64,000 nucleotides of DNA from a virus: positions 50,091 to 114,090 of the IMG/VR virus record IMGVR_UViG_3300043774_000178; one strand, 5' to 3'. Numbering within the stretch: the first letter of the stretch is position 1; each line of letters begins with the position of its first letter. Position numbers and translations under genes: made by a program. Positions 1 to 64,000 of this stretch are shown piece after piece. The notes beneath the pieces are model-generated. The model made no database searches and was not told where the DNA came from. It worked only from the letters and a program-made list of their open reading frames with translations.

Positions 1-582
1 AGTCCATTTAATAGAAAGGAAACTGAAGAGAAGTTCTTAAAAGTATATCCAGATGCTGTTAAAGTAAGAGACATATATGGGGAAGGTTATATAACTGATA
101 GCTATCTTATTGCACCTGAAGGACACTCAATAGCTAATTATAAAGCTGATAACTTTAACGGTAAAATAATTATGAATTCCTATGATGTACTAGATAGTAG
201 TGGTGCTGTAGTAGGTACATACCGACTACAGAAACAAGAGAATAATAATCAAATGGAAGAAGTTGTTACAGGTGTAGAAGGTAAAGTTATTGACTTCTTT
301 AGTTATGAAAACTATAATGACTTTAACAGAGGAAAAGCTTTTGAGTATACTTCAAAACAAGGTACAGTAATTAAGCTTGCAAACTGGAAAGACATCTTTG
401 GTGCCAAGTTAGCATGGGCTAGATATAAGGACATATGGGATTACAATAGATTTATTCCAAATGAAAATATAGAAAAGATAACTGGTAACCAGCCTGGTGC
501 AAATTTAAGTTCTTATGAAAATAAAAATGCTCCTGATGGACTTCCTCCAATTGATAGAACATCCCCTTCATGTGGAGGGTAA
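1..582 (+). CDS. C-terminus of an unknown late protein (5' partial)
   Basis: The reading frame is open from the first base of the window, so the ATG at 172 is very likely internal and the gene begins upstream; 193 residues are visible. No family is recognised. The visible part is mixed charged and aromatic and ends in a short Pro/Ser/Cys/Gly tail. It lies 30 bases before the giant gene on the same strand, so the two probably share a late transcript. It could be the end of another large virion or cargo protein, but nothing in the residues proves this. Confidence 0.8.
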   Translation, partial: SPFNRKETEEKFLKVYPDAVKVRDIYGEGYITDSYLIAPEGHSIANYKADNFNGKIIMNSYDVLDSSGAVVGTYRLQKQENNNQMEEVVTGVEGKVIDFFSYENYNDFNRGKAFEYTSKQGTVIKLANWKDIFGAKLAWARYKDIWDYNRFIPNENIEKITGNQPGANLSSYENKNAPDGLPPIDRTSPSCGG

Positions 583-612
583 TTAGTATCTTAGTATAAT
601 AATCTTTAAGAA

Positions 613-3600
613 ATGCCTTGCAGAATACAAATTGAAGAAAAAATAAGGACTCAAGCAGAAGATGCTATCAGACCTTATAGAGGAAGAGACTACATAAAGC
701 TAAGAGTAGAAGCTAGTAACGTAAATAAAAGATATGGTTACCCTGTTGTACAAGTATCACAATGGGAAGCTGACATCTATGATGTAAATGTAAATGTTCC
801 TGAGCCTTTGATTGAAGAGTACTATCAGAATGAACTCAGAAAAGAAGAGGAAGAAGCAAGACAAAGTCAGATAGAAGATGCTGAAAGAGCAGGTGAAATA
901 TATAATGATAGATACCTGTTTGATAATAAACAACTTGTCTTAAAGACAATGGCAGAGCAAGGGGTTGATGACTATGATGAAGTCATGAGATCTCTTAAAG
1001 AAGATAGAATAATGCAAGTAGCCAAACTCCTGGGAGAAAGATTCCAGAAAGCATTTGGTATACCACATGAAGTTATCACAGCAGCACAAGCAAGAGAGTT
1101 ATTAAGAGGTACTAATATACCTTACACAGGTGAGGCAGCATTCTATTATGGGAATGTTATATATGTAGTAGAAGGTAATATGAAACCTAGTGCAATACTT
1201 CATGAGTATGCACACCCTTTTATTCAAGCATTAGAAAAAGATAATCCACAGTTATTTGAAAGATTGTTTTACAATCTAGCTACCTATGATGTAGGTCAAC
1301 AAATCATTCAAGAGATAGAGTCTAAGTACCCTGAGCTTGAAGGAGATACGCAAAGATTTAAACAAGAAGTTTTAGTTACTGCACTTGAGAGAGCAGCACT
1401 AGATAACTTAGCTGAAATAGAAAAGAATGATCCTGACTTTGACAACTTCATTTCTCAGTTATTATATGCTATAAAGAAGATAATAAGAAAGCTTGTAGAT
1501 AAAGTAAACTTAAAAGAGCTTAGTCCTAATACTACAATGGAAGAGCTTGCTGATATGTTTCTTGATCCACAGTTTGTAATTGAAGTTCCTAAGTTCTCAG
1601 AAGATTCCTTTGTATACTTTAAAAAGAATCTTAGTGATTTTACTACACAGCTTCAAGACATAAAGTATGATTCTCTAATTGATACAATTAATAGAGTACA
1701 TCAGGAAGCTAAGTATGAGATTGCAGCAATTAAAGCAGCACCTTTTAGATTAACAAAAGAACTTTCTGGTAAGGATGGTATAAAATTATTAAGAGGTGTA
1801 GAAGGAAGTTTAAAAAACTTTCAGACATATGAAAAAGATCCATCAAAAGCTGATCCTCAAGTAGTAGCTGATGCTATGTTAGACCATACGGAAGAGTTTA
1901 ATAAAAGAGCATTAGCATTGATTAACAGCATGAATGAGATGGAAGTCTTTGCTGAGAATATTGAGAAGGTTCTTGATGAGATGAAAGAAAACAAGGAGCA
2001 CTTTACTTCTGTAGGTATCTCCAAGATAATGTACTTCAAAGATTTTATAGCAAGACAAAGTGAGTTCATAGATGAGATAAAGGAAATATCCGGGCTCAAG
2101 AAAACAAATGAGTTCTATAAGAAACTTAACTCTATTGACAATACACTACAGGGTGCATCAAAACAGATTAAGAGATTACAAAGAGAGTTTGTAACAGACT
2201 TCTTTGGTAAATCTACTAATCTTATGACTACTAATCTGGAAGAAGGTATAAAGGAAAGGATTACTAAGGTATTTAAAGCAGATGGTCTTAGTGATGAGAT
2301 GATTAATGAGTTTTACAAAACAGTAATTAATACTCCAAACGGTAAAACTATTACAATTAAAGATGCAAACTATCCTCTCAATCCTAAGAGAGCTCAGAGA
2401 CTAATCAATGAAGTAAATGAATACTTTGCTAAAAGACTTGGTAAAGAACAGATAGATGATTTTATAGAAGGGAGAAGAGATGACTTAGGTTTCTTTAGTG
2501 CATGGATTACTCCTTATGCAAATATTGATGATCCTCTAGTAGGTTCATTTGCAAACTTTATAAAAAGAGAACTAAAGAAAGCAGAGAATAAAAGTTTAAG
2601 ACAAGCAAATGATATTGCTCAAAGAACTTTTCAGTTACTTAAGGATGTAGGATATAATCCTAATAGTACAGGGCAGCTAGCTAAGATGGTTTTATTTACA
2701 GATAAGGTAGGTACCTTAAATGATAAAGGAGAGTATGAAGAGTTTGAGGTTAGAAGTTTCATGGACAAGTTTAAAAACTGGAGATATGAAAGAGGAAAAC
2801 TTCAGCATGAGTTTGATGAGGCTAGAGAATCTAAAGATAAAGATGCAATTAAAAAAGCTTATGATGCTCTTTTAGAGTTTGATGAGAAGTACATGCATAG
2901 AAGGTATAAGAAAGAGTACTATGATTTACAAAAGATTTGGAAAGAAGGAGCAAGAGTAATTGACCCCTTTACAAAGGAAGAGATAGTTGTTTCTAAAGAA
3001 GATGCATTTCAGGCATGGTTAGAAAGACAAACAGCACTAGATAAGTTATCAGTTGTAAAGAATGTACACTTTACTGAGTTAGAAGATGTAGAAGGTTTCT
3101 CAATGGCTGATGCAGCTAATGCTGAATACCAAAGATTATTTGATGTATATAATCCAGACAATACACCTAAGACTGGTGAAGAGCTTAGAAAAACTTTATT
3201 AAGAAGATTCTACAGATCTGAATCAAGAAAGTTCTATGAGTATCCTATAAGTATGGATAGAGTACAGCAAGATCTAGATAACTTTATAATTAAACTTGCT
3301 GGTGAAGGCATCACATTAGAAAACAATGAAGAAAAGTTTAATGAAAAACTTGAGAAGTTTATAAGCGTAAACTTCAGAACAGCATATACAGATGAGTACT
3401 ATTCTGAAAAAAGAAGAATACTATCTGATATTAGAGCAATCAACAATAGAGCAAAAGCTAATCAAGATATTCTAGATAAAAGAGAAGACTTAAGTAAACA
3501 GTTATTTGAGTTAGTAAATCTTGTACTTGATAAGAATGGTCAACCTAATGGTATTGAGTTTACTCCTGAGCAGATAAAAAGAGTTAAGACACTAGAAGAA

Positions 3601-6474
3601 GAAATAGCTACTATTGATGCTCTGTATGATAAGAAGAGTGGATTAGCATTTGATGACTTAGATAGATACAGAAAGTATGAGTATAAGCTTGCTAATAACA
3701 AAAGTCTAACTGAATCAGAAGAAATAGATTATCAGAATTTATTAAAAGCAAAGAATGAATTTGGTCTAAGTGCTGTTGAAAAAGCTAGTTTAGATGCTTT
3801 GTGGATTGAGTATAGGGGATTAGCTCAGAAACAACCTACTGAATATTACTTAGAAGCATTTGAGTATGCACTAGGTGGTTTAAATGTAGATCCGATTACT
3901 ATGGATAATGCTGATGAATGGATCAATGGTCCAGAAGTAATAAAAGCATTAGCTGAAAATCCTAAGTTTAAAAACTGGTTTCTTAGAAATCATATTGTTA
4001 AAGAAGTATTTGATGCCTCTGTTTCTGAAATGGTGCCTAAATATTTTAGAACATCTGTTTGGAGTGTATCAAGACCTTCCTCAGAAAGTAGTTACAAGAA
4101 AACAACTTTGGTACATCCTGTAACTGGAGAACCTTTAGTTATTCCTGGAGTACCTGCTGGTAAATACTCATATCAAAAAATAAAAGATCAGTATCTAACA
4201 ATTCCTAAAGGTTCAGATAAAAAACAATATGTAGGAAAAATCATAGATAACATGGGTAACTTTCTACCTAGAGAGTATAACCCTAATGATCCTGATTCTG
4301 CATATGATAAAGCTTTTATTAACGAAGAGTATGAAGCTCTAGATAAAAATAGCTCTCAGTTTAAACTTCTTGAAGAACTTAAAAAGATATTCTTAGAAAT
4401 TCAAGAGGAGACAACTAATTCAACTAAACTGTATTTAGATCTTCCTAGGATGAGGATGGTATCTAATTTAGAGTATGTTCAATCTGGTCAAGGAAGGGAA
4501 GACTTTAAAACTAAGTTAGAGGGAGTTACATCTGTCATAAAGGCAATGGCAGGTAAAGATAGAGCTGCTGATGCTGCAGAAGATGGATTTAATGCTGATG
4601 TTGAAAGACAGTATTTAATAACTACTGATATGCAAGGTAAACCTCTCAGCAGAATTCCTGTAAGAGGTTTGTATAAACTCAAAACAAGTGAAGCTTCTCA
4701 AGATGTATTAAAAGTACTTTATGATTATTTATACTCTATAAATGAGAGCTCAGCATTAAGAGAATCAGAACCATTGGTAAATGCAGTTAGTGATGTATTA
4801 AATGATCCAGCTAATGCTATCAAGAAAATGGATGGTATTAGTAAGCAAATTAGAAAAGCTACTGGTAAACTTCAGTTTATTCCTAAAGGTAAGGGTAATC
4901 TTAGAGCTCAATCTATTGATTATCTTATAGATAAAGTATACTACGGTCAAGGAAATGATACTCTTACAGAAGAGAATCCATTACTTGCTAAGTTTAGTAA
5001 CTTCTTAATGAGAGCTGCAAGTAGATCTTTCATTGCATTAGATGTACCATCTGCACTTAAAAACAGATTTGGTATGATCTTCCAAAGTCTTATTGAAACT
5101 GCTGGTGGAAAGTTTGTTACACCTATGACTCTAGCTAAAGGTAGAGCAAAGTCTTTTACTACAATAGTTGAGTTAAGTTCTAAAGGTATCTATGATAGAG
5201 GACCAAAAAGTCTTGACTTACAGATTATGGAATACTTTGATCCTATAACCGGTAAGACTAAGAAAGACTTTGGTAAATCTTCTTCTAGAACTTTTATGAA
5301 AGATATGATGGACTTCAGTTTTCTATATGACTTTAGAAGACTAGCTGAAGTTGAAGCATCGTTACAAGTATTCTGGGGGATGATGTACCATAAAAAGGTA
5401 ACTCAAGTACAAGCAGATGGTACAGAAAAACAATTAGACTACGCTGATGCATTTGAACTTGATCCAGAGACTAAGCAAATAAAACTTAAAGAAGGTATTG
5501 ATCCTGAGTTTGCTCCATATGAAGTAAACCATACATTCACAGAAGGAGATACTATGAGTAGTATAGCTAAGAAGTATGGGATTACAGAAGATGACTTAGC
5601 AGCTAGAATAAGAAGAGATGATCTTTCTGATGTAGAACCAGGAACAACTTTAGAAATAGGTAAGAGTACCAAGTTTTTAGATTTCCAACAACAGGTTACT
5701 AATATAGGTAAGATGTTGAATGGTCAGGTAAACTCACTTGATAGTTCACAAGCAGATAAGTTTCTTCTCTATAGACTCTTCACCTTCTATAAGAAGTTTG
5801 CTACAGGTATGTTCCTAAATAGATTCCAAGCAGACCTAGCTAAAGATAATAGATGGGGTCATGTATATAACTGGGATTTAGGTACTACCTCAAAAGGTTA
5901 TTATATATCTGCATACCAAGGTATATATAAAACTCTAAGAGATTGGGGAGCTTACTATCCTATGATGACAGATGAAGAAAAGATAGCTATTAGAAAAGTT
6001 GTTACTGAAATTGCTGGAGTAATTGTACTAGGACTAGCTATAGGAATGTTATTTGGATATGATAAAGGAGATGAAGAAAGGTTTGAGAAAATGAGACTCC
6101 GTAATGAGAAGTATGGAGAACTAGGTGGTAAAATCACTAATCATATTCTCTATCAGTTAATGATGGTTAAGCAGGAGAATGAGGCCTTTGTACCAATACT
6201 AGGTACATCAGAGATGGTTAAGTATGGAGATAAGACATCAATTGTATTTGGACCTACCATCAATCTCTATGTTAAAATACTAGCTGACTTATGGAATACT
6301 GCTACAGGAAATCCTAAAGCACTTTATAGAAATGATGCTGGACCATATCCTTGGCAAGAAGAAGGTAGATATAAACTATGGAACCACTTGTTCTCATTGT
6401 ATGGTATTAAAGGTAAAACTTATGATCCTATACATGCTATCAAATCAGCTGAGACATTCCAAAATCTGAAGTAA
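613..6474 (+). CDS. Giant late protein (1953 aa) with zincin motif, LysM-like segment and membrane segment
   Basis: This is the largest gene in the window. Residues about 160-215 hold a zincin-like metallopeptidase core with HEYAH at 197-201, the HExxH zinc signature. Long charged helical and probably coiled-coil stretches follow. Residues about 1637-1684 resemble a LysM repeat (GDTMSSIAKKYG followed by a PGTTLEIG-like end). A hydrophobic segment rich in Ile, Leu and Gly near 1800-1816 could cross a membrane. Zincin domains inside huge phage proteins are known from polyvalent or ejected proteins. I infer a virion-packaged protein delivered with the DNA that may process proteins or act at the envelope. 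No RNA-polymerase motif was seen. The gene ends at a bidirectional terminator facing the early module. Confidence 0.85.
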   Translation: MPCRIQIEEKIRTQAEDAIRPYRGRDYIKLRVEASNVNKRYGYPVVQVSQWEADIYDVNVNVPEPLIEEYYQNELRKEEEEARQSQIEDAERAGEIYNDRYLFDNKQLVLKTMAEQGVDDYDEVMRSLKEDRIMQVAKLLGERFQKAFGIPHEVITAAQARELLRGTNIPYTGEAAFYYGNVIYVVEGNMKPSAILHEYAHPFIQALEKDNPQLFERLFYNLATYDVGQQIIQEIESKYPELEGDTQRFKQEVLVTALERAALDNLAEIEKNDPDFDNFISQLLYAIKKIIRKLVDKVNLKELSPNTTMEELADMFLDPQFVIEVPKFSEDSFVYFKKNLSDFTTQLQDIKYDSLIDTINRVHQEAKYEIAAIKAAPFRLTKELSGKDGIKLLRGVEGSLKNFQTYEKDPSKADPQVVADAMLDHTEEFNKRALALINSMNEMEVFAENIEKVLDEMKENKEHFTSVGISKIMYFKDFIARQSEFIDEIKEISGLKKTNEFYKKLNSIDNTLQGASKQIKRLQREFVTDFFGKSTNLMTTNLEEGIKERITKVFKADGLSDEMINEFYKTVINTPNGKTITIKDANYPLNPKRAQRLINEVNEYFAKRLGKEQIDDFIEGRRDDLGFFSAWITPYANIDDPLVGSFANFIKRELKKAENKSLRQANDIAQRTFQLLKDVGYNPNSTGQLAKMVLFTDKVGTLNDKGEYEEFEVRSFMDKFKNWRYERGKLQHEFDEARESKDKDAIKKAYDALLEFDEKYMHRRYKKEYYDLQKIWKEGARVIDPFTKEEIVVSKEDAFQAWLERQTALDKLSVVKNVHFTELEDVEGFSMADAANAEYQRLFDVYNPDNTPKTGEELRKTLLRRFYRSESRKFYEYPISMDRVQQDLDNFIIKLAGEGITLENNEEKFNEKLEKFISVNFRTAYTDEYYSEKRRILSDIRAINNRAKANQDILDKREDLSKQLFELVNLVLDKNGQPNGIEFTPEQIKRVKTLEEEIATIDALYDKKSGLAFDDLDRYRKYEYKLANNKSLTESEEIDYQNLLKAKNEFGLSAVEKASLDALWIEYRGLAQKQPTEYYLEAFEYALGGLNVDPITMDNADEWINGPEVIKALAENPKFKNWFLRNHIVKEVFDASVSEMVPKYFRTSVWSVSRPSSESSYKKTTLVHPVTGEPLVIPGVPAGKYSYQKIKDQYLTIPKGSDKKQYVGKIIDNMGNFLPREYNPNDPDSAYDKAFINEEYEALDKNSSQFKLLEELKKIFLEIQEETTNSTKLYLDLPRMRMVSNLEYVQSGQGREDFKTKLEGVTSVIKAMAGKDRAADAAEDGFNADVERQYLITTDMQGKPLSRIPVRGLYKLKTSEASQDVLKVLYDYLYSINESSALRESEPLVNAVSDVLNDPANAIKKMDGISKQIRKATGKLQFIPKGKGNLRAQSIDYLIDKVYYGQGNDTLTEENPLLAKFSNFLMRAASRSFIALDVPSALKNRFGMIFQSLIETAGGKFVTPMTLAKGRAKSFTTIVELSSKGIYDRGPKSLDLQIMEYFDPITGKTKKDFGKSSSRTFMKDMMDFSFLYDFRRLAEVEASLQVFWGMMYHKKVTQVQADGTEKQLDYADAFELDPETKQIKLKEGIDPEFAPYEVNHTFTEGDTMSSIAKKYGITEDDLAARIRRDDLSDVEPGTTLEIGKSTKFLDFQQQVTNIGKMLNGQVNSLDSSQADKFLLYRLFTFYKKFATGMFLNRFQADLAKDNRWGHVYNWDLGTTSKGYYISAYQGIYKTLRDWGAYYPMMTDEEKIAIRKVVTEIAGVIVLGLAIGMLFGYDKGDEERFEKMRLRNEKYGELGGKITNHILYQLMMVKQENEAFVPILGTSEMVKYGDKTSIVFGPTINLYVKILADLWNTATGNPKALYRNDAGPYPWQEEGRYKLWNHLFSLYGIKGKTYDPIHAIKSAETFQNLK

Positions 6475-6510
6475 AAAAAAAGGGGAGCTCAATTAAGAAC
6501 TCCCCTTTAA
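6473..6510. terminator. Bidirectional terminator between convergent modules
   Basis: The stem AAGGGGAG/CTCCCCTT has a 12-base loop. It is flanked by a run of nine A on the left, which makes a U-tract for minus-strand transcripts, and by TTTAAA on the right. It separates the late plus-strand giant gene from the end of the minus-strand module. Confidence 0.85.
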
Positions 6511-6538
6511 ACTTTAATCATTTATAAACTACACAAGT

Positions 6539-6712
6539 TTATTCTCCTTTTACAAACTTCAGTGCATCAATGAATTTGTCAACATCTTCAATGTGTACTG
6601 TGTTATCTCTTTTATCTACTTGGTTTTCACCACCTACAGTAATATATAATTCTGAATCTTCATAATCAATAGATACTGTAGTACCATTTGCATCTGTAAA
6701 TACTATTGTCAT
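6539..6712 (-). CDS. Small acidic protein of unknown function (57 aa)
   Basis: The start overlaps the stop of the upstream MazG-like gene as ATGA (6709-6712), which supports translational coupling. The product begins MTIVFTDANGTT, is acidic and predicts mostly beta strands followed by a C-terminal helix. It is the last gene of the minus-strand module, ending 30 bases before the shared terminator. No family is recognised. Confidence 0.7.
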   Translation of the reverse strand: MTIVFTDANGTTVSIDYEDSELYITVGGENQVDKRDNTVHIEDVDKFIDALKFVKGE

Positions 6713-7086
6713 AAGAATTGATTTAAGTTTGGTCTAAAATAGTTTGGACCTTTAGTTATCTTTCCATCTGCTCTCAAGATAGGTTTTCCATCTTCTCCAA
6801 GTTTACTCATATTACTGGAATGGATCTCATCAAATACGTCCTCAATTATGTGATGCATTCCGTGTTTTAGGATTGTACCACATAGGATATATAACATATC
6901 TCCTAGAGCATCAGCAATTTCTTCAAGAGATTGTTTAGCACATGCTTCTAAATACTCACCATTCTCTTCATCCATTAATCTGTATCTTAGTTGACTTTCA
7001 GGCCACTTAATTTTATCTGGAGTTTTTCCATTCTCTTGTCCAAAAGCATTATGGAATTCTTCTACTTTCTCAATTTGTTTTTTCAT
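6709..7086 (-). CDS. MazG-like nucleotide pyrophosphohydrolase (PRA-PH / HAD-Cof-like type)
   Basis: At 125 aa this matches the size of phage all-alpha NTP pyrophosphatases. The EENGEYLEA stretch (about 41-49) and DALGDMLYILCG (about 60-71) give the ExxE and ExxD-like metal-binding pattern of the MazG/PRA-PH fold. The C-terminal part with KITKGPNYFRPNL is typical of the phage subgroup. It would hydrolyse NTPs or dNTPs to monophosphates plus pyrophosphate, either to clean the pool or to blunt host signalling. A terminator lies just upstream, so this gene and its small partner are probably transcribed from their own promoter at about 7.09 kb. Confidence 0.8.
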   Translation of the reverse strand: MKKQIEKVEEFHNAFGQENGKTPDKIKWPESQLRYRLMDEENGEYLEACAKQSLEEIADALGDMLYILCGTILKHGMHHIIEDVFDEIHSSNMSKLGEDGKPILRADGKITKGPNYFRPNLNQFL

Positions 7087-7096
7087 GGTGCGAATT

Positions 7097-7135
7097 TAAA
7101 AAAAAATAGGAGAGACTACAAGAGCCCCTCCTATT
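7097..7135 (-). terminator. Intrinsic terminator after the DUF932-like gene
   Basis: On the minus strand the stem ATAGGAG/CTCCTAT is followed by a run of nine T. It sits 22 bases past the stop of the 7157-8413 gene and closes the replication operon. Confidence 0.85.
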
Positions 7136-7156
7136 ATGCTAACCTAACTGCAATGG

Positions 7157-8413
7157 TTATAAGAATAAATTAGACCCGTTAGAGTCATCATCATCTTTAA
7201 AATCTAAATCAAAATCAAAGAAGTCAGTATCTTTTTTTTCTTCTTCAAGTTTCAGTTCATTCTCCATAGCTACATGATCTTCAGGAGTAGGAGTTATTGA
7301 ATCACCTTCCCAAGCAAATGGTTCTTGCTCTTCAGTAACTTCTGTTTCCCATACTATAGCTTCTAGAACTTTAGTATCTTCTTCAACTTTTTCTATCATA
7401 GCCTCCTCATGAACTTCTACAAATGTTTTATCTTCAGGGATAACTATAGAAACTTCACTAGCAATAACATCATCTTCATATTCACCATCCTCAAGATCTT
7501 CCATAAATGCTTCCCGCATCATTTCAAAATCTTCATCCATACCAATAAATGCATCAGATACTTTAGGATCTGTTACTTCTGCTGACTGAGCATTTGTAAT
7601 TTCTTCTATCTGATCTAGTATATTTGTTTGACCTGGATATGCATACAAAGGATCTATTGGTAAAACCACATCTCCTACTACAGAAACAGATACACCTGGG
7701 GTATCTAATTCTTCTGTAAGTACAAAGTGCAATACTCTCTGATCCTCCATCCACGTTCTAGGATGAGATTGTTGCAAAGCTAGAGTAACATGATTATAGA
7801 ATGCCCATAGGGTATTCTTACCACCATTATAGAAAAAGCTAGGTTTAGTCATCTGATTCCTTACAAAGCTAGCTTGCTCAGTATTAAGTACCTCATACTC
7901 AGCAAATAGGATACCTAGTATCTCAGCTTGTCTTCTATCAGTAAGTTGGATAGACTTCATTTCATTCTTTGCATCTACTAACTGATCATAATACATCATA
8001 GCATTAGTAATCTGAGCTTGCATACTTGCAATTGTATCAGCATCTGCAGAACCAGTATGCTTACGATTATAGCTACCCATATCACCTGAAATCATAACTG
8101 CACCACTAGCATTTATATAAGTACCAATAGCACATTTAAACCTCATTTGTTTATTATAACTGTTTGCCCATGCAAACATCAATGACAACTCGGGATCACT
8201 ATTATACTCTAACTTGTATATACCCTGTGCAATTTGTCCATCATGAGTACATCTGTACTCTTCTTCTACAATTCCAAAACCTTGACTAGTAAGCTCTTGA
8301 AAAGCATAGTCAATAATAGATTCATGAGATATAACAGTGTAAGTGTCCGCATGATTAGGTAGCGGAACATTTACAATATAATCTCTAGTTACGTTTTTAA
8401 TTTTTCTTGGCAT
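7157..8413 (-). CDS. DUF932-like protein with long acidic tail (418 aa)
   Basis: The N-terminal two thirds resemble the phage and plasmid DUF932 family. A Ser-Tyr-Asn-containing region leads into an FKCAIGTYINASG stretch and GSYNRKHTG (about 105-125), corresponding to the family's conserved NG and RRHT block. NTLWAFYNHVT follows near 205-215. From about residue 280 the chain is very acidic and ends DDDDSNGSNLFL, as in proteins that bind partners through a flexible tail. DUF932 proteins have no proven reaction but sit in replication loci. The stop of polB and this start share base 8413. Confidence 0.65.
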   Translation of the reverse strand: MPRKIKNVTRDYIVNVPLPNHADTYTVISHESIIDYAFQELTSQGFGIVEEEYRCTHDGQIAQGIYKLEYNSDPELSLMFAWANSYNKQMRFKCAIGTYINASGAVMISGDMGSYNRKHTGSADADTIASMQAQITNAMMYYDQLVDAKNEMKSIQLTDRRQAEILGILFAEYEVLNTEQASFVRNQMTKPSFFYNGGKNTLWAFYNHVTLALQQSHPRTWMEDQRVLHFVLTEELDTPGVSVSVVGDVVLPIDPLYAYPGQTNILDQIEEITNAQSAEVTDPKVSDAFIGMDEDFEMMREAFMEDLEDGEYEDDVIASEVSIVIPEDKTFVEVHEEAMIEKVEEDTKVLEAIVWETEVTEEQEPFAWEGDSITPTPEDHVAMENELKLEEEKKDTDFFDFDLDFKDDDDSNGSNLFL

Positions 8414-10410
8414 TAGAATAAACTTAATTGTGATTTATTTGGTTCTAGATTATGTATCTCTTTCATAATCTTTTCTAAATAGAATTCATAGTTCAAATCA
8501 TATTCACCTATATCTTTCTTGACATAATCAATAAAGAGAGTCTGCAACCACTTACCAGCAACAACCTGAGTAGTTCTCTTATCCAGATAATTATACTTTA
8601 TAATCTTAGAGCCCTTGTTAGATACATAGTACCTAATAGTATTCTGCAGTTTATCTTTCTTATGTACGTGATTTACAACATATTCCTGATTAAACTGCCA
8701 GTCACCCTTTATCTTTTTACCTGCACAGAAGTCATAGATATTTCTCTGATTAGCTAAAAACTCTATAGGATCAACACCATGAACAAAATAATAGAAGATA
8801 GCTTTAGGAATAACTAAAAAGCTTTTGTTCTTGTGTAATGCTAGACCGTGGAATTCAAATCTACCTTTACACTTTACTGCATTGTAATAATACTTTTTAT
8901 CATCAGTCTTATAGAATACATAATGAGGATTATCTTTCTTGATTCCTCTTAATGTTTCTAAATCAACTTCTTTAGGAGTATTTACAGCTATGTAGTTATT
9001 CACATCACCAATAATCATTTTATCATAGGTATCATGCTCTAGTTCTAGATTAGTAATCTGTTCCCATTCTTTACAGATCTCATAGTATTTATCTTCATAC
9101 TCTCTTGGGATCATAGTCTCAAGACCATCAGTATTCTGCATCAACGGAATAGCACCAGGAATCCTTTCACTTACCATCTCATACAGTAATGCTAGACTAA
9201 GTTGACCATTAATAGTAATCCTCATAGTAAACTCAGGATCATATAGAAAACTGTTCTCATCATTACTAAGACCATAAGTAGAATTCAGAATAATCTTGTA
9301 TACATAATTTCTGACATCTTTCTTACTGATCTTTCTTCTCTCATTAAAGAACCATTCATACTGCTCACAGAAATCTTCTTTAGGTAAATGTGCAGGAGAC
9401 CATCTGTTTCTAATAGCAAGATTAGGATAGAAACTTACAACATCTGATGTCATAATTATTACATCCTTATCTGACTTATAGATACCAGCTTTCCTAGCAC
9501 CATGAATACCACCTAATCCAAAGTCTGTCTTAACTCCTTTGTACTGTATTGAATATTTAAAGCCACCTTTAGTCTGATCAGGATATACTATTATCTCCCG
9601 GAATCTACTAATTAGTTTTTGAAAGGTAGCTGTTTTGAAATCAAGATAGTCAAGTAGTATATCTTTTACATGTATCTCTGTTCTCCTAGTTCTAAGTTGT
9701 CTTATCTCATTTTTCTTATAGCCCATTTTCTGACTCAAGAAATGAAGAAACAAGTCTTTAGATATCTTAGTTTCAGAAGCACTGAAAAGATTAATGTTAT
9801 ACTCTTCTGTAAGTGTCTTACGTAAAGCAATCTGACTCTTACTAAGTTGCATAATTTTCTTAGTAGAGTTAACATCATTCTTACAATACTTGATTATCTC
9901 TTTTATCTGATCAAGAGTTTTTATCTCAGTACTATGATGAATAGGCATATCAACTATGTTGTCCCAGTCCATTGTGTACTGTATCCACTTTAATGAACTT
10001 CTCTTAGCTGCATTATCCCAGTGATTAAGTTTGAATACATCTACCTGGTTAATTTGAATATCCCAAGGATTAAATTCCAGAAACTTATCTTCATTCTGTC
10101 TTTGAATAATATCTTGAGCTTTTCCATATATCCATCTAGCTACTTCTTCTGGATTCATATGTACTAGTTGCTCATGACTTCTAAGAATGTATTCAGTTAT
10201 CTGACTATCAAACCCTAGTCCATTAAAGCTTACATGCCACTCATCTAGTTCTATATTTCTGATAAGAAATTCTATCAGTTTTTCTGTGTCATTTTGAAGC
10301 CTATGTATTACAAAAACTTCTGTATCATCTGTTTTAATATCCTGAAACACAGCAACAAAGCAGTTGCTCAAAGTTTCATAGTCCATGACGTAATGTGTAC
10401 GTTGATGCAT
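8413..10410 (-). CDS. Family B DNA polymerase with 3'-5' exonuclease
   Basis: At 665 aa this is a compact family B replicase. Exonuclease motifs are DYET (D10, E12), FNGLGFD (Exo II, about 62-68) and YCKND (Y175, D179). Polymerase motifs are A with DVVSFYP (D323), B with KIILNSTYG (K372-G380) and C with QNTDG (N426, D428). The KKYYYNAVKCKG region follows motif C, as in phage enzymes. The first Asp of the usual DTD in motif C is Asn here, while the second, catalytic Asp is kept. The neighbouring DnaB-like helicase and TOPRIM protein suggest ordinary RNA-primed replication rather than protein priming. An AT-rich leader (AAAACTATATATC) and a terminator lie just upstream. Confidence 0.93.
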   Translation of the reverse strand: MHQRTHYVMDYETLSNCFVAVFQDIKTDDTEVFVIHRLQNDTEKLIEFLIRNIELDEWHVSFNGLGFDSQITEYILRSHEQLVHMNPEEVARWIYGKAQDIIQRQNEDKFLEFNPWDIQINQVDVFKLNHWDNAAKRSSLKWIQYTMDWDNIVDMPIHHSTEIKTLDQIKEIIKYCKNDVNSTKKIMQLSKSQIALRKTLTEEYNINLFSASETKISKDLFLHFLSQKMGYKKNEIRQLRTRRTEIHVKDILLDYLDFKTATFQKLISRFREIIVYPDQTKGGFKYSIQYKGVKTDFGLGGIHGARKAGIYKSDKDVIIMTSDVVSFYPNLAIRNRWSPAHLPKEDFCEQYEWFFNERRKISKKDVRNYVYKIILNSTYGLSNDENSFLYDPEFTMRITINGQLSLALLYEMVSERIPGAIPLMQNTDGLETMIPREYEDKYYEICKEWEQITNLELEHDTYDKMIIGDVNNYIAVNTPKEVDLETLRGIKKDNPHYVFYKTDDKKYYYNAVKCKGRFEFHGLALHKNKSFLVIPKAIFYYFVHGVDPIEFLANQRNIYDFCAGKKIKGDWQFNQEYVVNHVHKKDKLQNTIRYYVSNKGSKIIKYNYLDKRTTQVVAGKWLQTLFIDYVKKDIGEYDLNYEFYLEKIMKEIHNLEPNKSQLSLF

Positions 10411-10429
10411 GATATATAGTTTTATTATA

Positions 10430-10465
10430 TAAGAAAGGGAGAGCTACCGCATAACCCTCCCTTGT
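10430..10465 (-). terminator. Intrinsic terminator upstream of polB
   Basis: On the minus strand AAGGGAG pairs with CTCCCTT around a GC-rich loop and leads into TTCTTATAT. It lies between the 10484-10858 gene and polB, so polB probably has its own promoter or depends on readthrough. Confidence 0.75.
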
Positions 10466-10483
10466 CTTATTTTGACAGAGTAA

Positions 10484-10858
10484 TTACTTTTTCATAAAGG
10501 ACTCGAAGTCAAACTCCTTACAGTTTACCCCAAAAGTAGTAACAAGTCCTTTAATAGCCTCATGATCTTCAAGATAGAATTCTTGAAAGGTTTCAATGGT
10601 TCTTCTTTCTTCTTTAACTGATCTTCCATTTGGTCTTTTAGTTTTAAGAGGAGCAGGATCACCATTATCATCTAGCTTAGGAAGCATGTGTAAAGTTGTC
10701 TTAGTAATCCTACTAATAACAACAAATACTTTTGTTCCTGGATCCCATATACATTCTACATATGGACAATCCATTGATAAAGGAATCATTCTAAATGTTT
10801 GGTCTTCATTCCAAGAAGACTTAACTAGGAGCATATTGCCTCCAATGTTTGAACTCAT
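10484..10858 (-). CDS. Conserved-looking phage protein of unknown function (124 aa)
   Basis: The start MSSNIGGNMLLVKSSW follows the A-rich leader AAAAACCAACAATT that recurs before other genes in this window. The first 60 residues predict alternating beta strands and include MDCPYVECIWDPGTKV, giving two cysteines. The C-terminal half is charged and helical. No family is recognised. Its place between polB and nuclease genes suggests a replication or nucleic-acid role. Confidence 0.8.
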   Translation of the reverse strand: MSSNIGGNMLLVKSSWNEDQTFRMIPLSMDCPYVECIWDPGTKVFVVISRITKTTLHMLPKLDDNGDPAPLKTKRPNGRSVKEERRTIETFQEFYLEDHEAIKGLVTTFGVNCKEFDFESFMKK

Positions 10859-10886
10859 AATTGTTGGTTTTTTTAATGTTTACAAA

Positions 10887-11453
10887 TTAACCTAGAATTT
10901 TTTTGTTTTGCAAATCTTTGATATCTACAGTTAGTCTTTCCTTTTCTAGGTCTGGTTTACTACAAAGTTCACCTACGGATCTTAGTAAATCTTCTGAAGT
11001 TCCTAAGAGTTCTGCATAAAGACTAAAATAGTTTTCTGGAAACATATAACTGTTTACATAAACATATGTACTACTACTCTTGTCAAAATGATCTCTTACT
11101 TTGCGCCTTATTTGCATACTTAGCTGACTATACTTACCATTAATGAACTTCATCCAATCAGATTTTAAATCAGCAAAATCAAATATTACAACTGTTCTAC
11201 CATCTGCAAGTTTGAAATAATCACTTATTCTTTTATGCCCTAGTAACACAGTTTTCTCAAACTTGTGATACTCAGCATCTTCTCTTGCAGGATATACAGC
11301 TATAAATTTAGCATCCTCAGAGGATACATGTCCATCCCAGTGAACATAAGTCTGTTCTGGAATAGCTACAGCACCTCTTTTAATACCAAGGAGCGGATAC
11401 CACAACACCTTGGATTTTTGAAAATAGCTTTTATAAAGCGCATCAATTGCCAT
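10887..11453 (-). CDS. Unknown protein in the replication operon (188 aa)
   Basis: A soluble mixed alpha/beta protein beginning MAIDALYKSYFQKSK, with no recognised motif. It lies between the 124-aa protein and the RecB-like nuclease on the same strand, with gaps of 28 and 5 bases, so it is probably co-expressed with the recombination genes. Function is not inferred. Confidence 0.8.
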   Translation of the reverse strand: MAIDALYKSYFQKSKVLWYPLLGIKRGAVAIPEQTYVHWDGHVSSEDAKFIAVYPAREDAEYHKFEKTVLLGHKRISDYFKLADGRTVVIFDFADLKSDWMKFINGKYSQLSMQIRRKVRDHFDKSSSTYVYVNSYMFPENYFSLYAELLGTSEDLLRSVGELCSKPDLEKERLTVDIKDLQNKKILG

Positions 11454-11458
11454 AAAGC

Positions 11459-12487
11459 TTAAAGTTTTAAGTTACCCAATGCAAGCTCATAAGGAAGAGT
11501 ATAATCTCTTTGTTTGTAGTGATAGTCTAAGACTTCCAATACATGTTTGAAATTATTCTCCCATACTTTCAGAGTTTGTTCTGATACTTGATAAGGATAA
11601 ATCTGGTTATATTTATCTACTACAATGAACGTGAACACCACTTTCCAATATTCAGCATCAGGTCTGTGTCTAATAAAGTTATTTATTGTCAAGCCTAAGT
11701 ACATCATAGCTTGAATATCATAACGATAATAGTCAACAGATTTTGGGAAATCTTGAATCAGCTTACCGGTTAGCTTAAGGTCATTGATAAATATAGTTCT
11801 AGATGATTCTTCTATAACTAGATTATCAACAACTCCTTTTAAACCAAAATCATGATTTTCTAAATCAGTTTTCAACATGAGTTCATTCATACAGGACATG
11901 GATTGCGGACCACTTGTCCCTAATTGGAGAAGAGCTTTTACTCTGTCATCTGCTCTTATTATTCCAACAACTTCTTCTGCTTGCATTTTTACTGCAGCAT
12001 CTATTACAGTTTTGTTTTTCTTAATCTTAAGAAAGTTAAAGTACTCTTTGTTATTATCTGTAAGAATCTTCTCTAACCTCTGAGCATCAGTCTTAAGACT
12101 CTGGTACAAGTTTACAGATAGCAAGTATGTTAGTATCTCATTACTAAAATCTCCAAGATCCAGTGCAGGGTTATTCATCTGAAGATAATAATTATTAAAG
12201 ATATGATCTAACAATAGTCTATTACTATCTGTAGGAATTTTACCAGGGAGCATAATAAACTGTTCATCAAAACTTTCTGGTTCAAGTAACAAACAGTGTG
12301 TTGCCCTACCTGCTACTAGGTGGGCATCAACACTATCTTCTCTTTGCTTAAGTATATAATGGCTATAGAATAACCTAGGTGAGAATAAAAGCTTATTTAT
12401 GCTTGAGTAACTAAAATAAAACTTCTCTTCATAAAATTTCTGAATCTCTTCAGATGAAATCAAAATTGATTGTGTTTGTATTGACAT
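11459..12487 (-). CDS. PD-(D/E)XK exonuclease (RecB/RecE-like)
   Basis: 342 aa. The start of the domain reads SYSSINKLLFSPRLFYSHY (about 26-44), followed by AGRATHCLLLEP (about 58-69). GVVDNLV then IFINDLKLTGK (about 215-240) supply the catalytic D...(D/E)xK pattern as D and DLK. YRYDIQAMMYLGL gives the typical QxxxY motif. Such phage nucleases degrade one strand and feed a single-strand annealing ATPase, which fits the Sak4-like gene further along the operon. A second nuclease of this superfamily sits in the late module at 54926. The start overlaps the upstream gene by 38 bases. Confidence 0.82.
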   Translation of the reverse strand: MSIQTQSILISSEEIQKFYEEKFYFSYSSINKLLFSPRLFYSHYILKQREDSVDAHLVAGRATHCLLLEPESFDEQFIMLPGKIPTDSNRLLLDHIFNNYYLQMNNPALDLGDFSNEILTYLLSVNLYQSLKTDAQRLEKILTDNNKEYFNFLKIKKNKTVIDAAVKMQAEEVVGIIRADDRVKALLQLGTSGPQSMSCMNELMLKTDLENHDFGLKGVVDNLVIEESSRTIFINDLKLTGKLIQDFPKSVDYYRYDIQAMMYLGLTINNFIRHRPDAEYWKVVFTFIVVDKYNQIYPYQVSEQTLKVWENNFKHVLEVLDYHYKQRDYTLPYELALGNLKL

Positions 12488-13613
12488 GTTCTACCTCCTG
12501 TGTATAATTATCTTTTAGGTTTACTATTAATTCTTCATTCATGAGTTTATCAAACTCTTCACTCATAGTCACAGCTTTTACTTGAAAGTGTTTTGAATAA
12601 GATCCTGGAATATTATTCTGAAACTTATTAAGTAAATGCATTAGATTGTCTCTTGTAAGAGCATTCTTATCTCTAAGAATCTCTACACAGTCATCCATAC
12701 CGGGTGATAGATGTCTATCAAATCCCATATAACTTTTAAGAGCTTTAAAGTTTACATGATTCCTACTAGGCATATCAGATATCCTACTACCAAAATCATA
12801 AAACAAATCTACTAGATAAAGTATGCTACCTACATAATCACAGTTTGCCATAATCTCCATAGCAACAGTCCAGTTCTCTTTATCTGAGCTCATGAACATA
12901 TCACTAATAGCTTTATGCATATCAGCATCAATTACTACAGCTTCTGGACCATTGATATAAGGCATAAGAGCTACTTCTTGAGTAAGTTGTTTACTAACAA
13001 TAGAATCATATAAATCCTTATGTGCATCAGCTACTTTATAAAAAGTTTGTCTGTTTCTAGTTACTCCTTTATCTCCATAATAAACTTTAGCAAGACGAAA
13101 AGGTAAATTAACTTCTGTGAATACTTTAGCAGTAAAGTTATCACCTAAGATTACTACATTTTCTGTATAAAATTCTAGAGCTGTCTTAAGTTTATCATAA
13201 TAGTAACTATCAATATGGTTACCTTCTTTACAAGATTCTATAAACTCTGTGAATGATTGCGTATCACAGGTATGATACCAGTTATCATCAAATAAATTAA
13301 ACCCAGTCTTTCTACCTGCAAAGATATGACTTGCTTTATCAGGATCTCTTACTATTTTGATACCATACTGAGAACCTAGATCTTTCAGTTTAACTCTTGG
13401 AATACTAACACCAGGTAGAAAATAGAAAGTATCCCCTTTTTGAGGGGAATAACTTTCTAATACATCATTCTGAGTAAAAGACAAATCACCTATAGCATTA
13501 AAGCTACCAGTTATCATATCTACAGAAGTTTCAATATAAAACTTAAAGCAGTCGTTTACAAAGTTATCTGCTTCTGTTAATCTAATTACTAAATAATTTT
13601 TCAAAGAACTCAT
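12450..13613 (-). CDS. Unknown 387-aa protein of the replication operon
   Basis: A large soluble protein with no motif I can name, mixed alpha/beta and without membrane segments. It sits 5 bases after the MoxR-like ATPase gene and overlaps the nuclease gene. Its size and central position suggest a core phage function that is conserved within the group. It could be a partner or substrate of the ATPase. Confidence 0.8.
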   Translation of the reverse strand: MSSLKNYLVIRLTEADNFVNDCFKFYIETSVDMITGSFNAIGDLSFTQNDVLESYSPQKGDTFYFLPGVSIPRVKLKDLGSQYGIKIVRDPDKASHIFAGRKTGFNLFDDNWYHTCDTQSFTEFIESCKEGNHIDSYYYDKLKTALEFYTENVVILGDNFTAKVFTEVNLPFRLAKVYYGDKGVTRNRQTFYKVADAHKDLYDSIVSKQLTQEVALMPYINGPEAVVIDADMHKAISDMFMSSDKENWTVAMEIMANCDYVGSILYLVDLFYDFGSRISDMPSRNHVNFKALKSYMGFDRHLSPGMDDCVEILRDKNALTRDNLMHLLNKFQNNIPGSYSKHFQVKAVTMSEEFDKLMNEELIVNLKDNYTQEVEHVNTNTINFDFI

Positions 13614-13618
13614 AACTA

Positions 13619-14794
13619 TTATTTTACAGCCATTTTAACTACAGCAGGATTCATCATCAACTTAGCCCATTTAGTCTTATTACCATTTACAATCTCCTTG
13701 ATAATAAAATACTTAAGGTCATCTGTGAATACATCACATCCTGTAGTAAGTTTAATTACTCTATTTATCATTTGATCACTAACTGGTTTTGTCTCAGAAT
13801 GAACAAGACAATAGTTAATCATCCTAGTTGCAATTACACTAGAGATATCTGCTCTAAAGTTACCTCCTTGATTTACAGAAGAGTTAAGAGCTCCTACTAC
13901 ATATGCTTCATTAGGATTTGTCATCATATCTTCAGGAGATATAATCTTATCCAAGTTGTTATTAATGAACATAGTAAATAGACTAGATGTTTCTGAACCT
14001 ACAGAACCTTCACCAATCATTTGGACTAATGGAAGCTCATCTTCAAACTTATCTATAGAACTAATAGAGTTGAAGAATGTAGTAATTGCACGAGGATTAA
14101 CATTAGAGTTAATAACTTCTGGGTTCATCAATAGGAAGTTGATACATCTACCATCAATACTAGCAGTCTCCGCCCACTTAGCCCATACTTTCTCATCAAA
14201 CTTTACCTCAACAGAAATAAATCTAGTCTTCTGAGCTATATCCAAACTAGTAACATTATAGTCACCATTATCTGGATTAGTAGTCAATACAATATGCCAG
14301 TTCTTAGGAAGCTTCCAAGAGATGTACTCTTGTCTATCAATCAATTCCATAGTTGCTTGCATGAATCTTTGATCTGCACGAGTATAATCATCAAGAATCA
14401 AGAAGCCACCCTCACCTTTACCTTGAATCCACTCAGGAGATGCATGCGACATTCTACTTTGTCCACTAGGTCTAAAGCCTGCTTTTACATAAGTCTCAAG
14501 TAAAGTTTCTTGAATCCACTTCTTAGCACCATCTTTGTTTTCAATCTCAAACTCTTTGAATGGAAAACCAACCAAGTCACCAAGCTCCTCTATCTGACTC
14601 AAATTTAATTTAATGACAGCCATGTTCATCTCTTTTGCAAGTTGCATTAGAGATGAAGTCTTACCAAGACCAGCTTCACCTTCAATATTTACAGCTACAG
14701 GTACTTTACCTTTTGTTTGAATATGCTGATTATTCTTTACCATGTGTCCCAAGAAGGACTTTAACTCATCAATATTTAACTTTACTTGACTCAT
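13619..14794 (-). CDS. MoxR-type AAA+ ATPase
   Basis: 391 aa. Walker A is GEAGLGKTS (39-47), Walker B is FLILDD (131-136) and sensor 1 is LTTNPDNGDYN with N173, the pattern of MoxR/midasin-like AAA+ proteins. These hydrolyse ATP to remodel protein or metal-binding partners and are usually encoded beside a VWA protein. Exactly this occurs here, with the VWA/metallopeptidase gene at 14953-16251 just upstream in the same operon. I infer that the two act as a remodelling complex; the target is unknown. Confidence 0.88.
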   Translation of the reverse strand: MSQVKLNIDELKSFLGHMVKNNQHIQTKGKVPVAVNIEGEAGLGKTSSLMQLAKEMNMAVIKLNLSQIEELGDLVGFPFKEFEIENKDGAKKWIQETLLETYVKAGFRPSGQSRMSHASPEWIQGKGEGGFLILDDYTRADQRFMQATMELIDRQEYISWKLPKNWHIVLTTNPDNGDYNVTSLDIAQKTRFISVEVKFDEKVWAKWAETASIDGRCINFLLMNPEVINSNVNPRAITTFFNSISSIDKFEDELPLVQMIGEGSVGSETSSLFTMFINNNLDKIISPEDMMTNPNEAYVVGALNSSVNQGGNFRADISSVIATRMINYCLVHSETKPVSDQMINRVIKLTTGCDVFTDDLKYFIIKEIVNGNKTKWAKLMMNPAVVKMAVK

Positions 14795-14803
14795 ACTCTT
14801 TTA

Positions 14804-14956
14804 TTAATATTTCCAATTAAAACCTATTTCAAACAAAGGTGTAATATGTAAAGCATATACATTTGCTTTAGCATCTACATTACTTTTACTAAAACCAATA
14901 ACCATTGGTATAATCCATGAAAACTTTGTCTCAATTTTTCCTTCGTACTTACTCAT
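14804..14956 (-). CDS. Small protein between the VWA and MoxR genes (50 aa)
   Basis: The start overlaps the VWA stop as ATGA (14953-14956), and the stop lies 9 bases before the MoxR start, so it fills the gap exactly. The product starts MSKYEGKIETKFSWIIPMV and contains one moderately hydrophobic stretch. Placement in a tight operon is the main evidence. Confidence 0.6.
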   Translation of the reverse strand: MSKYEGKIETKFSWIIPMVIGFSKSNVDAKANVYALHITPLFEIGFNWKY

Positions 14957-16251
14957 AACTCTAATCTAATTACTTTACCTGGTAATTCATTATTCATACC
15001 AGATCTCTCTGATAATACCCACAATACTGGGGACTTAGGTTTTACTGAAGTGTGCCATTCACCATCAGTAAAATAAACTAAGCTTGTATACTTCTTAAGG
15101 TTTTGATTGTAATAATCCAAAACAGGATCAAACTCAGTACCACCTCTACCACCTACCTTGATTTGGTTCTTACCATTATAAGGTTCTATAGATCTAATTA
15201 CAGTATCACATTGGATAATAGTAATATCTACTCCTGTTTTATGGATGTGATGTATCTCATTCATAAACTCAAGTAACTCATCATCTGATACTGAACCAGA
15301 AGTATCAATAGCTAGTAGCATGTGTTGTCTCATCTTTATCTTCAAACCTGGATTATCAGAATACCTTTTATTCTCTTTTCTCCTAAGTTTCTTGGTAAAG
15401 ATTCTTGTACTTACACCTGTGAATCTTCTGATATAAGCTCTCCAATTGAACTTTGCTTTCTCAATTTTTGCAAGCTCTAGTAGATGCTTCTCAATATTAC
15501 CAGGAACAGATCCTCTTTTCTTTACAGTTTGCTCAGCAGCTTCACCCAATAGCCTATCAAGTTGTTGCTGTACAATCTTCTTCTCTGCTTCAGATAGATT
15601 CTCAAAGTCTTCCCATGTACTATGATCAGGAATACCATCACCGGATTCCATCTGATCACATAGTTGATCAAAGTTAGGACAACCAGAAGAACCATCCTTT
15701 TCCTTCTTATCCTTAGCTTCTTTAAGCTTATCATAATAATATCTACAACCAGCTTTAAGATCTAGATTCAACTCAGGATAATCTTCAATCATTATACCTC
15801 TTTGCGGAAGCTTAGATATTTCATTCACAGCATCTTCTAAGGACAATGCACCAGAATCAATCTTATCAGTAATAGATTTCTTAAGATTCTCATACTGTTC
15901 CTTAGTATACTCATCTCCAGGAAGATAACCCTTGTCAATATACTGATTAATCTCCATGTCCATTGCTATATTAGCAAGCTTCTTGTCAGGAAAATTAAAG
16001 TACATAGATAGGTGAAAATAAGCAATATGCAGTAGCTCATGCTTTAGAATACCAATCCTGTGATTATCAGTCATTCCTTGCCAGAAGTTTTCATTTATAG
16101 TAAGTTGATAGTTAATACCATTCTTACTAACACCGGCAGTAGGAATCCTGTTATTCCATACTTTATTCAACATGATAAGAAAGAACCCATAGAAGGGCTC
16201 TTTCCACATCAATTCTTTACTAGCTTTACCTAGTGTATCCTCTTTACTCAT
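14953..16251 (-). CDS. VWA-like metallopeptidase (DUF2201 type), partner of MoxR
   Basis: 432 aa. The N-terminal part carries HELLH (71-75), the HExxH zinc motif, with a further His at 80. A charged linker (about 110-250) follows. The C-terminal part is a von Willebrand A-like domain with DTSGS (316-320), a MIDAS motif. This N-metallopeptidase/C-VWA layout matches the DUF2201 family. MoxR ATPases and VWA proteins commonly form two-part chaperones, which the adjacent ATPase supports. Its starts and stops overlap both neighbours by 4 bases. Confidence 0.85.
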   Translation of the reverse strand: MSKEDTLGKASKELMWKEPFYGFFLIMLNKVWNNRIPTAGVSKNGINYQLTINENFWQGMTDNHRIGILKHELLHIAYFHLSMYFNFPDKKLANIAMDMEINQYIDKGYLPGDEYTKEQYENLKKSITDKIDSGALSLEDAVNEISKLPQRGIMIEDYPELNLDLKAGCRYYYDKLKEAKDKKEKDGSSGCPNFDQLCDQMESGDGIPDHSTWEDFENLSEAEKKIVQQQLDRLLGEAAEQTVKKRGSVPGNIEKHLLELAKIEKAKFNWRAYIRRFTGVSTRIFTKKLRRKENKRYSDNPGLKIKMRQHMLLAIDTSGSVSDDELLEFMNEIHHIHKTGVDITIIQCDTVIRSIEPYNGKNQIKVGGRGGTEFDPVLDYYNQNLKKYTSLVYFTDGEWHTSVKPKSPVLWVLSERSGMNNELPGKVIRLEL

Positions 16252-16640
16252 TTCTTTAGAGTTAGGTTAAAATCTAAATTCTTTGTAGGATAACCCATAT
16301 TATCTAGCATTTGAACAAGCTCTCCTACATGTCTTTCTAGAAATGCAGTTACAGATTCTTTGTCAGCTTTCATTGATATTAAGACACTTAACCCTTTAGC
16401 ATAAGTAAACGGACTATCAAAATCATAATACTTTGAAAGCTCTTTAGCAACTTCAGGTGCATTTGATTTCCATTCACTATATGTTAAACGGGAGTACTTA
16501 AATATATAAAGCAACCATCCAAAATCAGAATCTTTGAAATTAAATGCTTCAACTGCTTTATACGCTAAATGTCCATTATCTTCATCAGGAGATAAAAACA
16601 TGTTTATAATATTATCAGCTTCTTGTCTTGTAATTTTCAT
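16248..16640 (-). CDS. Unknown 130-aa protein
   Basis: A soluble, mainly helical protein that overlaps the VWA gene by an ATGA junction and meets the next gene at base 16640. It is probably translated together with the MoxR/VWA pair. No family is recognised. Confidence 0.78.
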   Translation of the reverse strand: MKITRQEADNIINMFLSPDEDNGHLAYKAVEAFNFKDSDFGWLLYIFKYSRLTYSEWKSNAPEVAKELSKYYDFDSPFTYAKGLSVLISMKADKESVTAFLERHVGELVQMLDNMGYPTKNLDFNLTLKK

Positions 16641-16987
16641 CAGTCTTCAATTTTTAAAGTTCTAATCATCCACTCTTCAGGTTTACCAGACTTAATAGCC
16701 TTAAACCATTCTTTTGCACTAGGAATATATCCAAAGCAATCCTCTTTTACATGCTGTTCACCAATGTATCTAACATAGACATCTTTTCCATCAGAGTTAG
16801 TAATTATCATACCAAATCTTTGTTCACATTCAAATATACCTTCACTGTGATGTCTAAACATTCTATGCTCACTATGACCTACCCAAGCCTTAGTAGCATC
16901 AAACCATTCATGAATTTTAATATAGTCAGTTGCTACACCTCCCCATTTTCTTGCAGAGGATCTAGCATGATCCCAAGGATGTGCCAT
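16640..16987 (-). CDS. DUF6915-like protein
   Basis: 115 aa, close to the family's usual length. It starts MAHPWDHARSSARKWGG and carries IHEWFDATKAWVGHSEHRM and RHHSEGIF, followed by TNSDGKDVYVRYIGEQHVKED. These His-rich blocks are the hallmarks of DUF6915, a family from phages and plasmids with no known reaction. The many conserved His and Asp residues suggest metal binding. It overlaps its neighbours by 1 base each. Confidence 0.8.
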   Translation of the reverse strand: MAHPWDHARSSARKWGGVATDYIKIHEWFDATKAWVGHSEHRMFRHHSEGIFECEQRFGMIITNSDGKDVYVRYIGEQHVKEDCFGYIPSAKEWFKAIKSGKPEEWMIRTLKIED

Positions 16988-17391
16988 TACTTTGCTGATT
17001 TTTCAATTAAGTTACCTTCATGAGTATATTGCTCATAATCAATTACTCTAATATTATTATCAATTGAGTATTGTCCAGATGGAACCATTATAGATACTGT
17101 ACCGTAACCACCTTCATTATTATACCAATCTTCTATGTCTTCAAGAAGTTTATTATATGTAAAGTCTTCTATTCTAGATTTCAAACCTGAACTTAAAACA
17201 CAAAGTTCAGGACTATCAAAATGTACATTATCTTCTACATCTTCTACAGCATCAATAGGTTTAGTACAGTACTGAATCTCTTCAATTTGACCAGAGTCTC
17301 CTGATCCATCATATCTTATCAAAATACCTGTAACACCCATACCAGATAATTCTAGCATAAGCTCTGTCATTTCTAATTCTGTCATAATCAT
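16987..17391 (-). CDS. DUF6878-like protein
   Basis: 134 aa. The segment LIRYDGSGDSGQIEEIQY near the N-terminus and the WYNNEGGYGTVSI block near 88-101 resemble DUF6878, a small phage and plasmid family of unknown role often found near DUF6915-type genes. It is an acidic protein without membrane segments. The start lies at a 4-base overlap with the GIY-YIG-like gene. Confidence 0.55.
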   Translation of the reverse strand: MIMTELEMTELMLELSGMGVTGILIRYDGSGDSGQIEEIQYCTKPIDAVEDVEDNVHFDSPELCVLSSGLKSRIEDFTYNKLLEDIEDWYNNEGGYGTVSIMVPSGQYSIDNNIRVIDYEQYTHEGNLIEKSAK

Positions 17392-17810
17392 TTTGTTTTG
17401 TAAAACCGTCCTAATATGTTTCCATTTAGGAATTCTTCTTTCTCAAGTACCTCATACAGGAACTGATGTTTTGTTTCTTGATATGTTAACTCTGTAGATG
17501 AATAGCATATTCTAAGAATTTCTCTTTTGATTACTCCTCCTGTTTTTGCAAAGTCCTTAAGTATCTTATTACTACTATAGTACTTCATAAAATTAGGTAC
17601 AAGCTCTCTCCTGTACTTTTTTAGCCTTTTATCTGTAGTCATAGCTAAAGCTTTCTTACCTAATGGTTTTTTAACATTAGCATAGAAGTTCTTTTTACCT
17701 ATGTACCTTACAGATTTACCATCAATAATAGCTGACATTTCATATATAAAACCTACAGCTCCTTCAGGAATTGATAGTTCATCAAATTCCTTTCCTTCAT
17801 ATATCCACAT
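17388..17810 (-). CDS. GIY-YIG-like endonuclease (SegE type)
   Basis: 140 aa. GFIYEM (about 20-25) stands for the GIY strand, and VRYIGKKNFY (about 34-43) for the YIG strand. KYYSSNKILKDF and FAKTGGVIKREIL follow, then YQETKHQFLYEVL, with the Glu expected at the catalytic site. This is the layout of SegE-like GIY-YIG nucleases, either free-standing homing enzymes or phage nucleases that cut competing DNA. It is embedded in the operon with overlaps on both sides, so it is likely a resident gene. Confidence 0.65.
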   Translation of the reverse strand: MWIYEGKEFDELSIPEGAVGFIYEMSAIIDGKSVRYIGKKNFYANVKKPLGKKALAMTTDKRLKKYRRELVPNFMKYYSSNKILKDFAKTGGVIKREILRICYSSTELTYQETKHQFLYEVLEKEEFLNGNILGRFYKTK

Positions 17811-18069
17811 TTTCTTTAAGTTGACTGATTAAGAGTAAATAATCTACTATTTCAAGTTTTAGTTGAGTATTTTCTGACCTTAAATTCATATTGTCTTCTT
17901 CTAGAAGTTCATTCTGTTCTTCAAGCTGAGATTTTTCATCTTTAAGTTCAGTTATTTCATTTATGTAATCTGTTTCTAGTACTTCAAACTCTTGTCTTAA
18001 ATCTTTAAAATAACTATTAGTATAATCAAGATATGTTTCAACCTTGTCCATTAATTTTTGTACACTCAT
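17797..18069 (-). CDS. Coiled-coil protein (90 aa)
   Basis: Almost the whole chain after residue 15 shows heptad-like spacing of Leu and Ile among Glu, Lys and Asn, for example KSQLEEQNELLEEDNMNLRS, so a parallel coiled coil is expected. It overlaps the primase-like gene by 4 bases and the nuclease gene by 14. It may serve as an oligomeric scaffold; no function is claimed. Confidence 0.75.
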   Translation of the reverse strand: MSVQKLMDKVETYLDYTNSYFKDLRQEFEVLETDYINEITELKDEKSQLEEQNELLEEDNMNLRSENTQLKLEIVDYLLLISQLKENVDI

Positions 18070-19043
18070 AATATTTGTTTTAGTAATGGGAATAACTTAT
18101 CTCTCACAGCTTCAATACCATGTATGTTTACAGAGTCTGATAGATCCTTTTCCATATCTAGTATAATATAATCAATACTATATTTCTGTTTGTACTTTTC
18201 CATAGAAGCAATACCTGCCTCATCATTGTCAAACAAAGTAATAATCTTCTTATACTTAGATCTTAGCATTACCATATCAGATTCTCTTATCATACTATTC
18301 TCACTGTCTGGAGCAATTGCTTCTATGTTCTTAATACCCAAAACATTAAAACACATTAAGTCTTTGAGTGAAGATGTAATAATCAGATAATCAGCAGTAT
18401 AAGTTAGTTGATTTAAACCTTGAATATAATTAGTAACCTTTATAAATTTCTTAGCTACATTCTTAGGAGAATAGATTTTGTATAGAACACCGTCATCTCT
18501 AAAATAACCATAGATATGGTTGTATTCAAAGAGTATAGAGTTTACACTACCATCTTCTTCTACCTTCTGCATGTTAAAGAACTTTAGTGGAACAACATTA
18601 TATCTATCAAGCATCTTAGAACTAATCTTAAATCTTGACCAATAGCTTTGATCTAGATTATTCCAGTGCCTCATTTCATAATCAACTACTTTATACTTAT
18701 CATGTACTTTGAACTCTCTACTTGTAGTAGGTGACTGGTTCTTTAGATACTCAGTATAGTCTGAAGTAATCTTATTTACTGTTTGAACAAAGGTTAGATT
18801 ATACATACGCATAACCATGTTCTTACCATCACCATGATACCCGGTAGAGAAATCTTTAAACCTATAATCATTAATTGACTTACTATAATAGACATACATA
18901 GATGGAGTCTTCTCATGTCTAAACACTGAGAATAACTTCACATCTTGACCAGTAAGACTTTCATTAAGATTCAAATAGTGTTCAAATATCCATGTATTTG
19001 GTACTTCATTAAGTCCCTCAAATATGTTCTTTGTAGATAGCAT
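18066..19043 (-). CDS. TOPRIM primase-like protein lacking the zinc finger
   Basis: 325 aa from the chosen start MLSTKNIF. A longer start at 19073 lies inside the terminator of the upstream gene and is rejected. The N-terminal part resembles a DnaG zinc-binding domain by pattern (FRHEKTPSM, then YRFKDFSTGYHGD) but has no Cys ligands. The C-terminal TOPRIM fold has IITLFDNDEAG with the DxD pair. The first TOPRIM motif reads LIITSSLKDL, so the usual Glu is missing. It may be a divergent primase or an inactive primase-derived replication factor. Confidence 0.72.
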   Translation of the reverse strand: MLSTKNIFEGLNEVPNTWIFEHYLNLNESLTGQDVKLFSVFRHEKTPSMYVYYSKSINDYRFKDFSTGYHGDGKNMVMRMYNLTFVQTVNKITSDYTEYLKNQSPTTSREFKVHDKYKVVDYEMRHWNNLDQSYWSRFKISSKMLDRYNVVPLKFFNMQKVEEDGSVNSILFEYNHIYGYFRDDGVLYKIYSPKNVAKKFIKVTNYIQGLNQLTYTADYLIITSSLKDLMCFNVLGIKNIEAIAPDSENSMIRESDMVMLRSKYKKIITLFDNDEAGIASMEKYKQKYSIDYIILDMEKDLSDSVNIHGIEAVRDKLFPLLKQIL

Positions 19044-19055
19044 AGCAAATGAATA

Positions 19056-19091
19056 ATAAAAAAGGGAAGCCATCTCTGACTCCCCCTTTCC
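19056..19091 (-). terminator. Terminator after the SSB-like gene
   Basis: On the minus strand AAAGGGGGAGT is followed by a 10-base loop and a CCCTTTTTT arm with a T run. It separates the SSB-like/Sak4/helicase group from the primase-like gene and helps fix the primase start. Confidence 0.7.
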
Positions 19092-19102
19092 ATCCTAATT
19101 GC

Positions 19103-19780
19103 TTAGTCTAATGAGAAGTCAGTAGCAGCTCTCTGTGGAATATCCAAGTCATCATCACCAAATGATCCAACTTCACGAACTTCCATCTTCTTGAGATGCT
19201 CTTCCTCGTTAAATTTAATTACATTTCCTCCTACAGGAGCAATAGCATAAGCTCCTTTAGAACCTTTTGCTAACCATAAGTCATAATTGGTATAACCATT
19301 CTTACCCTCATACTCTTTACCAGCAATACAGAAATCTGCAAGCTTGTCTTTGTATGGAGCATCAGCATTAAAAGCATCTACAAATTCTTCAATTGTATCA
19401 TGCTTATTATCCTGTGCAAGAAACCAATCACTTATACCAAGAGTAGAAGTAAGATTCTTCAAGAAAATCATAATAGATTTATCTCTCTGAACTTTGATAC
19501 CACTCTTAGTTACACCATCAGCAAATGCATATTGAGAAGCTTTCACTCTACCAATCTGACCTGCATAGTGACCTTTGCTGTCATCATCTTTGTCAATCAT
19601 GAATCCCTCAAATCCTTCAATAGGTTGAGTTTCTACATTTAAAATCAAATGATATGCTCCATCAATAAACTTAAATTTCTCTAGCATTGCGCTATTGATT
19701 TTCAAAGTATAGTTACCTGGTGCAATTGTTTTAGGTAGTCCTGAACCACCTTCTGTTAATCCTGTTGTGCTTAAAGCCAT
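19103..19780 (-). CDS. Putative single-stranded DNA-binding protein
   Basis: 225 aa. The first 120 residues predict beta strands typical of an OB-like fold (PGNYTLKINSAML, then YHLILNVETQPIEG). The C-terminus is acidic and ends DFSLD, as in SSB proteins that recruit partners by an acidic tip. It lies directly beside a Sak4-like annealing ATPase, and SSB plus Sak4 is a known phage recombination pair. The call rests on tail, fold pattern and context, not a clear family signature. Confidence 0.55.
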   Translation of the reverse strand: MALSTTGLTEGGSGLPKTIAPGNYTLKINSAMLEKFKFIDGAYHLILNVETQPIEGFEGFMIDKDDDSKGHYAGQIGRVKASQYAFADGVTKSGIKVQRDKSIMIFLKNLTSTLGISDWFLAQDNKHDTIEEFVDAFNADAPYKDKLADFCIAGKEYEGKNGYTNYDLWLAKGSKGAYAIAPVGGNVIKFNEEEHLKKMEVREVGSFGDDDLDIPQRAATDFSLD

Positions 19781-19797
19781 TTTGTTTGTTTTAGTTG

Positions 19798-20547
19798 TTA
19801 ATCAATAAATACTTTGTCCCAGTAAGTTTTATACTCACCGTTCTCATCAATTTCAGAAATCACTATTTCAGCATTGCTTAGATGTGCAGGTCTTGCACCA
19901 CAAGCAATATCATCATTAGTTTTGAAGCTGAGAATATTCTTATTCCCTTTTCTATAGAGATAACCAATAGCATCAGAATTAGAAGTTGTAATTCTTTTTA
20001 GCTTACCAGTTAGATCTAAATCAAGAGAGTTGAATGTTCCTCCTGCTTTCTCAAGCTGAGTATCCTTTACGTGACCTACAAAGATTACATATGGAGCCCA
20101 TGTCTTGATATAATCAATAACCTTTGTAAATGCTTGTCTAGTCCAGAAATAACCAGAACCTTCAGGTAAACCCAATATGCTACCATACTTCTCTTTACCA
20201 CCACCTGGATTAAACCAGTTCTTACCCATAGGGCTACGTGAATAGAGAGCTTCTGCATAAGGAATAACCATTTCTTCTAATGCAGTGATAGTATCAACAG
20301 CTATAATCTTATAAGGATTACCTGCTTCTTTGATTGCATTACCAACTTCTTTGATTTCCTCAAAGGTGTTAGCTTCTACCTTCATTGCATTAAGATACTT
20401 AGTACCACCTTCTAAATCTAGAATAAGACAGTTTGGTAATTCAGATAACAAGCTTGTCTTACCTGTCTTAGGTTTAGAAAATATAATAAGATTCTTTGGA
20501 CTGAGGCTTTCTGGAGCCACTCTAGATTTTGGCAATATTATTCCCAT
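19798..20547 (-). CDS. Sak4-like RecA-fold ATPase (AAA_24), single-strand annealing mediator
   Basis: 249 aa. Walker A is SKPKTGKTS (about 24-32), LILDLEGG follows (about 42-49), and Walker B is IIAVDTI (about 80-86). YVIFVGHVKD near 155 matches the core strand with its sensor-type end. This arrangement is typical of Sak4 proteins, truncated RecA-like ATPases that with SSB anneal complementary strands in phage recombination. It overlaps the upstream gene by 10 bases. Confidence 0.8.
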   Translation of the reverse strand: MGIILPKSRVAPESLSPKNLIIFSKPKTGKTSLLSELPNCLILDLEGGTKYLNAMKVEANTFEEIKEVGNAIKEAGNPYKIIAVDTITALEEMVIPYAEALYSRSPMGKNWFNPGGGKEKYGSILGLPEGSGYFWTRQAFTKVIDYIKTWAPYVIFVGHVKDTQLEKAGGTFNSLDLDLTGKLKRITTSNSDAIGYLYRKGNKNILSFKTNDDIACGARPAHLSNAEIVISEIDENGEYKTYWDKVFID

Positions 20548-21095
20548 GGAGCTTTGTCTTTATTGTGAATAAGTTCATTTAACCACTTCTTGTTACTTAC
20601 TGGTTTCTTTAACAGAATAGCAGCAAGATCCCTTAATGTGATTTGACTAAGCGGTGCATCTGAATCAGGATCAGGAAGATCATCAAAGTCGGGAAAAGCA
20701 CTTGTCTTTTCCTCTTCTCTTTGAATCTCAATCTTAATTAACTCAGACACAGGAACTAGATACCTCATACTAGTATTGTTATGAGCTGACGGTTCAGTCT
20801 TATCATACTCTTCTTCAAAATGAGGATTAAACCTCCATTTGTAAAGAGTTCTGTTTGGATCTTCAGGTTCAAGTTCTACACTGGTAAACTCAGTATAGAT
20901 GTCTTTACCCTTTCTAAATTCGCTTTGGAAGAATCCTATGCACATTTCTGACTTTCCTTTTGGGAAATATGCACACTTTGGTATAAACAATGGATTTTCT
21001 TCTTGTAGAATTTTGAATTTCCACTCATGATGCTTAATCAGCTCTTCAGTCTTCTCCTGTCTATTGACAGATGACGATTTTGTTGTAAGACTCAT
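20538..21095 (-). CDS. Unknown 185-aa protein between helicase and Sak4-like ATPase
   Basis: A hydrophilic protein with a C-terminal acidic patch (PDFDDLPDPDSDAP, about 131-144) and a short helical end. It lies 3 bases after the helicase gene and overlaps the Sak4 gene, so it is co-expressed with core replication proteins. An accessory or loader role is possible but not shown. Confidence 0.78.
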   Translation of the reverse strand: MSLTTKSSSVNRQEKTEELIKHHEWKFKILQEENPLFIPKCAYFPKGKSEMCIGFFQSEFRKGKDIYTEFTSVELEPEDPNRTLYKWRFNPHFEEEYDKTEPSAHNNTSMRYLVPVSELIKIEIQREEEKTSAFPDFDDLPDPDSDAPLSQITLRDLAAILLKKPVSNKKWLNELIHNKDKAPWE

Positions 21096-21098
21096 AGT

Positions 21099-22112
21099 TT
21101 AATTTTTAGTTGATAATCTTCTTTCTTGTTGTGGAGGTGTTGGCATTTCCACAATCTTCATCTTTTCAAATTCAGCTCTAAAGAAACTTAGTCTAGTGTC
21201 ACCATTTCTACATTTAAGAAAGTGTAATACTATAACTCTGTCATCTTCAATCATATACCTATCAGGACCATAATACCTAATCTTCTGCTTAGCAGGTCTA
21301 TTGATACCTATAACAGTATCAGCATGCTGTAACAGAGCATCAGCCCCAAACAAATCAGATTCAAGTACATAATTACCATACTTACCTTCTTCACTTCTCT
21401 CTGGGTTATCTATGTTCCTATTGAGCTGACTTAGCACAATAAAAGCCACAGGAAATACCCTCTTGAGTAATGTAAGAGCTTCACCAAGATTGTTAAGCAT
21501 ATCATGCTTATCTTTCTCATATGGAGCTTTCTTAAATAATAAAGAGTGATCTATAGTAATCAGCACCTTTGTAAAAATCATATTCCCGTCCTGATCATAC
21601 TTAGCATTTGCAAACATGTAATCCCTCACAATCTCCTTAAATTCATCTATAGTACAAGGAGTTTCTACTACGTCTATTGGATACTTAATTTTCAGCTTAG
21701 CATAATCATAACATTTTTGTAAATCAGAATCACTTAGTTTTCCATCAGCACTACATAAGTACTTATAAGACCTGCCAATTACACTGGAATACTCACGTAT
21801 TGCAGAAGTTCTAGCTAGCATCTCAAACTGGAATTGCAGAACTCTAAAATTCTCACCTTGGTTGAGTGGGAAAGATTCCCTTACAATCTGTTCTGCAATT
21901 AAGGTTTTACCACTAGCTGGTCTGCCACCAATAACAGTAAGAGTATTCCACTCTATACCATCTGTGGTAGCATCATTAAACTTTGGCCAAGGAGTTCTTA
22001 AACTCTTTATAGAACCACGCATTCTACCCTGTAGATACTTTAAAGATTCTTGAAATCCTTCCTTTTGGCTAGCCCACTTCTTCTTAGACTTAACCTCATT
22101 TGTATTATCCAT
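21099..22112 (-). CDS. DnaB-like replicative helicase (RecA core)
   Basis: 337 aa, covering only the C-terminal ATPase part of DnaB; the helical N-terminal domain is absent. Walker A is GGRPASGKT (62-70), Walker B is LITIDHS (D188), and VLSQLNRNIDNPER gives the DnaB SQLNR block. VLHFLKCRNGDTRLSFF matches the hairpin region used for ring contact. Short DnaB-like helicases of this kind act at phage replication forks. Confidence 0.88.
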   Translation of the reverse strand: MDNTNEVKSKKKWASQKEGFQESLKYLQGRMRGSIKSLRTPWPKFNDATTDGIEWNTLTVIGGRPASGKTLIAEQIVRESFPLNQGENFRVLQFQFEMLARTSAIREYSSVIGRSYKYLCSADGKLSDSDLQKCYDYAKLKIKYPIDVVETPCTIDEFKEIVRDYMFANAKYDQDGNMIFTKVLITIDHSLLFKKAPYEKDKHDMLNNLGEALTLLKRVFPVAFIVLSQLNRNIDNPERSEEGKYGNYVLESDLFGADALLQHADTVIGINRPAKQKIRYYGPDRYMIEDDRVIVLHFLKCRNGDTRLSFFRAEFEKMKIVEMPTPPQQERRLSTKN

Positions 22113-22117
22113 GAAGC

Positions 22118-22294
22118 TTATTTGTTTTGTAACTCTTTCTTTACTCCCTGATATATAAAATGTGTCAGAGTAATCACAATCTCTATGAGTATATACTGCA
22201 TAAAGTTTATAGGGAGTATAAAATTATCTACAATAACACAACCAACTGCAGAGCCAATTATTGCTACTAAGACAAGTTTAAGAGAATCTTTCAT
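22118..22294 (-). CDS. Small two-helix membrane protein (58 aa)
   Basis: The start overlaps the upstream stop as ATGA (22291-22294), and the gene fills the gap before the helicase start. Residues 5-25 (LKLVLVAIIGSAVGCVIV...) and about 30-48 are hydrophobic, so two membrane segments are expected. It may tether replication proteins or alter the host membrane. No family is recognised. Confidence 0.65.
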   Translation of the reverse strand: MKDSLKLVLVAIIGSAVGCVIVDNFILPINFMQYILIEIVITLTHFIYQGVKKELQNK

Positions 22295-22890
22295 ACCACT
22301 CTCTCACTAAAATGTTTTTCTTCATAATCATTCCCTCCATTAATATACATATTACAATAATCAGCAAGCTCAGATTCAAATGTTTTCTCAGCTGTATTAG
22401 TTTTACGGATAAAGTACTGAGAAGTTCTCATGTATTTGTACCCTTGCCTCTCGAACGTGTCAACATATAGTTTAGTAGCTGCAATGATAGTACTCCAATT
22501 ATAATTGTGATTATCAAAAAACCATCTAAAAGCATTCTCAAGATTCTTTTTATCAGAGCGTGCATACTTGTTACTTGGAAGCTTTAATTTAGGAAAAATT
22601 TCTGAATATTCTGCTATCATCTTGTCAAAATCTTTACCCAATAATTGTGTAGAAGTCTTCTTTTTACTAGTCTTGAAGAACTTATCCATTTCCTTGAGTA
22701 TGAACAATGACTTACCAGTTAGCTTATCACTCTTTTCATCTATCCAATCACCTACTAACCTTGCATGTTCTACATTAGAAGCTATAAGTTTTGGTACAAT
22801 GTTGTTTTGTTTACAGTGAAGAAAGTACAACTGATTTGGTGTTAGATTATTCTGTATCAGTATCTCATAAATTTCTGTCATAGTTACCAA
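22291..22890 (-). CDS. Unknown 199-aa protein next to the helicase, possible loader
   Basis: A basic, mainly helical protein. Features include FRWFFDNHNYNW and KYMRTSQYFIRK in the C-terminal half, which look like a nucleic-acid or protein contact surface. It overlaps ung by 7 bases and the small membrane protein by 4. Its place just before a DnaB-like helicase invites the idea of a loader, but I see no loader signature. Confidence 0.72.
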   Translation of the reverse strand: MVTMTEIYEILIQNNLTPNQLYFLHCKQNNIVPKLIASNVEHARLVGDWIDEKSDKLTGKSLFILKEMDKFFKTSKKKTSTQLLGKDFDKMIAEYSEIFPKLKLPSNKYARSDKKNLENAFRWFFDNHNYNWSTIIAATKLYVDTFERQGYKYMRTSQYFIRKTNTAEKTFESELADYCNMYINGGNDYEEKHFSERVV

Positions 22891-23597
22891 ATTAGATCAA
22901 AGTTATACAACTTTTTTACAATATCCTTAGCCTCAACAAATACGTTCTTAGAATCCCAATCATCATAATTGTTATACTTAGCAGAAGCAGGGTGAGTTAC
23001 ATGATACTTGTAGCAGTTATCATTTATTGCATCTGCCCAATCTGAAGCTTTCTTGCCAGCAAATATATAAACAAGACCCGGACAATACCAAGATAACCAA
23101 TCAAGAATGTATGCTATAAATGGTTGCCAAATAAGATAGTGTTGACCTATCTTACCTATAGAAGTTGTAAGAGCAGTATTTAATAATAAAACACCTTGGT
23201 TTGCCCATCTAGTTAAGTCTTTATCATAACAGATATTCTCACCATTGTACACAGTATCATTTATTGCTCTAAATACATATCCTAGACTAGGTTGCATTAT
23301 ATCAGTATCCTTTAGACTAAATGCTATACCATCTGCTTGATTTATTCCTGGATATGGATCTTGACCAAGTATGACTACTTTAAGCTGATCATAAGGACAT
23401 TCTTCAAATGCTCTAAACCAATTCTTTATTTGTGGTGTAAATCTTTTACCATCTCTTGATTGTGCAGCTAAAGCAAGTATTATATTCTCAAAGTCTTTAC
23501 TATATATAAATCCTCTGAAGATTCTTGCCCAACCAGATGGTTCTAGTTTAGCTATCATTTTATCTTTTATCTCTTCTATATTCAGTGTGTTAGACAT
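22884..23597 (-). CDS. ung: Uracil-DNA glycosylase
   Basis: 237 aa, the normal length of family 1 enzymes. VVILGQDPYPG (74-84) holds the catalytic Asp of GQDPY at 80, and QADGIAFS (about 87-94) follows. LLLNTALTTSIGKIGQH matches the VLLLN block. The leucine-loop motif, normally HPSP, reads HPASAKYN here. It removes uracil from DNA and fits with ThyX in nucleotide upkeep. Its start faces the plus-strand gene at 23627 across 29 bases, so a divergent promoter lies between them. Confidence 0.93.
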   Translation of the reverse strand: MSNTLNIEEIKDKMIAKLEPSGWARIFRGFIYSKDFENIILALAAQSRDGKRFTPQIKNWFRAFEECPYDQLKVVILGQDPYPGINQADGIAFSLKDTDIMQPSLGYVFRAINDTVYNGENICYDKDLTRWANQGVLLLNTALTTSIGKIGQHYLIWQPFIAYILDWLSWYCPGLVYIFAGKKASDWADAINDNCYKYHVTHPASAKYNNYDDWDSKNVFVEAKDIVKKLYNFDLIW

Positions 23598-23626
23598 AAA
23601 TTTCTATTTTTGTTAAAAAGTTTATT

Positions 23627-23938
23627 ATGGCAATTAAAGTAAAGGAACTTAAGGATGATGCTCTTATTGATGTGAAAGTCAACAAGAACTATTACATGAT
23701 GCTTAAGAATGCATTAGCTTTCATCTTTCAACATATCCCAGGAGGTGATGACAAATCTGAGTCTTTAGATAGAATCATGAATGCTAAAACTGATGAGATG
23801 AATCATGCTGAAGTAAGCTTCTATACCGTTACTTTAATGCTTGCAGAGATTGAGAAGATTGCTAGAGATCAAGAATTGTATGATGAGAAAGAAGTTCTTG
23901 AACCAGGTGATGAAGGTTATGTAGAACCTACAGAATAA
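23627..23938 (+). CDS. Lone plus-strand gene inside the minus-strand module (103 aa, unknown)
   Basis: An acidic, mostly helical protein beginning MAIKVKELKDDALID and ending GDEGYVEPTE. Codon use matches the other phage genes, with normal AT-rich third positions. It is the only convincing plus-strand gene between 6.5 and 40.8 kb. It faces ung head to head and overlaps the next minus-strand gene by 11 bases tail to tail. It may be read late, unlike its neighbours. No family is recognised. Confidence 0.75.
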   Translation: MAIKVKELKDDALIDVKVNKNYYMMLKNALAFIFQHIPGGDDKSESLDRIMNAKTDEMNHAEVSFYTVTLMLAEIEKIARDQELYDEKEVLEPGDEGYVEPTE

Positions 23939-24299
23939 TATTCATATCTCTTCCTAGATCATTACAAGACTCAATAGCTGAACTTATTTCTTCAGTTGTA
24001 CATTCTCCAAATGACTTAAAAGTCATCTCATCTTCATCATACATAACAAGACCTGATCTCTTTTTTATGATGTTCTTCATCTCAGTAAAAGAATAACCAA
24101 GCTCTGATGCAAGAACCCTAATACATGCATGGACTTTTGATATCTGTGCATTATTAGCTTTCTTCCCTTTGGGAGATATGAATATCTCTACCATATCTCC
24201 CTCTTTTAGTTTCTCCAAAAATAAATTAAAAAGTATTTTATCTTGTTTACTAGAAAAACTCATCTTAGAGTCTTTCTTAACTAATACTGCAGAATACAT
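23928..24299 (-). CDS. Unknown 123-aa protein, distantly NinB-like
   Basis: The central part GKKANNAQISKVHACIRVLASELGYSFTEMKNIIKKRSGL resembles the helical core of NinB-type phage recombination proteins, which is why I mention that family; the match is weak. It converges with the plus-strand gene at 23938. Other residues give no catalytic motif. Confidence 0.65.
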   Translation of the reverse strand: MYSAVLVKKDSKMSFSSKQDKILFNLFLEKLKEGDMVEIFISPKGKKANNAQISKVHACIRVLASELGYSFTEMKNIIKKRSGLVMYDEDEMTFKSFGECTTEEISSAIESCNDLGRDMNIIL

Positions 24300-24300
24300 A

Positions 24301-24555
24301 CTAAGAAATTTTTGATGACTTAGAGAATAGAGAAATAAGGCATTGTAAATCTTCTAAAGTATTTATAGTAAGATCTATTTCATAACAGAATACTTTCCAT
24401 TTATTACGCGTACTCTCATCATCAGAACTACTTATAAGAGTTACATGATCATTTAGTTTGAGTAAGTAATAGTAATAATCTGTCTTATCTCCAGACTCTT
24501 CTTTAGGTACATTTACAATTTCAAAACCTTCTTCCTCTAATTCTATCTCTGTCAT
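24301..24555 (-). CDS. Unknown acidic 84-aa protein
   Basis: Glu- and Asp-rich, starting MTEIELEEEGFEIVNV, with predicted strands around YYYYLLKLNDHVTLI. It lies 1 base from the next gene and 6 from the previous one, so it is part of the same operon. No family is recognised. Confidence 0.7.
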   Translation of the reverse strand: MTEIELEEEGFEIVNVPKEESGDKTDYYYYLLKLNDHVTLISSSDDESTRNKWKVFCYEIDLTINTLEDLQCLISLFSKSSKIS

Positions 24556-24561
24556 AATTCA

Positions 24562-25008
24562 TTAATTTTTCTTGATAAACCTTCTTATTATTTCTACTGG
24601 GTAGTTCATTATTACATTCATGAATTCAGAAGATACATCAGGTTTTTTATGGTCATACTCACCATGAGTTTTAATCCTAGAAGTTCTAAGTTGCTCAATA
24701 GATAGAAGTGCCATATAAATATTATCCTGATCTTCAGAAGAAAACATAGAACCTAATGTATCTCTTTCTTCTTCTGCAATAAGTCCCAAAGATAATAATA
24801 AGTTTATTTCACAAATGAATATGAAATCAGTTACTGAGCCAGTTTTTGAACCACTCATATAACTCCACCATAAATAGTTTGTTTGCTTGTCAGATACAAG
24901 AGTCATTTCAAAATGCTCTTTGATTATCTTCCCTGTAAGTTTATTAACCTTCTTTAAAATCTCTTTATCAGTTATCCTGGATAGCAGGTTGCTGTGAGGT
25001 TTCACCAT
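24562..25008 (-). CDS. Unknown 148-aa helical protein
   Basis: Starts MVKPHSNLLSRITDKEIL and is predicted mostly helical, with a basic C-terminus (VEIIRRFIKKN). It overlaps the upstream gene by 41 bases because the next in-frame Met lies well inside the chain. No family is recognised. Confidence 0.7.
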   Translation of the reverse strand: MVKPHSNLLSRITDKEILKKVNKLTGKIIKEHFEMTLVSDKQTNYLWWSYMSGSKTGSVTDFIFICEINLLLSLGLIAEEERDTLGSMFSSEDQDNIYMALLSIEQLRTSRIKTHGEYDHKKPDVSSEFMNVIMNYPVEIIRRFIKKN

Positions 25009-25195
25009 CCCTTACTTTTTTAGGACCAATAACTACAGCATCTTGTACTACTTTGTCAAGTATCTGAGTATGCTGGTTAATAGCAGTAGCCTCAAGATCC
25101 ATTTTAGATACTACACTTAGTATAGCACTTTCTACCTCATTCTCCGGAATTAGTACAATCCTTGTTGTACCATTTAAAATCACATCTACTCTCAT
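24968..25195 (-). CDS. Unknown 75-aa protein
   Basis: Starts MRVDVILNGTTRIVLIPENEVE and looks like a small beta-rich N-terminal half followed by a helix. It sits at the head of this gene group after a hairpin, probably close to a promoter. No family is recognised. Confidence 0.65.
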   Translation of the reverse strand: MRVDVILNGTTRIVLIPENEVESAILSVVSKMDLEATAINQHTQILDKVVQDAVVIGPKKVRDGETSQQPAIQDN

Positions 25196-25224
25196 AGGTT
25201 ATAATTTAGTGATCATCTTTATAT

Positions 25225-25260
25225 AAACACGAGATAACTACTAGAAATAGTATCTCACTT
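25225..25260 (-). terminator. Hairpin after the glucosaminidase gene
   Basis: On the minus strand GAGATACTA pairs imperfectly with TAGTAGTTATCTC and runs into GTGTTTATAT. It overlaps the end of the glucosaminidase gene and precedes the 24968-25195 gene. The T tract is weak, so termination may be partial. Confidence 0.45.
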
Positions 25261-25776
25261 AAGCTTGTCAGCAAGCTTTTTAACTGTGACTGAATAATGT
25301 GGACCCGCTGCATAGCTATCTGCAAGATAAGAATAATATTGACTTTCTGTTTTGCACTCTGATAAGTAAGTAGCCTGATACAGAGCATAGTCTACTACTG
25401 ATTCTTTCCAATTTGCATATACTGCATGACCAAACTGAGTACCTAGATTATTACTAATACGCAGTCTTGCTTCTCTCATACCAAAGAGATTATTATTCCT
25501 TTTACAAATCTTAGAAGTAAATGTACCTGACTCTATAATAGCTTGTGCAAGTACAATATGAGGGAACTTAACATTTAACTCCTTCATATACTTCATTACA
25601 TTTTCTTTAGTCAACTCTTCAATCTCAGGTTTAATAACCTTGTCTTTGTATACAGTAACTACTTTTACTTTTTCCAATACTAGTGGTGGTTTTGTTGCAC
25701 TTAATATTGTAAATGCTGCAATCATACCACCTACAATAACTACACTTGTTTTAAAACTAATCAGTTGTTTATTCAT
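25255..25776 (-). CDS. Membrane-anchored glucosaminidase (peptidoglycan hydrolase)
   Basis: 173 aa from MNKQLISFKT. The longer start at 25833 lies inside the tRNA gene and is rejected. Residues about 8-27 form a hydrophobic anchor or signal. From about 55 the chain matches the glucosaminidase/lysozyme fold (PF01832): HIVLAQAIIESGTF with the catalytic Glu, then NNLFGMREAR, and YANWKESVVDYALYQ. It would cut the peptidoglycan glycan strand from the periplasmic side. It sits in the early module, away from the lysis cassette at 51.6-53.4 kb, so its timing is odd. Confidence 0.8.
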   Translation of the reverse strand: MNKQLISFKTSVVIVGGMIAAFTILSATKPPLVLEKVKVVTVYKDKVIKPEIEELTKENVMKYMKELNVKFPHIVLAQAIIESGTFTSKICKRNNNLFGMREARLRISNNLGTQFGHAVYANWKESVVDYALYQATYLSECKTESQYYSYLADSYAAGPHYSVTVKKLADKLK

Positions 25777-25801
25777 ATTATTTGATTTGGTTAATAGATA
25801 G

Positions 25802-25873
25802 TAGTTCCACCTGGACTCGAACCAGGAATACAAGCTTAGAAGGCTAGTGTTATATCCCTTTAACTATGGAACT
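25802..25873 (-). tRNA. tRNA-Arg (anticodon UCU)
   Basis: The minus strand folds into a full cloverleaf. The acceptor is AGTTCCA/TGGAACT (7 bp), the D arm GTTA/TAAC, and the anticodon arm CTAGC/GCTTG with one T-T mismatch and loop CTTCTAA. The variable loop is TATT, and the T arm CCTGG/CCAGG has loop TTCGAGT. Anticodon TCT reads AGA and AGG. The 3' CCA is not encoded. Arginine in this phage is written almost always as AGA, so the tRNA probably supports translation of its own messages. Confidence 0.93.
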
Positions 25874-26213
25874 ATTCTGTGATCTTAATAGTGATAGTAT
25901 CATCACCATTTTTTGCCACTATATAAGAAGGTTCTGAAATTATGATTTCTACCTCTTTGTTATTTACAAAAATAGCATAATTTTTATCATTATGCTTTTT
26001 TAGATACTCATGGTACTTAGCTATATAATATTCCTCTTTGTACTTGACTTTATAGTTATATCTACCATGACAAGAGTTGTATCCTCTCTGCATTAATGGT
26101 GCAACTTTCTCACAGGCATCACTTGTATGGTAACCTTCTTTTAATAGATTCCCCACTAGATATGCGAGTCTTGCTGTTTCTTCTTCTGTCCACCTTGTGC
26201 TTTTTTTCTCCAT
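25872..26213 (-). CDS. Myb/SANT-like helix-turn-helix protein
   Basis: 113 aa from MEKKSTRWTEEE; a longer start at 26231 is possible. Residues about 6-50 (RWTEEETARLAYLVGNLL, then ACEKVAPLMQRGYNSCHGRYN) follow the three-helix Myb/SANT pattern with spaced Trp/aromatic residues and a basic recognition helix. The C-terminal part is beta-rich. A similar domain occurs at 28699-29034. It probably binds DNA as a regulator. Its end touches the tRNA by two bases. Confidence 0.65.
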   Translation of the reverse strand: MEKKSTRWTEEETARLAYLVGNLLKEGYHTSDACEKVAPLMQRGYNSCHGRYNYKVKYKEEYYIAKYHEYLKKHNDKNYAIFVNNKEVEIIISEPSYIVAKNGDDTITIKITE

Positions 26214-26394
26214 GATTATCATAGTAGTCAATTATAAATCCAATAGCAACAATTATATTAAGACCGAATGAGGTAATAATCTCATATACATCCTCATAGA
26301 TGTTTGTAGTAAGGTGTACATGTCCTACAACCCAAAATGGTATGGATAAGTTTTGACTTACCCATACCACCATGTATTTTAAGAACTTAATCAT
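26119..26394 (-). CDS. Small membrane protein (91 aa)
   Basis: The start overlaps the lipoprotein stop by 4 bases (ATGA), which supports it. Two hydrophobic stretches, about residues 5-27 and 42-56, suggest a two-pass membrane protein. The C-terminal 35 residues are strongly basic and overlap the next gene in another frame, so the functional part may be shorter. No family is recognised. Confidence 0.55.
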   Translation of the reverse strand: MIKFLKYMVVWVSQNLSIPFWVVGHVHLTTNIYEDVYEIITSFGLNIIVAIGFIIDYYDNHGEKKHKVDRRRNSKTRISSGESIKRRLPYK

Positions 26395-26747
26395 TTCTGT
26401 AAAGACATCAAACTATCTATTTGAGCAATTCCTTTATCAACAGCAACAGCAATTTTATCAGCTTCAACATTCAAGCTATCATACATAGAAGATAATCTTG
26501 CTACTTCAGCTACTGCATTTTTGTAATCTTTGCTATTCTTTGATGCACCTGCTCCTTCAAGTCTGAATACAAAAGTTTCTGCCTCAGCTTTTTGATCAAT
26601 TATGTAATGAATCTTCTGTGTAATCTCTTCCATTTTAATACCTAGAGATTCAACTTCTTTACTCTTTAGATCAATTTGTTCTTGAATTGGATCTACACAA
26701 GCTGTTAATAATAAGACAGTTGCAATAAAATAAAATAAATTTTTCAT
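26391..26747 (-). CDS. Lipoprotein with coiled coil (118 aa)
   Basis: The N-terminus MKNLFYFIATVLLLTAC is a lipoprotein signal with the lipobox LTAC (Cys17). The mature part is helical with heptad-like patterns (KEVESLGIKMEEITQKIHY and later). Such phage lipoproteins coat the periplasmic face of a membrane and can block superinfection or change the envelope; here this is an inference from the signal only. Confidence 0.75.
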   Translation of the reverse strand: MKNLFYFIATVLLLTACVDPIQEQIDLKSKEVESLGIKMEEITQKIHYIIDQKAEAETFVFRLEGAGASKNSKDYKNAVAEVARLSSMYDSLNVEADKIAVAVDKGIAQIDSLMSLQK

Positions 26748-26795
26748 AATGTTTGGTTTTAATCTCCTTCTTCAGGATTTATTGGTTTAACAAAA

Positions 26796-26993
26796 TCAGG
26801 ATAGATGTGATTCATTCTGTTCCTCTGAAGCAAGAATCCCATTACTGTCCATTTCCTTCCTATCTGAGCATATCTCTTCTCCCTCAGATAGTGTAATTTC
26901 TTTATCTTTATACCATCTCTCATAACTAAAGTTTTCTGGTACCTCACCATATTCATTCATCAGATCTATGTAGATCTCCTTCATTCTGCCCAT
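26796..26993 (-). CDS. Unknown acidic 65-aa protein (frame uncertain)
   Basis: Reads MGRMKEIYIDLMNEYGEVPENF, with the start possibly at the second Met (26984). It is acidic like its neighbours. An overlapping frame at 26759-26956 starts at an ATGA junction and ends PDFVKPINPEEGD, which also looks protein-like. Either the two overlap or a frameshift joins them. I favour the 26796-26993 frame for composition. Confidence 0.45.
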   Translation of the reverse strand: MGRMKEIYIDLMNEYGEVPENFSYERWYKDKEITLSEGEEICSDRKEMDSNGILASEEQNESHLS

Positions 26994-27300
26994 TACTTAA
27001 GCTCTTTAAAATTAATAATTCTTCACCACTTAAATCTTCAGGTTTGTAATCAGGTATCTCAGGTGGATAATCACCTTCATAATAAGGCTCTTTCTTATGC
27101 CCAAAATATATTGGTCTCATATCCTGCTTACCTGAGTACATTACATACAAAACTTTAGCAACTTCTTCAGGAAATGGATATAGCTCAATAAATTCATCGT
27201 AGCTAACACCAGTCTTTATATACCTTCTTATTGGGAGTAAAGGTTTTTTATTGCGTGTAAGATATGATAGAGCATAAAGAATTTGCTCATGACTATACAT
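26953..27300 (-). CDS. Unknown 115-aa protein
   Basis: Starts MYSHEQILYALSYL and contains a Pro- and Tyr-rich middle (KKEPYYEGDYPPEIPDYKPEDL) with an acidic end. It lies 19 bases downstream of the ClpS-like gene and is expected to be co-transcribed with it. No family is recognised. Confidence 0.72.
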   Translation of the reverse strand: MYSHEQILYALSYLTRNKKPLLPIRRYIKTGVSYDEFIELYPFPEEVAKVLYVMYSGKQDMRPIYFGHKKEPYYEGDYPPEIPDYKPEDLSGEELLILKSLSNGQNEGDLHRSDE

Positions 27301-27319
27301 AAACTTAAAATGTTTAATG

Positions 27320-27571
27320 TTAGAATTCTAAACTTAGATTCTCTAATTCTACAAGAAGACCCTTATCTGATAGTTCATTTTGAAGCTCAAACATATCAAT
27401 ATAGTTGCCTGTCTTTATTTCACACTTACCTACATTATGGGTTATAATAGCACACTGTTCAGCTTGCTCTTTTGAGTGATCACAGTGAATGATCAAGCAT
27501 CTAATTACATGTTGATATGTATTATCAGAGTCATTGATCAAAATAAGTGAATGTGTCTTTTCCAAAACCAT
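27320..27571 (-). CDS. ClpS-like protease adaptor
   Basis: 83 aa, the size of the ClpS core. HSLILINDSDNTYQHVIRCL (7-26) carries the ND...NT signature, with N13, D14 and D16 at the N-degron pocket. EQAEQCAIITHNVGKCEIKTG (35-55) carries the conserved QCA block and H45. GLLVELENLS closes the fold. Cellular ClpS hands N-end-rule substrates to ClpAP. A phage copy could redirect or block host ClpA/ClpC proteolysis. The N-terminal arm that ClpS pushes into ClpA is very short here (about 6 residues), so it may bind substrates or ClpA without full delivery. Confidence 0.82.
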   Translation of the reverse strand: MVLEKTHSLILINDSDNTYQHVIRCLIIHCDHSKEQAEQCAIITHNVGKCEIKTGNYIDMFELQNELSDKGLLVELENLSLEF

Positions 27572-27607
27572 CTTGTTTAATTTAAATTACAAAAAAAATT
27601 ACATACT

Positions 27608-28702
27608 CTAAAGTTTAATGTTAAAGTTCTTCCAAGTGATTTTCTTCTCATCATATCCCTCCAAAGCACTTTTCACCCATGTTTCATCCATAGTATTCAT
27701 GTAACATAGTATGTGAATAGTAGCAGTTTCATCTGGGTTCAACCTAAGTAATCTACCTATCCTCTGAGCAGACTTTCTCTCATTGCCATAAGCATGGAGT
27801 ATTATACCTTGCCTTAATTCTGGTATATTTATACCCTCACTAAGTTGTAATACACATGATAATTTGTTTATCTCACCTTTCTTAAATCTAATTAAATTAT
27901 CATGAGATTCTGGATTTGTACTATGATAGCTATCCTTGCAAATTTTATCTGCCTGCTCTTGTGTATTAGCGAATATGATGCACTTAGACTTGATACTTTC
28001 AGCAAGGAGCTTTGCATATCTTTCCTTAGATGGATATTCCATCATGGCTTTCATACGCATTACTCTTGCTATCTGTACTGACTTCTTAGTACTTGCATTA
28101 TCAACTCTACTACACCAGTAGTTATAGCTTGCTTGTTCTGTAGTATAGAATGTACCTGACTTTGCACTTACATTTTTATTTTTACTATCTAACCTAAGCT
28201 CATGTACTATAATCTTGTAATCATTAAGAATGTTATCATCAATTGCATCATCAGTCAGATAAGTATATACTACCGGACAATACTCATTAATCATTTGTCC
28301 TTTCTCAGAACTACCATACTTTGGTGGAGTACCTGTTAGACCAAGTATCCTACCTTGAAATGCATCTAAGAATTTTCTATGACTATCAAGTAATGAATGT
28401 ACCTCATCTAGAATAAGAATATCATACTCTCCTGGATGATGCTTAGTTAGACTTAAATAAGTACTAAAGGTAGCATTATCTAACACTCTGGTTTTGTTGA
28501 ACTTAGATGCTTGTACTCTCCATTCTGTCATGACTGTAGTCTTTGGAGTTACAATCAGTACATTCTTAAGAGGAGTAACATGTTGTTCAAGATACATTAG
28601 ACCAACCAGGGTTTTTCCAACCCCAGTTGCTAAGCCTAATGTACAACCTAGTTTACCTTCAGTAGCTTTTAAAGCTTCCTTCTGGATATCATCACGATTC
28701 AT
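27608..28702 (-). CDS. Superfamily 2 helicase (DEVH box)
   Basis: 364 aa. Motif I is LATGVGKTLVG (about 23-33), motif II LILDEVHSLLD (about 94-104) and motif III GLTGTPP. The C-terminal RecA domain has QRIGRLLRLNP as motif VI. The compact layout resembles UvsW-type or RecG-side phage helicases used in recombination and fork restart, in line with the other recombination genes. It overlaps the SANT-like gene by 4 bases. Confidence 0.88.
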   Translation of the reverse strand: MNRDDIQKEALKATEGKLGCTLGLATGVGKTLVGLMYLEQHVTPLKNVLIVTPKTTVMTEWRVQASKFNKTRVLDNATFSTYLSLTKHHPGEYDILILDEVHSLLDSHRKFLDAFQGRILGLTGTPPKYGSSEKGQMINEYCPVVYTYLTDDAIDDNILNDYKIIVHELRLDSKNKNVSAKSGTFYTTEQASYNYWCSRVDNASTKKSVQIARVMRMKAMMEYPSKERYAKLLAESIKSKCIIFANTQEQADKICKDSYHSTNPESHDNLIRFKKGEINKLSCVLQLSEGINIPELRQGIILHAYGNERKSAQRIGRLLRLNPDETATIHILCYMNTMDETWVKSALEGYDEKKITWKNFNIKL

Positions 28703-29034
28703 ATTTCTTGGTATTCGGTTACAAGTTTAAGTATTTTATAATCATTAGCTTTTAATAGGTTTATAGCAGCTTGTATTTTCAGATCTGTTGATTCTTCTTT
28801 TACAGGTTGCTCAGGTATTACTTCACGGTTTAATACTTTGTATTTATCATTTCCTATGTATCTGTAGTATATATTAATACAAGCTGCAACACTCCTACCC
28901 ATTTGCTGAGCTACACTTTCTATGTTTACATTTTTATGTGAGTAATTGTCAGGGTTTACACCATTTAAAGAAATCAACTTGGCTATTTCTTTATTACTCC
29001 ATCTACCATAACGGTTTTTAGCTTCTGCTGTCAT
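28699..29034 (-). CDS. SANT/Myb-like helix-turn-helix protein (111 aa)
   Basis: Residues about 8-62 (GRWSNKEIAKLISLNG, then VAQQMGRSVAACINIYYRYIG) follow a homeodomain-like three-helix pattern, resembling the protein at 25872-26213. The C-terminal part is helical and may dimerise. A DNA-binding regulator is likely. It is co-transcribed with the SF2 helicase by a 4-base overlap. Confidence 0.6.
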   Translation of the reverse strand: MTAEAKNRYGRWSNKEIAKLISLNGVNPDNYSHKNVNIESVAQQMGRSVAACINIYYRYIGNDKYKVLNREVIPEQPVKEESTDLKIQAAINLLKANDYKILKLVTEYQEI

Positions 29035-29051
29035 AAGATTAAATTTTAAGG

Positions 29052-29459
29052 TTATTTTAAGTATCCTAACTCACGTGCCTCTTTTGGATGAGAGTGACAC
29101 CACTCATGGCATTCTCTACATGCAGCAAGCCAAGTAGCTTGTGCTAATGTATTTATGCCTCTGTAAGCAGTATGATGAATATCACACGCATTACCTTTAC
29201 AAACTCCTGGTAGATTTATCTCACACATAGGATGTTTTGTGAGATATTCTTTCCTCATTAAACTATAAGCTTTGTCAAGAGCTTTTTGTTTCTCTGATTT
29301 CTGAGCTATTCTGGAAGATGAAGGAGCAGACTTTGGTTTCTGTGACTTATTTTCTTTGCTTTTGTGGCAACTCCAGCAGTGTTTACAGTATCTGCTACCT
29401 TCATGATTCTTCCAGATAGGACCTTCCTTCTCACAAATACTACATATTTTAAACTTCAT
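29052..29459 (-). CDS. HNH-type nuclease with N-terminal zinc knuckle
   Basis: 135 aa. Cys pairs at the N-terminus (CSICEKEG and YCKHCWSCH) suggest a zinc ribbon. After a basic linker, CEINLPGVCKGNACDIHHTAYRG and CRECHEWCHSHP give the DIHH and terminal His/Cys pattern of an HNH (beta-beta-alpha metal) nuclease. Phage HNH proteins act in packaging, recombination or DNA exclusion. Here it sits among recombination genes. Confidence 0.72.
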   Translation of the reverse strand: MKFKICSICEKEGPIWKNHEGSRYCKHCWSCHKSKENKSQKPKSAPSSSRIAQKSEKQKALDKAYSLMRKEYLTKHPMCEINLPGVCKGNACDIHHTAYRGINTLAQATWLAACRECHEWCHSHPKEARELGYLK

Positions 29460-29827
29460 TCAACATAACTTACTTCATAAACATAGATTATATAATCATA
29501 CATTACAGAAATGGTCCCAGGCTCAACATAATTTATAATTATATTACATGAAGTATTGGTTTCATCTAAAGCATCCCACATAGCAAGTTCTTCTGTGTCT
29601 ACAATCTTATCAAAAACCTTATAAGTACTTTCTGCAACATCATCTGCTAAAAGTGTATTATTCTGCAGAATAAAGTTTATTACAGTATACTTGGGTTTTT
29701 CCCATTCCCAATCCTCTCTAGAATCACTCCAGTGACCAACAGTAACCTGATCTGTATGAATAATGGATCTTTGTCCCTGTACTACTAGAGATAGAAACAG
29801 ACAGAGTATTAATAGTAATCTTTTCAT
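29456..29827 (-). CDS. Secreted protein with signal peptide (123 aa)
   Basis: MKRLLLILCLFLSLVVQGQ is a clear signal peptide with likely cleavage after VQG or GQ. The remainder has Trp- and Asp/Glu-rich segments and no cysteine lipobox, so it is probably periplasmic. No family is recognised. It overlaps the HNH gene by 4 bases. Confidence 0.72.
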   Translation of the reverse strand: MKRLLLILCLFLSLVVQGQRSIIHTDQVTVGHWSDSREDWEWEKPKYTVINFILQNNTLLADDVAESTYKVFDKIVDTEELAMWDALDETNTSCNIIINYVEPGTISVMYDYIIYVYEVSYVE

Positions 29828-30009
29828 AGTGTATTTCTTTGTGATTTTAACTTTTGGATATACAATATTGCATCCATTAATTCTTCTTGTAAGTGATTTA
29901 AGTAATCATCAGTATTATTCTCTTCAAGAGTAGTACCATACTTAGTTATTCCTCTCTCTGATCTTTCTTTAAATTTTTCTATTACATCTGCTACAATTTT
30001 GTCTTTCAT
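29824..30009 (-). CDS. Small MazG-like / dATP-dGTP diphosphohydrolase-type protein
   Basis: 61 aa. The pattern RSERGITKYGTTLEENN then YLNHLQEELMDAILYIQKL matches the single-domain phage MazG-like families, with the Glu-Glu-x-x-Asp metal site (EELMD). It is short for a full enzyme and probably acts as an oligomer. It would be the second NTP pyrophosphatase-like gene in the window. Confidence 0.65.
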   Translation of the reverse strand: MKDKIVADVIEKFKERSERGITKYGTTLEENNTDDYLNHLQEELMDAILYIQKLKSQRNTL

Positions 30010-30010
30010 A

Positions 30011-30235
30011 TTATTCCATTACTAAGTGATACCCAGATAATATCTCACGGATGTTATCTCTTAATGTCTCAAATGCTCTACTAACATCTTCCGGTAACTG
30101 GTCATCATACTTAATTCTATTTCTAAGCATTTGATCAATATCCTGTACAGCTAGCTTCCATTTATAACCATCTAATGCATCTCTAGCATCTTGTGCTTCT
30201 TCTACAGAATCAAACTTTATTATTATCTTTCCCAT
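30011..30235 (-). CDS. Unknown 74-aa phage protein
   Basis: MGKIIIKFDSVEEAQDARDAL followed by YKWKLAVQDIDQMLRNRIKY. This beta-then-helix layout with DIDQMLR is common in small phage proteins of unknown role. It is 1 base from the MazG-like gene and overlaps the next by 26 bases. Confidence 0.7.
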   Translation of the reverse strand: MGKIIIKFDSVEEAQDARDALDGYKWKLAVQDIDQMLRNRIKYDDQLPEDVSRAFETLRDNIREILSGYHLVME

Positions 30236-30407
30236 TCTTCAAGTATTTTTTCTCAAACTTATCCCAGCCTTCAAAGTTAGCAATCATTAAGTCAAGAGAT
30301 ATCTCCTCTTCATGCTCAGAACACATATTTATACCTTTGATGTCTAAATCAGGACTATACCTTTTGGTAGCTGGAGCTCCACACTTAATACATGTTTCTT
30401 TGCTCAT
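30210..30407 (-). CDS. Small zinc-knuckle protein (65 aa)
   Basis: The N-terminal CIKCGAPATKRYSPDLDIKG and the CSEH pair (about 29-32) form a likely Cys3-His zinc site. A helical, charged tail follows. It may bind nucleic acid or protein; no family is named. Confidence 0.62.
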   Translation of the reverse strand: MSKETCIKCGAPATKRYSPDLDIKGINMCSEHEEEISLDLMIANFEGWDKFEKKYLKNGKDNNKV

Positions 30408-30423
30408 TCTTCTGATTTAAAGG

Positions 30424-30546
30424 TTAATTACTTTCTTTCTTTTTCATGAATCTTTCTATGGCTTCTTCTGTGTTTTCATAGATGTACCAAGCATCTTCAC
30501 CACATTCTTTTGCCCATTCAATAAATTCTTCTAATAGTTCTTCCAT
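30424..30546 (-). CDS. Tiny acidic helical protein (40 aa)
   Basis: The frame fills the gap between two genes, with the start 1 base after the upstream stop. It begins MEELLEEFIEWAKECGEDAW and is Glu-rich and helical throughout. Clean spacing and AT-rich codon use argue that it is real. Confidence 0.6.
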   Translation of the reverse strand: MEELLEEFIEWAKECGEDAWYIYENTEEAIERFMKKKESN

Positions 30547-30547
30547 T

Positions 30548-30838
30548 CTATTCTGATTTAAAGGTTTCAACATCAATAGTACCATCCCTGTATTCGGTTA
30601 CTATTGTTTCACCAAAGGTTTCGTTGTAGTATTGTTCTGCTTCTCTATCTGGGTTATCTTTAACATCATTGTCACCAGCGTAGTAAGCCTTTTTTATCTG
30701 CTCTTTCTCCTTTTCTAAGGCTTTCTCTACTAATTCATCTTTGAGTTCAAAGAAATCATTTAGATTAATTTCTTTTTGTCTTAATCTTTCTTCTAATTCA
30801 ATGATTCTGTCTGCTAAATTTTCCACTGCTGTTTTCAT
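30548..30838 (-). CDS. Unknown 96-aa coiled-coil protein
   Basis: MKTAVENLADRIIELEERLRQKEINL shows heptad-like Leu/Ile spacing over the first 50 residues, followed by a polar tail. It overlaps the next gene by 4 bases. No family is recognised. Confidence 0.68.
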   Translation of the reverse strand: MKTAVENLADRIIELEERLRQKEINLNDFFELKDELVEKALEKEKEQIKKAYYAGDNDVKDNPDREAEQYYNETFGETIVTEYRDGTIDVETFKSE

Positions 30839-31131
30839 ATCTCCTCAATAAATTGTTTAACTTCTTGCCAATATTTTTCACTTAATTCTAATTTTTTATC
30901 AATTCTAAAAGCTGATAATAGTTTATTGATTTTCCAAACAACATTTTCTTGGTTTTTCAATATCTCATCAACTGCAATTAATGCGCATAGTTTAGCATTA
31001 TTGTCACTTGATTTTATATTAATATCACAACTAAGTTGCCCTGCTATTGTTGATTCTGTTGGTATTACTGCTGGGGGCATTTTCATCTTCATTTTACCAA
31101 CTAACTCTTCCGCTTTTTCTTTTGCTGTCAT
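30835..31131 (-). CDS. Unknown 98-aa protein of a common phage type
   Basis: Carries KEKAEELVGKM, AKLCALIAVDEIL and YWQEVKQFIEEI. This order of blocks recurs in many small proteins of Bacteroidota phages and has no known role. It overlaps thyX by 4 bases. Confidence 0.72.
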   Translation of the reverse strand: MTAKEKAEELVGKMKMKMPPAVIPTESTIAGQLSCDINIKSSDNNAKLCALIAVDEILKNQENVVWKINKLLSAFRIDKKLELSEKYWQEVKQFIEEI

Positions 31132-31781
31132 AAATTAAATGCCTTTACTGTATACTCAAATGGATTACCCTCAATACCCTTTACTAAATTTAACATCTCC
31201 TGTGCTATCTCTTTTATTTCTAACTGAGCATGTTCAGAGTTTCTAAGCTCTTGAAAGTGTGCAAAGCTTCTGAAGTTAAACATTACATCCATAGTAATTT
31301 GAGAGTTAAATGTTTTAAAGAATCTTGCTGATTCCTTAGCTCTCTTTCTACCAAGTATAGGAGTAAGTTCTTCTAAACACTTGTGGTACATGTTATTACC
31401 TAGGTCTGCATACCAATTAAGATACTCATACCATGTAAATATCTCAGTCTCCACAGTACTGATCTGGATATCCTTCCAATCTTCAGGGAGATACATCCTG
31501 TCCTCCTTAAGCTCTTTATACCTAGCAGACTCTCCATTAATACTAACTCCAATCCGGTGCTTTAGTAAATGAATATGTGATGCCTGATCACAAGTAACTA
31601 AGAAGTGTAAAGAGCTTTTCTCAAATGGTGTGTGATGACCCTCTGAAGCAAGCATAGATAATAACTGTGGTATTCTATTTACCTTATCTTCTGTTAGGTC
31701 TCTACTTGTGGATGTCCAAGCTGACTGAGCATGAATAGTATCAGACCCATACCAACCTAATAGTTCTACTGTGTTCTCCAT
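31128..31781 (-). CDS. thyX: Flavin-dependent thymidylate synthase
   Basis: 217 aa from MENTVELLGW. A start at 31805 would overlap the upstream gene by 23 bases, whereas this start leaves a 1-base gap. The ThyX signature appears as KHRIGVSINGESARY (74-88). GHHTPFEKSSLHF (48-60) is typical of the family. The enzyme makes dTMP from dUMP using FAD, NADPH and methylene-tetrahydrofolate, and serves genome replication together with the glycosylase and MazG-like genes. Confidence 0.93.
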   Translation of the reverse strand: MENTVELLGWYGSDTIHAQSAWTSTSRDLTEDKVNRIPQLLSMLASEGHHTPFEKSSLHFLVTCDQASHIHLLKHRIGVSINGESARYKELKEDRMYLPEDWKDIQISTVETEIFTWYEYLNWYADLGNNMYHKCLEELTPILGRKRAKESARFFKTFNSQITMDVMFNFRSFAHFQELRNSEHAQLEIKEIAQEMLNLVKGIEGNPFEYTVKAFNL

Positions 31782-31782
31782 C

Positions 31783-32040
31783 CTACTTCTTTTTAAATTG
31801 TTCAAACCATTCTAAATCTTGTTTAAGAAGTAATTCCTGAAAGGGTTTTACATTGGTACCAAAATGTTTAGACCTTTGTGTTAATAATTCAATTACTTCT
31901 TCCTCACTATACATTCTTTCAGCTATCCATTTAGCACCTTCTATAAAAATTCTTCTATAAATTTCTGCACTTCTATCTGTACCATCACATCCATCAGGAT
32001 ATAATATCTTAGCAGCTTCTTCAAGTGTTTCTTTATTCAT
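31783..32040 (-). CDS. Unknown 85-aa protein
   Basis: MNKETLEEAAKILYPDGCDG, then RRIFIEGAKWIAERMYSEEEV and a helical end. The block with FIEGAKW-AERMYSEEEV is common in small phage proteins of unknown role. It lies 1 base from thyX. Confidence 0.72.
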   Translation of the reverse strand: MNKETLEEAAKILYPDGCDGTDRSAEIYRRIFIEGAKWIAERMYSEEEVIELLTQRSKHFGTNVKPFQELLLKQDLEWFEQFKKK

Positions 32041-32041
32041 A

Positions 32042-32452
32042 TCAAATCTTTTTAAGTATTAAACATCCTTCTGAGTCAAGTTTTGGTATTGCTCTGTCAC
32101 ATAATCCATCTTCATCCCATTCTAAATCTGAATCATGCTTTACAATGTTTCCTGTTCTTGAATTTTTCATTATAATCTCAACTTCAATTTCTGTTGGGTG
32201 CAGTATTTCATACAACTCCATTGCTTTTTTGAATCCTTGTTTAAATCCATATTCAGTATCATCTTGTGCCGTTGGATATATTGAATGATTTTTAGCAAAA
32301 TCTTCAGCCAACTTCTCAACATCAACTACTCCAAATATCTCATCACAGTTTTGTTTGGATAGAAGTGCAGTAGCACATGCTAACATATCTTCATCATTAT
32401 AGAACTTTAGCTTATACAGCTGTTCTGGTGTCTTAATAAGTATTGCTTTCAT
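32042..32452 (-). CDS. Unknown 136-aa protein
   Basis: The middle part (DTEYGFKQGFKKAMELYE) resembles the small phage family above in its FKQGFKKAM block. The C-terminus is beta-rich with DEDGLCDRAIPKL. It overlaps the next gene by 20 bases. Function is unknown. Confidence 0.7.
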   Translation of the reverse strand: MKAILIKTPEQLYKLKFYNDEDMLACATALLSKQNCDEIFGVVDVEKLAEDFAKNHSIYPTAQDDTEYGFKQGFKKAMELYEILHPTEIEVEIIMKNSRTGNIVKHDSDLEWDEDGLCDRAIPKLDSEGCLILKKI

Positions 32453-32657
32453 CTTCTAATTCTTTAAGTAAAGCATCTGCCATTTTAACTGACCATTTTG
32501 CAATAACCTCTCTGTCATTATCTCTTTGAACATATTTTTGCATACAAATACCCTGTAAAGCTAACCCAGCAAAGTATTCTCTTTTGGTTAGACCTATTTG
32601 TGTAAAACCTAAATTGGTATCAATCATTGCAAATGCCCCTTGTTTTCCATTTTCCAT
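32433..32657 (-). CDS. Unknown 74-aa phage protein
   Basis: Contains LTKREYFAGLALQGICMQ, then VIAKWSVKMADALLKEL. This pairing is a frequent pattern in small phage proteins. It lies 1 base from the next gene. Role unknown. Confidence 0.7.
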   Translation of the reverse strand: MENGKQGAFAMIDTNLGFTQIGLTKREYFAGLALQGICMQKYVQRDNDREVIAKWSVKMADALLKELEDESNTY

Positions 32658-32658
32658 A

Positions 32659-32895
32659 TTATAAATTTTTAGAAATATACTCTAATACTTCAGGAGAAGC
32701 ACTAGCTTTAAACTTACCCTGATTTATGTAGTCAAACATTCTATAGAATACCATAGCATTGTCCTGTATATTATCAAAGCTATTTATTCTATCCAGTTTT
32801 TCTGTGACATAACCATACTGGTTATCATAAGTATTCCATATATCTGTGGCAATACTTTTCATCTCATTAAATATTTCTTGACTTGGTGTTTCCAT
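32659..32895 (-). CDS. Unknown 78-aa protein
   Basis: The start METPSQEIFNEM is chosen because it lies 1 base after the upstream stop. The open frame extends to 32994 but would overlap that gene by about 100 bases. The protein is helical and aromatic-rich. No family is recognised. Confidence 0.65.
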   Translation of the reverse strand: METPSQEIFNEMKSIATDIWNTYDNQYGYVTEKLDRINSFDNIQDNAMVFYRMFDYINQGKFKASASPEVLEYISKNL

Positions 32896-32896
32896 A

Positions 32897-33226
32897 TTAC
32901 TTAATCTTTTTAAGTTCTCTTTTAAGTTGCTTAATTTCTCCTTCAATACTCTCAATAAAAGCCATCCAGTGGTCATACTTTCTTTCTCTTTCATCTAAAA
33001 GTTCTTGAGCAAGATCAGCAACTATATCACAGGCATTAAACCAAAGTTCTTCAGGACAGAGATCATCACCTTCTTCTATTTGCTCATCAGTTGCACCAAT
33101 AGATCTTAAATATTCCTCTTTCTCTTCATATAATCTTTTTAACTTAGCTGTATCATCTGGATATAAAGGATATCCATTAGTAAAATAATCTAACTCTTTT
33201 TGACTAAATTTCTTTTTCTTTTTCAT
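32897..33226 (-). CDS. Unknown 109-aa charged protein
   Basis: A Lys/Glu-rich protein starting MKKKKKFSQKELDYFTNG with a long helical C-terminus (ESIEGEIKQLKRELKK). It is the first gene after a terminator hairpin, so its promoter lies near 33.23 kb. No family is recognised. Confidence 0.7.
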   Translation of the reverse strand: MKKKKKFSQKELDYFTNGYPLYPDDTAKLKRLYEEKEEYLRSIGATDEQIEEGDDLCPEELWFNACDIVADLAQELLDERERKYDHWMAFIESIEGEIKQLKRELKKIK

Positions 33227-33237
33227 AATATTTTTTA

Positions 33238-33276
33238 GTTAAAAAAGTCAGGACAGATGTTACTCTATCCTGACTA
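33238..33276 (-). terminator. Intrinsic terminator after the 168-aa gene
   Basis: On the minus strand AGTCAGGATAGA pairs with TCTGTCCTGACT and runs into TTTTTT. It separates the 33285-33791 gene from the block that ends with thyX. Confidence 0.82.
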
Positions 33277-33284
33277 TTATAATC

Positions 33285-33791
33285 TTATTTTCCTTTCAGT
33301 CTTGGTAACTGATTAGGATTTTCTGTTAAACTCATAAAGTTTTTAGGTAGAATTCCTTCCTGTATAAATATACTAATTATCTCATCCTTAGATATTTTAA
33401 GATCTTTGAATGTTAGTACATTTCTAAAGTTTGGATCTGTCTCATCATTGTTTAACAAGAAATCAGTGATCGGAGAATCTGGAAATAGTGTCTTGAAGAT
33501 AAAGTTAGTATATCTATTAGTAAGCTTCTGCTTATATAGATTGATTACTACTTGTGCTCGCTGATACACTTTACTGACTCTTTGCTTTTTCTTACTACAC
33601 ATGGTAGCAAGCTCTTCTTTACTCATAGCACTAAGACCATATAGTGCTCTTTTGTAAAGATAATTCTGATATTGAGAGTAAGTATCTTGTTCATACTGTA
33701 CGTATGTTTTTCCTGCATACAGTTGATAGTTTTCAAGTTTACCACTATACTCAAATTTCTGCTGTTGTTTCATTTTCATATTCATATACAT
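33285..33791 (-). CDS. Unknown 168-aa protein
   Basis: Starts MYMNMKMKQQQKF, with several possible Met starts, and is Tyr- and Gln-rich for the first 45 residues before a helical basic middle (CSKKKQRVSKVYQRAQV). It is flanked by terminators on both sides, so it is a single-gene unit. No family is recognised. Confidence 0.72.
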   Translation of the reverse strand: MYMNMKMKQQQKFEYSGKLENYQLYAGKTYVQYEQDTYSQYQNYLYKRALYGLSAMSKEELATMCSKKKQRVSKVYQRAQVVINLYKQKLTNRYTNFIFKTLFPDSPITDFLLNNDETDPNFRNVLTFKDLKISKDEIISIFIQEGILPKNFMSLTENPNQLPRLKGK

Positions 33792-33799
33792 TTACTTAA

Positions 33800-33840
33800 T
33801 TAAAAAAAAGAGGAGATACGAATAATCATACCTCCTCTAT
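33800..33840 (-). terminator. Intrinsic terminator after the 152-aa gene
   Basis: On the minus strand AGAGGAGGTA pairs with TATCTCCTCT, followed by eight T. Strong and well formed. Confidence 0.86.
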
Positions 33841-33855
33841 AACTAAACCTAAACC

Positions 33856-34314
33856 TTAGACAATGTCAAAGTTGTCATTAGCTTTGATACCTGATTGTTT
33901 AGTCTTATATGCTGCACGCAATTCTTCAACATTGTCATGTTGAATTGTGATATCAGCAGTCTTAGGATTTTCTGAATACCGTGTTCTACGGTAAATAGGA
34001 TCTCCATTAAGAGTACACACAATTCCTGTGTCACCTGCTACTTTTAAGTCTAATTCAGGTTTACGGAATGGAGTTATAGACTCTTCTACCCAGATTGCTC
34101 CTGGTAATTCTTGTCCAACTTTGTAGTCAAGCTCTTGTAACTGGTCAATGTTACCTTTTAACAAGAAGCTTACACGTTTCTTTTCTAAGAAACCATTAGC
34201 ATTAATCAAATTACGAGTTTGTGAAAGTGTAATGTATCCGTACATAGGATTGCTTGATACATTTACTACAGATCCTGTTGCAGAGTCTCCCTCTACGATT
34301 ACTTTTGAATTCAT
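33856..34314 (-). CDS. Unknown 152-aa beta-rich protein
   Basis: Residues 1-60 are beta-rich (MNSKVIVEGDSATGSVVNV), a QLQELDYKVGQELPG block follows, and the C-terminal half includes IYRRTRYSENP. The layout is like an OB or small beta-barrel protein, but I cannot place it. It forms its own unit between terminators. Confidence 0.72.
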   Translation of the reverse strand: MNSKVIVEGDSATGSVVNVSSNPMYGYITLSQTRNLINANGFLEKKRVSFLLKGNIDQLQELDYKVGQELPGAIWVEESITPFRKPELDLKVAGDTGIVCTLNGDPIYRRTRYSENPKTADITIQHDNVEELRAAYKTKQSGIKANDNFDIV

Positions 34315-34337
34315 CTTTAAGATAATTTTGGTTAAAC

Positions 34338-34381
34338 AATAAAATAGATGTGAGTTAATATACTATACACAAGCTAACTCA
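34338..34381 (-). terminator. Hairpin downstream of the 93-aa gene
   Basis: On the minus strand TGAGTTA pairs with TAACTCA around a 17-base loop and runs into CATCTATTTTATTG. A second small stem, TAGTGC/GCACTA (34398-34424), has the stop codon of the 93-aa gene at its base. Confidence 0.55.
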
Positions 34382-34421
34382 TGCTGTGTGTAAGTGATAG
34401 TGCTTATTGCGCAATTGGGCA

Positions 34422-34703
34422 CTATATATCCAAGGAATCAGAAAGATCTATGATGTCATCAAATGGTGTGTCATCTGATGGTATATTGTTTATTTCCTCA
34501 TCTTCTAATGGTAGATAATCAAAGTCATAATGTTTGTCTGGGACTTGTTTATCTACTGCTGAACCGGAAAATGGATTAAGTATGGATTCACCATAATCAA
34601 GAGAGATGAGGTATTGTATATCCTGTTCAGTAAGATCAAGATACTCCTCTATGGTGAGGTAAACCGTTTTACCAGTAGGTAGCTGAAATAACAATTTAAA
34701 CAC
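34422..34703 (-). CDS. Acidic 93-aa protein of unknown function
   Basis: MFKLLFQLPTGKTVYLTIEE is a compact N-terminal part. The second half is strongly acidic (DFDYLPLEDEEINNIPSDD) and likely disordered. An acidic phage protein of this size could mimic DNA or bind a basic host protein. That is only a possibility. Confidence 0.72.
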   Translation of the reverse strand: MFKLLFQLPTGKTVYLTIEEYLDLTEQDIQYLISLDYGESILNPFSGSAVDKQVPDKHYDFDYLPLEDEEINNIPSDDTPFDDIIDLSDSLDI

Positions 34704-34779
34704 AAATAAGCGTAAATATATTACATTTTCATACTCAACAAGTTAAGTGTGCTTATTTAAATGCATTATATAGCTACAT

Positions 34780-34814
34780 GATAAAGGGAGTATATTTCAA
34801 CTCCCTGTTTTATC
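34780..34814 (-). terminator. Hairpin after the 140-aa gene
   Basis: GATAAAGGGAG pairs with CTCCCTGTTTTATC (bulged) around a 10-base loop, 36 bases past the stop at 34850. The T run is weak on the minus strand, so this may be partial or serve RNA stability. Confidence 0.6.
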
Positions 34815-34849
34815 ATTGGTCTATGAAAGTATACAGCAGATATACTATC

Positions 34850-35272
34850 TTAAAAGGGTACTGGAATCCAATCATAAGGATCTCCTTCTGGATTTAGTCT
34901 AAAATCTTTGAGATCTACAGAATACTCACCAAAATCACCTGGAAGTTGTATCCTTAGTGGACTATATTTAGTATATCCACTAAATGAAATCACTCTAACT
35001 TCTATAAATCCATTTTGATTGTAAGGAGATGCTGCTACTAGATCATACATCTGATTGTACTTCAGTTTCTCAACACTGATAAACCCCATATAGTTATCTT
35101 TAGGAGGTCTTGGTAATTTATTACCAAGTACAAGAGATATGAAATAGTTTGATGCAGTATGATTCTCAGATATTAATTCAGATAACAAAGTTACTATGTC
35201 TGGATTACTATTCTTGAGTAACTGCTTGAGACTATTACTTATATCAGTGTTGGTGATATTGATCTGTATCAT
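34850..35272 (-). CDS. Unknown 140-aa protein
   Basis: The N-terminal half is helical (SLKQLLKNSNPDIVTLLSELI) and the C-terminal half is beta-rich, with FIEVRVISFSGYTKYSPLR and a Pro-rich end. It overlaps the upstream gene by 4 bases. No family is recognised. Confidence 0.75.
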   Translation of the reverse strand: MIQINITNTDISNSLKQLLKNSNPDIVTLLSELISENHTASNYFISLVLGNKLPRPPKDNYMGFISVEKLKYNQMYDLVAASPYNQNGFIEVRVISFSGYTKYSPLRIQLPGDFGEYSVDLKDFRLNPEGDPYDWIPVPF

Positions 35273-35574
35273 AGTGCATCTTTTAAAGTATTAACTATTT
35301 CACTTCTATGATGAGCTCTACCCATTACTAGTATGAGGTATGTTGCTTCATTCATATGGTTGATTTGTGCAATAGCTTTCTCTAATGCAAGTGCAAAGTC
35401 TGATTCTGTTTTTAGAGCATTAAGACCAATCTCTATAATCTCATATAATCTGTCATCAGTTATGCCAAGCGCATCTGCAAGATTAGTGCTATCATCATTG
35501 ATGATTAGAAGCTTGTACTTTTGATTAGGAATGTACGTGTTTTCCTTTTTTTTTTTCTTGAATAAGTTGAACAT
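35269..35574 (-). CDS. Unknown 101-aa protein
   Basis: MFNLFKKKKKENTYIPNQKY has a basic start, then residues about 30-90 form a helical region (NALKTESDFALALEKAIAQI, then MNEATYLILVMGRAHHR). A poly-T stretch near the start codon may allow slippage, but nothing else suggests it. Confidence 0.7.
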   Translation of the reverse strand: MFNLFKKKKKENTYIPNQKYKLLIINDDSTNLADALGITDDRLYEIIEIGLNALKTESDFALALEKAIAQINHMNEATYLILVMGRAHHRSEIVNTLKDAL

Positions 35575-35604
35575 AAGTTTGTTTTTAAGGTGAATATATA
35601 GCTA

Positions 35605-35630
35605 AGCAGGAGAATTAATACTCTCCTGCT
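35605..35630 (-). terminator. Hairpin enclosing a stop codon
   Basis: AGCAGGAGA pairs with TCTCCTGCT, and the TAA stop of the 29-aa gene lies in the loop. The T run after it is poor. The same stop-in-loop design recurs in the 38.8-40.3 kb cassettes. Confidence 0.65.
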
Positions 35631-35704
35631 ATAAAACAATATAGTTCTAACAAGAACCATAGAATGATGGATATCTTGTATCCTTTATTTAAGAGTGAAT
35701 CCAT
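35615..35704 (-). CDS. 29-aa membrane miniprotein, paralog of the one at 39995-40084
   Basis: Reads MDSLLNKGYKI, then the hydrophobic ILWFLLELYCF and a short tail. The middle is almost identical to the 29-aa protein at 39995-40084, so two copies in one genome argue strongly that both are translated. It would span a membrane once. It starts 16 bases inside the end of the upstream gene. Function is unknown. Confidence 0.75.
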   Translation of the reverse strand: MDSLLNKGYKISIILWFLLELYCFIAGEY

Positions 35705-35868
35705 TGTCTACAAGAATTAGAATGTCTACTGTGTTTTTGTTGTTTCTTCACATGCTTACGATGCTTCTTGTAATTAAAGCCTCTGTGTTTGGGATACTTA
35801 TCCCGTGTGTTAGCAGAAGACACTACTGGTAATGCAATCAGAATTGCAATAATCAAATGTTTAATCAT
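35689..35868 (-). CDS. Small secreted basic protein (59 aa)
   Basis: MIKHLIIAILIALPVVSSA is a signal peptide. The mature part is rich in Lys, His and Arg (KKHRKHVKKQQKHSRHSNS), so a strongly positive periplasmic or extracellular peptide is expected. It might bind membranes, nucleic acid or lipopolysaccharide. It sits 1 base after the upstream stop. Confidence 0.7.
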   Translation of the reverse strand: MIKHLIIAILIALPVVSSANTRDKYPKHRGFNYKKHRKHVKKQQKHSRHSNSCRQWIHS

Positions 35869-35869
35869 A

Positions 35870-36082
35870 TTATTTGTTTTTAGGGTTTAAATATTCAACA
35901 ATTTTTGTGGGCATACGTCCACTGTTTAATACTGCTATACCAGCAGTGATATCTGATTCAGCCCATATTGTAAAGACTTCTTCATTACTCCATACTTTAA
36001 ACGGTACAAGACCTGCAGTATGGAGTTCATACATCTGCTCAACATAGTCATCATAGTATTGGTCATATATAGGATCTTGCAT
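35870..36082 (-). CDS. Unknown 70-aa protein
   Basis: MQDPIYDQYYDDYVEQMYEL is acidic and Tyr-rich at the start. The rest is mixed, with a Trp pair and a basic end. Overlaps by 1 base with the next gene. No family is recognised. Confidence 0.68.
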   Translation of the reverse strand: MQDPIYDQYYDDYVEQMYELHTAGLVPFKVWSNEEVFTIWAESDITAGIAVLNSGRMPTKIVEYLNPKNK

Positions 36083-36324
36083 CAGTCATGACTTTTAGGT
36101 GTAACGCCTACTATTTGATCAGGTGTATATTCATCTAATGCTTTTATATAAGCTTCTATAGCTGTGTCAGCGTGTATAGTCACTACTGATACAGAGTATC
36201 TTTGACTACCAGGTTGTATTCTGACCAAATATGCTTGGTTATCTCCACCAAAGAATTCTCTAAATGCAGTTAGTATAGCTTCCTCAGAAGCCATGCCATT
36301 CATCATTAGAATAATCTTCTTCAA
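36082..36324 (-). CDS. Unknown 80-aa protein (start uncertain)
   Basis: The open frame begins MKKIILMMNGMASEE. The Met at MASEE (36294) would reduce overlap with the upstream gene from 41 to 11 bases and may be the true start. The rest holds YLVRIQPGSQRYSVSVVTI and a helical AIEAYIKALDEY region, as in small alpha/beta phage proteins of unknown role. Confidence 0.65.
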   Translation of the reverse strand: MKKIILMMNGMASEEAILTAFREFFGGDNQAYLVRIQPGSQRYSVSVVTIHADTAIEAYIKALDEYTPDQIVGVTPKSHD

Positions 36325-36508
36325 GCATTTGCTCTAAGAAATTTTGAGCTATCTCACCATGAATCTCAAACTTAGGTTTTACAGGTGTAGCAACTTGCTT
36401 AGCTCTAATAAGCATTTTAAGAGTGTTACGGAGGTGATTAACGTCCATATCATCAACATTAATCTTTTGACCATTCCTCATGGTCCAATAAACTGGTTCT
36501 TTAATCAT
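36284..36508 (-). CDS. Unknown 74-aa protein
   Basis: Starts MIKEPVYWTMRNGQKINVDDM, then VNHLRNTLKMLIRAKQ, and ends acidic. The opening matches a small phage protein pattern with a TMRNGQKI..DM..HL motif. It lies 15 bases after the upstream gene. Confidence 0.7.
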   Translation of the reverse strand: MIKEPVYWTMRNGQKINVDDMDVNHLRNTLKMLIRAKQVATPVKPKFEIHGEIAQNFLEQMLEEDYSNDEWHGF

Positions 36509-36523
36509 AATTATAAATTTAAG

Positions 36524-36790
36524 TTAGTAATCAAGTTTCTGTATTTCTTTTTGGATAAATTCTAGTCTTGCCTCTAGATTTCCATATTCATTAAATGCTA
36601 GTAATTCTGCATCACTAAGTTGTGCTTTATATTCTTCAACTGGTTTATTCATATAGTTACCTAAATGAATATATTCTTCTTGACTAATAAGATTTGATTC
36701 TAACAATCCTCTTAACCAGCCCATTATACCGCCTCTAAACTTATCTTTGTTTTGCACCATAAGTTTTAATAGTTCTTTGTCTGCTCTCAT
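36524..36790 (-). CDS. Unknown 88-aa helical protein
   Basis: Predicted helical, starting MRADKELLKLMVQNKDKFRGG and ending with charged heptads. It is the first coding gene after the structured non-coding block at 36.8-37.55 kb, so its transcript may begin in or beyond that block. Confidence 0.72.
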   Translation of the reverse strand: MRADKELLKLMVQNKDKFRGGIMGWLRGLLESNLISQEEYIHLGNYMNKPVEEYKAQLSDAELLAFNEYGNLEARLEFIQKEIQKLDY

Positions 36791-36825
36791 AATATTATTA
36801 ATTAAGTTTCTATAAGTTATGTTAA

Positions 36826-37545
36826 GTAAAACTACAAGTCAAACTCTGCTTTACAGTATGAGAGTTTATGCCTGAAACCTTGTAGTCTACTCAACAACCA
36901 GAAGTGTTAGCCCGTTGCTGTCCCTAGGGAGTGCTGGCATGTGGTTACTGGTTAAATACCCCTCTGCACTCAGTTGTAATAGTATTGGTTGTAGCTCAAT
37001 TTAAAAGTAAACATCATTCAAGATAGCGTACTGTGAACACTTCTATATATCTATAGAGCTATCACTATCTTATAGTTTAAATTAAATCATAACTAAGAGT
37101 TCTTATACTACTCTTAAATCAACTATTACAACTGCTCACCCTTGGGAAGTGAGAATGGTGCATTAGTACCTTGCATACTCTTACAAGGATTAGTTATTTC
37201 TGTCTTCCAGTGGTACTTCTACCTGCAATTTTAACTACTCCAATTGCATAAATTACTTTAAGTATAAAGCTTTCGCATTTCACTTATGCCTTTCTTACAA
37301 AGATGATTAGTCTTCTCAACCTTTACAGAGGTTTAGTTAGGAGTTACATACAGCTAACAAGTAATCATCTTGTTTCTTATAATCTTACTGTAATAAGATT
37401 AAATCACTGACATAAATAGTACTCTCACAAGGTTGCAACCCTTGAGGATGTAGTCATTCCATTAAGAGCCCACAGTAATAGACTGACGAGATCTACTAGT
37501 AGCATTTCCTTACCTGCTTGGATGAGAGTATAAGCAGTTTTATAT
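36826..37545. ncRNA. Candidate large structured non-coding RNA or structured DNA element
   Basis: About 720 bases with no convincing reading frame on either strand but a dense series of inverted repeats. Stems, left to right: ACTACAAG/CTTGTAGT (36831-36886) enclosing AAACTCT/AGAGTTT; AACCAG/CTGGTT (36896-36953); TAAGAGT/ACTCTTA (37094-37116); CTCAC/GTGAG (37135-37153); CCTTG/CAAGG (37169-37188); TGCAATT/AATTGCA (37224-37248). A three-way junction follows at 37297-37373, with an outer stem of about 12 pairs and inner stems AACCT/AGGTT and GTTAG/CTAAC. Then come AATCTTA/TAAGATT (37381-37400), CAAGG/CCTTG (37428-37444) and CTGCTT/AAGCAG (37514-37537). The strand is unknown; minus matches the neighbours, and its 3' stem would run into TTTTA. 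No tRNA fits. Confidence 0.55.
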
Positions 37546-37563
37546 CATGCTTAGGATATGTCT

Positions 37564-37809
37564 TTAGATATTATCAATACATATTAATGAATCTAAGTCA
37601 GCGTATTTACCTGTGTATACTTTGCCCGACTGTGATTCTACTTTGATACTATCTTCAGAGACTTCAAGGAAATACTCTGTCTTAATATGCTTAGAAGTTT
37701 TGGGAGAATGATGCTCTACAGCATTATTGTGTCCTAATATACATCCTACAAAGAATGTAATAATAGCATAAATAGTGAATGCGAATGCAAGTTTACCATT
37801 GTTAATCAT
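37564..37809 (-). CDS. Small single-pass membrane protein (81 aa)
   Basis: The start MINNGKLAFAF is chosen. The open frame extends to 37947, but that upstream part is translated simple-sequence DNA (a Tyr/Leu run from TAT repeats). Residues about 6-27 (LAFAFTIYAIITFFVGCILG) form one membrane segment, followed by a polar domain with a C-terminal KYADLDSLICIDNI. It lies between two non-coding regulatory regions and is probably an early membrane-targeted protein. Confidence 0.6.
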   Translation of the reverse strand: MINNGKLAFAFTIYAIITFFVGCILGHNNAVEHHSPKTSKHIKTEYFLEVSEDSIKVESQSGKVYTGKYADLDSLICIDNI

Positions 37810-38146
37810 ATAATTGAGATTTGAGTTACTGAAATTAATTCCCCGGAGAATATGTGGCTCTAATAGATAATAATAATAGTATAGATAGAGATAGAGATAG
37901 TAAGTAAGTATGTATAAAGATACTTGTATATACTGACCAATAGCCATATTCTTAAATTGTATGTGGAGTATGAGTAGGGATTATTCATACTGACCAAGGT
38001 TGTTGTAGATATGTGGTGGTTGATTATCAACTAGTTAGCTCTTAATGAATCTTAATTAATCCATAGTAACTTCAATAACATACTAGTTTATCACTAGTAT
38101 ATACTGACCATGTATTGACCATACCTTTACAACCCCACTCTGTTTT
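37810..38146 (-). promoter_or_regulatory. Non-coding region with four TACTGACCA-type repeats
   Basis: No convincing gene. TACTGACCA occurs at 37931, 37988 and 38102, and the variant TATTGACCA at 38113. Also present are the palindrome GTTGATTATCAAC (38019-38031), the inverted repeat ACTAGT/ACTAGT (38083-38097), and a run of degenerate ATAGAG-type repeats at about 37867-37910. It lies between an AACAGCTCA element and the small membrane gene, so repressor or activator sites are plausible. Confidence 0.45.
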
Positions 38147-38156
38147 GAGCTGTTTA
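38147..38156 (-). promoter_or_regulatory. AACAGCTCA element, copy 1
   Basis: Minus strand reads TAAACAGCTC then AAAAC, directly after the GCAGAC/GTCTGC hairpin. The next sizeable gene downstream is the small membrane protein starting at 37809. Confidence 0.55.
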
Positions 38157-38160
38157 ACTT

Positions 38161-38182
38161 AAGCCGCAGACGAAGTCTGCTT
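38161..38182 (-). terminator. Hairpin GCAGAC/GTCTGC preceding element copy 1
   Basis: GCAGAC-GAA-GTCTGC next to AAGCC. A second hairpin with different stem bases but the same outline (GCATGC-GTA-GCATGC, also next to AAGCC) lies before copy 2 at 38698-38712. The changed bases keep pairing, which suggests selection for the fold. Confidence 0.6.
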
Positions 38183-38185
38183 AAT

Positions 38186-38226
38186 AGCAAAAACAATAAC
38201 CCTACACTGTATATCAGTATAGGGTC
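38186..38226 (-). terminator. Intrinsic terminator after the 131-aa gene
   Basis: On the minus strand CCCTA-ACTG pairs with CAGT-TAGGG, followed by TTATTGTTTTT. It lies 14 bases past the stop at 38240. Confidence 0.85.
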
Positions 38227-38239
38227 ATTGTGGATTGGG

Positions 38240-38635
38240 TTAAATCTCAGCCTCAGCTTGTTCCTCAATCACAAAGCCAAACATGGATGCAGTAGTAACT
38301 ACAGCACTTGCAAGATGGCTTAGGGTCCAAAGTATGATGAGCTCACCATTCTCATCGCGCTTAGCATCCTGTGTAGTAGGATCCCACACAGTACTAGCTT
38401 TAGCACTGTACTTACGTCCTACAACAAACTCTGCATCAGCATGGTTATAGGTACCTGCATAAACCTGTGCTGTAGTAGCAATGCCATCTACATCAATGGT
38501 TGCGAGTTTATACTCAGTACCATTAGAGTTGGTGAATGTTTGTGCACTAAGTGGTGCAACAAGCTTAGCACTTTTACGCGCTTCATAGCTAATTGTTCCA
38601 TTAGCTAAGTCTACTCTTTTCATTTTCATAATCAT
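38240..38635 (-). CDS. Unknown 131-aa beta-rich protein in the cassette array
   Basis: Three Met codons lie close together at the start (MIMKMKRVDLANG), so the exact start is uncertain. Strands are predicted across ISYEARKSAKLVAPL, YKLATIDVDGIATTAQVYAG and a third block, as in a small barrel. The C-terminus holds a hydrophobic stretch and an acidic end. It is preceded by an AACAGCTCA element and three 43-base-spaced repeats and followed by its own terminator. Confidence 0.75.
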   Translation of the reverse strand: MIMKMKRVDLANGTISYEARKSAKLVAPLSAQTFTNSNGTEYKLATIDVDGIATTAQVYAGTYNHADAEFVVGRKYSAKASTVWDPTTQDAKRDENGELIILWTLSHLASAVVTTASMFGFVIEEQAEAEI

Positions 38636-38676
38636 AAAAATTAGAAATTAAACAATCATTTATCCAACTTAGTTAT

Positions 38677-38686
38677 GAGCTGTTTA
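38677..38686 (-). promoter_or_regulatory. AACAGCTCA element, copy 2
   Basis: Minus strand TAAACAGCTC then ATAACTA, about 40 bases before the 131-aa gene. It directly follows the GCATGC hairpin and a run of T. Confidence 0.6.
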
Positions 38687-38697
38687 ATAAAAAAGCC

Positions 38698-38712
38698 GCA
38701 TGCGTAGCATGC
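38698..38712 (-). terminator. Hairpin GCATGC/GCATGC preceding element copy 2
   Basis: GCATGC-GTA-GCATGC. On the minus strand it is followed by GGCTTTTTT, giving a short intrinsic terminator placed just before the element. Confidence 0.6.
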
Positions 38713-38728
38713 TACAAGTGTGGTTAGC

Positions 38729-38826
38729 AATTCCCACTTGGGTATATATTATTACCCATTATGTGAATACAAATTCCCACTTGCTATTAAAACCTTCCCG
38801 TGTGAAGAGTTTGAAATTCCCACTTG
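38729..38826 (-). repeat. Three direct repeats of AATTCCCACTTG at exact 43-base spacing
   Basis: Identical 12-mers start at 38729, 38772 and 38815. The spacing of 43 bases is close to four helical turns, so all lie on one face of the DNA. The spacers are unlike each other. They sit upstream of the 131-aa gene on the minus strand and look like binding sites for one protein: an operator, enhancer or iterons. Confidence 0.7.
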
Positions 38827-38838
38827 AGTAGAAAAAAA

Positions 38839-38855
38839 GGGGATTATTCATCCCC
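38839..38855 (-). terminator. Terminator with stop codon in its hairpin
   Basis: On the minus strand GGGGAT-GAATA-ATCCCC is followed by seven T. The TAA stop of the 88-aa gene lies in the loop and first stem base. Confidence 0.88.
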
Positions 38856-39110
38856 TATTAATCTCATGTCTGTGGTTTGAGCTAAATCATTAAGATATTC
38901 AAAGCTCTGTTTCATACTCATAAACAGATTTGCTAATGTCCAATCACATGTTGTAGGATTTCCTGGTCCTTTATAGTAAGTACCATACTTCTTTGTTTTT
39001 GGATCATAAAAGTAGAACCCCATGATATCTATATTTCTACTCATGAATAGTTCTTTCATTTTCCAACGGAGATCCTTTAGCATTTCTAATTCTATTTCTT
39101 TCTTTGTCAT
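38844..39110 (-). CDS. Unknown 88-aa protein in the cassette array
   Basis: MTKKEIELEMLKDLRWKMKE is a charged helix. A short aromatic part (YFYDPKTKKYGTYYKGPG) and a second helix follow. A single-gene unit: AACAGCTCA element 26 bases before the ATG, stop inside its terminator. The leader just before ATG (AAAACTATATATC) is the same as that of polB. No family is recognised. Confidence 0.75.
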   Translation of the reverse strand: MTKKEIELEMLKDLRWKMKELFMSRNIDIMGFYFYDPKTKKYGTYYKGPGNPTTCDWTLANLFMSMKQSFEYLNDLAQTTDMRLIGDE

Positions 39111-39136
39111 GATATATAGTTTTAGTTAATAATTGT

Positions 39137-39146
39137 GAGCTGTTTA
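39137..39146 (-). promoter_or_regulatory. AACAGCTCA element, copy 3
   Basis: Minus strand TAAACAGCTC then ACAATTA; it begins 9 bases before a T-rich terminator end and lies 26 bases upstream of the 88-aa gene. Confidence 0.6.
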
Positions 39147-39160
39147 AAGAGGTAAATAAT

Positions 39161-39182
39161 AAAGGGGATATTACTCCCCTTT
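39161..39182 (-). terminator. Terminator with stop codon in its loop
   Basis: AAAGGGG/CCCCTTT with the TAA stop of the 73-aa gene in the loop, followed by ATTATTT. Confidence 0.82.
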
Positions 39183-39392
39183 ATTAAGATGTTGTTTTAA
39201 CATCTTAATTAAATGCTCAGCTTGTTCATTGCTTAATTTAATTATAGCAATTTCAGCTGAATCAAATGACATAAAAAGTTCTAACTTTTCTTTACCATTT
39301 GATTGTACAGAAATACATACATCTTGCCCATCTAATTCATTTAAGCTTGATGATGTCTTTGCATTATTAATAATGTTGTTTAGTATATTCAT
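39171..39392 (-). CDS. Unknown 73-aa protein in the cassette array
   Basis: MNILNNIINNAKTSSSLNEL leads to a beta-rich middle (DVCISVQSNGKEKLELFMSF) and a C-terminal helix (NEQAEHLIKMLKQHLN), a small alpha/beta fold. Own element and own terminator. No family is recognised. Confidence 0.75.
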   Translation of the reverse strand: MNILNNIINNAKTSSSLNELDGQDVCISVQSNGKEKLELFMSFDSAEIAIIKLSNEQAEHLIKMLKQHLNKGE

Positions 39393-39417
39393 AACAATAA
39401 ATTTTAATACTAGTTAT

Positions 39418-39427
39418 GAGCTGTTTA
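39418..39427 (-). promoter_or_regulatory. AACAGCTCA element, copy 4
   Basis: Minus strand TAAACAGCTC then ATAACTA, 25 bases before the 73-aa gene and right after the T run of a terminator. Confidence 0.6.
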
Positions 39428-39429
39428 TA

Positions 39430-39463
39430 TTTAAAAAAAGAAGAGGAGCCTAAGCCCCTCCAC
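39430..39463 (-). terminator. Terminator after the 72-aa gene
   Basis: On the minus strand a GGAGGGGC/GGCTCCTC-type stem with wobble pairs is followed by TTCTTTTTTT. The stop codon lies just before it. Confidence 0.7.
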
Positions 39464-39468
39464 CTTAA

Positions 39469-39687
39469 TCAGATGTCATCCTCCATGTTGATGGTAGGAC
39501 GTAACTGTGCTATGTCTGCATCTTGATACAGAGAGTCACGGTACTTAACAAGTTCACGTAATGATAAGCAGTCCATAGCCTCAATGAGTGCTTGCTCTTG
39601 AGCCTTGTGTGGACGTAGGAATAGTATCCCTGCAATCTCCATTACTACATCATTTTTGTTTTCTTTTGCTTTAGTTAAATTAAACAT
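39469..39687 (-). CDS. Unknown 72-aa helical protein in the cassette array
   Basis: MFNLTKAKENKNDVVMEIAG, then QALIEAMDCLSLRELVKYRDS and an acidic end (INMEDDI). Mostly helical and soluble. Own upstream element. No family is recognised. Confidence 0.75.
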   Translation of the reverse strand: MFNLTKAKENKNDVVMEIAGILFLRPHKAQEQALIEAMDCLSLRELVKYRDSLYQDADIAQLRPTINMEDDI

Positions 39688-39719
39688 GATAAATAAATTT
39701 TAAGGTTCATATTAGTTTT

Positions 39720-39729
39720 GAGCTGTTTA
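39720..39729 (-). promoter_or_regulatory. AACAGCTCA element, copy 5
   Basis: Minus strand TAAACAGCTC then AAAACTA, 32 bases before the 72-aa gene. Confidence 0.6.
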
Positions 39730-39740
39730 TTCTGGTAAGT

Positions 39741-39765
39741 AAAAAGGGGATTATATTTTCCCCTC
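39741..39765 (-). terminator. Terminator with stop codon in its loop
   Basis: AGGGGA/TCCCCT with the TAA stop of the 64-aa membrane protein in the loop, then TTTTTACTTA. Confidence 0.83.
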
Positions 39766-39945
39766 TTCACTCAATTCTATGATAGTCATCAGTGCAGCAA
39801 AGATGGATATTAATCCCCCCACTACTACGTATCCTGATTCACTAGCAATAGTACTGAATCCACACTTAGGACATATTAAGAATATGAACCCAGCACCTGC
39901 AAGGTAATACCCGCAGAATGTTACTAAAAATAAAAATGTTTTCAT
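39751..39945 (-). CDS. Small two-pass membrane protein (64 aa)
   Basis: Residues about 3-24 (TFLFLVTFCGYYLAGAGFIF) and 38-57 (GYVVVGGLISIFAALMTIIE) are hydrophobic, with a CPKC pair between them that could form a metal site or disulfide. An early membrane protein is likely, perhaps acting on the host envelope or excluding other phages. Own element and terminator. Confidence 0.75.
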   Translation of the reverse strand: MKTFLFLVTFCGYYLAGAGFIFLICPKCGFSTIASESGYVVVGGLISIFAALMTIIELSEEGKI

Positions 39946-39971
39946 AGCTTATAATTTTAAGTATAGTATAT

Positions 39972-39981
39972 GAGCTGTTTA
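39972..39981 (-). promoter_or_regulatory. AACAGCTCA element, copy 6
   Basis: Minus strand TAAACAGCTC then ATATACTATA, 26 bases before the 64-aa membrane gene. Confidence 0.6.
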
Positions 39982-39984
39982 AAA

Positions 39985-40012
39985 TAAATGGGGATTAATA
40001 TCCAATCCCCAT
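39985..40012 (-). terminator. Terminator with stop codon in its loop
   Basis: TGGGGATT/AATCCCCA with the TAA stop of the 29-aa gene at the loop-stem border, followed by TTTATTTT. Confidence 0.85.
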
Positions 40013-40084
40013 TGCAAAGCAATACAACTCTAGTAAGAACCAGAGTATGATTGCAATTTTGTAACCTCCATCTAGATACTTCAT
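39995..40084 (-). CDS. 29-aa membrane miniprotein, paralog of 35615-35704
   Basis: Starts MKYLDGGYKIA and continues with ILWFLLELYCF. The start overlaps the upstream stop as ATGA (40081-40084). Near identity over the hydrophobic core with the protein at 35615-35704 argues that both are real single-pass membrane peptides. Function is unknown. Confidence 0.78.
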   Translation of the reverse strand: MKYLDGGYKIAIILWFLLELYCFAMGIGY

Positions 40085-40236
40085 GATTCCTGTATAAATA
40101 GTGAAGAAACACCTGCAACTCCTGCAAGTGCAAATAGTACTAGCCACCACTGGCTTTCACCATCAATCAATGCACCGATTGAGATAGTCATTACACCAGC
40201 TAAATAAATCTGAACCAATCTTAATACTTTTTTCAT
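40081..40236 (-). CDS. Small two-pass membrane protein (51 aa)
   Basis: MKKVLRLVQIYLAGVMTISI and WWLVLFALAGVAGVSSLFI form two hydrophobic segments. It begins 32 bases after an AACAGCTCA element and overlaps the 29-aa gene, so the two are translated together. Most likely an early protein acting in the host membrane. No family is recognised. Confidence 0.7.
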   Translation of the reverse strand: MKKVLRLVQIYLAGVMTISIGALIDGESQWWLVLFALAGVAGVSSLFIQES

Positions 40237-40268
40237 GATACTTGTTTTATAGTTTAGATATAGTACAT

Positions 40269-40278
40269 GAGCTGTTTA
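40269..40278 (-). promoter_or_regulatory. AACAGCTCA element, copy 7
   Basis: Minus strand TAAACAGCTC then ATGTACTATA, 32 bases before the 51-aa membrane gene. Confidence 0.6.
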
Positions 40279-40282
40279 TATT

Positions 40283-40319
40283 AAAAAGAAAGAAAAGAGG
40301 ATTACTCCTCTTTCTTTCT
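40283..40319 (-). terminator. Long-stem terminator with stop codon in its loop
   Basis: On the minus strand AGAAAGAAAGAGGA pairs with TCCTCTTTTCTTTCT, with the TAA stop of the 54-aa gene in the loop, then TTTTT. Confidence 0.88.
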
Positions 40320-40466
40320 ACACACGTTGAATATAACGTACTCTCCGGCAGTATGAATCTGATACTTCTTAAGAGTTTTAGCAGTCAACCATTGGTTAAG
40401 CTTTTGTTGCATCTGAGTTAACGCTTTGGAATCAGATGCAGGAATTGAAAATATATCTACTCGCAT
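40302..40466 (-). CDS. Unknown 54-aa protein, first cassette of the minus module
   Basis: MRVDIFSIPASDSKALTQMQ, then a helix and IHTAGEYVIFNVCRKKEE. Small soluble alpha/beta protein. It is the first clear gene leftward from the divergent region, so it may be among the earliest expressed. Preceded by element copy 8. Confidence 0.7.
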   Translation of the reverse strand: MRVDIFSIPASDSKALTQMQQKLNQWLTAKTLKKYQIHTAGEYVIFNVCRKKEE

Positions 40467-40495
40467 AATACAAAATTTAGTTTAAGTACAGTCTT

Positions 40496-40505
40496 GAGCT
40501 GTTAT
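40496..40505 (-). promoter_or_regulatory. AACAGCTCA element, copy 8 (variant)
   Basis: Minus strand ATAACAGCTC then AAGACTGTA, 29 bases before the 54-aa gene. No hairpin terminator is evident directly before it. Confidence 0.55.
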
Positions 40506-40838
40506 ACCTATATGTATATAATATATAATACTTTGCGCGTGTATAATATATACATGAGCTTGGTTGTGTCACATGATACAACACATACTATATACAATAT
40601 AGTACCCATAGTAACTCACATAGCCTAAGCAAAGTATTGAGCTGTTGCATGCAAAACATTTTCTCCTGGAAAGAATTACTTGATTTATTCTATATATATG
40701 AGATGCCTTGCTGTAGAAGCATAGGGGGTGCCCCAGGTTTGCGCGGTGGGTGGGGTCTATATATTAAGGACCCATCACAATCTCTAGTATACTGTGAAAC
40801 CAAATACACCATAATAGTTTTTGATATATCTTTACACT
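40506..40838. promoter_or_regulatory. Divergent intergenic region between early and late modules
   Basis: No convincing gene. It holds AT-rich palindromes, including ACTATA/ATATAGT near 40585-40605. An inverted repeat TTGTGTCA (40564-40571) / TGATACAA (40574-40581) could be an operator. Element copy 9 is at 40639. An unusually GC-rich stretch at about 40715-40765 contains GGGG-GT-GCCCC and GGGTC/GACCC stems. Promoters for both modules must lie here, and it could also hold an origin or packaging signal. Confidence 0.6.
40639..40648 (-). promoter_or_regulatory. AACAGCTCA element, copy 9 (variant)
   Basis: Minus strand GCAACAGCTC then AATACTTTG. No clear gene starts within 30 bases. A 33-aa hydrophobic frame further left is possible but weak. 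Confidence 0.45.
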
Positions 40839-41471
40839 ATGGCTTATATAGAACACAACTTCTTTCCTCTTAAGGTATTTGTTAGAAATGAGTATATGTA
40901 TCAACATACTAAGGGTGAAGGAGAGTTTACCCCGGGGGTAGTTATCTCAGTAAGATGTATGCCGGGACAAGCAGCATTGTTCCAGGTACTTTTAGAGAAT
41001 GGAGTACTTAGAGATAAGTTACCTTCTCATGCTTTACTTACCAAGGATACTCTCCCAGATCCTGATCTACCTTTTCATTATCTACAGATATGGAATTGCT
41101 TTTCATACAACTTTACTTTACTGCATCTATCATACTTATATGATACACCTGTAGAAGTATATATGAAGGATAGGAAGTTCTACCCAGGTAGTTATTATGG
41201 TACAATCAACTGGGGAGCTAATGACCTTAACTCAGACCTGTCTCTAGCAGAAGATCCTCTAGAACATAAGTCACATCATATTATATTACTTGATAATGGG
41301 CAGATAGCACTGCAACCTAACAATCGTATTAAATGGTCTGAACCTTCATTTGTAACTAAACCTTTTCCTGAGAGACCTGACTATCTAGTTAATAAGGATT
41401 ACTATAACTGTGAGGGTTATGAGAAATGGAATACTGAAGATTCAGAAAGAATGTTTTATGATAATGAATAG
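40839..41471 (+). CDS. Unknown 210-aa protein, first gene of the late module
   Basis: The start MAYIEHNFFPLKVF is chosen over an upstream Met (40821) because the AT-rich promoter-like DNA (TTTTTGATATATC) lies directly before it. A soluble mixed protein with an N-terminal VRNEYMYQHTKGEGEF and an aromatic-rich C-terminal half. No family is recognised. It heads the rightward genes and is followed by a structured spacer with terminators. Confidence 0.78.
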   Translation: MAYIEHNFFPLKVFVRNEYMYQHTKGEGEFTPGVVISVRCMPGQAALFQVLLENGVLRDKLPSHALLTKDTLPDPDLPFHYLQIWNCFSYNFTLLHLSYLYDTPVEVYMKDRKFYPGSYYGTINWGANDLNSDLSLAEDPLEHKSHHIILLDNGQIALQPNNRIKWSEPSFVTKPFPERPDYLVNKDYYNCEGYEKWNTEDSERMFYDNE

Positions 41472-41646
41472 TATCTCATGGTGATACTGTTGCCATGATT
41501 TAAGTACCAGGAAGCATACCGTAAGATCTGCTCACTACACTGGTCATTAGTTACTGGGAAAGCAATTAAGGTACCTAAGATTGTATAACCAGTAACACAC
41601 CCAGACAAGTTTCTCTGATCAAGAATTACTGTCTGGGTTTTTTTAT
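41472..41646 (+). ncRNA. Structured spacer ending in a strong terminator, possible small RNA
   Basis: No reading frame. Stems CATGG/CCATG (41477-41497), ACCAG/CTGGT (41506-41544) and GTTACTGG/CCAGTAAC (41550-41596) lead to the terminator CCCAGACA/TGTCTGGG with seven T (41600-41644). It could be a 3' structured end of the upstream message or an independent small RNA. Confidence 0.45.
41600..41646 (+). terminator. Intrinsic terminator
   Basis: CCCAGACA/TGTCTGGG with a 22-base loop, then TTTTTTT. Confidence 0.86.
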
Positions 41647-41692
41647 TATATTCGTAACCTATTTTGGTTATAGTAGTAGATTCAGTTAGGTA

Positions 41693-41727
41693 CCAAGGAA
41701 TCCTCCATATATTGGGGGATTTTTTGT
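41693..41727 (+). terminator. Second intrinsic terminator before the phosphoesterase gene
   Basis: AATCCTCC pairs with GGGGGATT (one wobble) around ATATATT, followed by TTTTTT. Confidence 0.8.
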
Positions 41728-41736
41728 ATATTATAG
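41721..41736 (+). promoter_or_regulatory. TTTTGTATATTATA-type late promoter candidate
   Basis: TTTTTGTATATTATAG lies right after a terminator and 20 bases before the ATG of the phosphoesterase. Similar strings occur before other late units at 42621, 42871, 44045 and 51582. Confidence 0.45.
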
Positions 41737-41755
41737 TGTATCTAATTTAAAAACT

Positions 41756-42616
41756 ATGGTAGAGAGAATATCTCGCAACATTCACAAATTTTCGTTTACT
41801 ACAAATAAAGGAGAAGTTGCTGTGCTTTCAGATGTACATTGGGACAACCCACATTGTGATAGAAAGCTTTTAAAAAAACACCTTGACTATTGTTTAGATA
41901 AAAACATTCCTGTAATTATAGTAGGGGATATGTTTTGTCTGATGCAAGGTAGAGGAGATAACAGAAGAAACAAATCTGATATTAGACCTGAGCACAATAA
42001 TGCTAGATACCTAGACTCAGTTGTAGAAACTGCTGTAGAATGGTTTACACCATATGCGGGTATTCTAAAGTTAATTACTTATGGAAACCATGAGACAGGT
42101 ATAATTAAGTATCAAGAAACAGATGTCTTACAAAGATTTGTTTCATTGTTTAATTATGCTAATAAGTCTACTGTAGAACTAGGTGGTTATGGTGGATGGA
42201 TCATTTATAGTTTTAAAGACAGTAGTGTTACTAATGCAAGTTTTAAACATAAATACTTTCACGGATCTGGTGGAGGCGGTATTGTAACTAAAGGTGCAAT
42301 CAACCTTACAAGAGCTCTAGAGATATATGAGAACTTTGATATATTCTCAATGGGTCATATACATGAGAACTCTTGTCGTACTGATGTTAGAGAATGTCTT
42401 GAAACAAATGCTGGTAACTATGAGATTAAAAAAAGATATATTCATCATTGTATCACAGGTACATATAAGGAGGAATATGGAGATGGTTATGGTGGATGGC
42501 ATATTGAGAGAGGTGCACCCGCAAAACCATTAGGTGGTAGGATACTTAAGATGTCTGTAAAAAGAGTAAATAAGAAAGCTGTTAAGATGGTAGATAGTAC
42601 CAGTTTTCCATTATAA
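41756..42616 (+). CDS. Calcineurin-like metallophosphoesterase
   Basis: 286 aa. LSDVHWD (24-30) gives D26 and H28, VGDMF (57-61) gives D58, and YGNHETG gives N111/H112/E113. A later His precedes SMGHIHE (about 195-201). These five blocks form the two-metal site of the family. It would hydrolyse a phosphomonoester or diester, perhaps of nucleic acid or a signalling nucleotide. It has its own promoter-like sequence and stands among late-strand genes. Confidence 0.88.
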   Translation: MVERISRNIHKFSFTTNKGEVAVLSDVHWDNPHCDRKLLKKHLDYCLDKNIPVIIVGDMFCLMQGRGDNRRNKSDIRPEHNNARYLDSVVETAVEWFTPYAGILKLITYGNHETGIIKYQETDVLQRFVSLFNYANKSTVELGGYGGWIIYSFKDSSVTNASFKHKYFHGSGGGGIVTKGAINLTRALEIYENFDIFSMGHIHENSCRTDVRECLETNAGNYEIKKRYIHHCITGTYKEEYGDGYGGWHIERGAPAKPLGGRILKMSVKRVNKKAVKMVDSTSFPL

Positions 42617-42640
42617 TTAGTATATTATAATAAAAGGACT

Positions 42641-42778
42641 ATGGCAAAGATTAAAGAGAACATTCTCAAACTAACAAGCAGCACTGTATCAAGACCAGGA
42701 GTACATGCTAAAACAAAAACTTCTAAACTTAAGTCTAGCAAACATTATAAAAAAAATTATCGCGGACAAGGTAGATAA
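42641..42778 (+). CDS. Small basic protein (45 aa)
   Basis: MAKIKENILKLTSSTVSRPG, then a Lys/Ser/Thr-rich stretch ending YRGQGR. Almost a quarter of residues are Lys or Arg, so it likely binds nucleic acid or RNA. A TATATTATAA sequence lies 11 bases before the start. Conserved-looking small phage protein without a named family. Confidence 0.72.
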   Translation: MAKIKENILKLTSSTVSRPGVHAKTKTSKLKSSKHYKKNYRGQGR

Positions 42779-42839
42779 TCAAAATTATTTTTATATTTGT
42801 TCTGCTTTTGAACTTTGGTTAAATAATCGAATGGTGATG

Positions 42840-42876
42840 TAAACTCCTGGTAAATATCAGGAGTTTATTTTTTTGT
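42840..42876 (+). terminator. Intrinsic terminator
   Basis: AAACTCCTG pairs with CAGGAGTTT around a GTAAATAT-like loop, then ATTTTTTTTG. It ends the unit with the small basic protein. Confidence 0.83.
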
Positions 42877-42885
42877 ATATATTTG
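42871..42885 (+). promoter_or_regulatory. Late promoter candidate before the 85-aa gene
   Basis: TTTTGTATATATTTG overlaps the end of a terminator and precedes ATG 42906 by 20 bases. It resembles both the TATATTATA string and the Bacteroidota TAnnTTTG -7 box. Confidence 0.45.
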
Positions 42886-42905
42886 TACAAACCAACATTA
42901 AGCAT

Positions 42906-43163
42906 ATGTCTTTAAAGTATGTTACTAAACCTGTAACTGTAGATGCAGTAATCTGGACAGGTGATAATCGTAATGAGATATGGAAACTCTGCACATTATG
43001 TTATTTTAATACTGACTTTAATACTAGTGATTTAAGACTAATGGTGCAGACTCAGGATGGAATTATAGAAGCTAATGTAGGAGACTATTTAGTAAAAGAT
43101 CAGTATGATACGTATCATGTATATACACCTACTAGGTTTCTAGAAAAATATGACAAAGCATGA
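42906..43163 (+). CDS. Phage protein of the GDYLVK type (85 aa)
   Basis: The start MSLKYVTKPVTVDAVIWTGDN is chosen over an upstream Met because promoter-like DNA covers the region between them. The block TVDAVIWTGDN ... QDGIIEANVGDYLVKD ... YTPTRFLEKYD matches a widespread small phage family (KPVTVDAVQWTG ... PGDYLI). The role is unknown. Its stop overlaps a tiny gene. Confidence 0.7.
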   Translation: MSLKYVTKPVTVDAVIWTGDNRNEIWKLCTLCYFNTDFNTSDLRLMVQTQDGIIEANVGDYLVKDQYDTYHVYTPTRFLEKYDKA

Positions 43164-43243
43164 CTTACGTAGCAACAGTGTCAGGAGTAGTACCTGTATG
43201 GGTGTCCACAGCAACCTTTAATTTTAAATATAATATAGTATGA
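43160..43243 (+). CDS. Tiny protein coupled to both neighbours (27 aa)
   Basis: The frame begins with an ATGA overlap of the upstream stop and ends with an ATGA overlap of the downstream start. Exact linkage on both sides suggests that ribosomes pass through all three. The product, MTYVATVSGVVPVWVS..., is moderately hydrophobic. It may be a real peptide or just a coupling device. Confidence 0.5.
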   Translation: MTYVATVSGVVPVWVSTATFNFKYNIV

Positions 43244-43425
43244 GTCAAAACACACTACTAGTAGTTACAGAGGAGAATGGTAAAGTAGAAGTAAGTTTAA
43301 ACGTAAAAGATTTACCAGATGCTTTTGTAATTGGAATATTAGAACAAGTAAAGTTTAATATCCTAAATAGTCAAGAACCTGCAATTAAAGAAGCAATAGA
43401 ACCATCTAAAAAGTATGAAGCATGA
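43240..43425 (+). CDS. Unknown 61-aa protein
   Basis: MSQNTLLVVTEENGKVEVSL gives a beta hairpin, and the rest is helical and acidic. Overlaps both neighbours by 4 bases. No family is recognised. Confidence 0.7.
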   Translation: MSQNTLLVVTEENGKVEVSLNVKDLPDAFVIGILEQVKFNILNSQEPAIKEAIEPSKKYEA

Positions 43426-43718
43426 GCATGGGAATAAGAGAGGTTAAAGTACCTACATTTGGTGAGCAGCTGATGGAGATAAGTATTGAGACTCCACCAA
43501 GCAACACAGTAGAAAAAGTAAAGCATATGTTTGCTGAGATAGCTGAGATTATAAAGAATGATTATCAGTCTAACAACAGACATCCATTAAAGAGTATGTT
43601 ATTTGATCATGCAGTAGGAGAAATAGTATCTGCACAAATGGCAGTAGAGAAAGTATTAACAATGAAACACTATACAGAAAATGAAAACACTGAGGGGAAA
43701 CAGGATACTGATAAGTAA
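43422..43718 (+). CDS. Unknown 98-aa helical protein
   Basis: MGIREVKVPTFGEQLMEI, then a long helix (VEKVKHMFAEIAEIIKNDY), then FDHAVGEIVSAQMAVEKVLTM. Common layout of small phage proteins. It overlaps the GroES-like gene by 38 bases. Confidence 0.7.
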   Translation: MSMGIREVKVPTFGEQLMEISIETPPSNTVEKVKHMFAEIAEIIKNDYQSNNRHPLKSMLFDHAVGEIVSAQMAVEKVLTMKHYTENENTEGKQDTDK

Positions 43719-43959
43719 GCCTGCAGTTAAAGAATCTTTTTTAGAATTATCTGATAAAGACAAAGCATTAATAGAAGCAGAACTAAGAAAGAGCTGGTCA
43801 TCACTAGATGTATATGCAGTAGGAGAAACTGTAAAAGATATATCTGCTGGTGATAAGGTTTATGTAAGAGCAACTGCATTAGAGTTATCTGAGAAGATTG
43901 AAGTAGATGGAGAAATGAAATTTATGATTCATGAACAAGATGTAGCAATTATTTGGTAA
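43681..43959 (+). CDS. GroES-like small protein (92 aa)
   Basis: GNRILISKPAVKES at the start, YAVGETVKDISAGDKVYVRA in the middle and MKFMIHEQDVAIIW at the end match the strand order of the co-chaperonin barrel (ILI, AVG...I..GDKV, I.E.DI.AI). A mobile-loop region between the first and second blocks is charged. Phage GroES replacements such as T4 gp31 help fold capsid protein. Whether this one binds GroEL cannot be told from sequence alone. Confidence 0.55.
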   Translation: MKTLRGNRILISKPAVKESFLELSDKDKALIEAELRKSWSSLDVYAVGETVKDISAGDKVYVRATALELSEKIEVDGEMKFMIHEQDVAIIW

Positions 43960-43989
43960 TTTTATTACTCTCTTAATTTTCTCGCTAGG

Positions 43990-44032
43990 TAAGGAATCCC
44001 CACAAAAATTAATCTGTGGGGATTTGTTTTGT
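43990..44032 (+). terminator. Intrinsic terminator
   Basis: AATCCCCACA pairs with TGTGGGGATT around AAAATTAATC, followed by TGTTTTG. Confidence 0.85.
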
Positions 44033-44044
44033 ACCAAACTTTTT

Positions 44045-44057
44045 ACTATATTATAAG
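44045..44057 (+). promoter_or_regulatory. Late promoter candidate before the fibre cluster
   Basis: ACTATATTATAAG, 19 bases before ATG 44077, after a strong terminator. Same style as the other late promoter candidates. Confidence 0.45.
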
Positions 44058-44076
44058 TGTAATATATATTTGTACT

Positions 44077-46131
44077 ATGGATATTCTAAATTTTATAAAC
44101 TGGAAAAGAAGCAAAAGACAAGTAACTTCTGCTCCACCAAACTCATTCATACCACTAGGTATTCCTGATGGAAAGAGAGATGATGATTATTTAGCAGTTA
44201 ACATCAGTGCTGCTGACTTTGCTGCTTCAGTAAGTACTGCTGGTCCACAAGGACCTCAAGGAGTACCTGGTCCCACTGGACCTACTGGTGCAACAGGAGC
44301 TGCTGGACCGCAAGGTGCACAGGGACCACAAGGTTTGCAAGGAACTCCTGGAGCTGTAGGACCTGCTGGTTTAAATTGGCAAGGTGTATGGTCAGCACTA
44401 AGTACATATGCTCCTGATGATGCAGTATCATTTAGTGGCTCTTCCTACTTTTGTTTAAATGCTGTAGGACCATCTGTTTCTGATCCTGCTACTGATACTG
44501 TTAACTGGGCCCTATTAGCAAACATTGGTGCTACTGGTCCCCAAGGAATTCAAGGTATACAAGGTATCCAAGGTGTAGCAGGTGCAACTGGTGCTGCAGG
44601 TCCCGCTGGTCCTCAAGGGATAGCTGGTCCTCAAGGTATTCAAGGTGTTGCTGGTCCCGTGGGTCCTGCTGGACTTAACTGGCAAGGAGTGTGGTCTAAC
44701 TTAGGAGTATATGCAGTAGATGATGCAGTATCTTTTGGAGGAGCCTCATACTTTTGCATTAATCCTGTAGGACCTTCTATACTTGATCCTTTTACAGATA
44801 ATACTAACTGGGCATTGCTTGCTCAACAAGGTGCAACCGGTCCTCAAGGTCCAATTGGATTAACAGGTCCTGCTGGAGCAACAGGTGCTACAGGTGCTCC
44901 AGGTCCTAATCAACTTATTATAGATAGTACTGTTATATCAGGTGGTAGTGGAAGAAGAGTTATTTTTGAAAGCTTATTGAATAAAGTAACTGAAGATGCA
45001 AGGTTTACATATACTAGTGCTTCAGGTACATTAAATAATACAGGTCTAGCTAACACAGCTACCAACTCTTCATTTGGAGCAAGTGCTTTACAAGGAACTA
45101 CAACTGGTCAGTTTCTTTCAGCTTTTGGTCTAGGGGCACTTCAGAATAATAATACTGGTCAATTCAATACTGCTGTAGGAAGTTATACTTGTAATACATT
45201 GACTACTGCAAGTAATAATACTGCTGTAGGTTATGCAGCTCTTAATAATAGTAATGCTGCTGACAATACAGGAGTTGGTAAATCTGCAGGAGCAGTACTT
45301 ACTACAGGTAAGTGGAATGTTGCAGTAGGTTCAGAATCAATGAATATTGGTGCTAACTCTTCTACTAAATCAGTAGCTGTAGGTTATAGAGCTTTATATT
45401 CCGCAACTTCTAACTCTGTTGCTGTAGGTTTCCAAGCATTGATGTCAAACCTTTCTGTTGAAATGGTAGCTGTTGGTGACTCTGCTTTAATGTCAAATAC
45501 TTCAGGTACCTCAAATACAGGAGTTGGATTTAGTGCACTTAAGTTAAACACTACAGGACTTAGCAATACAGCTTTAGGTTATAAATCTTTATCTTCAAAT
45601 ATAGTTGGAGCAGCTAATACTGCTGTTGGTTCTGGAGCATTACAATTAAATACTGCAAGTAATAACATAGCAGTAGGTTTTGATTCTTTATCACTTAATG
45701 TATCTGGAGCAAATAATACAGCAGTTGGTACCCAAGCATTGTTAAGTAACACTTCAGGTTCAAGTAACATTGCTCTTGGTTTTCAAACTTTAACAGATAA
45801 CACTATTGGAAATAATAACGTAGCAATTGGAGAATCCTCTTTAACAGATAACACTGGAGATGGGAATATTGCAATCGGTACACAAAGTGCTAGTGATAAT
45901 GTAACAGGTAATAACAATATTGTAATAGGTGCTAGTACTACAACTCAAGACTTTAACAACTCATTTATTCTAGGTAACTCTGCTCAAGCAACTGCAGATA
46001 ACCAAGTTGTTATTGGAACAAATGCAGATCCTTTAGGAGCAACTACTGCAGGAGCTGTTGTAGCAGATTGGAAATGGGAAGTTAGAATTAATGGTCAAAA
46101 CTTCTACATACCAATGAGACTTATTCCTTAA
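44077..46131 (+). CDS. Collagen-like and trimeric-adhesin-like tail fibre protein (684 aa)
   Basis: The start MDILNFINWKRSKRQ is chosen because it matches the neighbour at 46262 and the promoter candidate lies before it. Order: anchor domain (1-60), Gly-X-Y collagen repeats (about 65-105), a Trp-rich binding module (NWQGVWSALSTY...SSYFC), more repeats, a second copy of that module, then more repeats. From about residue 310 there are many NTAVGxxAL-type repeats typical of YadA-like trimeric stalks. A short C-terminal domain closes it. The two modules resemble carbohydrate-binding CBM5/12-like domains. It probably forms a trimeric fibre that recognises the host surface. Confidence 0.85.
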   Translation: MDILNFINWKRSKRQVTSAPPNSFIPLGIPDGKRDDDYLAVNISAADFAASVSTAGPQGPQGVPGPTGPTGATGAAGPQGAQGPQGLQGTPGAVGPAGLNWQGVWSALSTYAPDDAVSFSGSSYFCLNAVGPSVSDPATDTVNWALLANIGATGPQGIQGIQGIQGVAGATGAAGPAGPQGIAGPQGIQGVAGPVGPAGLNWQGVWSNLGVYAVDDAVSFGGASYFCINPVGPSILDPFTDNTNWALLAQQGATGPQGPIGLTGPAGATGATGAPGPNQLIIDSTVISGGSGRRVIFESLLNKVTEDARFTYTSASGTLNNTGLANTATNSSFGASALQGTTTGQFLSAFGLGALQNNNTGQFNTAVGSYTCNTLTTASNNTAVGYAALNNSNAADNTGVGKSAGAVLTTGKWNVAVGSESMNIGANSSTKSVAVGYRALYSATSNSVAVGFQALMSNLSVEMVAVGDSALMSNTSGTSNTGVGFSALKLNTTGLSNTALGYKSLSSNIVGAANTAVGSGALQLNTASNNIAVGFDSLSLNVSGANNTAVGTQALLSNTSGSSNIALGFQTLTDNTIGNNNVAIGESSLTDNTGDGNIAIGTQSASDNVTGNNNIVIGASTTTQDFNNSFILGNSAQATADNQVVIGTNADPLGATTAGAVVADWKWEVRINGQNFYIPMRLIP

Positions 46132-46134
46132 TGT

Positions 46135-46257
46135 ATGAATAAAGAAGAAGCAATTAGTATCATCGAGCAAGCATTAAATGCTGCCACAATTAAAGGAATC
46201 TATAGCCTGTCAGATGTACAGGCTATACTCCTTGCTTTAGAAGAACTTAAAAAGTAG
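46135..46257 (+). CDS. Small helical protein between fibre genes (40 aa)
   Basis: MNKEEAISIIEQALNAATIK, then YSLSDVQAILLALEELKK, two amphipathic helices. It lies 3 bases after the fibre stop and 4 bases before the next gene. A similar small gene occurs at 46781, so these may be chaperones or connectors of the fibres. Confidence 0.65.
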   Translation: MNKEEAISIIEQALNAATIKGIYSLSDVQAILLALEELKK

Positions 46258-46261
46258 AGTA

Positions 46262-46771
46262 ATGGATATTCTAAATTGGTTGTATCTCAAGAGACAACAG
46301 TTAATTAAAACAACTGTTAATAATCCTGATACAGATCTACTAGTATTAGGTGCAGAAGTACCCTTTACAAAGCGTGATGATGGTTATCAGAATTATGCAA
46401 TGACTGTTGCAGATTTCACTGACCAAATAAAAGGATACAAAAGCTATACTGCATTAATAACACAATCAGGTATTAATCCTCCAGTAGCTACTGTATTAGA
46501 AAATACACTAGATGTAAACATTACATTTACTTATGATGCTGTTGGTCAATATAGTGCTCTATTAGATCAAGCAATCTTCCCTGATCCAAATCAATATGTG
46601 ACTGTATCACAGAACATGTATGTAAATGGAGCAAATGAGATTTGTAATGTTAATGCTCTCCCGGTATTCTTTAATGCTATAGGTATAGTAAGTTATGAGA
46701 ATTTACTACCTGCAGATAGTATCATAGGAGATTACACACCTTGTGTACTTGAAATAAGAGTTTATAATTAA
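46262..46771 (+). CDS. Fibre-associated protein with shared anchor domain (169 aa)
   Basis: The N-terminus MDILNWLYLKRQ, then LLVLGAEVPFTKRDDGY and MTVADFTDQI repeats the anchor pattern of the large fibre. The rest is beta-rich. It may attach to the same site on the virion and carry a small receptor-binding or baseplate domain. No named family. Confidence 0.72.
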   Translation: MDILNWLYLKRQQLIKTTVNNPDTDLLVLGAEVPFTKRDDGYQNYAMTVADFTDQIKGYKSYTALITQSGINPPVATVLENTLDVNITFTYDAVGQYSALLDQAIFPDPNQYVTVSQNMYVNGANEICNVNALPVFFNAIGIVSYENLLPADSIIGDYTPCVLEIRVYN

Positions 46772-46780
46772 TTTATTACA

Positions 46781-46921
46781 ATGGAACCATTTTCTAAAGA
46801 AACCTTACTTGCAAAACTTATTGAAAAATATAGGTACCTAAATGATAAGGATGCTACTGCAAGAAAAGTATATGATCAAATAATTGAAAGCTATTCTAAA
46901 ATAGAAAATCATGTTAAATAA
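46781..46921 (+). CDS. Small helical protein (46 aa)
   Basis: MEPFSKETLLAKLIEKYRYL, then ATARKVYDQIIESYSK. Helical, charged. Overlaps the next start by 11 bases. Similar in size and place to the one at 46135. Confidence 0.6.
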   Translation: MEPFSKETLLAKLIEKYRYLNDKDATARKVYDQIIESYSKIENHVK

Positions 46922-47753
46922 TCTTACAAATTTCTTCAATCTTATTAAAGGTAAGATGATGAAGACAACTCCTGAACCTGATGATTTAATTATCTTAGGT
47001 ACAAAGGATTCAAGGTACAACGGTGGATACAAACCCACTGGTATTAAAGTATCAGACTTTACTTCTGGTTTACAAGGTGATAGACTTGTAGCTGGTACAA
47101 GAGAAGTTGTGTTAACTGATAATGGTGGTGATGCAGAATTAACATTTAATGCAGGTACTGCAGTAATTCAAACTTCAAGTTCTGGAGCTGATCTATTTAT
47201 CAGAACATTAACTGGAGATGATATTATCCTTGAATCAGGAGATGATATTAGACTACAAGGTGATCAAGGTACTTATGATGCTGAGGCTGAGGGTGGAGAT
47301 ATAAATCTTTTTGCTGGAAATGGTTCTGATGGTAATACAGCTAATGCAGGTTCTGGTGGAGATGTCAGAATTGAAGCTGGAGCTGCAGGTAACAGTATAT
47401 CAGGCTCTCAAGGAGAAGGTGGGTTTGTAACTATTGAAGCTGGTTATACTACAGCGTCTGGTCTACCAGGTGGTAGTATAAATCTTTATCCAGGTAATAG
47501 TGATAGTAATATATATGGTGATGTTATTATCAGTGGTAACTTTACATGGGAATTTTCTACAAGAAACGCATCACTTTTATTTCCAGCAGTAACTCTAGCT
47601 ACATTACCAACTGCAGTTTCAGTACCTGGAGCAAGAGCGATGATTGCTGATTCTAGTGTAGCTGCATCAGGTAACTTTGGTGCTATTGCTGCAACTGGTG
47701 GTGCTAATATAGTTCCTGTATTCTCAGATGGTGTAGATTGGTTAATAGGATAA
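46911..47753 (+). CDS. Fibre protein with shared anchor and Gly/Asp-rich beta repeats (280 aa)
   Basis: The N-terminus MLNNLTNFFNLIKGKMMK, then DDLIILGTKDSRYNGGY and IKVSDFTSGL matches the anchor of the two previous proteins. Residues about 100-200 are repeats of beta turns rich in Gly, Asp and Ser (GGDINLFAGNGSDGN, GGDVRIEAGAAGN, GGFVTIEAGY), as in beta-helical fibre shafts. A C-terminal domain ends NIVPVFSDGVDWLIG. Confidence 0.75.
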   Translation: MLNNLTNFFNLIKGKMMKTTPEPDDLIILGTKDSRYNGGYKPTGIKVSDFTSGLQGDRLVAGTREVVLTDNGGDAELTFNAGTAVIQTSSSGADLFIRTLTGDDIILESGDDIRLQGDQGTYDAEAEGGDINLFAGNGSDGNTANAGSGGDVRIEAGAAGNSISGSQGEGGFVTIEAGYTTASGLPGGSINLYPGNSDSNIYGDVIISGNFTWEFSTRNASLLFPAVTLATLPTAVSVPGARAMIADSSVAASGNFGAIAATGGANIVPVFSDGVDWLIG

Positions 47754-47765
47754 TAAATAGAAATT

Positions 47766-48146
47766 ATGTCAATAGGAAATTTAAAAGATTCAGGTAACCA
47801 AGGTAATAACTTTCCCTTTCAACTCAAAGTATTACAAGGGTTACAAGCAGTGTTAGATAATAATTGTTGTGTAGATATACTTGCAGTATTATCAGATATA
47901 GATGTCAAATTAACACCTCTTGAAAGGACTCCAGATGTAATTAGTACAACAGGATCAGGAACAACACCAGTAGGTGCCTATAGCGTATCTATTGCAAATG
48001 TAGGTGCATCAGCTGGAATAGTTAACGGACAATCAATACCAGCAGGTACAGTACTTAACTTTGATGCAGGAGTATTAAATAATACACTTCGTACTCTTGC
48101 ATATGATGCAACTGGTACAACATTTATAATTACATCACTTATTTAA
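47766..48146 (+). CDS. Unknown 126-aa virion-type protein
   Basis: MSIGNLKDSGNQGNNFPFQLK, a helical middle with a Cys pair (NNCCVDILAVL), then a beta-rich C-terminal half (STTGSGTTPVGAYSVSIANVG). It resembles small tail or baseplate subunits that precede fibre genes. It shares base 48146 with the next gene. Confidence 0.68.
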   Translation: MSIGNLKDSGNQGNNFPFQLKVLQGLQAVLDNNCCVDILAVLSDIDVKLTPLERTPDVISTTGSGTTPVGAYSVSIANVGASAGIVNGQSIPAGTVLNFDAGVLNNTLRTLAYDATGTTFIITSLI

Positions 48147-49423
48147 TGGGTACTATAGTCTCATCTAGCGGAGCAAGTAGTTTTAGTATACTTAATGGTC
48201 TACCAATGCTTACAGATGCATTTGGTAGATTAAGAGTATCTAGTCCTTTAACACTATTTGATTCCTCTCATAGATATAAGGATAATGGTCTATGGAATAG
48301 TTCTACGGCTAGTGGTGGTACTGTAGTATTTAGTCCTAATGAAGGTTTAGTAAATTTAAATGTAAATACTACTAGTGGTTCTCAAGTACTTAGAGAGACA
48401 ACCAAAGTATTCTCATATCAACCAGGTAAGTCATTACTAGTAATGAACACATTTGTAATGGCTACTCCTCAAGATAATCTAAGACAAAGAGTAGGTTATT
48501 TTGGAACAGATAATGGTATATATTGCCAATTAGAAAATTTACCTAGACCTATAGTAAGTTTTGTAGAAAGAAGTCTAGTTACAGGAGCAGTTACAGAAAC
48601 AAGAATTAGTCAAAATGGTGGAACATATGGAGTAACTGATACTGGATGGAATGTGGATCGTTTAGATGGAGCAGGACCTTCAGGAGTTACTTTAGATATA
48701 ACCAAAGCTCAAATCATGTTTATGGATATTGAGTGGTTAGGTGAAGGGACTGTAAGAGTAGGATTTATTATTGATGGTAACTTTATAGTTTGTCATAAAT
48801 TCAATCATGCTAATCTAATTACATCCACTTATATTACTACAGCATCTCTTCCTTTAAGATATGAGATAACTAATTTAGATACTACAGCATCTCCTAGTAC
48901 ACTAAAACAAGTTTGTTCTAGTGTTATATCTGAAGGAGGTTATGAACTTAGAGGAGCTCAGTTAGCAATAGGTACACCTATTACATCACCTACAAGTTTA
49001 GCAGTTGCGGGTACATACTATCCTATTGTAAGCATAAAGCTTAGATCAGGATATTTAGACGCTGTAGTTATACTAACTGCATTATCTATTATGGGAGTGT
49101 CTACAGGTATATATAATTGGCAAATAATAGCTAGTGGTACCACAACCGGAGGAGCATGGGTTCCAGCTGCAGTAGATTCAGCTGTAGAATATAATATAAC
49201 AGGAACAAGCTTTGCAGGTGGTAGAATACTAGCATCTGGTTTTATTACATCTAGTACACAAGCATCGGTAAACTTAGATATACTTAAAGAAGCTTTATTT
49301 GCTTTTCAGCTTGAAAGAAATACTTTTACTAGTACTCCTTATGAGATTACATTGGTAGTAAGTGCTAGTACTAATACAGAACTTATTTATGCCTCAATGG
49401 ACTGGGAAGAAGTCAGTAGATAA
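48146..49423 (+). CDS. Putative tail fibre or receptor-binding protein (425 aa)
   Basis: Predicted beta-rich throughout, with SGQ/GGT-type turns and no membrane segment. FGRLRVSSPLTLFDSSHRYKD near 28-48 is a pattern I associate with phage head-fibre or tail-spike proteins. The C-terminal half (about 270-425) includes several Ser/Thr-rich strands. Placed in the fibre cluster, it is likely exposed on the virion. Confidence 0.68.
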   Translation: MGTIVSSSGASSFSILNGLPMLTDAFGRLRVSSPLTLFDSSHRYKDNGLWNSSTASGGTVVFSPNEGLVNLNVNTTSGSQVLRETTKVFSYQPGKSLLVMNTFVMATPQDNLRQRVGYFGTDNGIYCQLENLPRPIVSFVERSLVTGAVTETRISQNGGTYGVTDTGWNVDRLDGAGPSGVTLDITKAQIMFMDIEWLGEGTVRVGFIIDGNFIVCHKFNHANLITSTYITTASLPLRYEITNLDTTASPSTLKQVCSSVISEGGYELRGAQLAIGTPITSPTSLAVAGTYYPIVSIKLRSGYLDAVVILTALSIMGVSTGIYNWQIIASGTTTGGAWVPAAVDSAVEYNITGTSFAGGRILASGFITSSTQASVNLDILKEALFAFQLERNTFTSTPYEITLVVSASTNTELIYASMDWEEVSR

Positions 49424-49433
49424 CTTATAGATA

Positions 49434-50021
49434 ATGAGTACAAGAATAGATTTAAAAACACAGTGTGAGTCTTCATTAGGTTCTGAGTTAACAAAAACTG
49501 GACAAACAGTTTCATACCGCACAGGAGATGATGGAGATATAGAAGCTGGTAGAGATGTGAGTTTCTTAGTACTTCCTTCTAATAATCCATTTGGAAACAC
49601 TAATAGATTTACTGATGAGTTAGGTGGTCAAAGTTATGCAAATAACATAGTTATTGATTGGTCTACATATGACGGAACTGAAGTACTAGGTTATTACAGA
49701 ACTATATCACCAGTAGATGTTACTTGGAATGTAGCTATTGATTCAGCATTAGCTTTATCAGTTGGTTCTTATACCTCTGGTTGGAGACTTCCAAATAAAA
49801 GAGAAATGGAGAACATATTTAACTATGGTTTATCTCAATGTATGAACTATGCTCCATTTAATATAATAAACACTATATGGATTTCAACTACATATACTGC
49901 ATCCACAACACTAGCATATACAGCAACAGTTAGTTGGATTAATTTAAGTGCTAAGTCTGGTACTGGTGGTAGATATATTGGAGTTAGAAATTTTACAGTA
50001 ACAGGAACAATATTAACGTAA
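49434..50021 (+). CDS. DUF1566-like fibre protein (195 aa)
   Basis: Residues about 115-140 include GWRLPNKREMENIF, and a later TIWISTTYTASTTLAYTATVSW then RYIGVRNFTV. This is the WRLPT...W.s(s)t...V pattern of DUF1566, a lectin-like domain of surface proteins. It probably contributes a binding tip to the fibre. Confidence 0.7.
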   Translation: MSTRIDLKTQCESSLGSELTKTGQTVSYRTGDDGDIEAGRDVSFLVLPSNNPFGNTNRFTDELGGQSYANNIVIDWSTYDGTEVLGYYRTISPVDVTWNVAIDSALALSVGSYTSGWRLPNKREMENIFNYGLSQCMNYAPFNIINTIWISTTYTASTTLAYTATVSWINLSAKSGTGGRYIGVRNFTVTGTILT

Positions 50022-50023
50022 TT

Positions 50024-50260
50024 ATGGCAACTTATAAATTTCCAGAGTTTAATGTAGAGATAGTAAACCCTACAGTAACTATAAATATGAATACCATAGG
50101 AGATATGGCTATTGATCAACTGTTATCTGTAGATATAGTACTTTCTGTACCAGGAGCAACATTTGGTGTAAGAATGGAAAATATGCCATACGTTGATACA
50201 TGGGAAGATTCTGATGTACCTGGTATGGTAGATATTGCATTACAAGCATATGAAGTATAA
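50024..50260 (+). CDS. Unknown 78-aa virion-type protein
   Basis: Beta-rich (FNVEIVNPTVTINMNTIGDM) with a short acidic end. 2 bases after the DUF1566-like gene and sharing base 50260 with the next one. Probably part of the fibre or tail tip. Confidence 0.68.
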   Translation: MATYKFPEFNVEIVNPTVTINMNTIGDMAIDQLLSVDIVLSVPGATFGVRMENMPYVDTWEDSDVPGMVDIALQAYEV

Positions 50261-50559
50261 TGGCAGAAGTAACACTACAAGGTACACTAGTAGTAGGACC
50301 AAATGAACTATTTAAATGTGCATCTGGTAAAACTGCTAAAGTAAAGTATATTAAACTTTACAATTCTATTGCTTACAATGTAACATTATCAAAGTTTGAC
50401 TTTGATATATCCAGTACCATAAATCTTTATTCATTAACTCTTGATCCAGGAGATTCTGTGTCAGATGATACTCAGTATTTACTTCAAGGAAAGGATAGTA
50501 TATCAGTAACTAATTCAGCAGTAAATACTACATACTTAATTTTACTTGATGTAGTATAA
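50260..50559 (+). CDS. Unknown 99-aa beta-rich protein
   Basis: TLVVGPNELFKCASGKTAKVKYI, then strands around YNVTLSKFDFDISSTINLY and a third group. Looks like a small immunoglobulin- or jelly-roll-like domain. It shares base 50559 with the next gene. Confidence 0.68.
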   Translation: MAEVTLQGTLVVGPNELFKCASGKTAKVKYIKLYNSIAYNVTLSKFDFDISSTINLYSLTLDPGDSVSDDTQYLLQGKDSISVTNSAVNTTYLILLDVV

Positions 50560-51548
50560 TGGAATTAATTGATTCATCAGGTAATGTTTTTGGTACTAGT
50601 AAAGTTACAGTTACTAAGTCAGATGGTAAACCAAAAACACTGGGTGGAGGAGGTGGTTCTCCTACTGGACCTGCAGGTGGAGATTTATTAGGAACATATC
50701 CTAATCCTACTGTAGATTGGAGTAATGGTACAGGTACATATAGTTCTTTATACTACCCATTATCAAGTAACCCATCAGGATATCTTACATCTGCAGCATT
50801 ATCTGGATACTTAACGTCTGCTACAGCTGCAGCAACATATTATCCTTTAACTAATCCTTCTGGGTATATTTCAGGAATAACTAGTGGTGATGTAACTGCA
50901 GCACTTGGATATACCCCATATGATTCAGCTAATCCTTCTGGATATATTACATCATCTGCTTTAAGTCCATATCTCACTTCAGCAACTGCTGCAAGTACAT
51001 ATACCCCACAGAGTAGAACATTAACTATTAATGGTACTACACAAGACTTATCAGCAGATAGAACATTTACAATATCTGCATCAGATCCTTCAGGATACAC
51101 GACTATAGTTAAACCTGCAAATCAAGATGTAACTAATGCAGGGTTAACTGTTGACACACATTTTCAATTTGCTGTAACAGCTGGAGGACATTATCTTATA
51201 GATATGGATATTGCCTTAGCTGCTAATAATACCACAGGAGATTATATATTTGACTTTGAGGTAAGTGCTGGTACAATGACTGGTAAAGGTACTTGTCAAA
51301 CTCTAACTGCTACAGGAGGTATAAGTAATATCATAGTAACAGCAGCAGCTGCTACAAGTACTACAGATATATCTACAGGATCTGCTACAGCATCATTAGA
51401 TGATGTATTTACAGCAAGAGTCTTATTTGCATTTTCTGTATCTGCTAATGCTACATTTAGATATAAGTTTGGAAACGCTACTCCTGCAGCTGGTAGAACC
51501 TCCAGAACTTGGAAAGGTTCTATCTTGAGATATAAGAGCTTGGATTAA
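50559..51548 (+). CDS. Tail fibre with Gly/Pro linkers and NPSGY repeats (329 aa)
   Basis: The GGDLLGTYPNPTV block (about 41-53) and repeats of the type NPSGYLTSA with LTSATAAATYYPL are common in fibres of Bacteroidota phages. ALGYTPYDSANPSGYI follows, and the C-terminal 150 residues form a beta-rich domain likely to trimerise and bind the receptor. It ends the fibre cluster; the lysis genes start 50 bases later. Confidence 0.8.
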   Translation: MELIDSSGNVFGTSKVTVTKSDGKPKTLGGGGGSPTGPAGGDLLGTYPNPTVDWSNGTGTYSSLYYPLSSNPSGYLTSAALSGYLTSATAAATYYPLTNPSGYISGITSGDVTAALGYTPYDSANPSGYITSSALSPYLTSATAASTYTPQSRTLTINGTTQDLSADRTFTISASDPSGYTTIVKPANQDVTNAGLTVDTHFQFAVTAGGHYLIDMDIALAANNTTGDYIFDFEVSAGTMTGKGTCQTLTATGGISNIIVTAAAATSTTDISTGSATASLDDVFTARVLFAFSVSANATFRYKFGNATPAAGRTSRTWKGSILRYKSLD

Positions 51549-51581
51549 ATAATTAAGTATTTTCCTGTATATTGCAGAATA

Positions 51582-51596
51582 TTTTGTATATTATAA
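51582..51596 (+). promoter_or_regulatory. TTTTGTATATTATA sequence before the lysis genes
   Basis: Same string as at 41721. It ends only a few bases before the ATG at 51598, so if it is a promoter, the message would have almost no leader or the start would differ. Confidence 0.35.
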
Positions 51597-51597
51597 T

Positions 51598-52020
51598 ATG
51601 AGATTTTTGTTTATACTCTTATTAATGCTTATTTCTTGTACTCCGCAACGGAGATTAGAAAGATTGCTTAAGAAGCATCCTGAGTTAACTAATGTTGATA
51701 CAGTAGTAATAAGAGATACTATTAGAATCACAATTCCTAAAGTTAGAATAGATACAGTAGTTAACATAGAAGAATTATGGGATACTGTATATCTTGAGAA
51801 AGATCAACTCACTGTAAAAGTTTGGAGAGACAGATACAACAAAGTATATATTCAAGGACAGTGTGACACTGTGTTTATTGAAAAAATTATAGATAGAAGA
51901 GTCCCTGTAAAAATATATGAGAAGACTCCTATTTGGAAAAAAGTTCTTTATTGGACACTTGCTATCGTTATAGCATTCTTAGCTTTTTATATTATAGTTA
52001 ACGCAATCTTTAAAAAATGA
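51598..52020 (+). CDS. Unimolecular spanin (u-spanin)
   Basis: 140 aa. The N-terminus MRFLFILLLMLISC ends in a lipobox (Cys14), so the chain would be anchored in the outer membrane. Residues about 115-136 (KVLYWTLAIVIAFLAFYIIV) form a C-terminal membrane helix for the inner membrane. The middle is a periplasmic domain. This two-anchor layout is that of u-spanins such as T1 gp11, which fuse inner and outer membranes in the last step of lysis of Gram-negative hosts. It lies directly before the other lysis genes. Confidence 0.8.
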   Translation: MRFLFILLLMLISCTPQRRLERLLKKHPELTNVDTVVIRDTIRITIPKVRIDTVVNIEELWDTVYLEKDQLTVKVWRDRYNKVYIQGQCDTVFIEKIIDRRVPVKIYEKTPIWKKVLYWTLAIVIAFLAFYIIVNAIFKK

Positions 52021-52277
52021 GCACATCAGATATAACAATGTTTGTGATAGGAACAGCTACACTAATTATTGGCTACTTCCTTAGATTAGTTCACAATGAC
52101 GTTAGAAAAAACACAGAAGAACAAGGAAAACTCAAAGGTAAGATAGAACTTGTAGAACAAGAATCAAGACTTAAATACCAAGCAATTCAAGAACAGACTC
52201 AGTTAGAAATTAAGAGTCTTGCAAGAAATGTCAGTGAGCTTTCAGATGCAGTAAAGCAACTGATACTAAATAGATAA
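52017..52277 (+). CDS. Membrane plus coiled-coil protein, holin-like or lysis accessory (86 aa)
   Basis: Residues about 6-24 (ITMFVIGTATLIIGYFLRL) form one membrane segment; the rest is a coiled coil (RLKYQAIQEQTQLEIKSL). The layout resembles XhlA-type lysis proteins. It overlaps the spanin gene by 4 bases. Confidence 0.65.
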   Translation: MSTSDITMFVIGTATLIIGYFLRLVHNDVRKNTEEQGKLKGKIELVEQESRLKYQAIQEQTQLEIKSLARNVSELSDAVKQLILNR

Positions 52278-52293
52278 ACAAATAAAAACCAAC

Positions 52294-53175
52294 ATGACAG
52301 TAGTATTAAAAAAGGGGAGCAAAGGAGAGTCTGTAAAGACTCTACAAGAGTTTCTAAAGATTCCTGTAGATGGTATCTTTGGATCAAAGACTGAATCAGC
52401 TGTAAAAAGCTATCAGAAAAAAGCAGGACTTGTACCTGATGGTATTGTAGGTCAAAAGACCTGGGCTGTAATGGGAATACTCAATACAGATAATGCAGAG
52501 AATCAAGAAGTAGAAGAAGCTCTTGAAATTAAAAAGCATTATATGCCAGAAGGAACTTACTTCAAAGGACCTGTAAAAAAGCAATGGATATTCTTACACC
52601 ACACAGCAGGATGGCATAACCCATACCAAGTAGCTGATATGTGGGCTAGAGATACTAGAGGTAATGTAGGTACTGAATTTGTTTTAGGAGGACAATCTGT
52701 AAAAGATGGTAATGCTAAATATGATGGTGAACTTATACAAGTATTTCCAGAGTTTGCATACGGATGGCATACAGGTACAGGTAACTCAGTAATGCACAGG
52801 AATTCAGTAGCTATTGAAGTATGTAACTTTGGTGGTATTAAAGATGGTAAGACTTATGTAGGAGTTAAAGCAGACCCCTCACAGATAGTTAAACTAGCTA
52901 AGCCATTTAGAGGATACCAATACTGGCATAGATATTCTGATGAGCAAATTAGAGTACTGAAGCAATGGATCCTCTATTGTGCTAATAGATATAATATTGA
53001 TCCTACAGTAGGATTAGTAGAGTGGGTAAAAGAGAAAGGAGCAGATGGATTTGATGTATTAGATCTAGCTAAGGCACAAAAGACTCCTGGACTATACACA
53101 CATACTAATGTTATTAGAGGTAAAGTAGATATGTTCCCGCAGCAGGAGCTGATTGATATGCTGCTCAGTTTATAA
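52294..53175 (+). CDS. Endolysin: N-acetylmuramoyl-L-alanine amidase with peptidoglycan-binding domain
   Basis: 293 aa. Residues about 5-68 form a PG_binding_1 domain (GSKGESVKTLQEFL, IFGSKTESAVKSYQ, GIVGQKTWAVMG). From about 95 an Amidase_2/PGRP domain follows: FLHHTAGWHN with zinc His residues, YGWHTGTGN, and HRNSVAIEVCNFGG. It cuts the bond between MurNAc and L-alanine. There is no signal peptide, so it needs a holin for access. Confidence 0.9.
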   Translation: MTVVLKKGSKGESVKTLQEFLKIPVDGIFGSKTESAVKSYQKKAGLVPDGIVGQKTWAVMGILNTDNAENQEVEEALEIKKHYMPEGTYFKGPVKKQWIFLHHTAGWHNPYQVADMWARDTRGNVGTEFVLGGQSVKDGNAKYDGELIQVFPEFAYGWHTGTGNSVMHRNSVAIEVCNFGGIKDGKTYVGVKADPSQIVKLAKPFRGYQYWHRYSDEQIRVLKQWILYCANRYNIDPTVGLVEWVKEKGADGFDVLDLAKAQKTPGLYTHTNVIRGKVDMFPQQELIDMLLSL

Positions 53176-53190
53176 CTTAAATTAATAATT

Positions 53191-53352
53191 ATGAAAAAAG
53201 AACAAATCTTAGGGATTGCAAGACACGTCCTTACTTTTGTAGGAGGTTTCTTGGTAGTGAAAGGTGCTATTGATGAGTCCGTACTTAATGAACTTATTGG
53301 AGGTGTTATTGCACTTGCAGGTACTATTTGGTCAATTGTAGATAAGAAGTAA
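53191..53352 (+). CDS. Small holin (53 aa)
   Basis: MKKEQILGIARHVLTFVGGF, then LVVKGAIDESVLNELIGGVI and ALAGTIWSIVDKK. Two hydrophobic helices around a polar turn with a charged end match small phage holins often found beside amidases in phages of this host group. It lies 15 bases after the endolysin gene. Confidence 0.75.
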   Translation: MKKEQILGIARHVLTFVGGFLVVKGAIDESVLNELIGGVIALAGTIWSIVDKK

Positions 53353-53353
53353 G

Positions 53354-53512
53354 ATGAAGTTTAGAAATGGATGGAAAGCAAGGAATAAGCAATGGGATAA
53401 GTTTGCTTTTAGATTCAGATTGGGTTTCCTTGATATAGTTACTGTAGAGGTAGATGTTTCCAGAGATTTCTATTTACTTACTATCTTCAATCTAACGATT
53501 AAGAACAGATAA
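53354..53512 (+). CDS. Small basic protein (52 aa)
   Basis: MKFRNGWKARNKQWDKFAFR, basic and aromatic, then a beta-rich end (LDIVTVEVDVSRDFYLLTI). 1 base after the holin stop. No family is recognised. Confidence 0.6.
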   Translation: MKFRNGWKARNKQWDKFAFRFRLGFLDIVTVEVDVSRDFYLLTIFNLTIKNR

Positions 53513-53532
53513 TAGTAACTAATTGATAATGA

Positions 53533-53563
53533 GATCCAGGTGTTGATTCACCTGGATTTTTTG
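53533..53563 (+). terminator. Intrinsic terminator after the lysis cassette
   Basis: ATCCAGGTG pairs with CACCTGGAT around TTGATT, followed by TTTTTG. Confidence 0.87.
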
Positions 53564-53623
53564 TTTAAACATATTTCATTTAAACTTATTTCATATATTT
53601 GTGTAAATAAACACATAGAAGTT

Positions 53624-53914
53624 ATGGAAGAACCAACACAAGAACAACAGTTAACAGCAGAGGAGTTAGCTGAAAGAAAGGAACAGATGTATCAGTTTTA
53701 CACTGAGTCCATGAGGTATTTAAAAGCTCAGTTTGAATATGAAGAGATGCTTTTAAAAATTGATGCTGCAAGATTTGAAAGAATTAAACTTCAGATGCAA
53801 CATGCTATGATGACTAATCCACCAGAAGATATGGATGAGTCTCAAGAAGAAGCTAAAGAACTTTTCAAAGAAGAAATTAAAACTGAACAGAAAAAGAAAC
53901 TTAGGAAGATGTAA
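53624..53914 (+). CDS. Unknown 96-aa helical protein
   Basis: The start MEEPTQEQQL is chosen; an upstream frame to 53540 lies within the terminator and leader DNA. The chain is charged and helical (LAERKEQMYQFYTESMRYLK). First gene of the packaging cluster. Confidence 0.75.
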   Translation: MEEPTQEQQLTAEELAERKEQMYQFYTESMRYLKAQFEYEEMLLKIDAARFERIKLQMQHAMMTNPPEDMDESQEEAKELFKEEIKTEQKKKLRKM

Positions 53915-53916
53915 TT

Positions 53917-54306
53917 ATGGCACTAGTAAATCAAGTGCAGAAACGCGTCAAAATGCCAAAGTGGAATATTGTTAAGTATCAGATCCTTACTCACTGTTAT
54001 ATAAACAACATAACAGTGAGTAACTCTGATCTTGATTGCTTGACACTTTTAAGTTTTAATCAACCAATTGAGCTTACTCATTTTTGTTATGATGCGTCTG
54101 CAGAAGAAGAGTGGATATTCAAGACTCCACAAACAGTAAGAAATTGTATTAACAAAGCAGAGAAGAATAACTTAGTAGTTAAGGACTCTGGCAACAAAAA
54201 GATAATAATGCTTAATCCTGAACTTAAGGTTCAAACTGAAGGTACTATATTACTAGATTTTAAATTTTTAGCAAATGATACCCAAGAAACCGAAAGTGAT
54301 AATTAA
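53917..54306 (+). CDS. Winged-helix-like protein of unknown role (129 aa)
   Basis: Pattern with helices at WNIVKYQILTHCY and TVRNCINKAEKNNLVV and a strand pair NKKIIMLNPELK. The layout resembles winged-helix DNA-binding proteins. It could be a regulator or a small packaging factor next to the HU/IHF-like gene. It overlaps that gene by 32 bases. Confidence 0.62.
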   Translation: MALVNQVQKRVKMPKWNIVKYQILTHCYINNITVSNSDLDCLTLLSFNQPIELTHFCYDASAEEEWIFKTPQTVRNCINKAEKNNLVVKDSGNKKIIMLNPELKVQTEGTILLDFKFLANDTQETESDN

Positions 54307-54697
54307 GCAGTTATCAGAAGAGATTGATGTTTCAGAAGATACTATAGATGATATTGTAGAGGCATACTATAAAGAAGTAAGAAGAACACTTTCAGGTATG
54401 GAACATATTAAAGTTAAGCTAATAGGAATAGGTGACTTTATGATGAGAAAAACTATAGTATCTTCATCAATCAAAAAGTATAAAGAAAGATTTGTAAGAA
54501 GTAAGACAGATACATTTCAAAACTATCATGATAAGAAAGGTATAGAGGAGAAAATTAAAAAGCTTCTAAAGGCTGAGGAGCTTATAGAAGAATTTATAAA
54601 AACAAGAAATAAGTTTAGAGATGAAAGGAAGGTTCGCAGAAATATGGAAGAACAAAGCTCAAATAATGGAGGGGATCAAGAACAGGTTGATTCATAA
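54275..54697 (+). CDS. HU/IHF-like DNA-binding protein
   Basis: 140 aa. Residues about 8-60 (VIIKQLSEEIDVSEDTIDDI, then VEAYYKEVRRTL, VKLIGIGDFMMRK) fit the HU/IHF helix-helix-strand core with the GIGDF block. The C-terminal part is charged and longer than in cellular HU. IHF-like proteins near terminase are known in crAss-like phages and may bend DNA for packaging. Confidence 0.68.
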   Translation: MIPKKPKVIIKQLSEEIDVSEDTIDDIVEAYYKEVRRTLSGMEHIKVKLIGIGDFMMRKTIVSSSIKKYKERFVRSKTDTFQNYHDKKGIEEKIKKLLKAEELIEEFIKTRNKFRDERKVRRNMEEQSSNNGGDQEQVDS

Positions 54698-54929
54698 TGA
54701 ATTTGTGGAAGATGTATCTAGAGCTAGAATGGAAGTATGTAATGCTTGTGATGCAAAAGATGTAAAAGGTAAAGAGTGTGCTATACCTGGTACACAACCA
54801 TGTTGTATGATGTGCGGATGTTCTTTAAGTTTTAAAACAAGATCCTTATCATCAGCATGTCCTGCAAATAAATGGTACGCTGTTCTTACTGAGGAAGAAG
54901 AAGATGAACTAGATAAAAAGATGAAATGA
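54621..54929 (+). CDS. Zinc-ribbon protein (102 aa)
   Basis: EVCNACDAKDVKGKECA and CCMMCGCSLSFKTR give at least seven Cys in a zinc-binding array. An acidic helical tail follows. The N-terminal 25 residues overlap the HU/IHF-like gene in another frame; an internal start is possible. Small Cys-rich proteins of this kind often recur beside terminase genes. Confidence 0.68.
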   Translation: MKGRFAEIWKNKAQIMEGIKNRLIHNEFVEDVSRARMEVCNACDAKDVKGKECAIPGTQPCCMMCGCSLSFKTRSLSSACPANKWYAVLTEEEEDELDKKMK

Positions 54930-55759
54930 GTATAATATTTAATGCAGAAGATCATAGTTATAAAAGCTTAGACTCTTCTGAAGAAATTAAATGGATAAGT
55001 GTTACATCACTTGTTTCCCAATTTAAAGAACCTTTTGATTCTGAAAAGGTAGCTGCTAGAGTATCCAAGTCTAAGAAGTCTAAGTGGTATGGTATAGAGC
55101 CTAAGAAGATATTAGAACTATGGAAAGCAGAATCAGATAGAGCTATTACACTAGGTACCTTTTATCATAATCAAAGAGAAGATGACTTATGCTCTCTAAG
55201 TTCTATTGAAAGAGAAGGTTTACCTATTCCGGTATACAAACCTATAGTAGAAGGTAATAAGAAAAAAGCACCAGAACAAAAACTTACTGATGGTATATAT
55301 CCAGAGCATATGGTATATCTTAAGTCAGCAGGTATATGTGGACAATCAGATCTTGTAGAAGTAGTAAATAACAAAGTATATATCATTGACTATAAGACTA
55401 ACAAGGAAATAGTAAGAGAATCATTTAAAGATTGGGAAGGTAAAAGCAAAAAGTTACTTACACCTCTAGATAACCTAGATGACTGTAACTTTTACCACTA
55501 TGCTTTACAACTCAGCATTTATATGTATATTATAATAAAACATAATCCTAGATTGAAACCAGGGAGTATATTTATCCATCACATCAAATTTGAAGAAGAA
55601 GGAAAAGATGAGTATGGATATCCTATCACAAAGTATTCTCTTGAAGGTGACCCAATTGTAAAAGAAGTTATACCAATTGAGGTACCTTATTTAAAAGAGG
55701 AAGTCATATCAGTAATACACTGGCTACATGATAATAGAAGTTCAATTAAACGTAAATAG
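54926..55759 (+). CDS. PD-(D/E)XK nuclease (Cas4/RecB-like), late module
   Basis: 277 aa. GTFYHNQRE (about 77-85), then GQSDLVEVVNNKVYIIDYKTNKE (about 140-162) give the catalytic Asp and DYK. YHYALQLSIYMYII supplies the QxxxY motif. It could resolve DNA for packaging or trim branched concatemers. It is distinct from the early-module nuclease at 11459. Confidence 0.82.
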   Translation: MSIIFNAEDHSYKSLDSSEEIKWISVTSLVSQFKEPFDSEKVAARVSKSKKSKWYGIEPKKILELWKAESDRAITLGTFYHNQREDDLCSLSSIEREGLPIPVYKPIVEGNKKKAPEQKLTDGIYPEHMVYLKSAGICGQSDLVEVVNNKVYIIDYKTNKEIVRESFKDWEGKSKKLLTPLDNLDDCNFYHYALQLSIYMYIIIKHNPRLKPGSIFIHHIKFEEEGKDEYGYPITKYSLEGDPIVKEVIPIEVPYLKEEVISVIHWLHDNRSSIKRK

Positions 55760-55761
55760 TT

Positions 55762-56031
55762 ATGAGGTTTTATAAAATAAATAACTGTGGATATGGTAAT
55801 CCAGATCTATGGTACTTTGATGAATTAAAAGCTATTAAATTATTTAAATACAAAGGAAATTTACTTTGTTACTTTAAAAATAACTCAACAGACTATGTTG
55901 GATTTGTAGTATGTAAAGATTCACACATTATACGCAAGGCTTATGTTGCAAAAAATTTTTGGGATGGTTTAAAAAATATATTTGGTCTTCCTGAAAAAGC
56001 TGCAATAGAGAACTTACCTTGGGAGAAATAA
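55762..56031 (+). CDS. Unknown 89-aa protein
   Basis: MRFYKINNCGYGNPDLWYFD, aromatic and basic, with VGFVVCKDSHIIRKAYV in the middle. 2 bases after the nuclease. No family is recognised. Confidence 0.7.
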   Translation: MRFYKINNCGYGNPDLWYFDELKAIKLFKYKGNLLCYFKNNSTDYVGFVVCKDSHIIRKAYVAKNFWDGLKNIFGLPEKAAIENLPWEK

Positions 56032-56040
56032 ATTAAAAAA

Positions 56041-56556
56041 ATGATAGTAAGACTGTTTGATGTTCAGAATGGAGCTGTAGTACCTACAGAACATTGTTAT
56101 ACTTTAAAAACACTTAAGAAGATAATGGATAAGTATCCAGAAGACTATCTTAAAGTATATCAGTATCTATTCTACATGACTTGTCCTAATCCAGATATGA
56201 ATCCATTCTTTCATACTCCTGAGATTGACAAAGAAGAAATTATATTAGAAGAGATAGAAGCAGAATTCTCCTCCGAGGATCAAGCAATAAAACTAGCACT
56301 ACAGTTTTGTGAAGATATGTACGCAACTCCAACTGCAAGAGCATATAAAGGTATGGCATCTATGTTAGATAGATTAGCTAGATATATGGAGCATACACAG
56401 ATTACTGCGGGTAGAGATGGGAATATCAACTCACTAATTGCAGCTGCAAAAAACTTTGATCAAATAAGAGCATCTTTTAAAGGTGTATATAAAGACCTTC
56501 AAGAAGAGCAATCATCTAGAGTACGTGGAGGTCAGGGCTTAGCTTATGACATGTAA
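56041..56556 (+). CDS. Unknown 171-aa protein before terL, possible small terminase or head factor
   Basis: Predicted helical after residue 60, with ARAYKGMASMLDRLARYMEH and FDQIRASFKGVYKDLQEE, then a Gly/Arg-rich end. Its place right before terL fits a small terminase subunit, but there is no clear HTH. It shares base 56556 with terL. Confidence 0.7.
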   Translation: MIVRLFDVQNGAVVPTEHCYTLKTLKKIMDKYPEDYLKVYQYLFYMTCPNPDMNPFFHTPEIDKEEIILEEIEAEFSSEDQAIKLALQFCEDMYATPTARAYKGMASMLDRLARYMEHTQITAGRDGNINSLIAAAKNFDQIRASFKGVYKDLQEEQSSRVRGGQGLAYDM

Positions 56557-58760
56557 TGGAATTCTGGAATAACATACCTACTTGGGATAATGGTACATGG
56601 ACTACTACAGACTTTGCTAGTAGACAAGACTTTACTACATATCTACTTACAATATTTAAAGAACCTGGACAGTATAACTTTAATCAGGTAAGTGCAGATG
56701 TCTTTAATGAGCAGTCAAGACTCTTTAGACAAAACAAAGTATACTGTACTGCACCATTTAAGTCTAAAGACTTTATAGCTTACTGGGATGATCAAAAATC
56801 TAAATGCAGACAAGGTATAATAGTTAAGGACAAACGTAATGAGTGGTATGTAACTAGAGACTACTATATGTGGTTAAACTTCTTACCAATCTTTGATAAA
56901 GAGCAACAGAAGTTTGACTTTGCTAAAATTAGAGATGCGCAGTATCATATGGCTCTATATGAGCTACTAGCAGAGATGCATTATAAGCACTCAGCTATTC
57001 TTAAGAAACGTCAGATAGCATCATCATACTTTCATGCTGCTAAGTTTATAAACCAGTTATGGTTTGAGGCTGGGGTTACACTTAAGATGGGGGCTTCTCT
57101 TAAAGACTATATCAATGAGAAAGGTACATGGAAGTTCCTAGATGAGTATGCAGCATTCTTAAATGAACATACTGCTTGGTATAGACCAATGACTCCACAC
57201 AAGGTAATGATGTGGCAGCAAAAGATTGAAGTTAGAAAAGGAGATAGAAAAGCTGAGGTAGGTCTCAAAGGTACAATACAAGGTATGTCATTTGAGAAAG
57301 ATCCAACTAATGGTGTTGGTGGACCGGTAAAGTTCTTCTTTCATGAAGAAGCGGGTATTGCACCCAAGATGGATCAAACATATGAGTACATCAGACCAGC
57401 AATGAGATCTGGTATGATTACTACAGGTATGTTTATAGCTGCAGGATCTGTTGGTGATTTAGATCAATGTGAGCCATTGAAAGAAATGGTACTTAATCCA
57501 GAAGCTAATGATATCTATGCAGTAGATACAAATCTTATTGATAAGAATCATACAATAGGAAGATCAGGACTATTTATACCTGAACAGTGGTCAATGCCAC
57601 CACATATAGATGAGTATGGTAACTCACTTGTAAAAGAAGCATTAGAAGCACTGGATGAGCAGTTTATAACTTGGAAGAAAGAACTCTCACCAGAGCAATA
57701 TCAGCTAAGGATATCACAGCACCCTAGAAATATAGAAGAAGCATTTGCTTATAGAAAAGCATCTGTATTCCCACAGAATCTAGTAGCTGCACAATTAAGA
57801 AGAGTAGAAGAGAAAGAATACTCCTATGAGTTCTTAGATATATACAGAGATGAGAATGGATTACCTAAAGTAAAAGAAACTAGTAAACTTCCTATACTTG
57901 ATTTTCCTGTATCTAAAAAGACTGAAGATAAAACAGGTACACTTGTAGTATGGGAAAGACCTATCAAAGATCCGGTGTTTAACAAACACTACTATGCATC
58001 TATTGACCCTGTATCAGAAGGAAAGACAACTACCTCAGAATCATTATGTTCCATATATGTAATGAAAGCAGCGGTTGAAGTACAGAAGCATTCTGCAGGT
58101 GAAGTACAGAACTACATAGAACAAGATAAAATAGTAGCAGCTTGGTGTGGTAGATTTGATGATATCAAGAAGACACATGAGAGACTAGAGCTAATAATAG
58201 AATGGTATAATGCATGGACAGTAATAGAGAATAACATATCTCTATTTATACAGTACATGATATCTAGAAAGAAACAGAAGTATCTTGTACCAAGAACTCA
58301 GATTCTATTCTTAAAAGATCTAGGAGCAAATGCTAACGTATTTCAGGAGTATGGATGGAGAAACACAGGTAATCTATTTAAGTCACATCTAATATCTTAT
58401 GCTATTGAATACATAAGAGAAGAGTTAGATACTATAACAAAAGATGATGGTACTGTAGTAAAGACTCACTATGGTATTGAGAGAATACCTGATCAAATGT
58501 TACTTAAAGAAATGCAAGCATATCAGGAAGGACTTAATGTTGACCGTTTAGTATCCTTTGCTGCACTAGTATCATTTATGAAAATACAGCAATCTAATAG
58601 AGGTTTTGCTAAAGATATAATAATGGATGATGCCTCTAAAAACTTGCAAAAGTCAGAAAATTTGTATAAATTATCTCATAACCCTTTTCGGCATATGGGA
58701 AAGGGTAGAAATGTAATGGGGCAAAGTTTTAAAAGATCCGCATTCAAAAACTTTAAATAG
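56556..58760 (+). CDS. terL: Terminase large subunit
   Basis: 734 aa, typical for this phage group. The Walker A-like region AILKKRQIASSYFHAA (about 147-162) is divergent, but Walker B is VKFFFHEEAG (about 257-266), with the catalytic Glu. The nuclease domain starts with YYASIDPVSEGK (about 477-488), giving the first metal Asp. It would cleave and pump the genome into proheads. The portal gene follows 5 bases later. Confidence 0.88.
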   Translation: MEFWNNIPTWDNGTWTTTDFASRQDFTTYLLTIFKEPGQYNFNQVSADVFNEQSRLFRQNKVYCTAPFKSKDFIAYWDDQKSKCRQGIIVKDKRNEWYVTRDYYMWLNFLPIFDKEQQKFDFAKIRDAQYHMALYELLAEMHYKHSAILKKRQIASSYFHAAKFINQLWFEAGVTLKMGASLKDYINEKGTWKFLDEYAAFLNEHTAWYRPMTPHKVMMWQQKIEVRKGDRKAEVGLKGTIQGMSFEKDPTNGVGGPVKFFFHEEAGIAPKMDQTYEYIRPAMRSGMITTGMFIAAGSVGDLDQCEPLKEMVLNPEANDIYAVDTNLIDKNHTIGRSGLFIPEQWSMPPHIDEYGNSLVKEALEALDEQFITWKKELSPEQYQLRISQHPRNIEEAFAYRKASVFPQNLVAAQLRRVEEKEYSYEFLDIYRDENGLPKVKETSKLPILDFPVSKKTEDKTGTLVVWERPIKDPVFNKHYYASIDPVSEGKTTTSESLCSIYVMKAAVEVQKHSAGEVQNYIEQDKIVAAWCGRFDDIKKTHERLELIIEWYNAWTVIENNISLFIQYMISRKKQKYLVPRTQILFLKDLGANANVFQEYGWRNTGNLFKSHLISYAIEYIREELDTITKDDGTVVKTHYGIERIPDQMLLKEMQAYQEGLNVDRLVSFAALVSFMKIQQSNRGFAKDIIMDDASKNLQKSENLYKLSHNPFRHMGKGRNVMGQSFKRSAFKNFK

Positions 58761-58765
58761 AAAGC

Positions 58766-61513
58766 ATGCAAGTATATAACGCATTACAATTAAAGAAGGG
58801 AGCAAAAGTTCAGCATAATAGAATGGGTAGTATTACCCAACCTCTTCAGTTTTTACCAAAAGACCAGAAGGATCAAGAGTGGGCTGCTTGGAACCTAGAC
58901 TGGTTGGAATGGAATGGATTGAAACAAATCCGTATGAATGCTAGAAGATTAATGAAGAATTATAAACTAGCAAAAGGTGTAATAGATAAGTCAGATTATA
59001 TTATTGAGGAGGACAATGAGTATAGAGACATTGTAGAGACTTTAACAAAAGAAGATAACTCTGCACTTGAGCTTAAGTTCTATCCCATCATACCTAATGT
59101 TATTAATGTTCTAGTAGCTGAGTTTGCTAAAAGATCAACTAAGCTTACATACCGTGCAGTAGATGAGTTCTCCTATAATGAAATGATGGAGCAAAAAAGA
59201 GCTGCTGTAGAAGAAGTACTCTTGTCTGATGCTAAGGTAAAAATAATGTCAGCTTTGATGGCTCAAGGATTAGAACCTCAAAGTGAAGAAGCTCAGCAAC
59301 AAATGTCTGATGATGCATTAAAAAGATTACCAGAAATAGAAATGTTCTTCAAGAAAGATTACAGATCTTTAGTAGAACAGTGGGCATCACATCAACATAA
59401 AGTAGATGTTGAGAGATTTAAAATGGATGAGCTTGAGGAAAGAGGATTCAGAGATATGCTCATTACAGATAGAGAATTCTGGCACTTCCGTATGATGGAA
59501 GATGATTATGAAGTAGAGCTTTGGAATCCGGTATTATCTTTCTACCATAAGTCTCCAGATGCTAGATATATATCACAAGCAAACTGGGTAGGAAAAACTG
59601 ACATGTTTACTGTAGCTGATGTTATAGATAGATATGGATATCTAATGACAGAAGAACAACTTGAGGCATTAGAAGCTATCTATCCTATTAGATCTGCAGG
59701 ATATAATATTGGTGGTATGCAGAATGATGGTTCATACTATGATGCTACTAAGACTCATGAGTGGAATACAAACTTACCATCTTTAGCATATAGACAATAT
59801 ACCTCTATGGTATCAGGTTCTATACTTGAAGGAGGAGATGTTATATCACAGATACTTGCAGAAGGAGAAGATTATAATGTTGCAGGTACAGCATACTTAC
59901 TCAGAGTATCTACATGTTACTGGAAATCACAGAGAAAAGTAGGACATCTTACAAAAGTATCTGAGTCAGGTGAAGTATCTACTGAGATTATAACAGAAGA
60001 CTATAAAGTAATTGATAAACCTATCTATGACACCAGACTCTTCCAAAATAAGACAAAGGATAATGTAATATTTGGAGAGCACATAGATTGGATTTGGATT
60101 AATGAAGTATGGGGAGGAGTTAAGATTGGTCCTAATATTCCATCATTCTGGGGTATGAATAACCCTGGTGGATTTACACCTATCTACATAGGAGTAGATA
60201 AGAATAAAATAGGTCCACTTAAGTTTCAGTTTAAAGGTGACAGTAGTTTGTATGGATGTAAACTACCAGTAGAAGGATCTATCTTCTCTGATAGAAATAC
60301 TAAGTCTACTGCACTACTTGACTTAATGAAGCCATACCAGATTGCATACAACATAGTAAACAATCAGATTGCTGATATACTAGTAGATGAACTAGGTACT
60401 ATCATCATGCTTGACCAGAATACGTTACCTAGACACTCATTAGGAGAAGATTGGGGTAAAGGTAATCTTGCTAAAGCATATGTGGCAATGAAGAATTTCC
60501 AGATGTTACCACTGGATACTTCTATTACAAATACAGAGAATGCATTAAACTTCCAGCATTTCCAAAAGCTTGATCTATCACAGACAGAAAGACTTATGTC
60601 TAGGATCAATCTTGCTAACTACTTTAAGCAGCAAGCATATGAAGTTATAGGTGTTAACCCACAACGTATGGGTCAACAGTTATCACAACAAACTGCTACT
60701 GGTGTAGAACAAGCTGTGTCAGCATCATATGCACAAACAGAGATGTTCTTTATTCAGCACTGTGATTACTTGATGCCTAGAGTACATCAGATGAGAACTG
60801 ACTTAGCACAGTACTATCATTCTACTAAACCATCTGCAAGACTTACATATACTACAACAGCAGATGAAAAAGTAAACTTTGAGATTAATGGTACTGATTT
60901 ATTACTAAGAGACTTAAATATCTTCTGTACTACAACAGCTAATAACAGAGCAGTACTAGAGCAACTTAAGCAGATGGCAATGAGTAATAATACAATGGGT
61001 GCATCTATCTATGACTTAGGTAAAGTAATTCAGTCTGACTCACTCTCTGAACTTAATACTGCTCTTAAATCTTCTGAACAAAAACAACAGGAGATGAAAC
61101 AACAAGAAATGCAGAATCAACAGCAAATGCAACAACAGCAACAACAGTCTCAACAAGAACTTGAGAAGATGAAGATTGATGCAGTAGCTGCTGAGAAAGA
61201 GAAAGATAGACAAAGAGATATCTTGGTTGCAGAAATCAGAGCAGCTGGTTATGGATCAATGGTTGACGTAAATAAAAATGAGGAATCTGACTATGTAGAT
61301 GCCATGAAAGAAATACGTCAAACAGAACAGTATCAAGAACAGACTTCATTGGAAAGAATGAAAGAGTCTAATAGAACTATGCAGAACTCTGCAAAGAATG
61401 ATATTGAAAGAGAAAAGATCCAAGCTCAAAAAGATATAGCTGATAAACAGTTACAGATAGCTAGAGAAAATAAAAATAGATTTGATTCTGGTAAGGGAGA
61501 AAAATCCAAATAG
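58766..61513 (+). CDS. Portal protein
   Basis: 915 aa. Place directly after terL, large size and predicted alpha/beta core with a helical C-terminal region fit portals of this group. Residues about 770-800 form a Gln-rich stretch (QQEMQNQQQMQQQQQQ), followed by a long charged helical tail. The portal forms the DNA gate of the head and docks the terminase. Confidence 0.82.
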   Translation: MQVYNALQLKKGAKVQHNRMGSITQPLQFLPKDQKDQEWAAWNLDWLEWNGLKQIRMNARRLMKNYKLAKGVIDKSDYIIEEDNEYRDIVETLTKEDNSALELKFYPIIPNVINVLVAEFAKRSTKLTYRAVDEFSYNEMMEQKRAAVEEVLLSDAKVKIMSALMAQGLEPQSEEAQQQMSDDALKRLPEIEMFFKKDYRSLVEQWASHQHKVDVERFKMDELEERGFRDMLITDREFWHFRMMEDDYEVELWNPVLSFYHKSPDARYISQANWVGKTDMFTVADVIDRYGYLMTEEQLEALEAIYPIRSAGYNIGGMQNDGSYYDATKTHEWNTNLPSLAYRQYTSMVSGSILEGGDVISQILAEGEDYNVAGTAYLLRVSTCYWKSQRKVGHLTKVSESGEVSTEIITEDYKVIDKPIYDTRLFQNKTKDNVIFGEHIDWIWINEVWGGVKIGPNIPSFWGMNNPGGFTPIYIGVDKNKIGPLKFQFKGDSSLYGCKLPVEGSIFSDRNTKSTALLDLMKPYQIAYNIVNNQIADILVDELGTIIMLDQNTLPRHSLGEDWGKGNLAKAYVAMKNFQMLPLDTSITNTENALNFQHFQKLDLSQTERLMSRINLANYFKQQAYEVIGVNPQRMGQQLSQQTATGVEQAVSASYAQTEMFFIQHCDYLMPRVHQMRTDLAQYYHSTKPSARLTYTTTADEKVNFEINGTDLLLRDLNIFCTTTANNRAVLEQLKQMAMSNNTMGASIYDLGKVIQSDSLSELNTALKSSEQKQQEMKQQEMQNQQQMQQQQQQSQQELEKMKIDAVAAEKEKDRQRDILVAEIRAAGYGSMVDVNKNEESDYVDAMKEIRQTEQYQEQTSLERMKESNRTMQNSAKNDIEREKIQAQKDIADKQLQIARENKNRFDSGKGEKSK

Positions 61514-61612
61514 CTATATAATGCCAGAAAAGAATTCTAGTATGTAAATTTTACAAGTTTATCACAAAGAAAATTGTTATATTAAATTAAGTAGTAAACA
61601 AAACCAACAATT

Positions 61613-62857
61613 ATGGAAGACACTAATAAGAGTGCAGAGGTAGCTGACTCTACAACGGTAGAGCAGGTAGATGTAAATCTTGATGAGTTATTTGGTGCAC
61701 CCGGTGCAGAAAGCGTAATGCTACCAAGTGATGAAGAAGAAGAAAAAAAGAAAACAGTTTTTAGTTCAGAAGGAACTGTAGATGTATCGTTCATTGACAA
61801 GCCTGGAACACCTCAAGAAACAGTTGAGGAGAAGCAAGAAGTTCAAGAAGCAATAGCTGCACTTGATGATCTTATCTCACAAGAAGAAGAAGCTGGTAAC
61901 AAGGGAAGACCTAAAGTAGATAAATCAGGTCTTGCTGAATTAGCTTCAAAGATGATTGAGGAAGGAACTCTATTTCCTTTTGATGATGACAAAGCTTTAG
62001 AAGATTATACTACTAAAGATTTCCGTGAATTATTTGAAGCTAACTTTAAAGAAAGAGAAAACAGTATTAGAGAAAATACTCCAAAAGAATTCTTTAAAGC
62101 ATTACCTCAAGAACTTCAAGTAGCTGCTAAATATGTAGCAGATGGTGGACAAGATCTTAAAGGTTTATTCAGAACTCTTGCACATGTAGAAGAAATCAGA
62201 GATTTAGATCCTTCACATGAAAATGATCAAGAAGAAATTGTAAGACAGTATTTATATGCTACAGGATTTGCAGATGGTAATCCTGAAGAGATAGAAGCTG
62301 AGATACAAGATTGGACTGATATGGGTAAACTTGATCAGAAAGCTCAACAGTTTAAACCGAAGTTAGATAGAATGCAAGAAGAAATTGTTGCAAGACAGCT
62401 AGCTGAACAAGAAGCAAAAAAGGAACAGCAGGAAAGACAAGCTAAGCATTACATGGATAATGTTTATAACACACTTTCAGTAGGTGAATTAAACGGAGTT
62501 AAACTAGATAAGAAGACTCAAGGTTTACTTTACTCTGGTCTTGTTCAACCTAACTATCCTTCTATATCAGGAAGACCTACAAACTTACTTGGTCACTTAT
62601 TAGAGAAGTATCAGTTTGTAGAACCAAGACATGATCTTATTGCAGAAGCACTATGGTTACTTGCTGATCCAGATTCTTACAAAAACAGAATTAAAGAACA
62701 AGGAGGAAAACAAACTACAGAAAAAGTAGTAAGACAACTAAAGACTGAAGAGAGTAGAAAGTTGTCATCTTCTAGTGCACATGAGGAAGAGTTCACAAAA
62801 AGAAAACCAACAAGAACAGTATCCAGGCAACAGAATAATATTTTTAAACGCTTTTAA
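61613..62857 (+). CDS. Acidic head protein, scaffold-like (414 aa)
   Basis: Glu/Asp-rich and mainly helical, between portal and capsid genes, which is the usual place for scaffolding proteins. It starts MEDTNKSAEVADSTTVEQ after the AAAACCAACAATT leader, and ends with a basic segment (KRKPTRTVSRQQNN-like), as scaffolds often bind capsid by a basic end. The function is inferred from place and composition. Confidence 0.65.
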   Translation: MEDTNKSAEVADSTTVEQVDVNLDELFGAPGAESVMLPSDEEEEKKKTVFSSEGTVDVSFIDKPGTPQETVEEKQEVQEAIAALDDLISQEEEAGNKGRPKVDKSGLAELASKMIEEGTLFPFDDDKALEDYTTKDFRELFEANFKERENSIRENTPKEFFKALPQELQVAAKYVADGGQDLKGLFRTLAHVEEIRDLDPSHENDQEEIVRQYLYATGFADGNPEEIEAEIQDWTDMGKLDQKAQQFKPKLDRMQEEIVARQLAEQEAKKEQQERQAKHYMDNVYNTLSVGELNGVKLDKKTQGLLYSGLVQPNYPSISGRPTNLLGHLLEKYQFVEPRHDLIAEALWLLADPDSYKNRIKEQGGKQTTEKVVRQLKTEESRKLSSSSAHEEEFTKRKPTRTVSRQQNNIFKRF

Positions 62858-62886
62858 CTAGTAACTAATAAATAAACAAATAAACA

Positions 62887-64000
62887 ATGGCAACTCCAGT
62901 TTTAAACAATGGTATATTCCTGCGTGATACTGCATACAATGCTACATCACACGTGGATTCTTACCACTTAACAAACATGTTGAAGGATGCAGAACCTATG
63001 GATCTTGGACCAGTAGACCTTTGGGCTATGGCACAGAAAGTAGAAATGCCCCTTTATCAGATGTCCTCATTTGGAGGAAAGAATGTAATCATGGTAGACA
63101 ATGCTCGTGGAGAGTATAAGTGGCAGACTCCTGTCTCTATTGATCTACCATATATCATTGAAGACATTGAGCCTCTTAATGAGTTCAAGGGTGTAGATGG
63201 TACTACTTTCAAAATCAAGATTAACAAACGTGAGTTTGGTCACGGAGATATCTTGACTTATGACAAGTACAATGGTGTAGAGATGTATGTTACCCAAGAA
63301 GACATTCTTCCTGTAGGTGATGGATTCATCTATACTGTTCAACTTGTTAACAATGACAACTACAAGTTCTTAGAGAACAGGTATCTTGCTAATGGTACTA
63401 AAGTATTCCGTAAAGGTTCTGCTAGAGGTGAATATGGTGAAAGATTTTCTGACATCATCACTAATGCAGGATTCCGTGAATTCTATAACTATGTAGGTGG
63501 TGCTGAAGCTCACGTTCACTATTCAATCTCTTCTCGTGCAGATTTGATGATTAAAGGTGGAATGAATGCAGATGGTACTGTACCTGTTACTGAAATCTGG
63601 AGAACATTTGACAAGGGTCTTGATCCATCAATTGCATCTCTTGAGGACATGGTAAAAGTTATGGGTAAAGATTCTGTAAAGAAAGCTTTTGATAACGGTA
63701 ACCTTTCACGTACATTCTTGACCAATATGGAAGCAGCTCACTTGAGCAAAATTGCTTCTGACATTGAGACTTACTTGATGTGGGGACAAGGAGGACGAGT
63801 TAAGCAAGATGGTCCAGATGATATCAGATTGTCAGTGGGTCTTTGGAAGCAGTTGGATAACTCATTCAAAAGAGTATACAACAAGAATAACTTTACACTT
63901 GATTTATTCCGTGGAGAAATCTACAACTTCTTCAATGGTAAGGTTGAGTTCCAAGGTCCAGATCCAAAAAGATCTCTAGTAGTTCAAACTGGTATGGGTG
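62887..64000 (+). CDS. Major capsid protein (HK97-type), 3' partial
   Basis: 371 residues are visible and the frame is open to the end of the window. It begins MATPVLNNGIFLRDTAYNAT, 29 bases after the scaffold-like gene. The chain is mixed alpha/beta with segments such as YKWQTPVSIDLPYIIEDI and QMSSFGGKNVIMVD. Position after the scaffold, size above 371 aa and composition fit the capsid protein of this phage group. The family cannot be proved from sequence alone. Confidence 0.8.
   Translation, partial: MATPVLNNGIFLRDTAYNATSHVDSYHLTNMLKDAEPMDLGPVDLWAMAQKVEMPLYQMSSFGGKNVIMVDNARGEYKWQTPVSIDLPYIIEDIEPLNEFKGVDGTTFKIKINKREFGHGDILTYDKYNGVEMYVTQEDILPVGDGFIYTVQLVNNDNYKFLENRYLANGTKVFRKGSARGEYGERFSDIITNAGFREFYNYVGGAEAHVHYSISSRADLMIKGGMNADGTVPVTEIWRTFDKGLDPSIASLEDMVKVMGKDSVKKAFDNGNLSRTFLTNMEAAHLSKIASDIETYLMWGQGGRVKQDGPDDIRLSVGLWKQLDNSFKRVYNKNNFTLDLFRGEIYNFFNGKVEFQGPDPKRSLVVQTGMG

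Follow-up and report, generated by a model that had tools for sequence, protein, structure and literature searches.

The question raised by this locus is whether a gene-free block in a phage genome encodes a structured RNA and, if so, of what kind. The block (36795-37560) lies in the 64,000-nucleotide stretch analysed here, hereafter the window, which comprises positions 50,091 to 114,090 of a 114,090-base virus record (IMG/VR IMGVR_UViG_3300043774_000178) with an A+T-rich genome. The large terminase, the portal and one virion protein of the window match crAss-like families, the terminase at ~25% identity to known crAss-like terminases. Genes to the left of ~40 kb are mostly on the minus strand and the structural genes, to the right, are on the plus strand; the block is located inside the minus-strand unit, ~3 kb from the divergence of the 2 gene blocks.

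The original prediction, which was made from the letters of this DNA, described the block as lacking a convincing gene, as far denser in hairpins than spacers elsewhere in the window, and as a possible new structured RNA. The first of these statements was borne out, in that the longest open reading frame wholly within the block is 35 aa, and we rule out a coding explanation on this basis. The second was not. We observed that 150-nt windows in the block gave mean folding z-scores of -0.5 on the minus strand and -0.7 on the plus strand, which equal those of random 150-nt windows taken elsewhere in the genome (mean -0.8, sd 1.3). Folded as a whole, the block was slightly more stable than its shuffled versions when read on the minus strand (z -1.95, 0/20 shuffles), and no more stable when read on the plus strand (z -0.55, 7/20 shuffles). 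Since the block folds like random windows, single-sequence evidence alone does not justify a structured-RNA finding, and we dropped such statistics as evidence.

We used a neighbouring gene to reach relatives of the locus in IMG/VR and then compared short blocks of the spacer, which were found to be conserved on the minus strand while the remainder was not. A DNA similarity search of annotated phage records with the block gave no match. Rfam covariance models gave no match to the block at the gathering score (for GOLLD and ROOL, none up to E 5), and no family matched modules A, B or C, as described below, in the relatives; the original prediction had likewise seen no sequence link to GOLLD or ROOL. 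With 19 nt taken from the 3' end of module B as the probe, we obtained at least 119 matching stretches in viral contigs and 1 match in prokaryote genomes totalling 257 Gb; a probe from module A gave 79 matches, with the full A pattern at ~70 loci. Relatives among IMG/VR contigs number more than 100 for module B and ~70 for module A. The elements of the locus and its flanking genes, all on the minus strand, are as follows.

36524..36790, minus strand: small gene of 88 aa downstream of the RNA and co-oriented with it, no family match
36831..36886, minus strand: module C, a hairpin (ACUACAAGGUUUCAGGC...GACUUGUAGU) that encloses an inner stem; 87-92% identity across ~20 loci
36951..37168, minus strand: module B, a three-way junction; 57-sequence alignment, match to covariance model R1 with E 1.5e-23
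37162-37158 with 36969-36965, minus strand: P1 of module B, UGCAC/GUGCA, covarying stem
37153-37135, minus strand: P2 hairpin of module B, CUCAC-UUCCCAAGG-GUGAG, covarying stem
37134-37123 with 36982-36971, minus strand: P3 of module B, CAGUUGUAAUAG/CUAUUACAACUG, covarying stem
36983..37122, minus strand: hypervariable arm of module B, unique to the window's genome
36964-36959, minus strand: 3' tail of module B, GAGGGG
37180..37419, minus strand: inter-module segment
37410..37540, minus strand: module A; 40 distinct relatives, covariation
37530-37523 with 37427-37420, minus strand: closing stem of module A, ACUCUCA/UGAGAGU, inside which lies a conserved UCCAAGCAGG
~37446-37512, minus strand: variable arm of module A
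37444-37428, minus strand: hairpin of module A, CAAGG-GUUGCAA-CCUUG
37533..37558, minus strand: small hairpin R, with the motif CCURAGCA...AAACUGCUY, immediately upstream of module A
37564..37947, minus strand: small gene of 127 aa upstream of the RNA and co-oriented with it, no family match

The consensus of module B, drawn from 57 distinct relatives (UUAAUGCACC...UUCCCAAGG...CAGUUGUAAUA-(arm)-UAUUACAACUGAGUGCAGAGGGG), describes a three-way junction. In the alignment 95% of the cells are paired, versus 22-47% when the partner strand is slid by 1-3 columns, and changes on both sides occur in 14 of the 22 pairs (all five in P2, three in P1 and six in P3); 0 of 500 shuffles scored as high on every measure. 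Divergent copies, which were found as covariance-model matches, retain the stems by means of other pairs, for example GUUUC/GAAAC and ACUUGUAG/CUACAAGU in P3. Read on the minus strand, module B has 26 G-U pairs versus 13 A-C pairs, as expected for an RNA of that strand. The original prediction had placed a three-way junction at 37297-37373, within the inter-module segment. That junction can form and, with two testable homologues that are ~96% identical, is a possible structure; the conserved three-way junction of this locus is module B.

A pseudoknot between the CCC of the P2 loop and the 3' GGG of module B is only suggested by these sequences. In its favour are a single double change, in which UUCAC occurs together with GAGUGG, and a subclass that is missing both the loop CCC and the tail GGG, but other variants without the loop CCC retain GAGGGG. 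The subclass (L150:11544-11642, L154:3518-3643 and L151:59-182) has a longer P1, UUAAUACACC/GGUGUAUUAA, and neither the loop CCC nor the tail GGGG, and looks as if a pseudoknot had been replaced.

Module A gave a similar result. Among 40 distinct relatives, 99.8% of the cells are paired and both-side changes occur in 7 of 13 pairs; 0 of 500 shuffles scored as high on every measure, slid controls were far lower, and the minus-strand reading has 6 G-U pairs versus 0 A-C pairs. The loop UUGCAA is invariant and palindromic, and this property would let two copies kiss. The compensatory changes in modules A and B, taken with the absence of an Rfam match, strongly support the suggestion that this phage group has a new structured RNA; on this comparative evidence the block is almost certainly such an RNA, the representative of a real and conserved modular family. 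The strand, the arrangement as a chain of exchangeable modules and the swapping of hypervariable arms had not been foreseen.

Two smaller elements accompany modules A and B. Hairpin R recurs between genes in the relatives, as well as before A or B (copies lie around 6550 and 6790 in L206, and at 6951 and 7805 in L003), and a U-rich run often follows it. Its stem occurs as GAGCA/UGCUC (19) or AAGCA/UGCUU (17), which is a paired change, and it may be a terminator, a processing site or a separate module. Module C shows paired changes (ACCACAAG/CUUGUGGU and AUCACAAG/CUUGUGAU) among about a dozen distinct relatives. In most relatives it lies directly 5' of A, but in the window it lies 3' of B, which shows that modules have been rearranged. 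Modules can form a chain of 500-1000 nt at one place, and the sequence between the scaffolds is not conserved. The inter-module segment has near-identical copies in L018 and L160 only (95-96%) and is exchanged as a block.

Modules A and B each consist of a constant scaffold around a hypervariable arm, which ranges from 35 to ~200 nt in B and from 23 to ~200 nt in A. The window's own B arm has no relative in any locus that we fetched, whereas the scaffold that flanks it is present in more than 100 loci. We found 19 pairs of loci that share an arm, at 77-100% identity, and in 18 of these the flanks beyond the scaffold are unrelated or, in a few cases, one side is too short to compare. The converse is illustrated by L301 and L309, which upstream match each other at 100% identity, over 602 and 83 nt, and yet carry unrelated arms (63 and 36 nt), downstream of which their similarity resumes; L309 also has an additional inserted segment upstream. 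L312, whose flanks are unrelated, has an arm with 97% identity to the one in L301. Near-identical arms in unrelated flanks, together with unrelated arms behind identical upstream sequence, indicate that arms are exchanged like cassettes, and from these alignments we hold exchange between genomes to be very probable. A close relative of the window, L002 (IMGVR 3300017754_000704, around 6459), is without 455 nt that correspond to window positions 36957-37412 and include module B. The breakpoints fall at module borders and the adjoining stretches are 94-99% identical to the window; either L002 has undergone a natural deletion or the lineage of the window has gained an insertion. Tyrosine (PF00589) and serine (PF00239) recombinase domains were found in 0 of 20 carrier contigs, with positive controls, so that homologous recombination in the constant sequence would be the simplest route of exchange. 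Compared with random pieces, the arms are marginally more structured (mean folding z -0.83 versus -0.62, p 0.04). Being hardly more structured than random pieces, they may be passive or may work through their sequence.

The carriers are crAss-like phages. Among 33 long records, which were chosen for A or B patterns and include the window's own, a crAss-type portal was found in 27 and a B match in 29. Wherever both were located, well-matched B copies and the portal are on opposite strands, mostly ~7-35 kb apart. Carriers have 1-4 copies of module B, often adjacent, and in most of them at a single locus; these copy numbers, the single locus and the lack of a recombinase domain in the 20 contigs searched led us to reject a mobile element. 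Where module A is present it lies 5' of module B, and the RNA is co-oriented with the surrounding small genes. A homologue of the 37564-37947 gene is found just upstream of the RNA locus in L003, L009, L195, L199, L202 and L206. The 36524-36790 gene is not conserved at this position in relatives, and the downstream gene varies between genomes, which argues against a cis role for one gene. A 303-aa protein without a PHROG or Pfam match (L004:7913-8824) lies downstream of the RNA in many relatives. In several relatives, though not in the window, tRNA genes lie within ~1.5 kb downstream of the RNA. In 9 contigs chosen by portal, several of which do not cover the locus, module A was present in 2 and module B in 0, and two portal-chosen contigs that have the upstream gene carry neither A nor B at the syntenic place. 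The known crAss-like phages FpV4, cr273_1 and PhiCrAssBcn23 gave no match to the A or B model. This patchy presence, together with the lack of B in L002, indicates that the RNA is not essential in its present form. We also observed two module B copies (L183:5710-6135) on an 8 kb contig that is binned in a Neisseriaceae MAG and is probably a misbinned phage contig.

Five relatives have a self-cleaving ribozyme match on the same strand as the modules, ~0.3-1.3 kb upstream of A or B. Four are Hatchet ribozymes of full model length (L003:6334-6470, L009:6387-6553, L013:1172-1310 and L195:6115-6251) and one is a Pistol ribozyme (L197:6503-6571). Rfam models found no ribozyme match in the window, and modules A, B and C themselves match neither the Hatchet (RF02678) nor the Pistol (RF02679) model. 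In a 2015 study Hatchet was known from metagenomic DNA only and from no completely sequenced organism (PMC4604424); Hatchet ribozymes are now placed beside a defined phage locus, in crAss-like phages. At L191:5647-5678 the DUF805b RNA family gave a match that slightly exceeds its gathering score.

What such an RNA does is a matter of weighing alternatives, and the main rivals of a trans-acting RNA are cis-acting elements and a GOLLD-like multimer. The modules could be untranslated-region elements that govern the processing, stability or translation of the polycistronic mRNA in which they lie; they would then have no role in trans, and the arms would be neutral filler in tolerant loops. Their position between co-oriented small genes, the repetition of hairpin R between genes and the ribozymes in the same leader regions are consistent with this. 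However, the downstream gene differs between genomes, modules can run together in the long chains noted above, and a neutral loop should drift, shrink and vanish, whereas the loops here are replaced by intact arms that are 94-100% identical elsewhere; we regard a purely cis-acting role as unlikely. GOLLD and ROOL are large phage RNAs that occur near tRNAs and hold a variable linker in a conserved frame, GOLLD having a variable part as well (Nature 2025, PMC12286853), and the original prediction had been reminded of them by the size and outline of the block. As an analogy this stands: the present RNA is also phage-borne, several hundred nucleotides long and often near tRNA genes, and it has variable inserts in a conserved frame, which could be the variable interior or cargo part of a self-assembling homo-oligomeric cage or multimer. 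The invariant UUGCAA loop could kiss another copy, as do the intermolecular loops by which ROOL, a phage or prophage RNA found near tRNA islands, builds its multimeric cage. As an identity it fails, since neither covariance model matches the block or its relatives, and we conclude from the sequences that the family is not GOLLD or ROOL. GOLLD is one fixed fold, known as a homo-oligomeric 14-mer cage, whereas the present RNA consists of several small modules with exchangeable arms. A cage needs one fixed fold. Here the set of modules changes by gain and loss (A can occur without B), as does their order (C can precede A or follow B), and this variable order argues against one fixed global fold; oligomerization would be a guess from the palindromic loop. 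We consider a multimer of this kind improbable.

Two readings at the level of DNA fare worse. Folded single-stranded hairpins could serve as recombination sites in the manner of integron attC sites, with a recombinase exchanging cassettes and with RNA structure that is incidental. The clean exchange of arms is bounded by an inverted repeat (CAGTTGTAAT/ATTACAACTG), and a structured boundary with an exchangeable insert is what integrons show. Against this, no integrase, as judged from tyrosine and serine recombinase domains, was found in the 20 carriers, the cassettes contain no gene, P1 and P2 covary even though they lie outside the inverted repeat, and the predominance of G-U over A-C pairs is a sign of RNA; such sites are very improbable. 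A replication origin or packaging signal, which the original prediction had offered as an alternative, would suit a block close to the divergence of two gene blocks. RNA-type covariation with G-U pairs, the lack of module B and the inter-module block in L002, and the unconserved sequence between scaffolds all speak against it, and we give it almost no credence.

To the reading in which this is a trans-acting, multi-domain phage RNA with rapidly diversifying arms, we assign an even chance on the present sequences. The minus strand would then encode a large structured RNA, in a transcription unit that would run away from the structural genes, as a chain in which modules C, R, A and B each fold on their own. 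Modules A and B are constant sockets, each built of a closing stem and a conserved hairpin, plus an opening for an arm whose sequence is almost unrelated between genomes. Ordinary homologous recombination within the constant sequence of the scaffold would let co-infecting phages trade arms, modules and the blocks between modules; the scaffold would thereby stay fixed while the arms turn over fast. The transcript would probably be cut from the operon, in some relatives by the upstream Hatchet or Pistol ribozyme. The constant parts most likely serve in assembly or in binding to a shared partner, which might be other copies contacted by way of the UUGCAA loop, and the variable arms would be presented to a fast-changing target, for example a host defence factor or a competing phage. 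More tentatively, and with somewhat lower expectation, we suggest that the whole constitutes an RNA diversity system of constant sockets and traded arms, in which each genome shows its own combination of arms against a fast-evolving target in the host or a competitor.

A literature search, with subscription journals mostly outside its scope, did not turn up any account of an RNA of this kind in crAss-like phages. What is new is the RNA family together with its layout of exchangeable arms, and we know of no precedent for the exchange of arms within a constant structured-RNA frame; a GOLLD-like function, if proven, would make the RNA less categorically novel. The crAss-like phages are a widespread and poorly understood order, and they carry here an abundant (more than 100 contigs) and apparently undescribed family of structured RNA.
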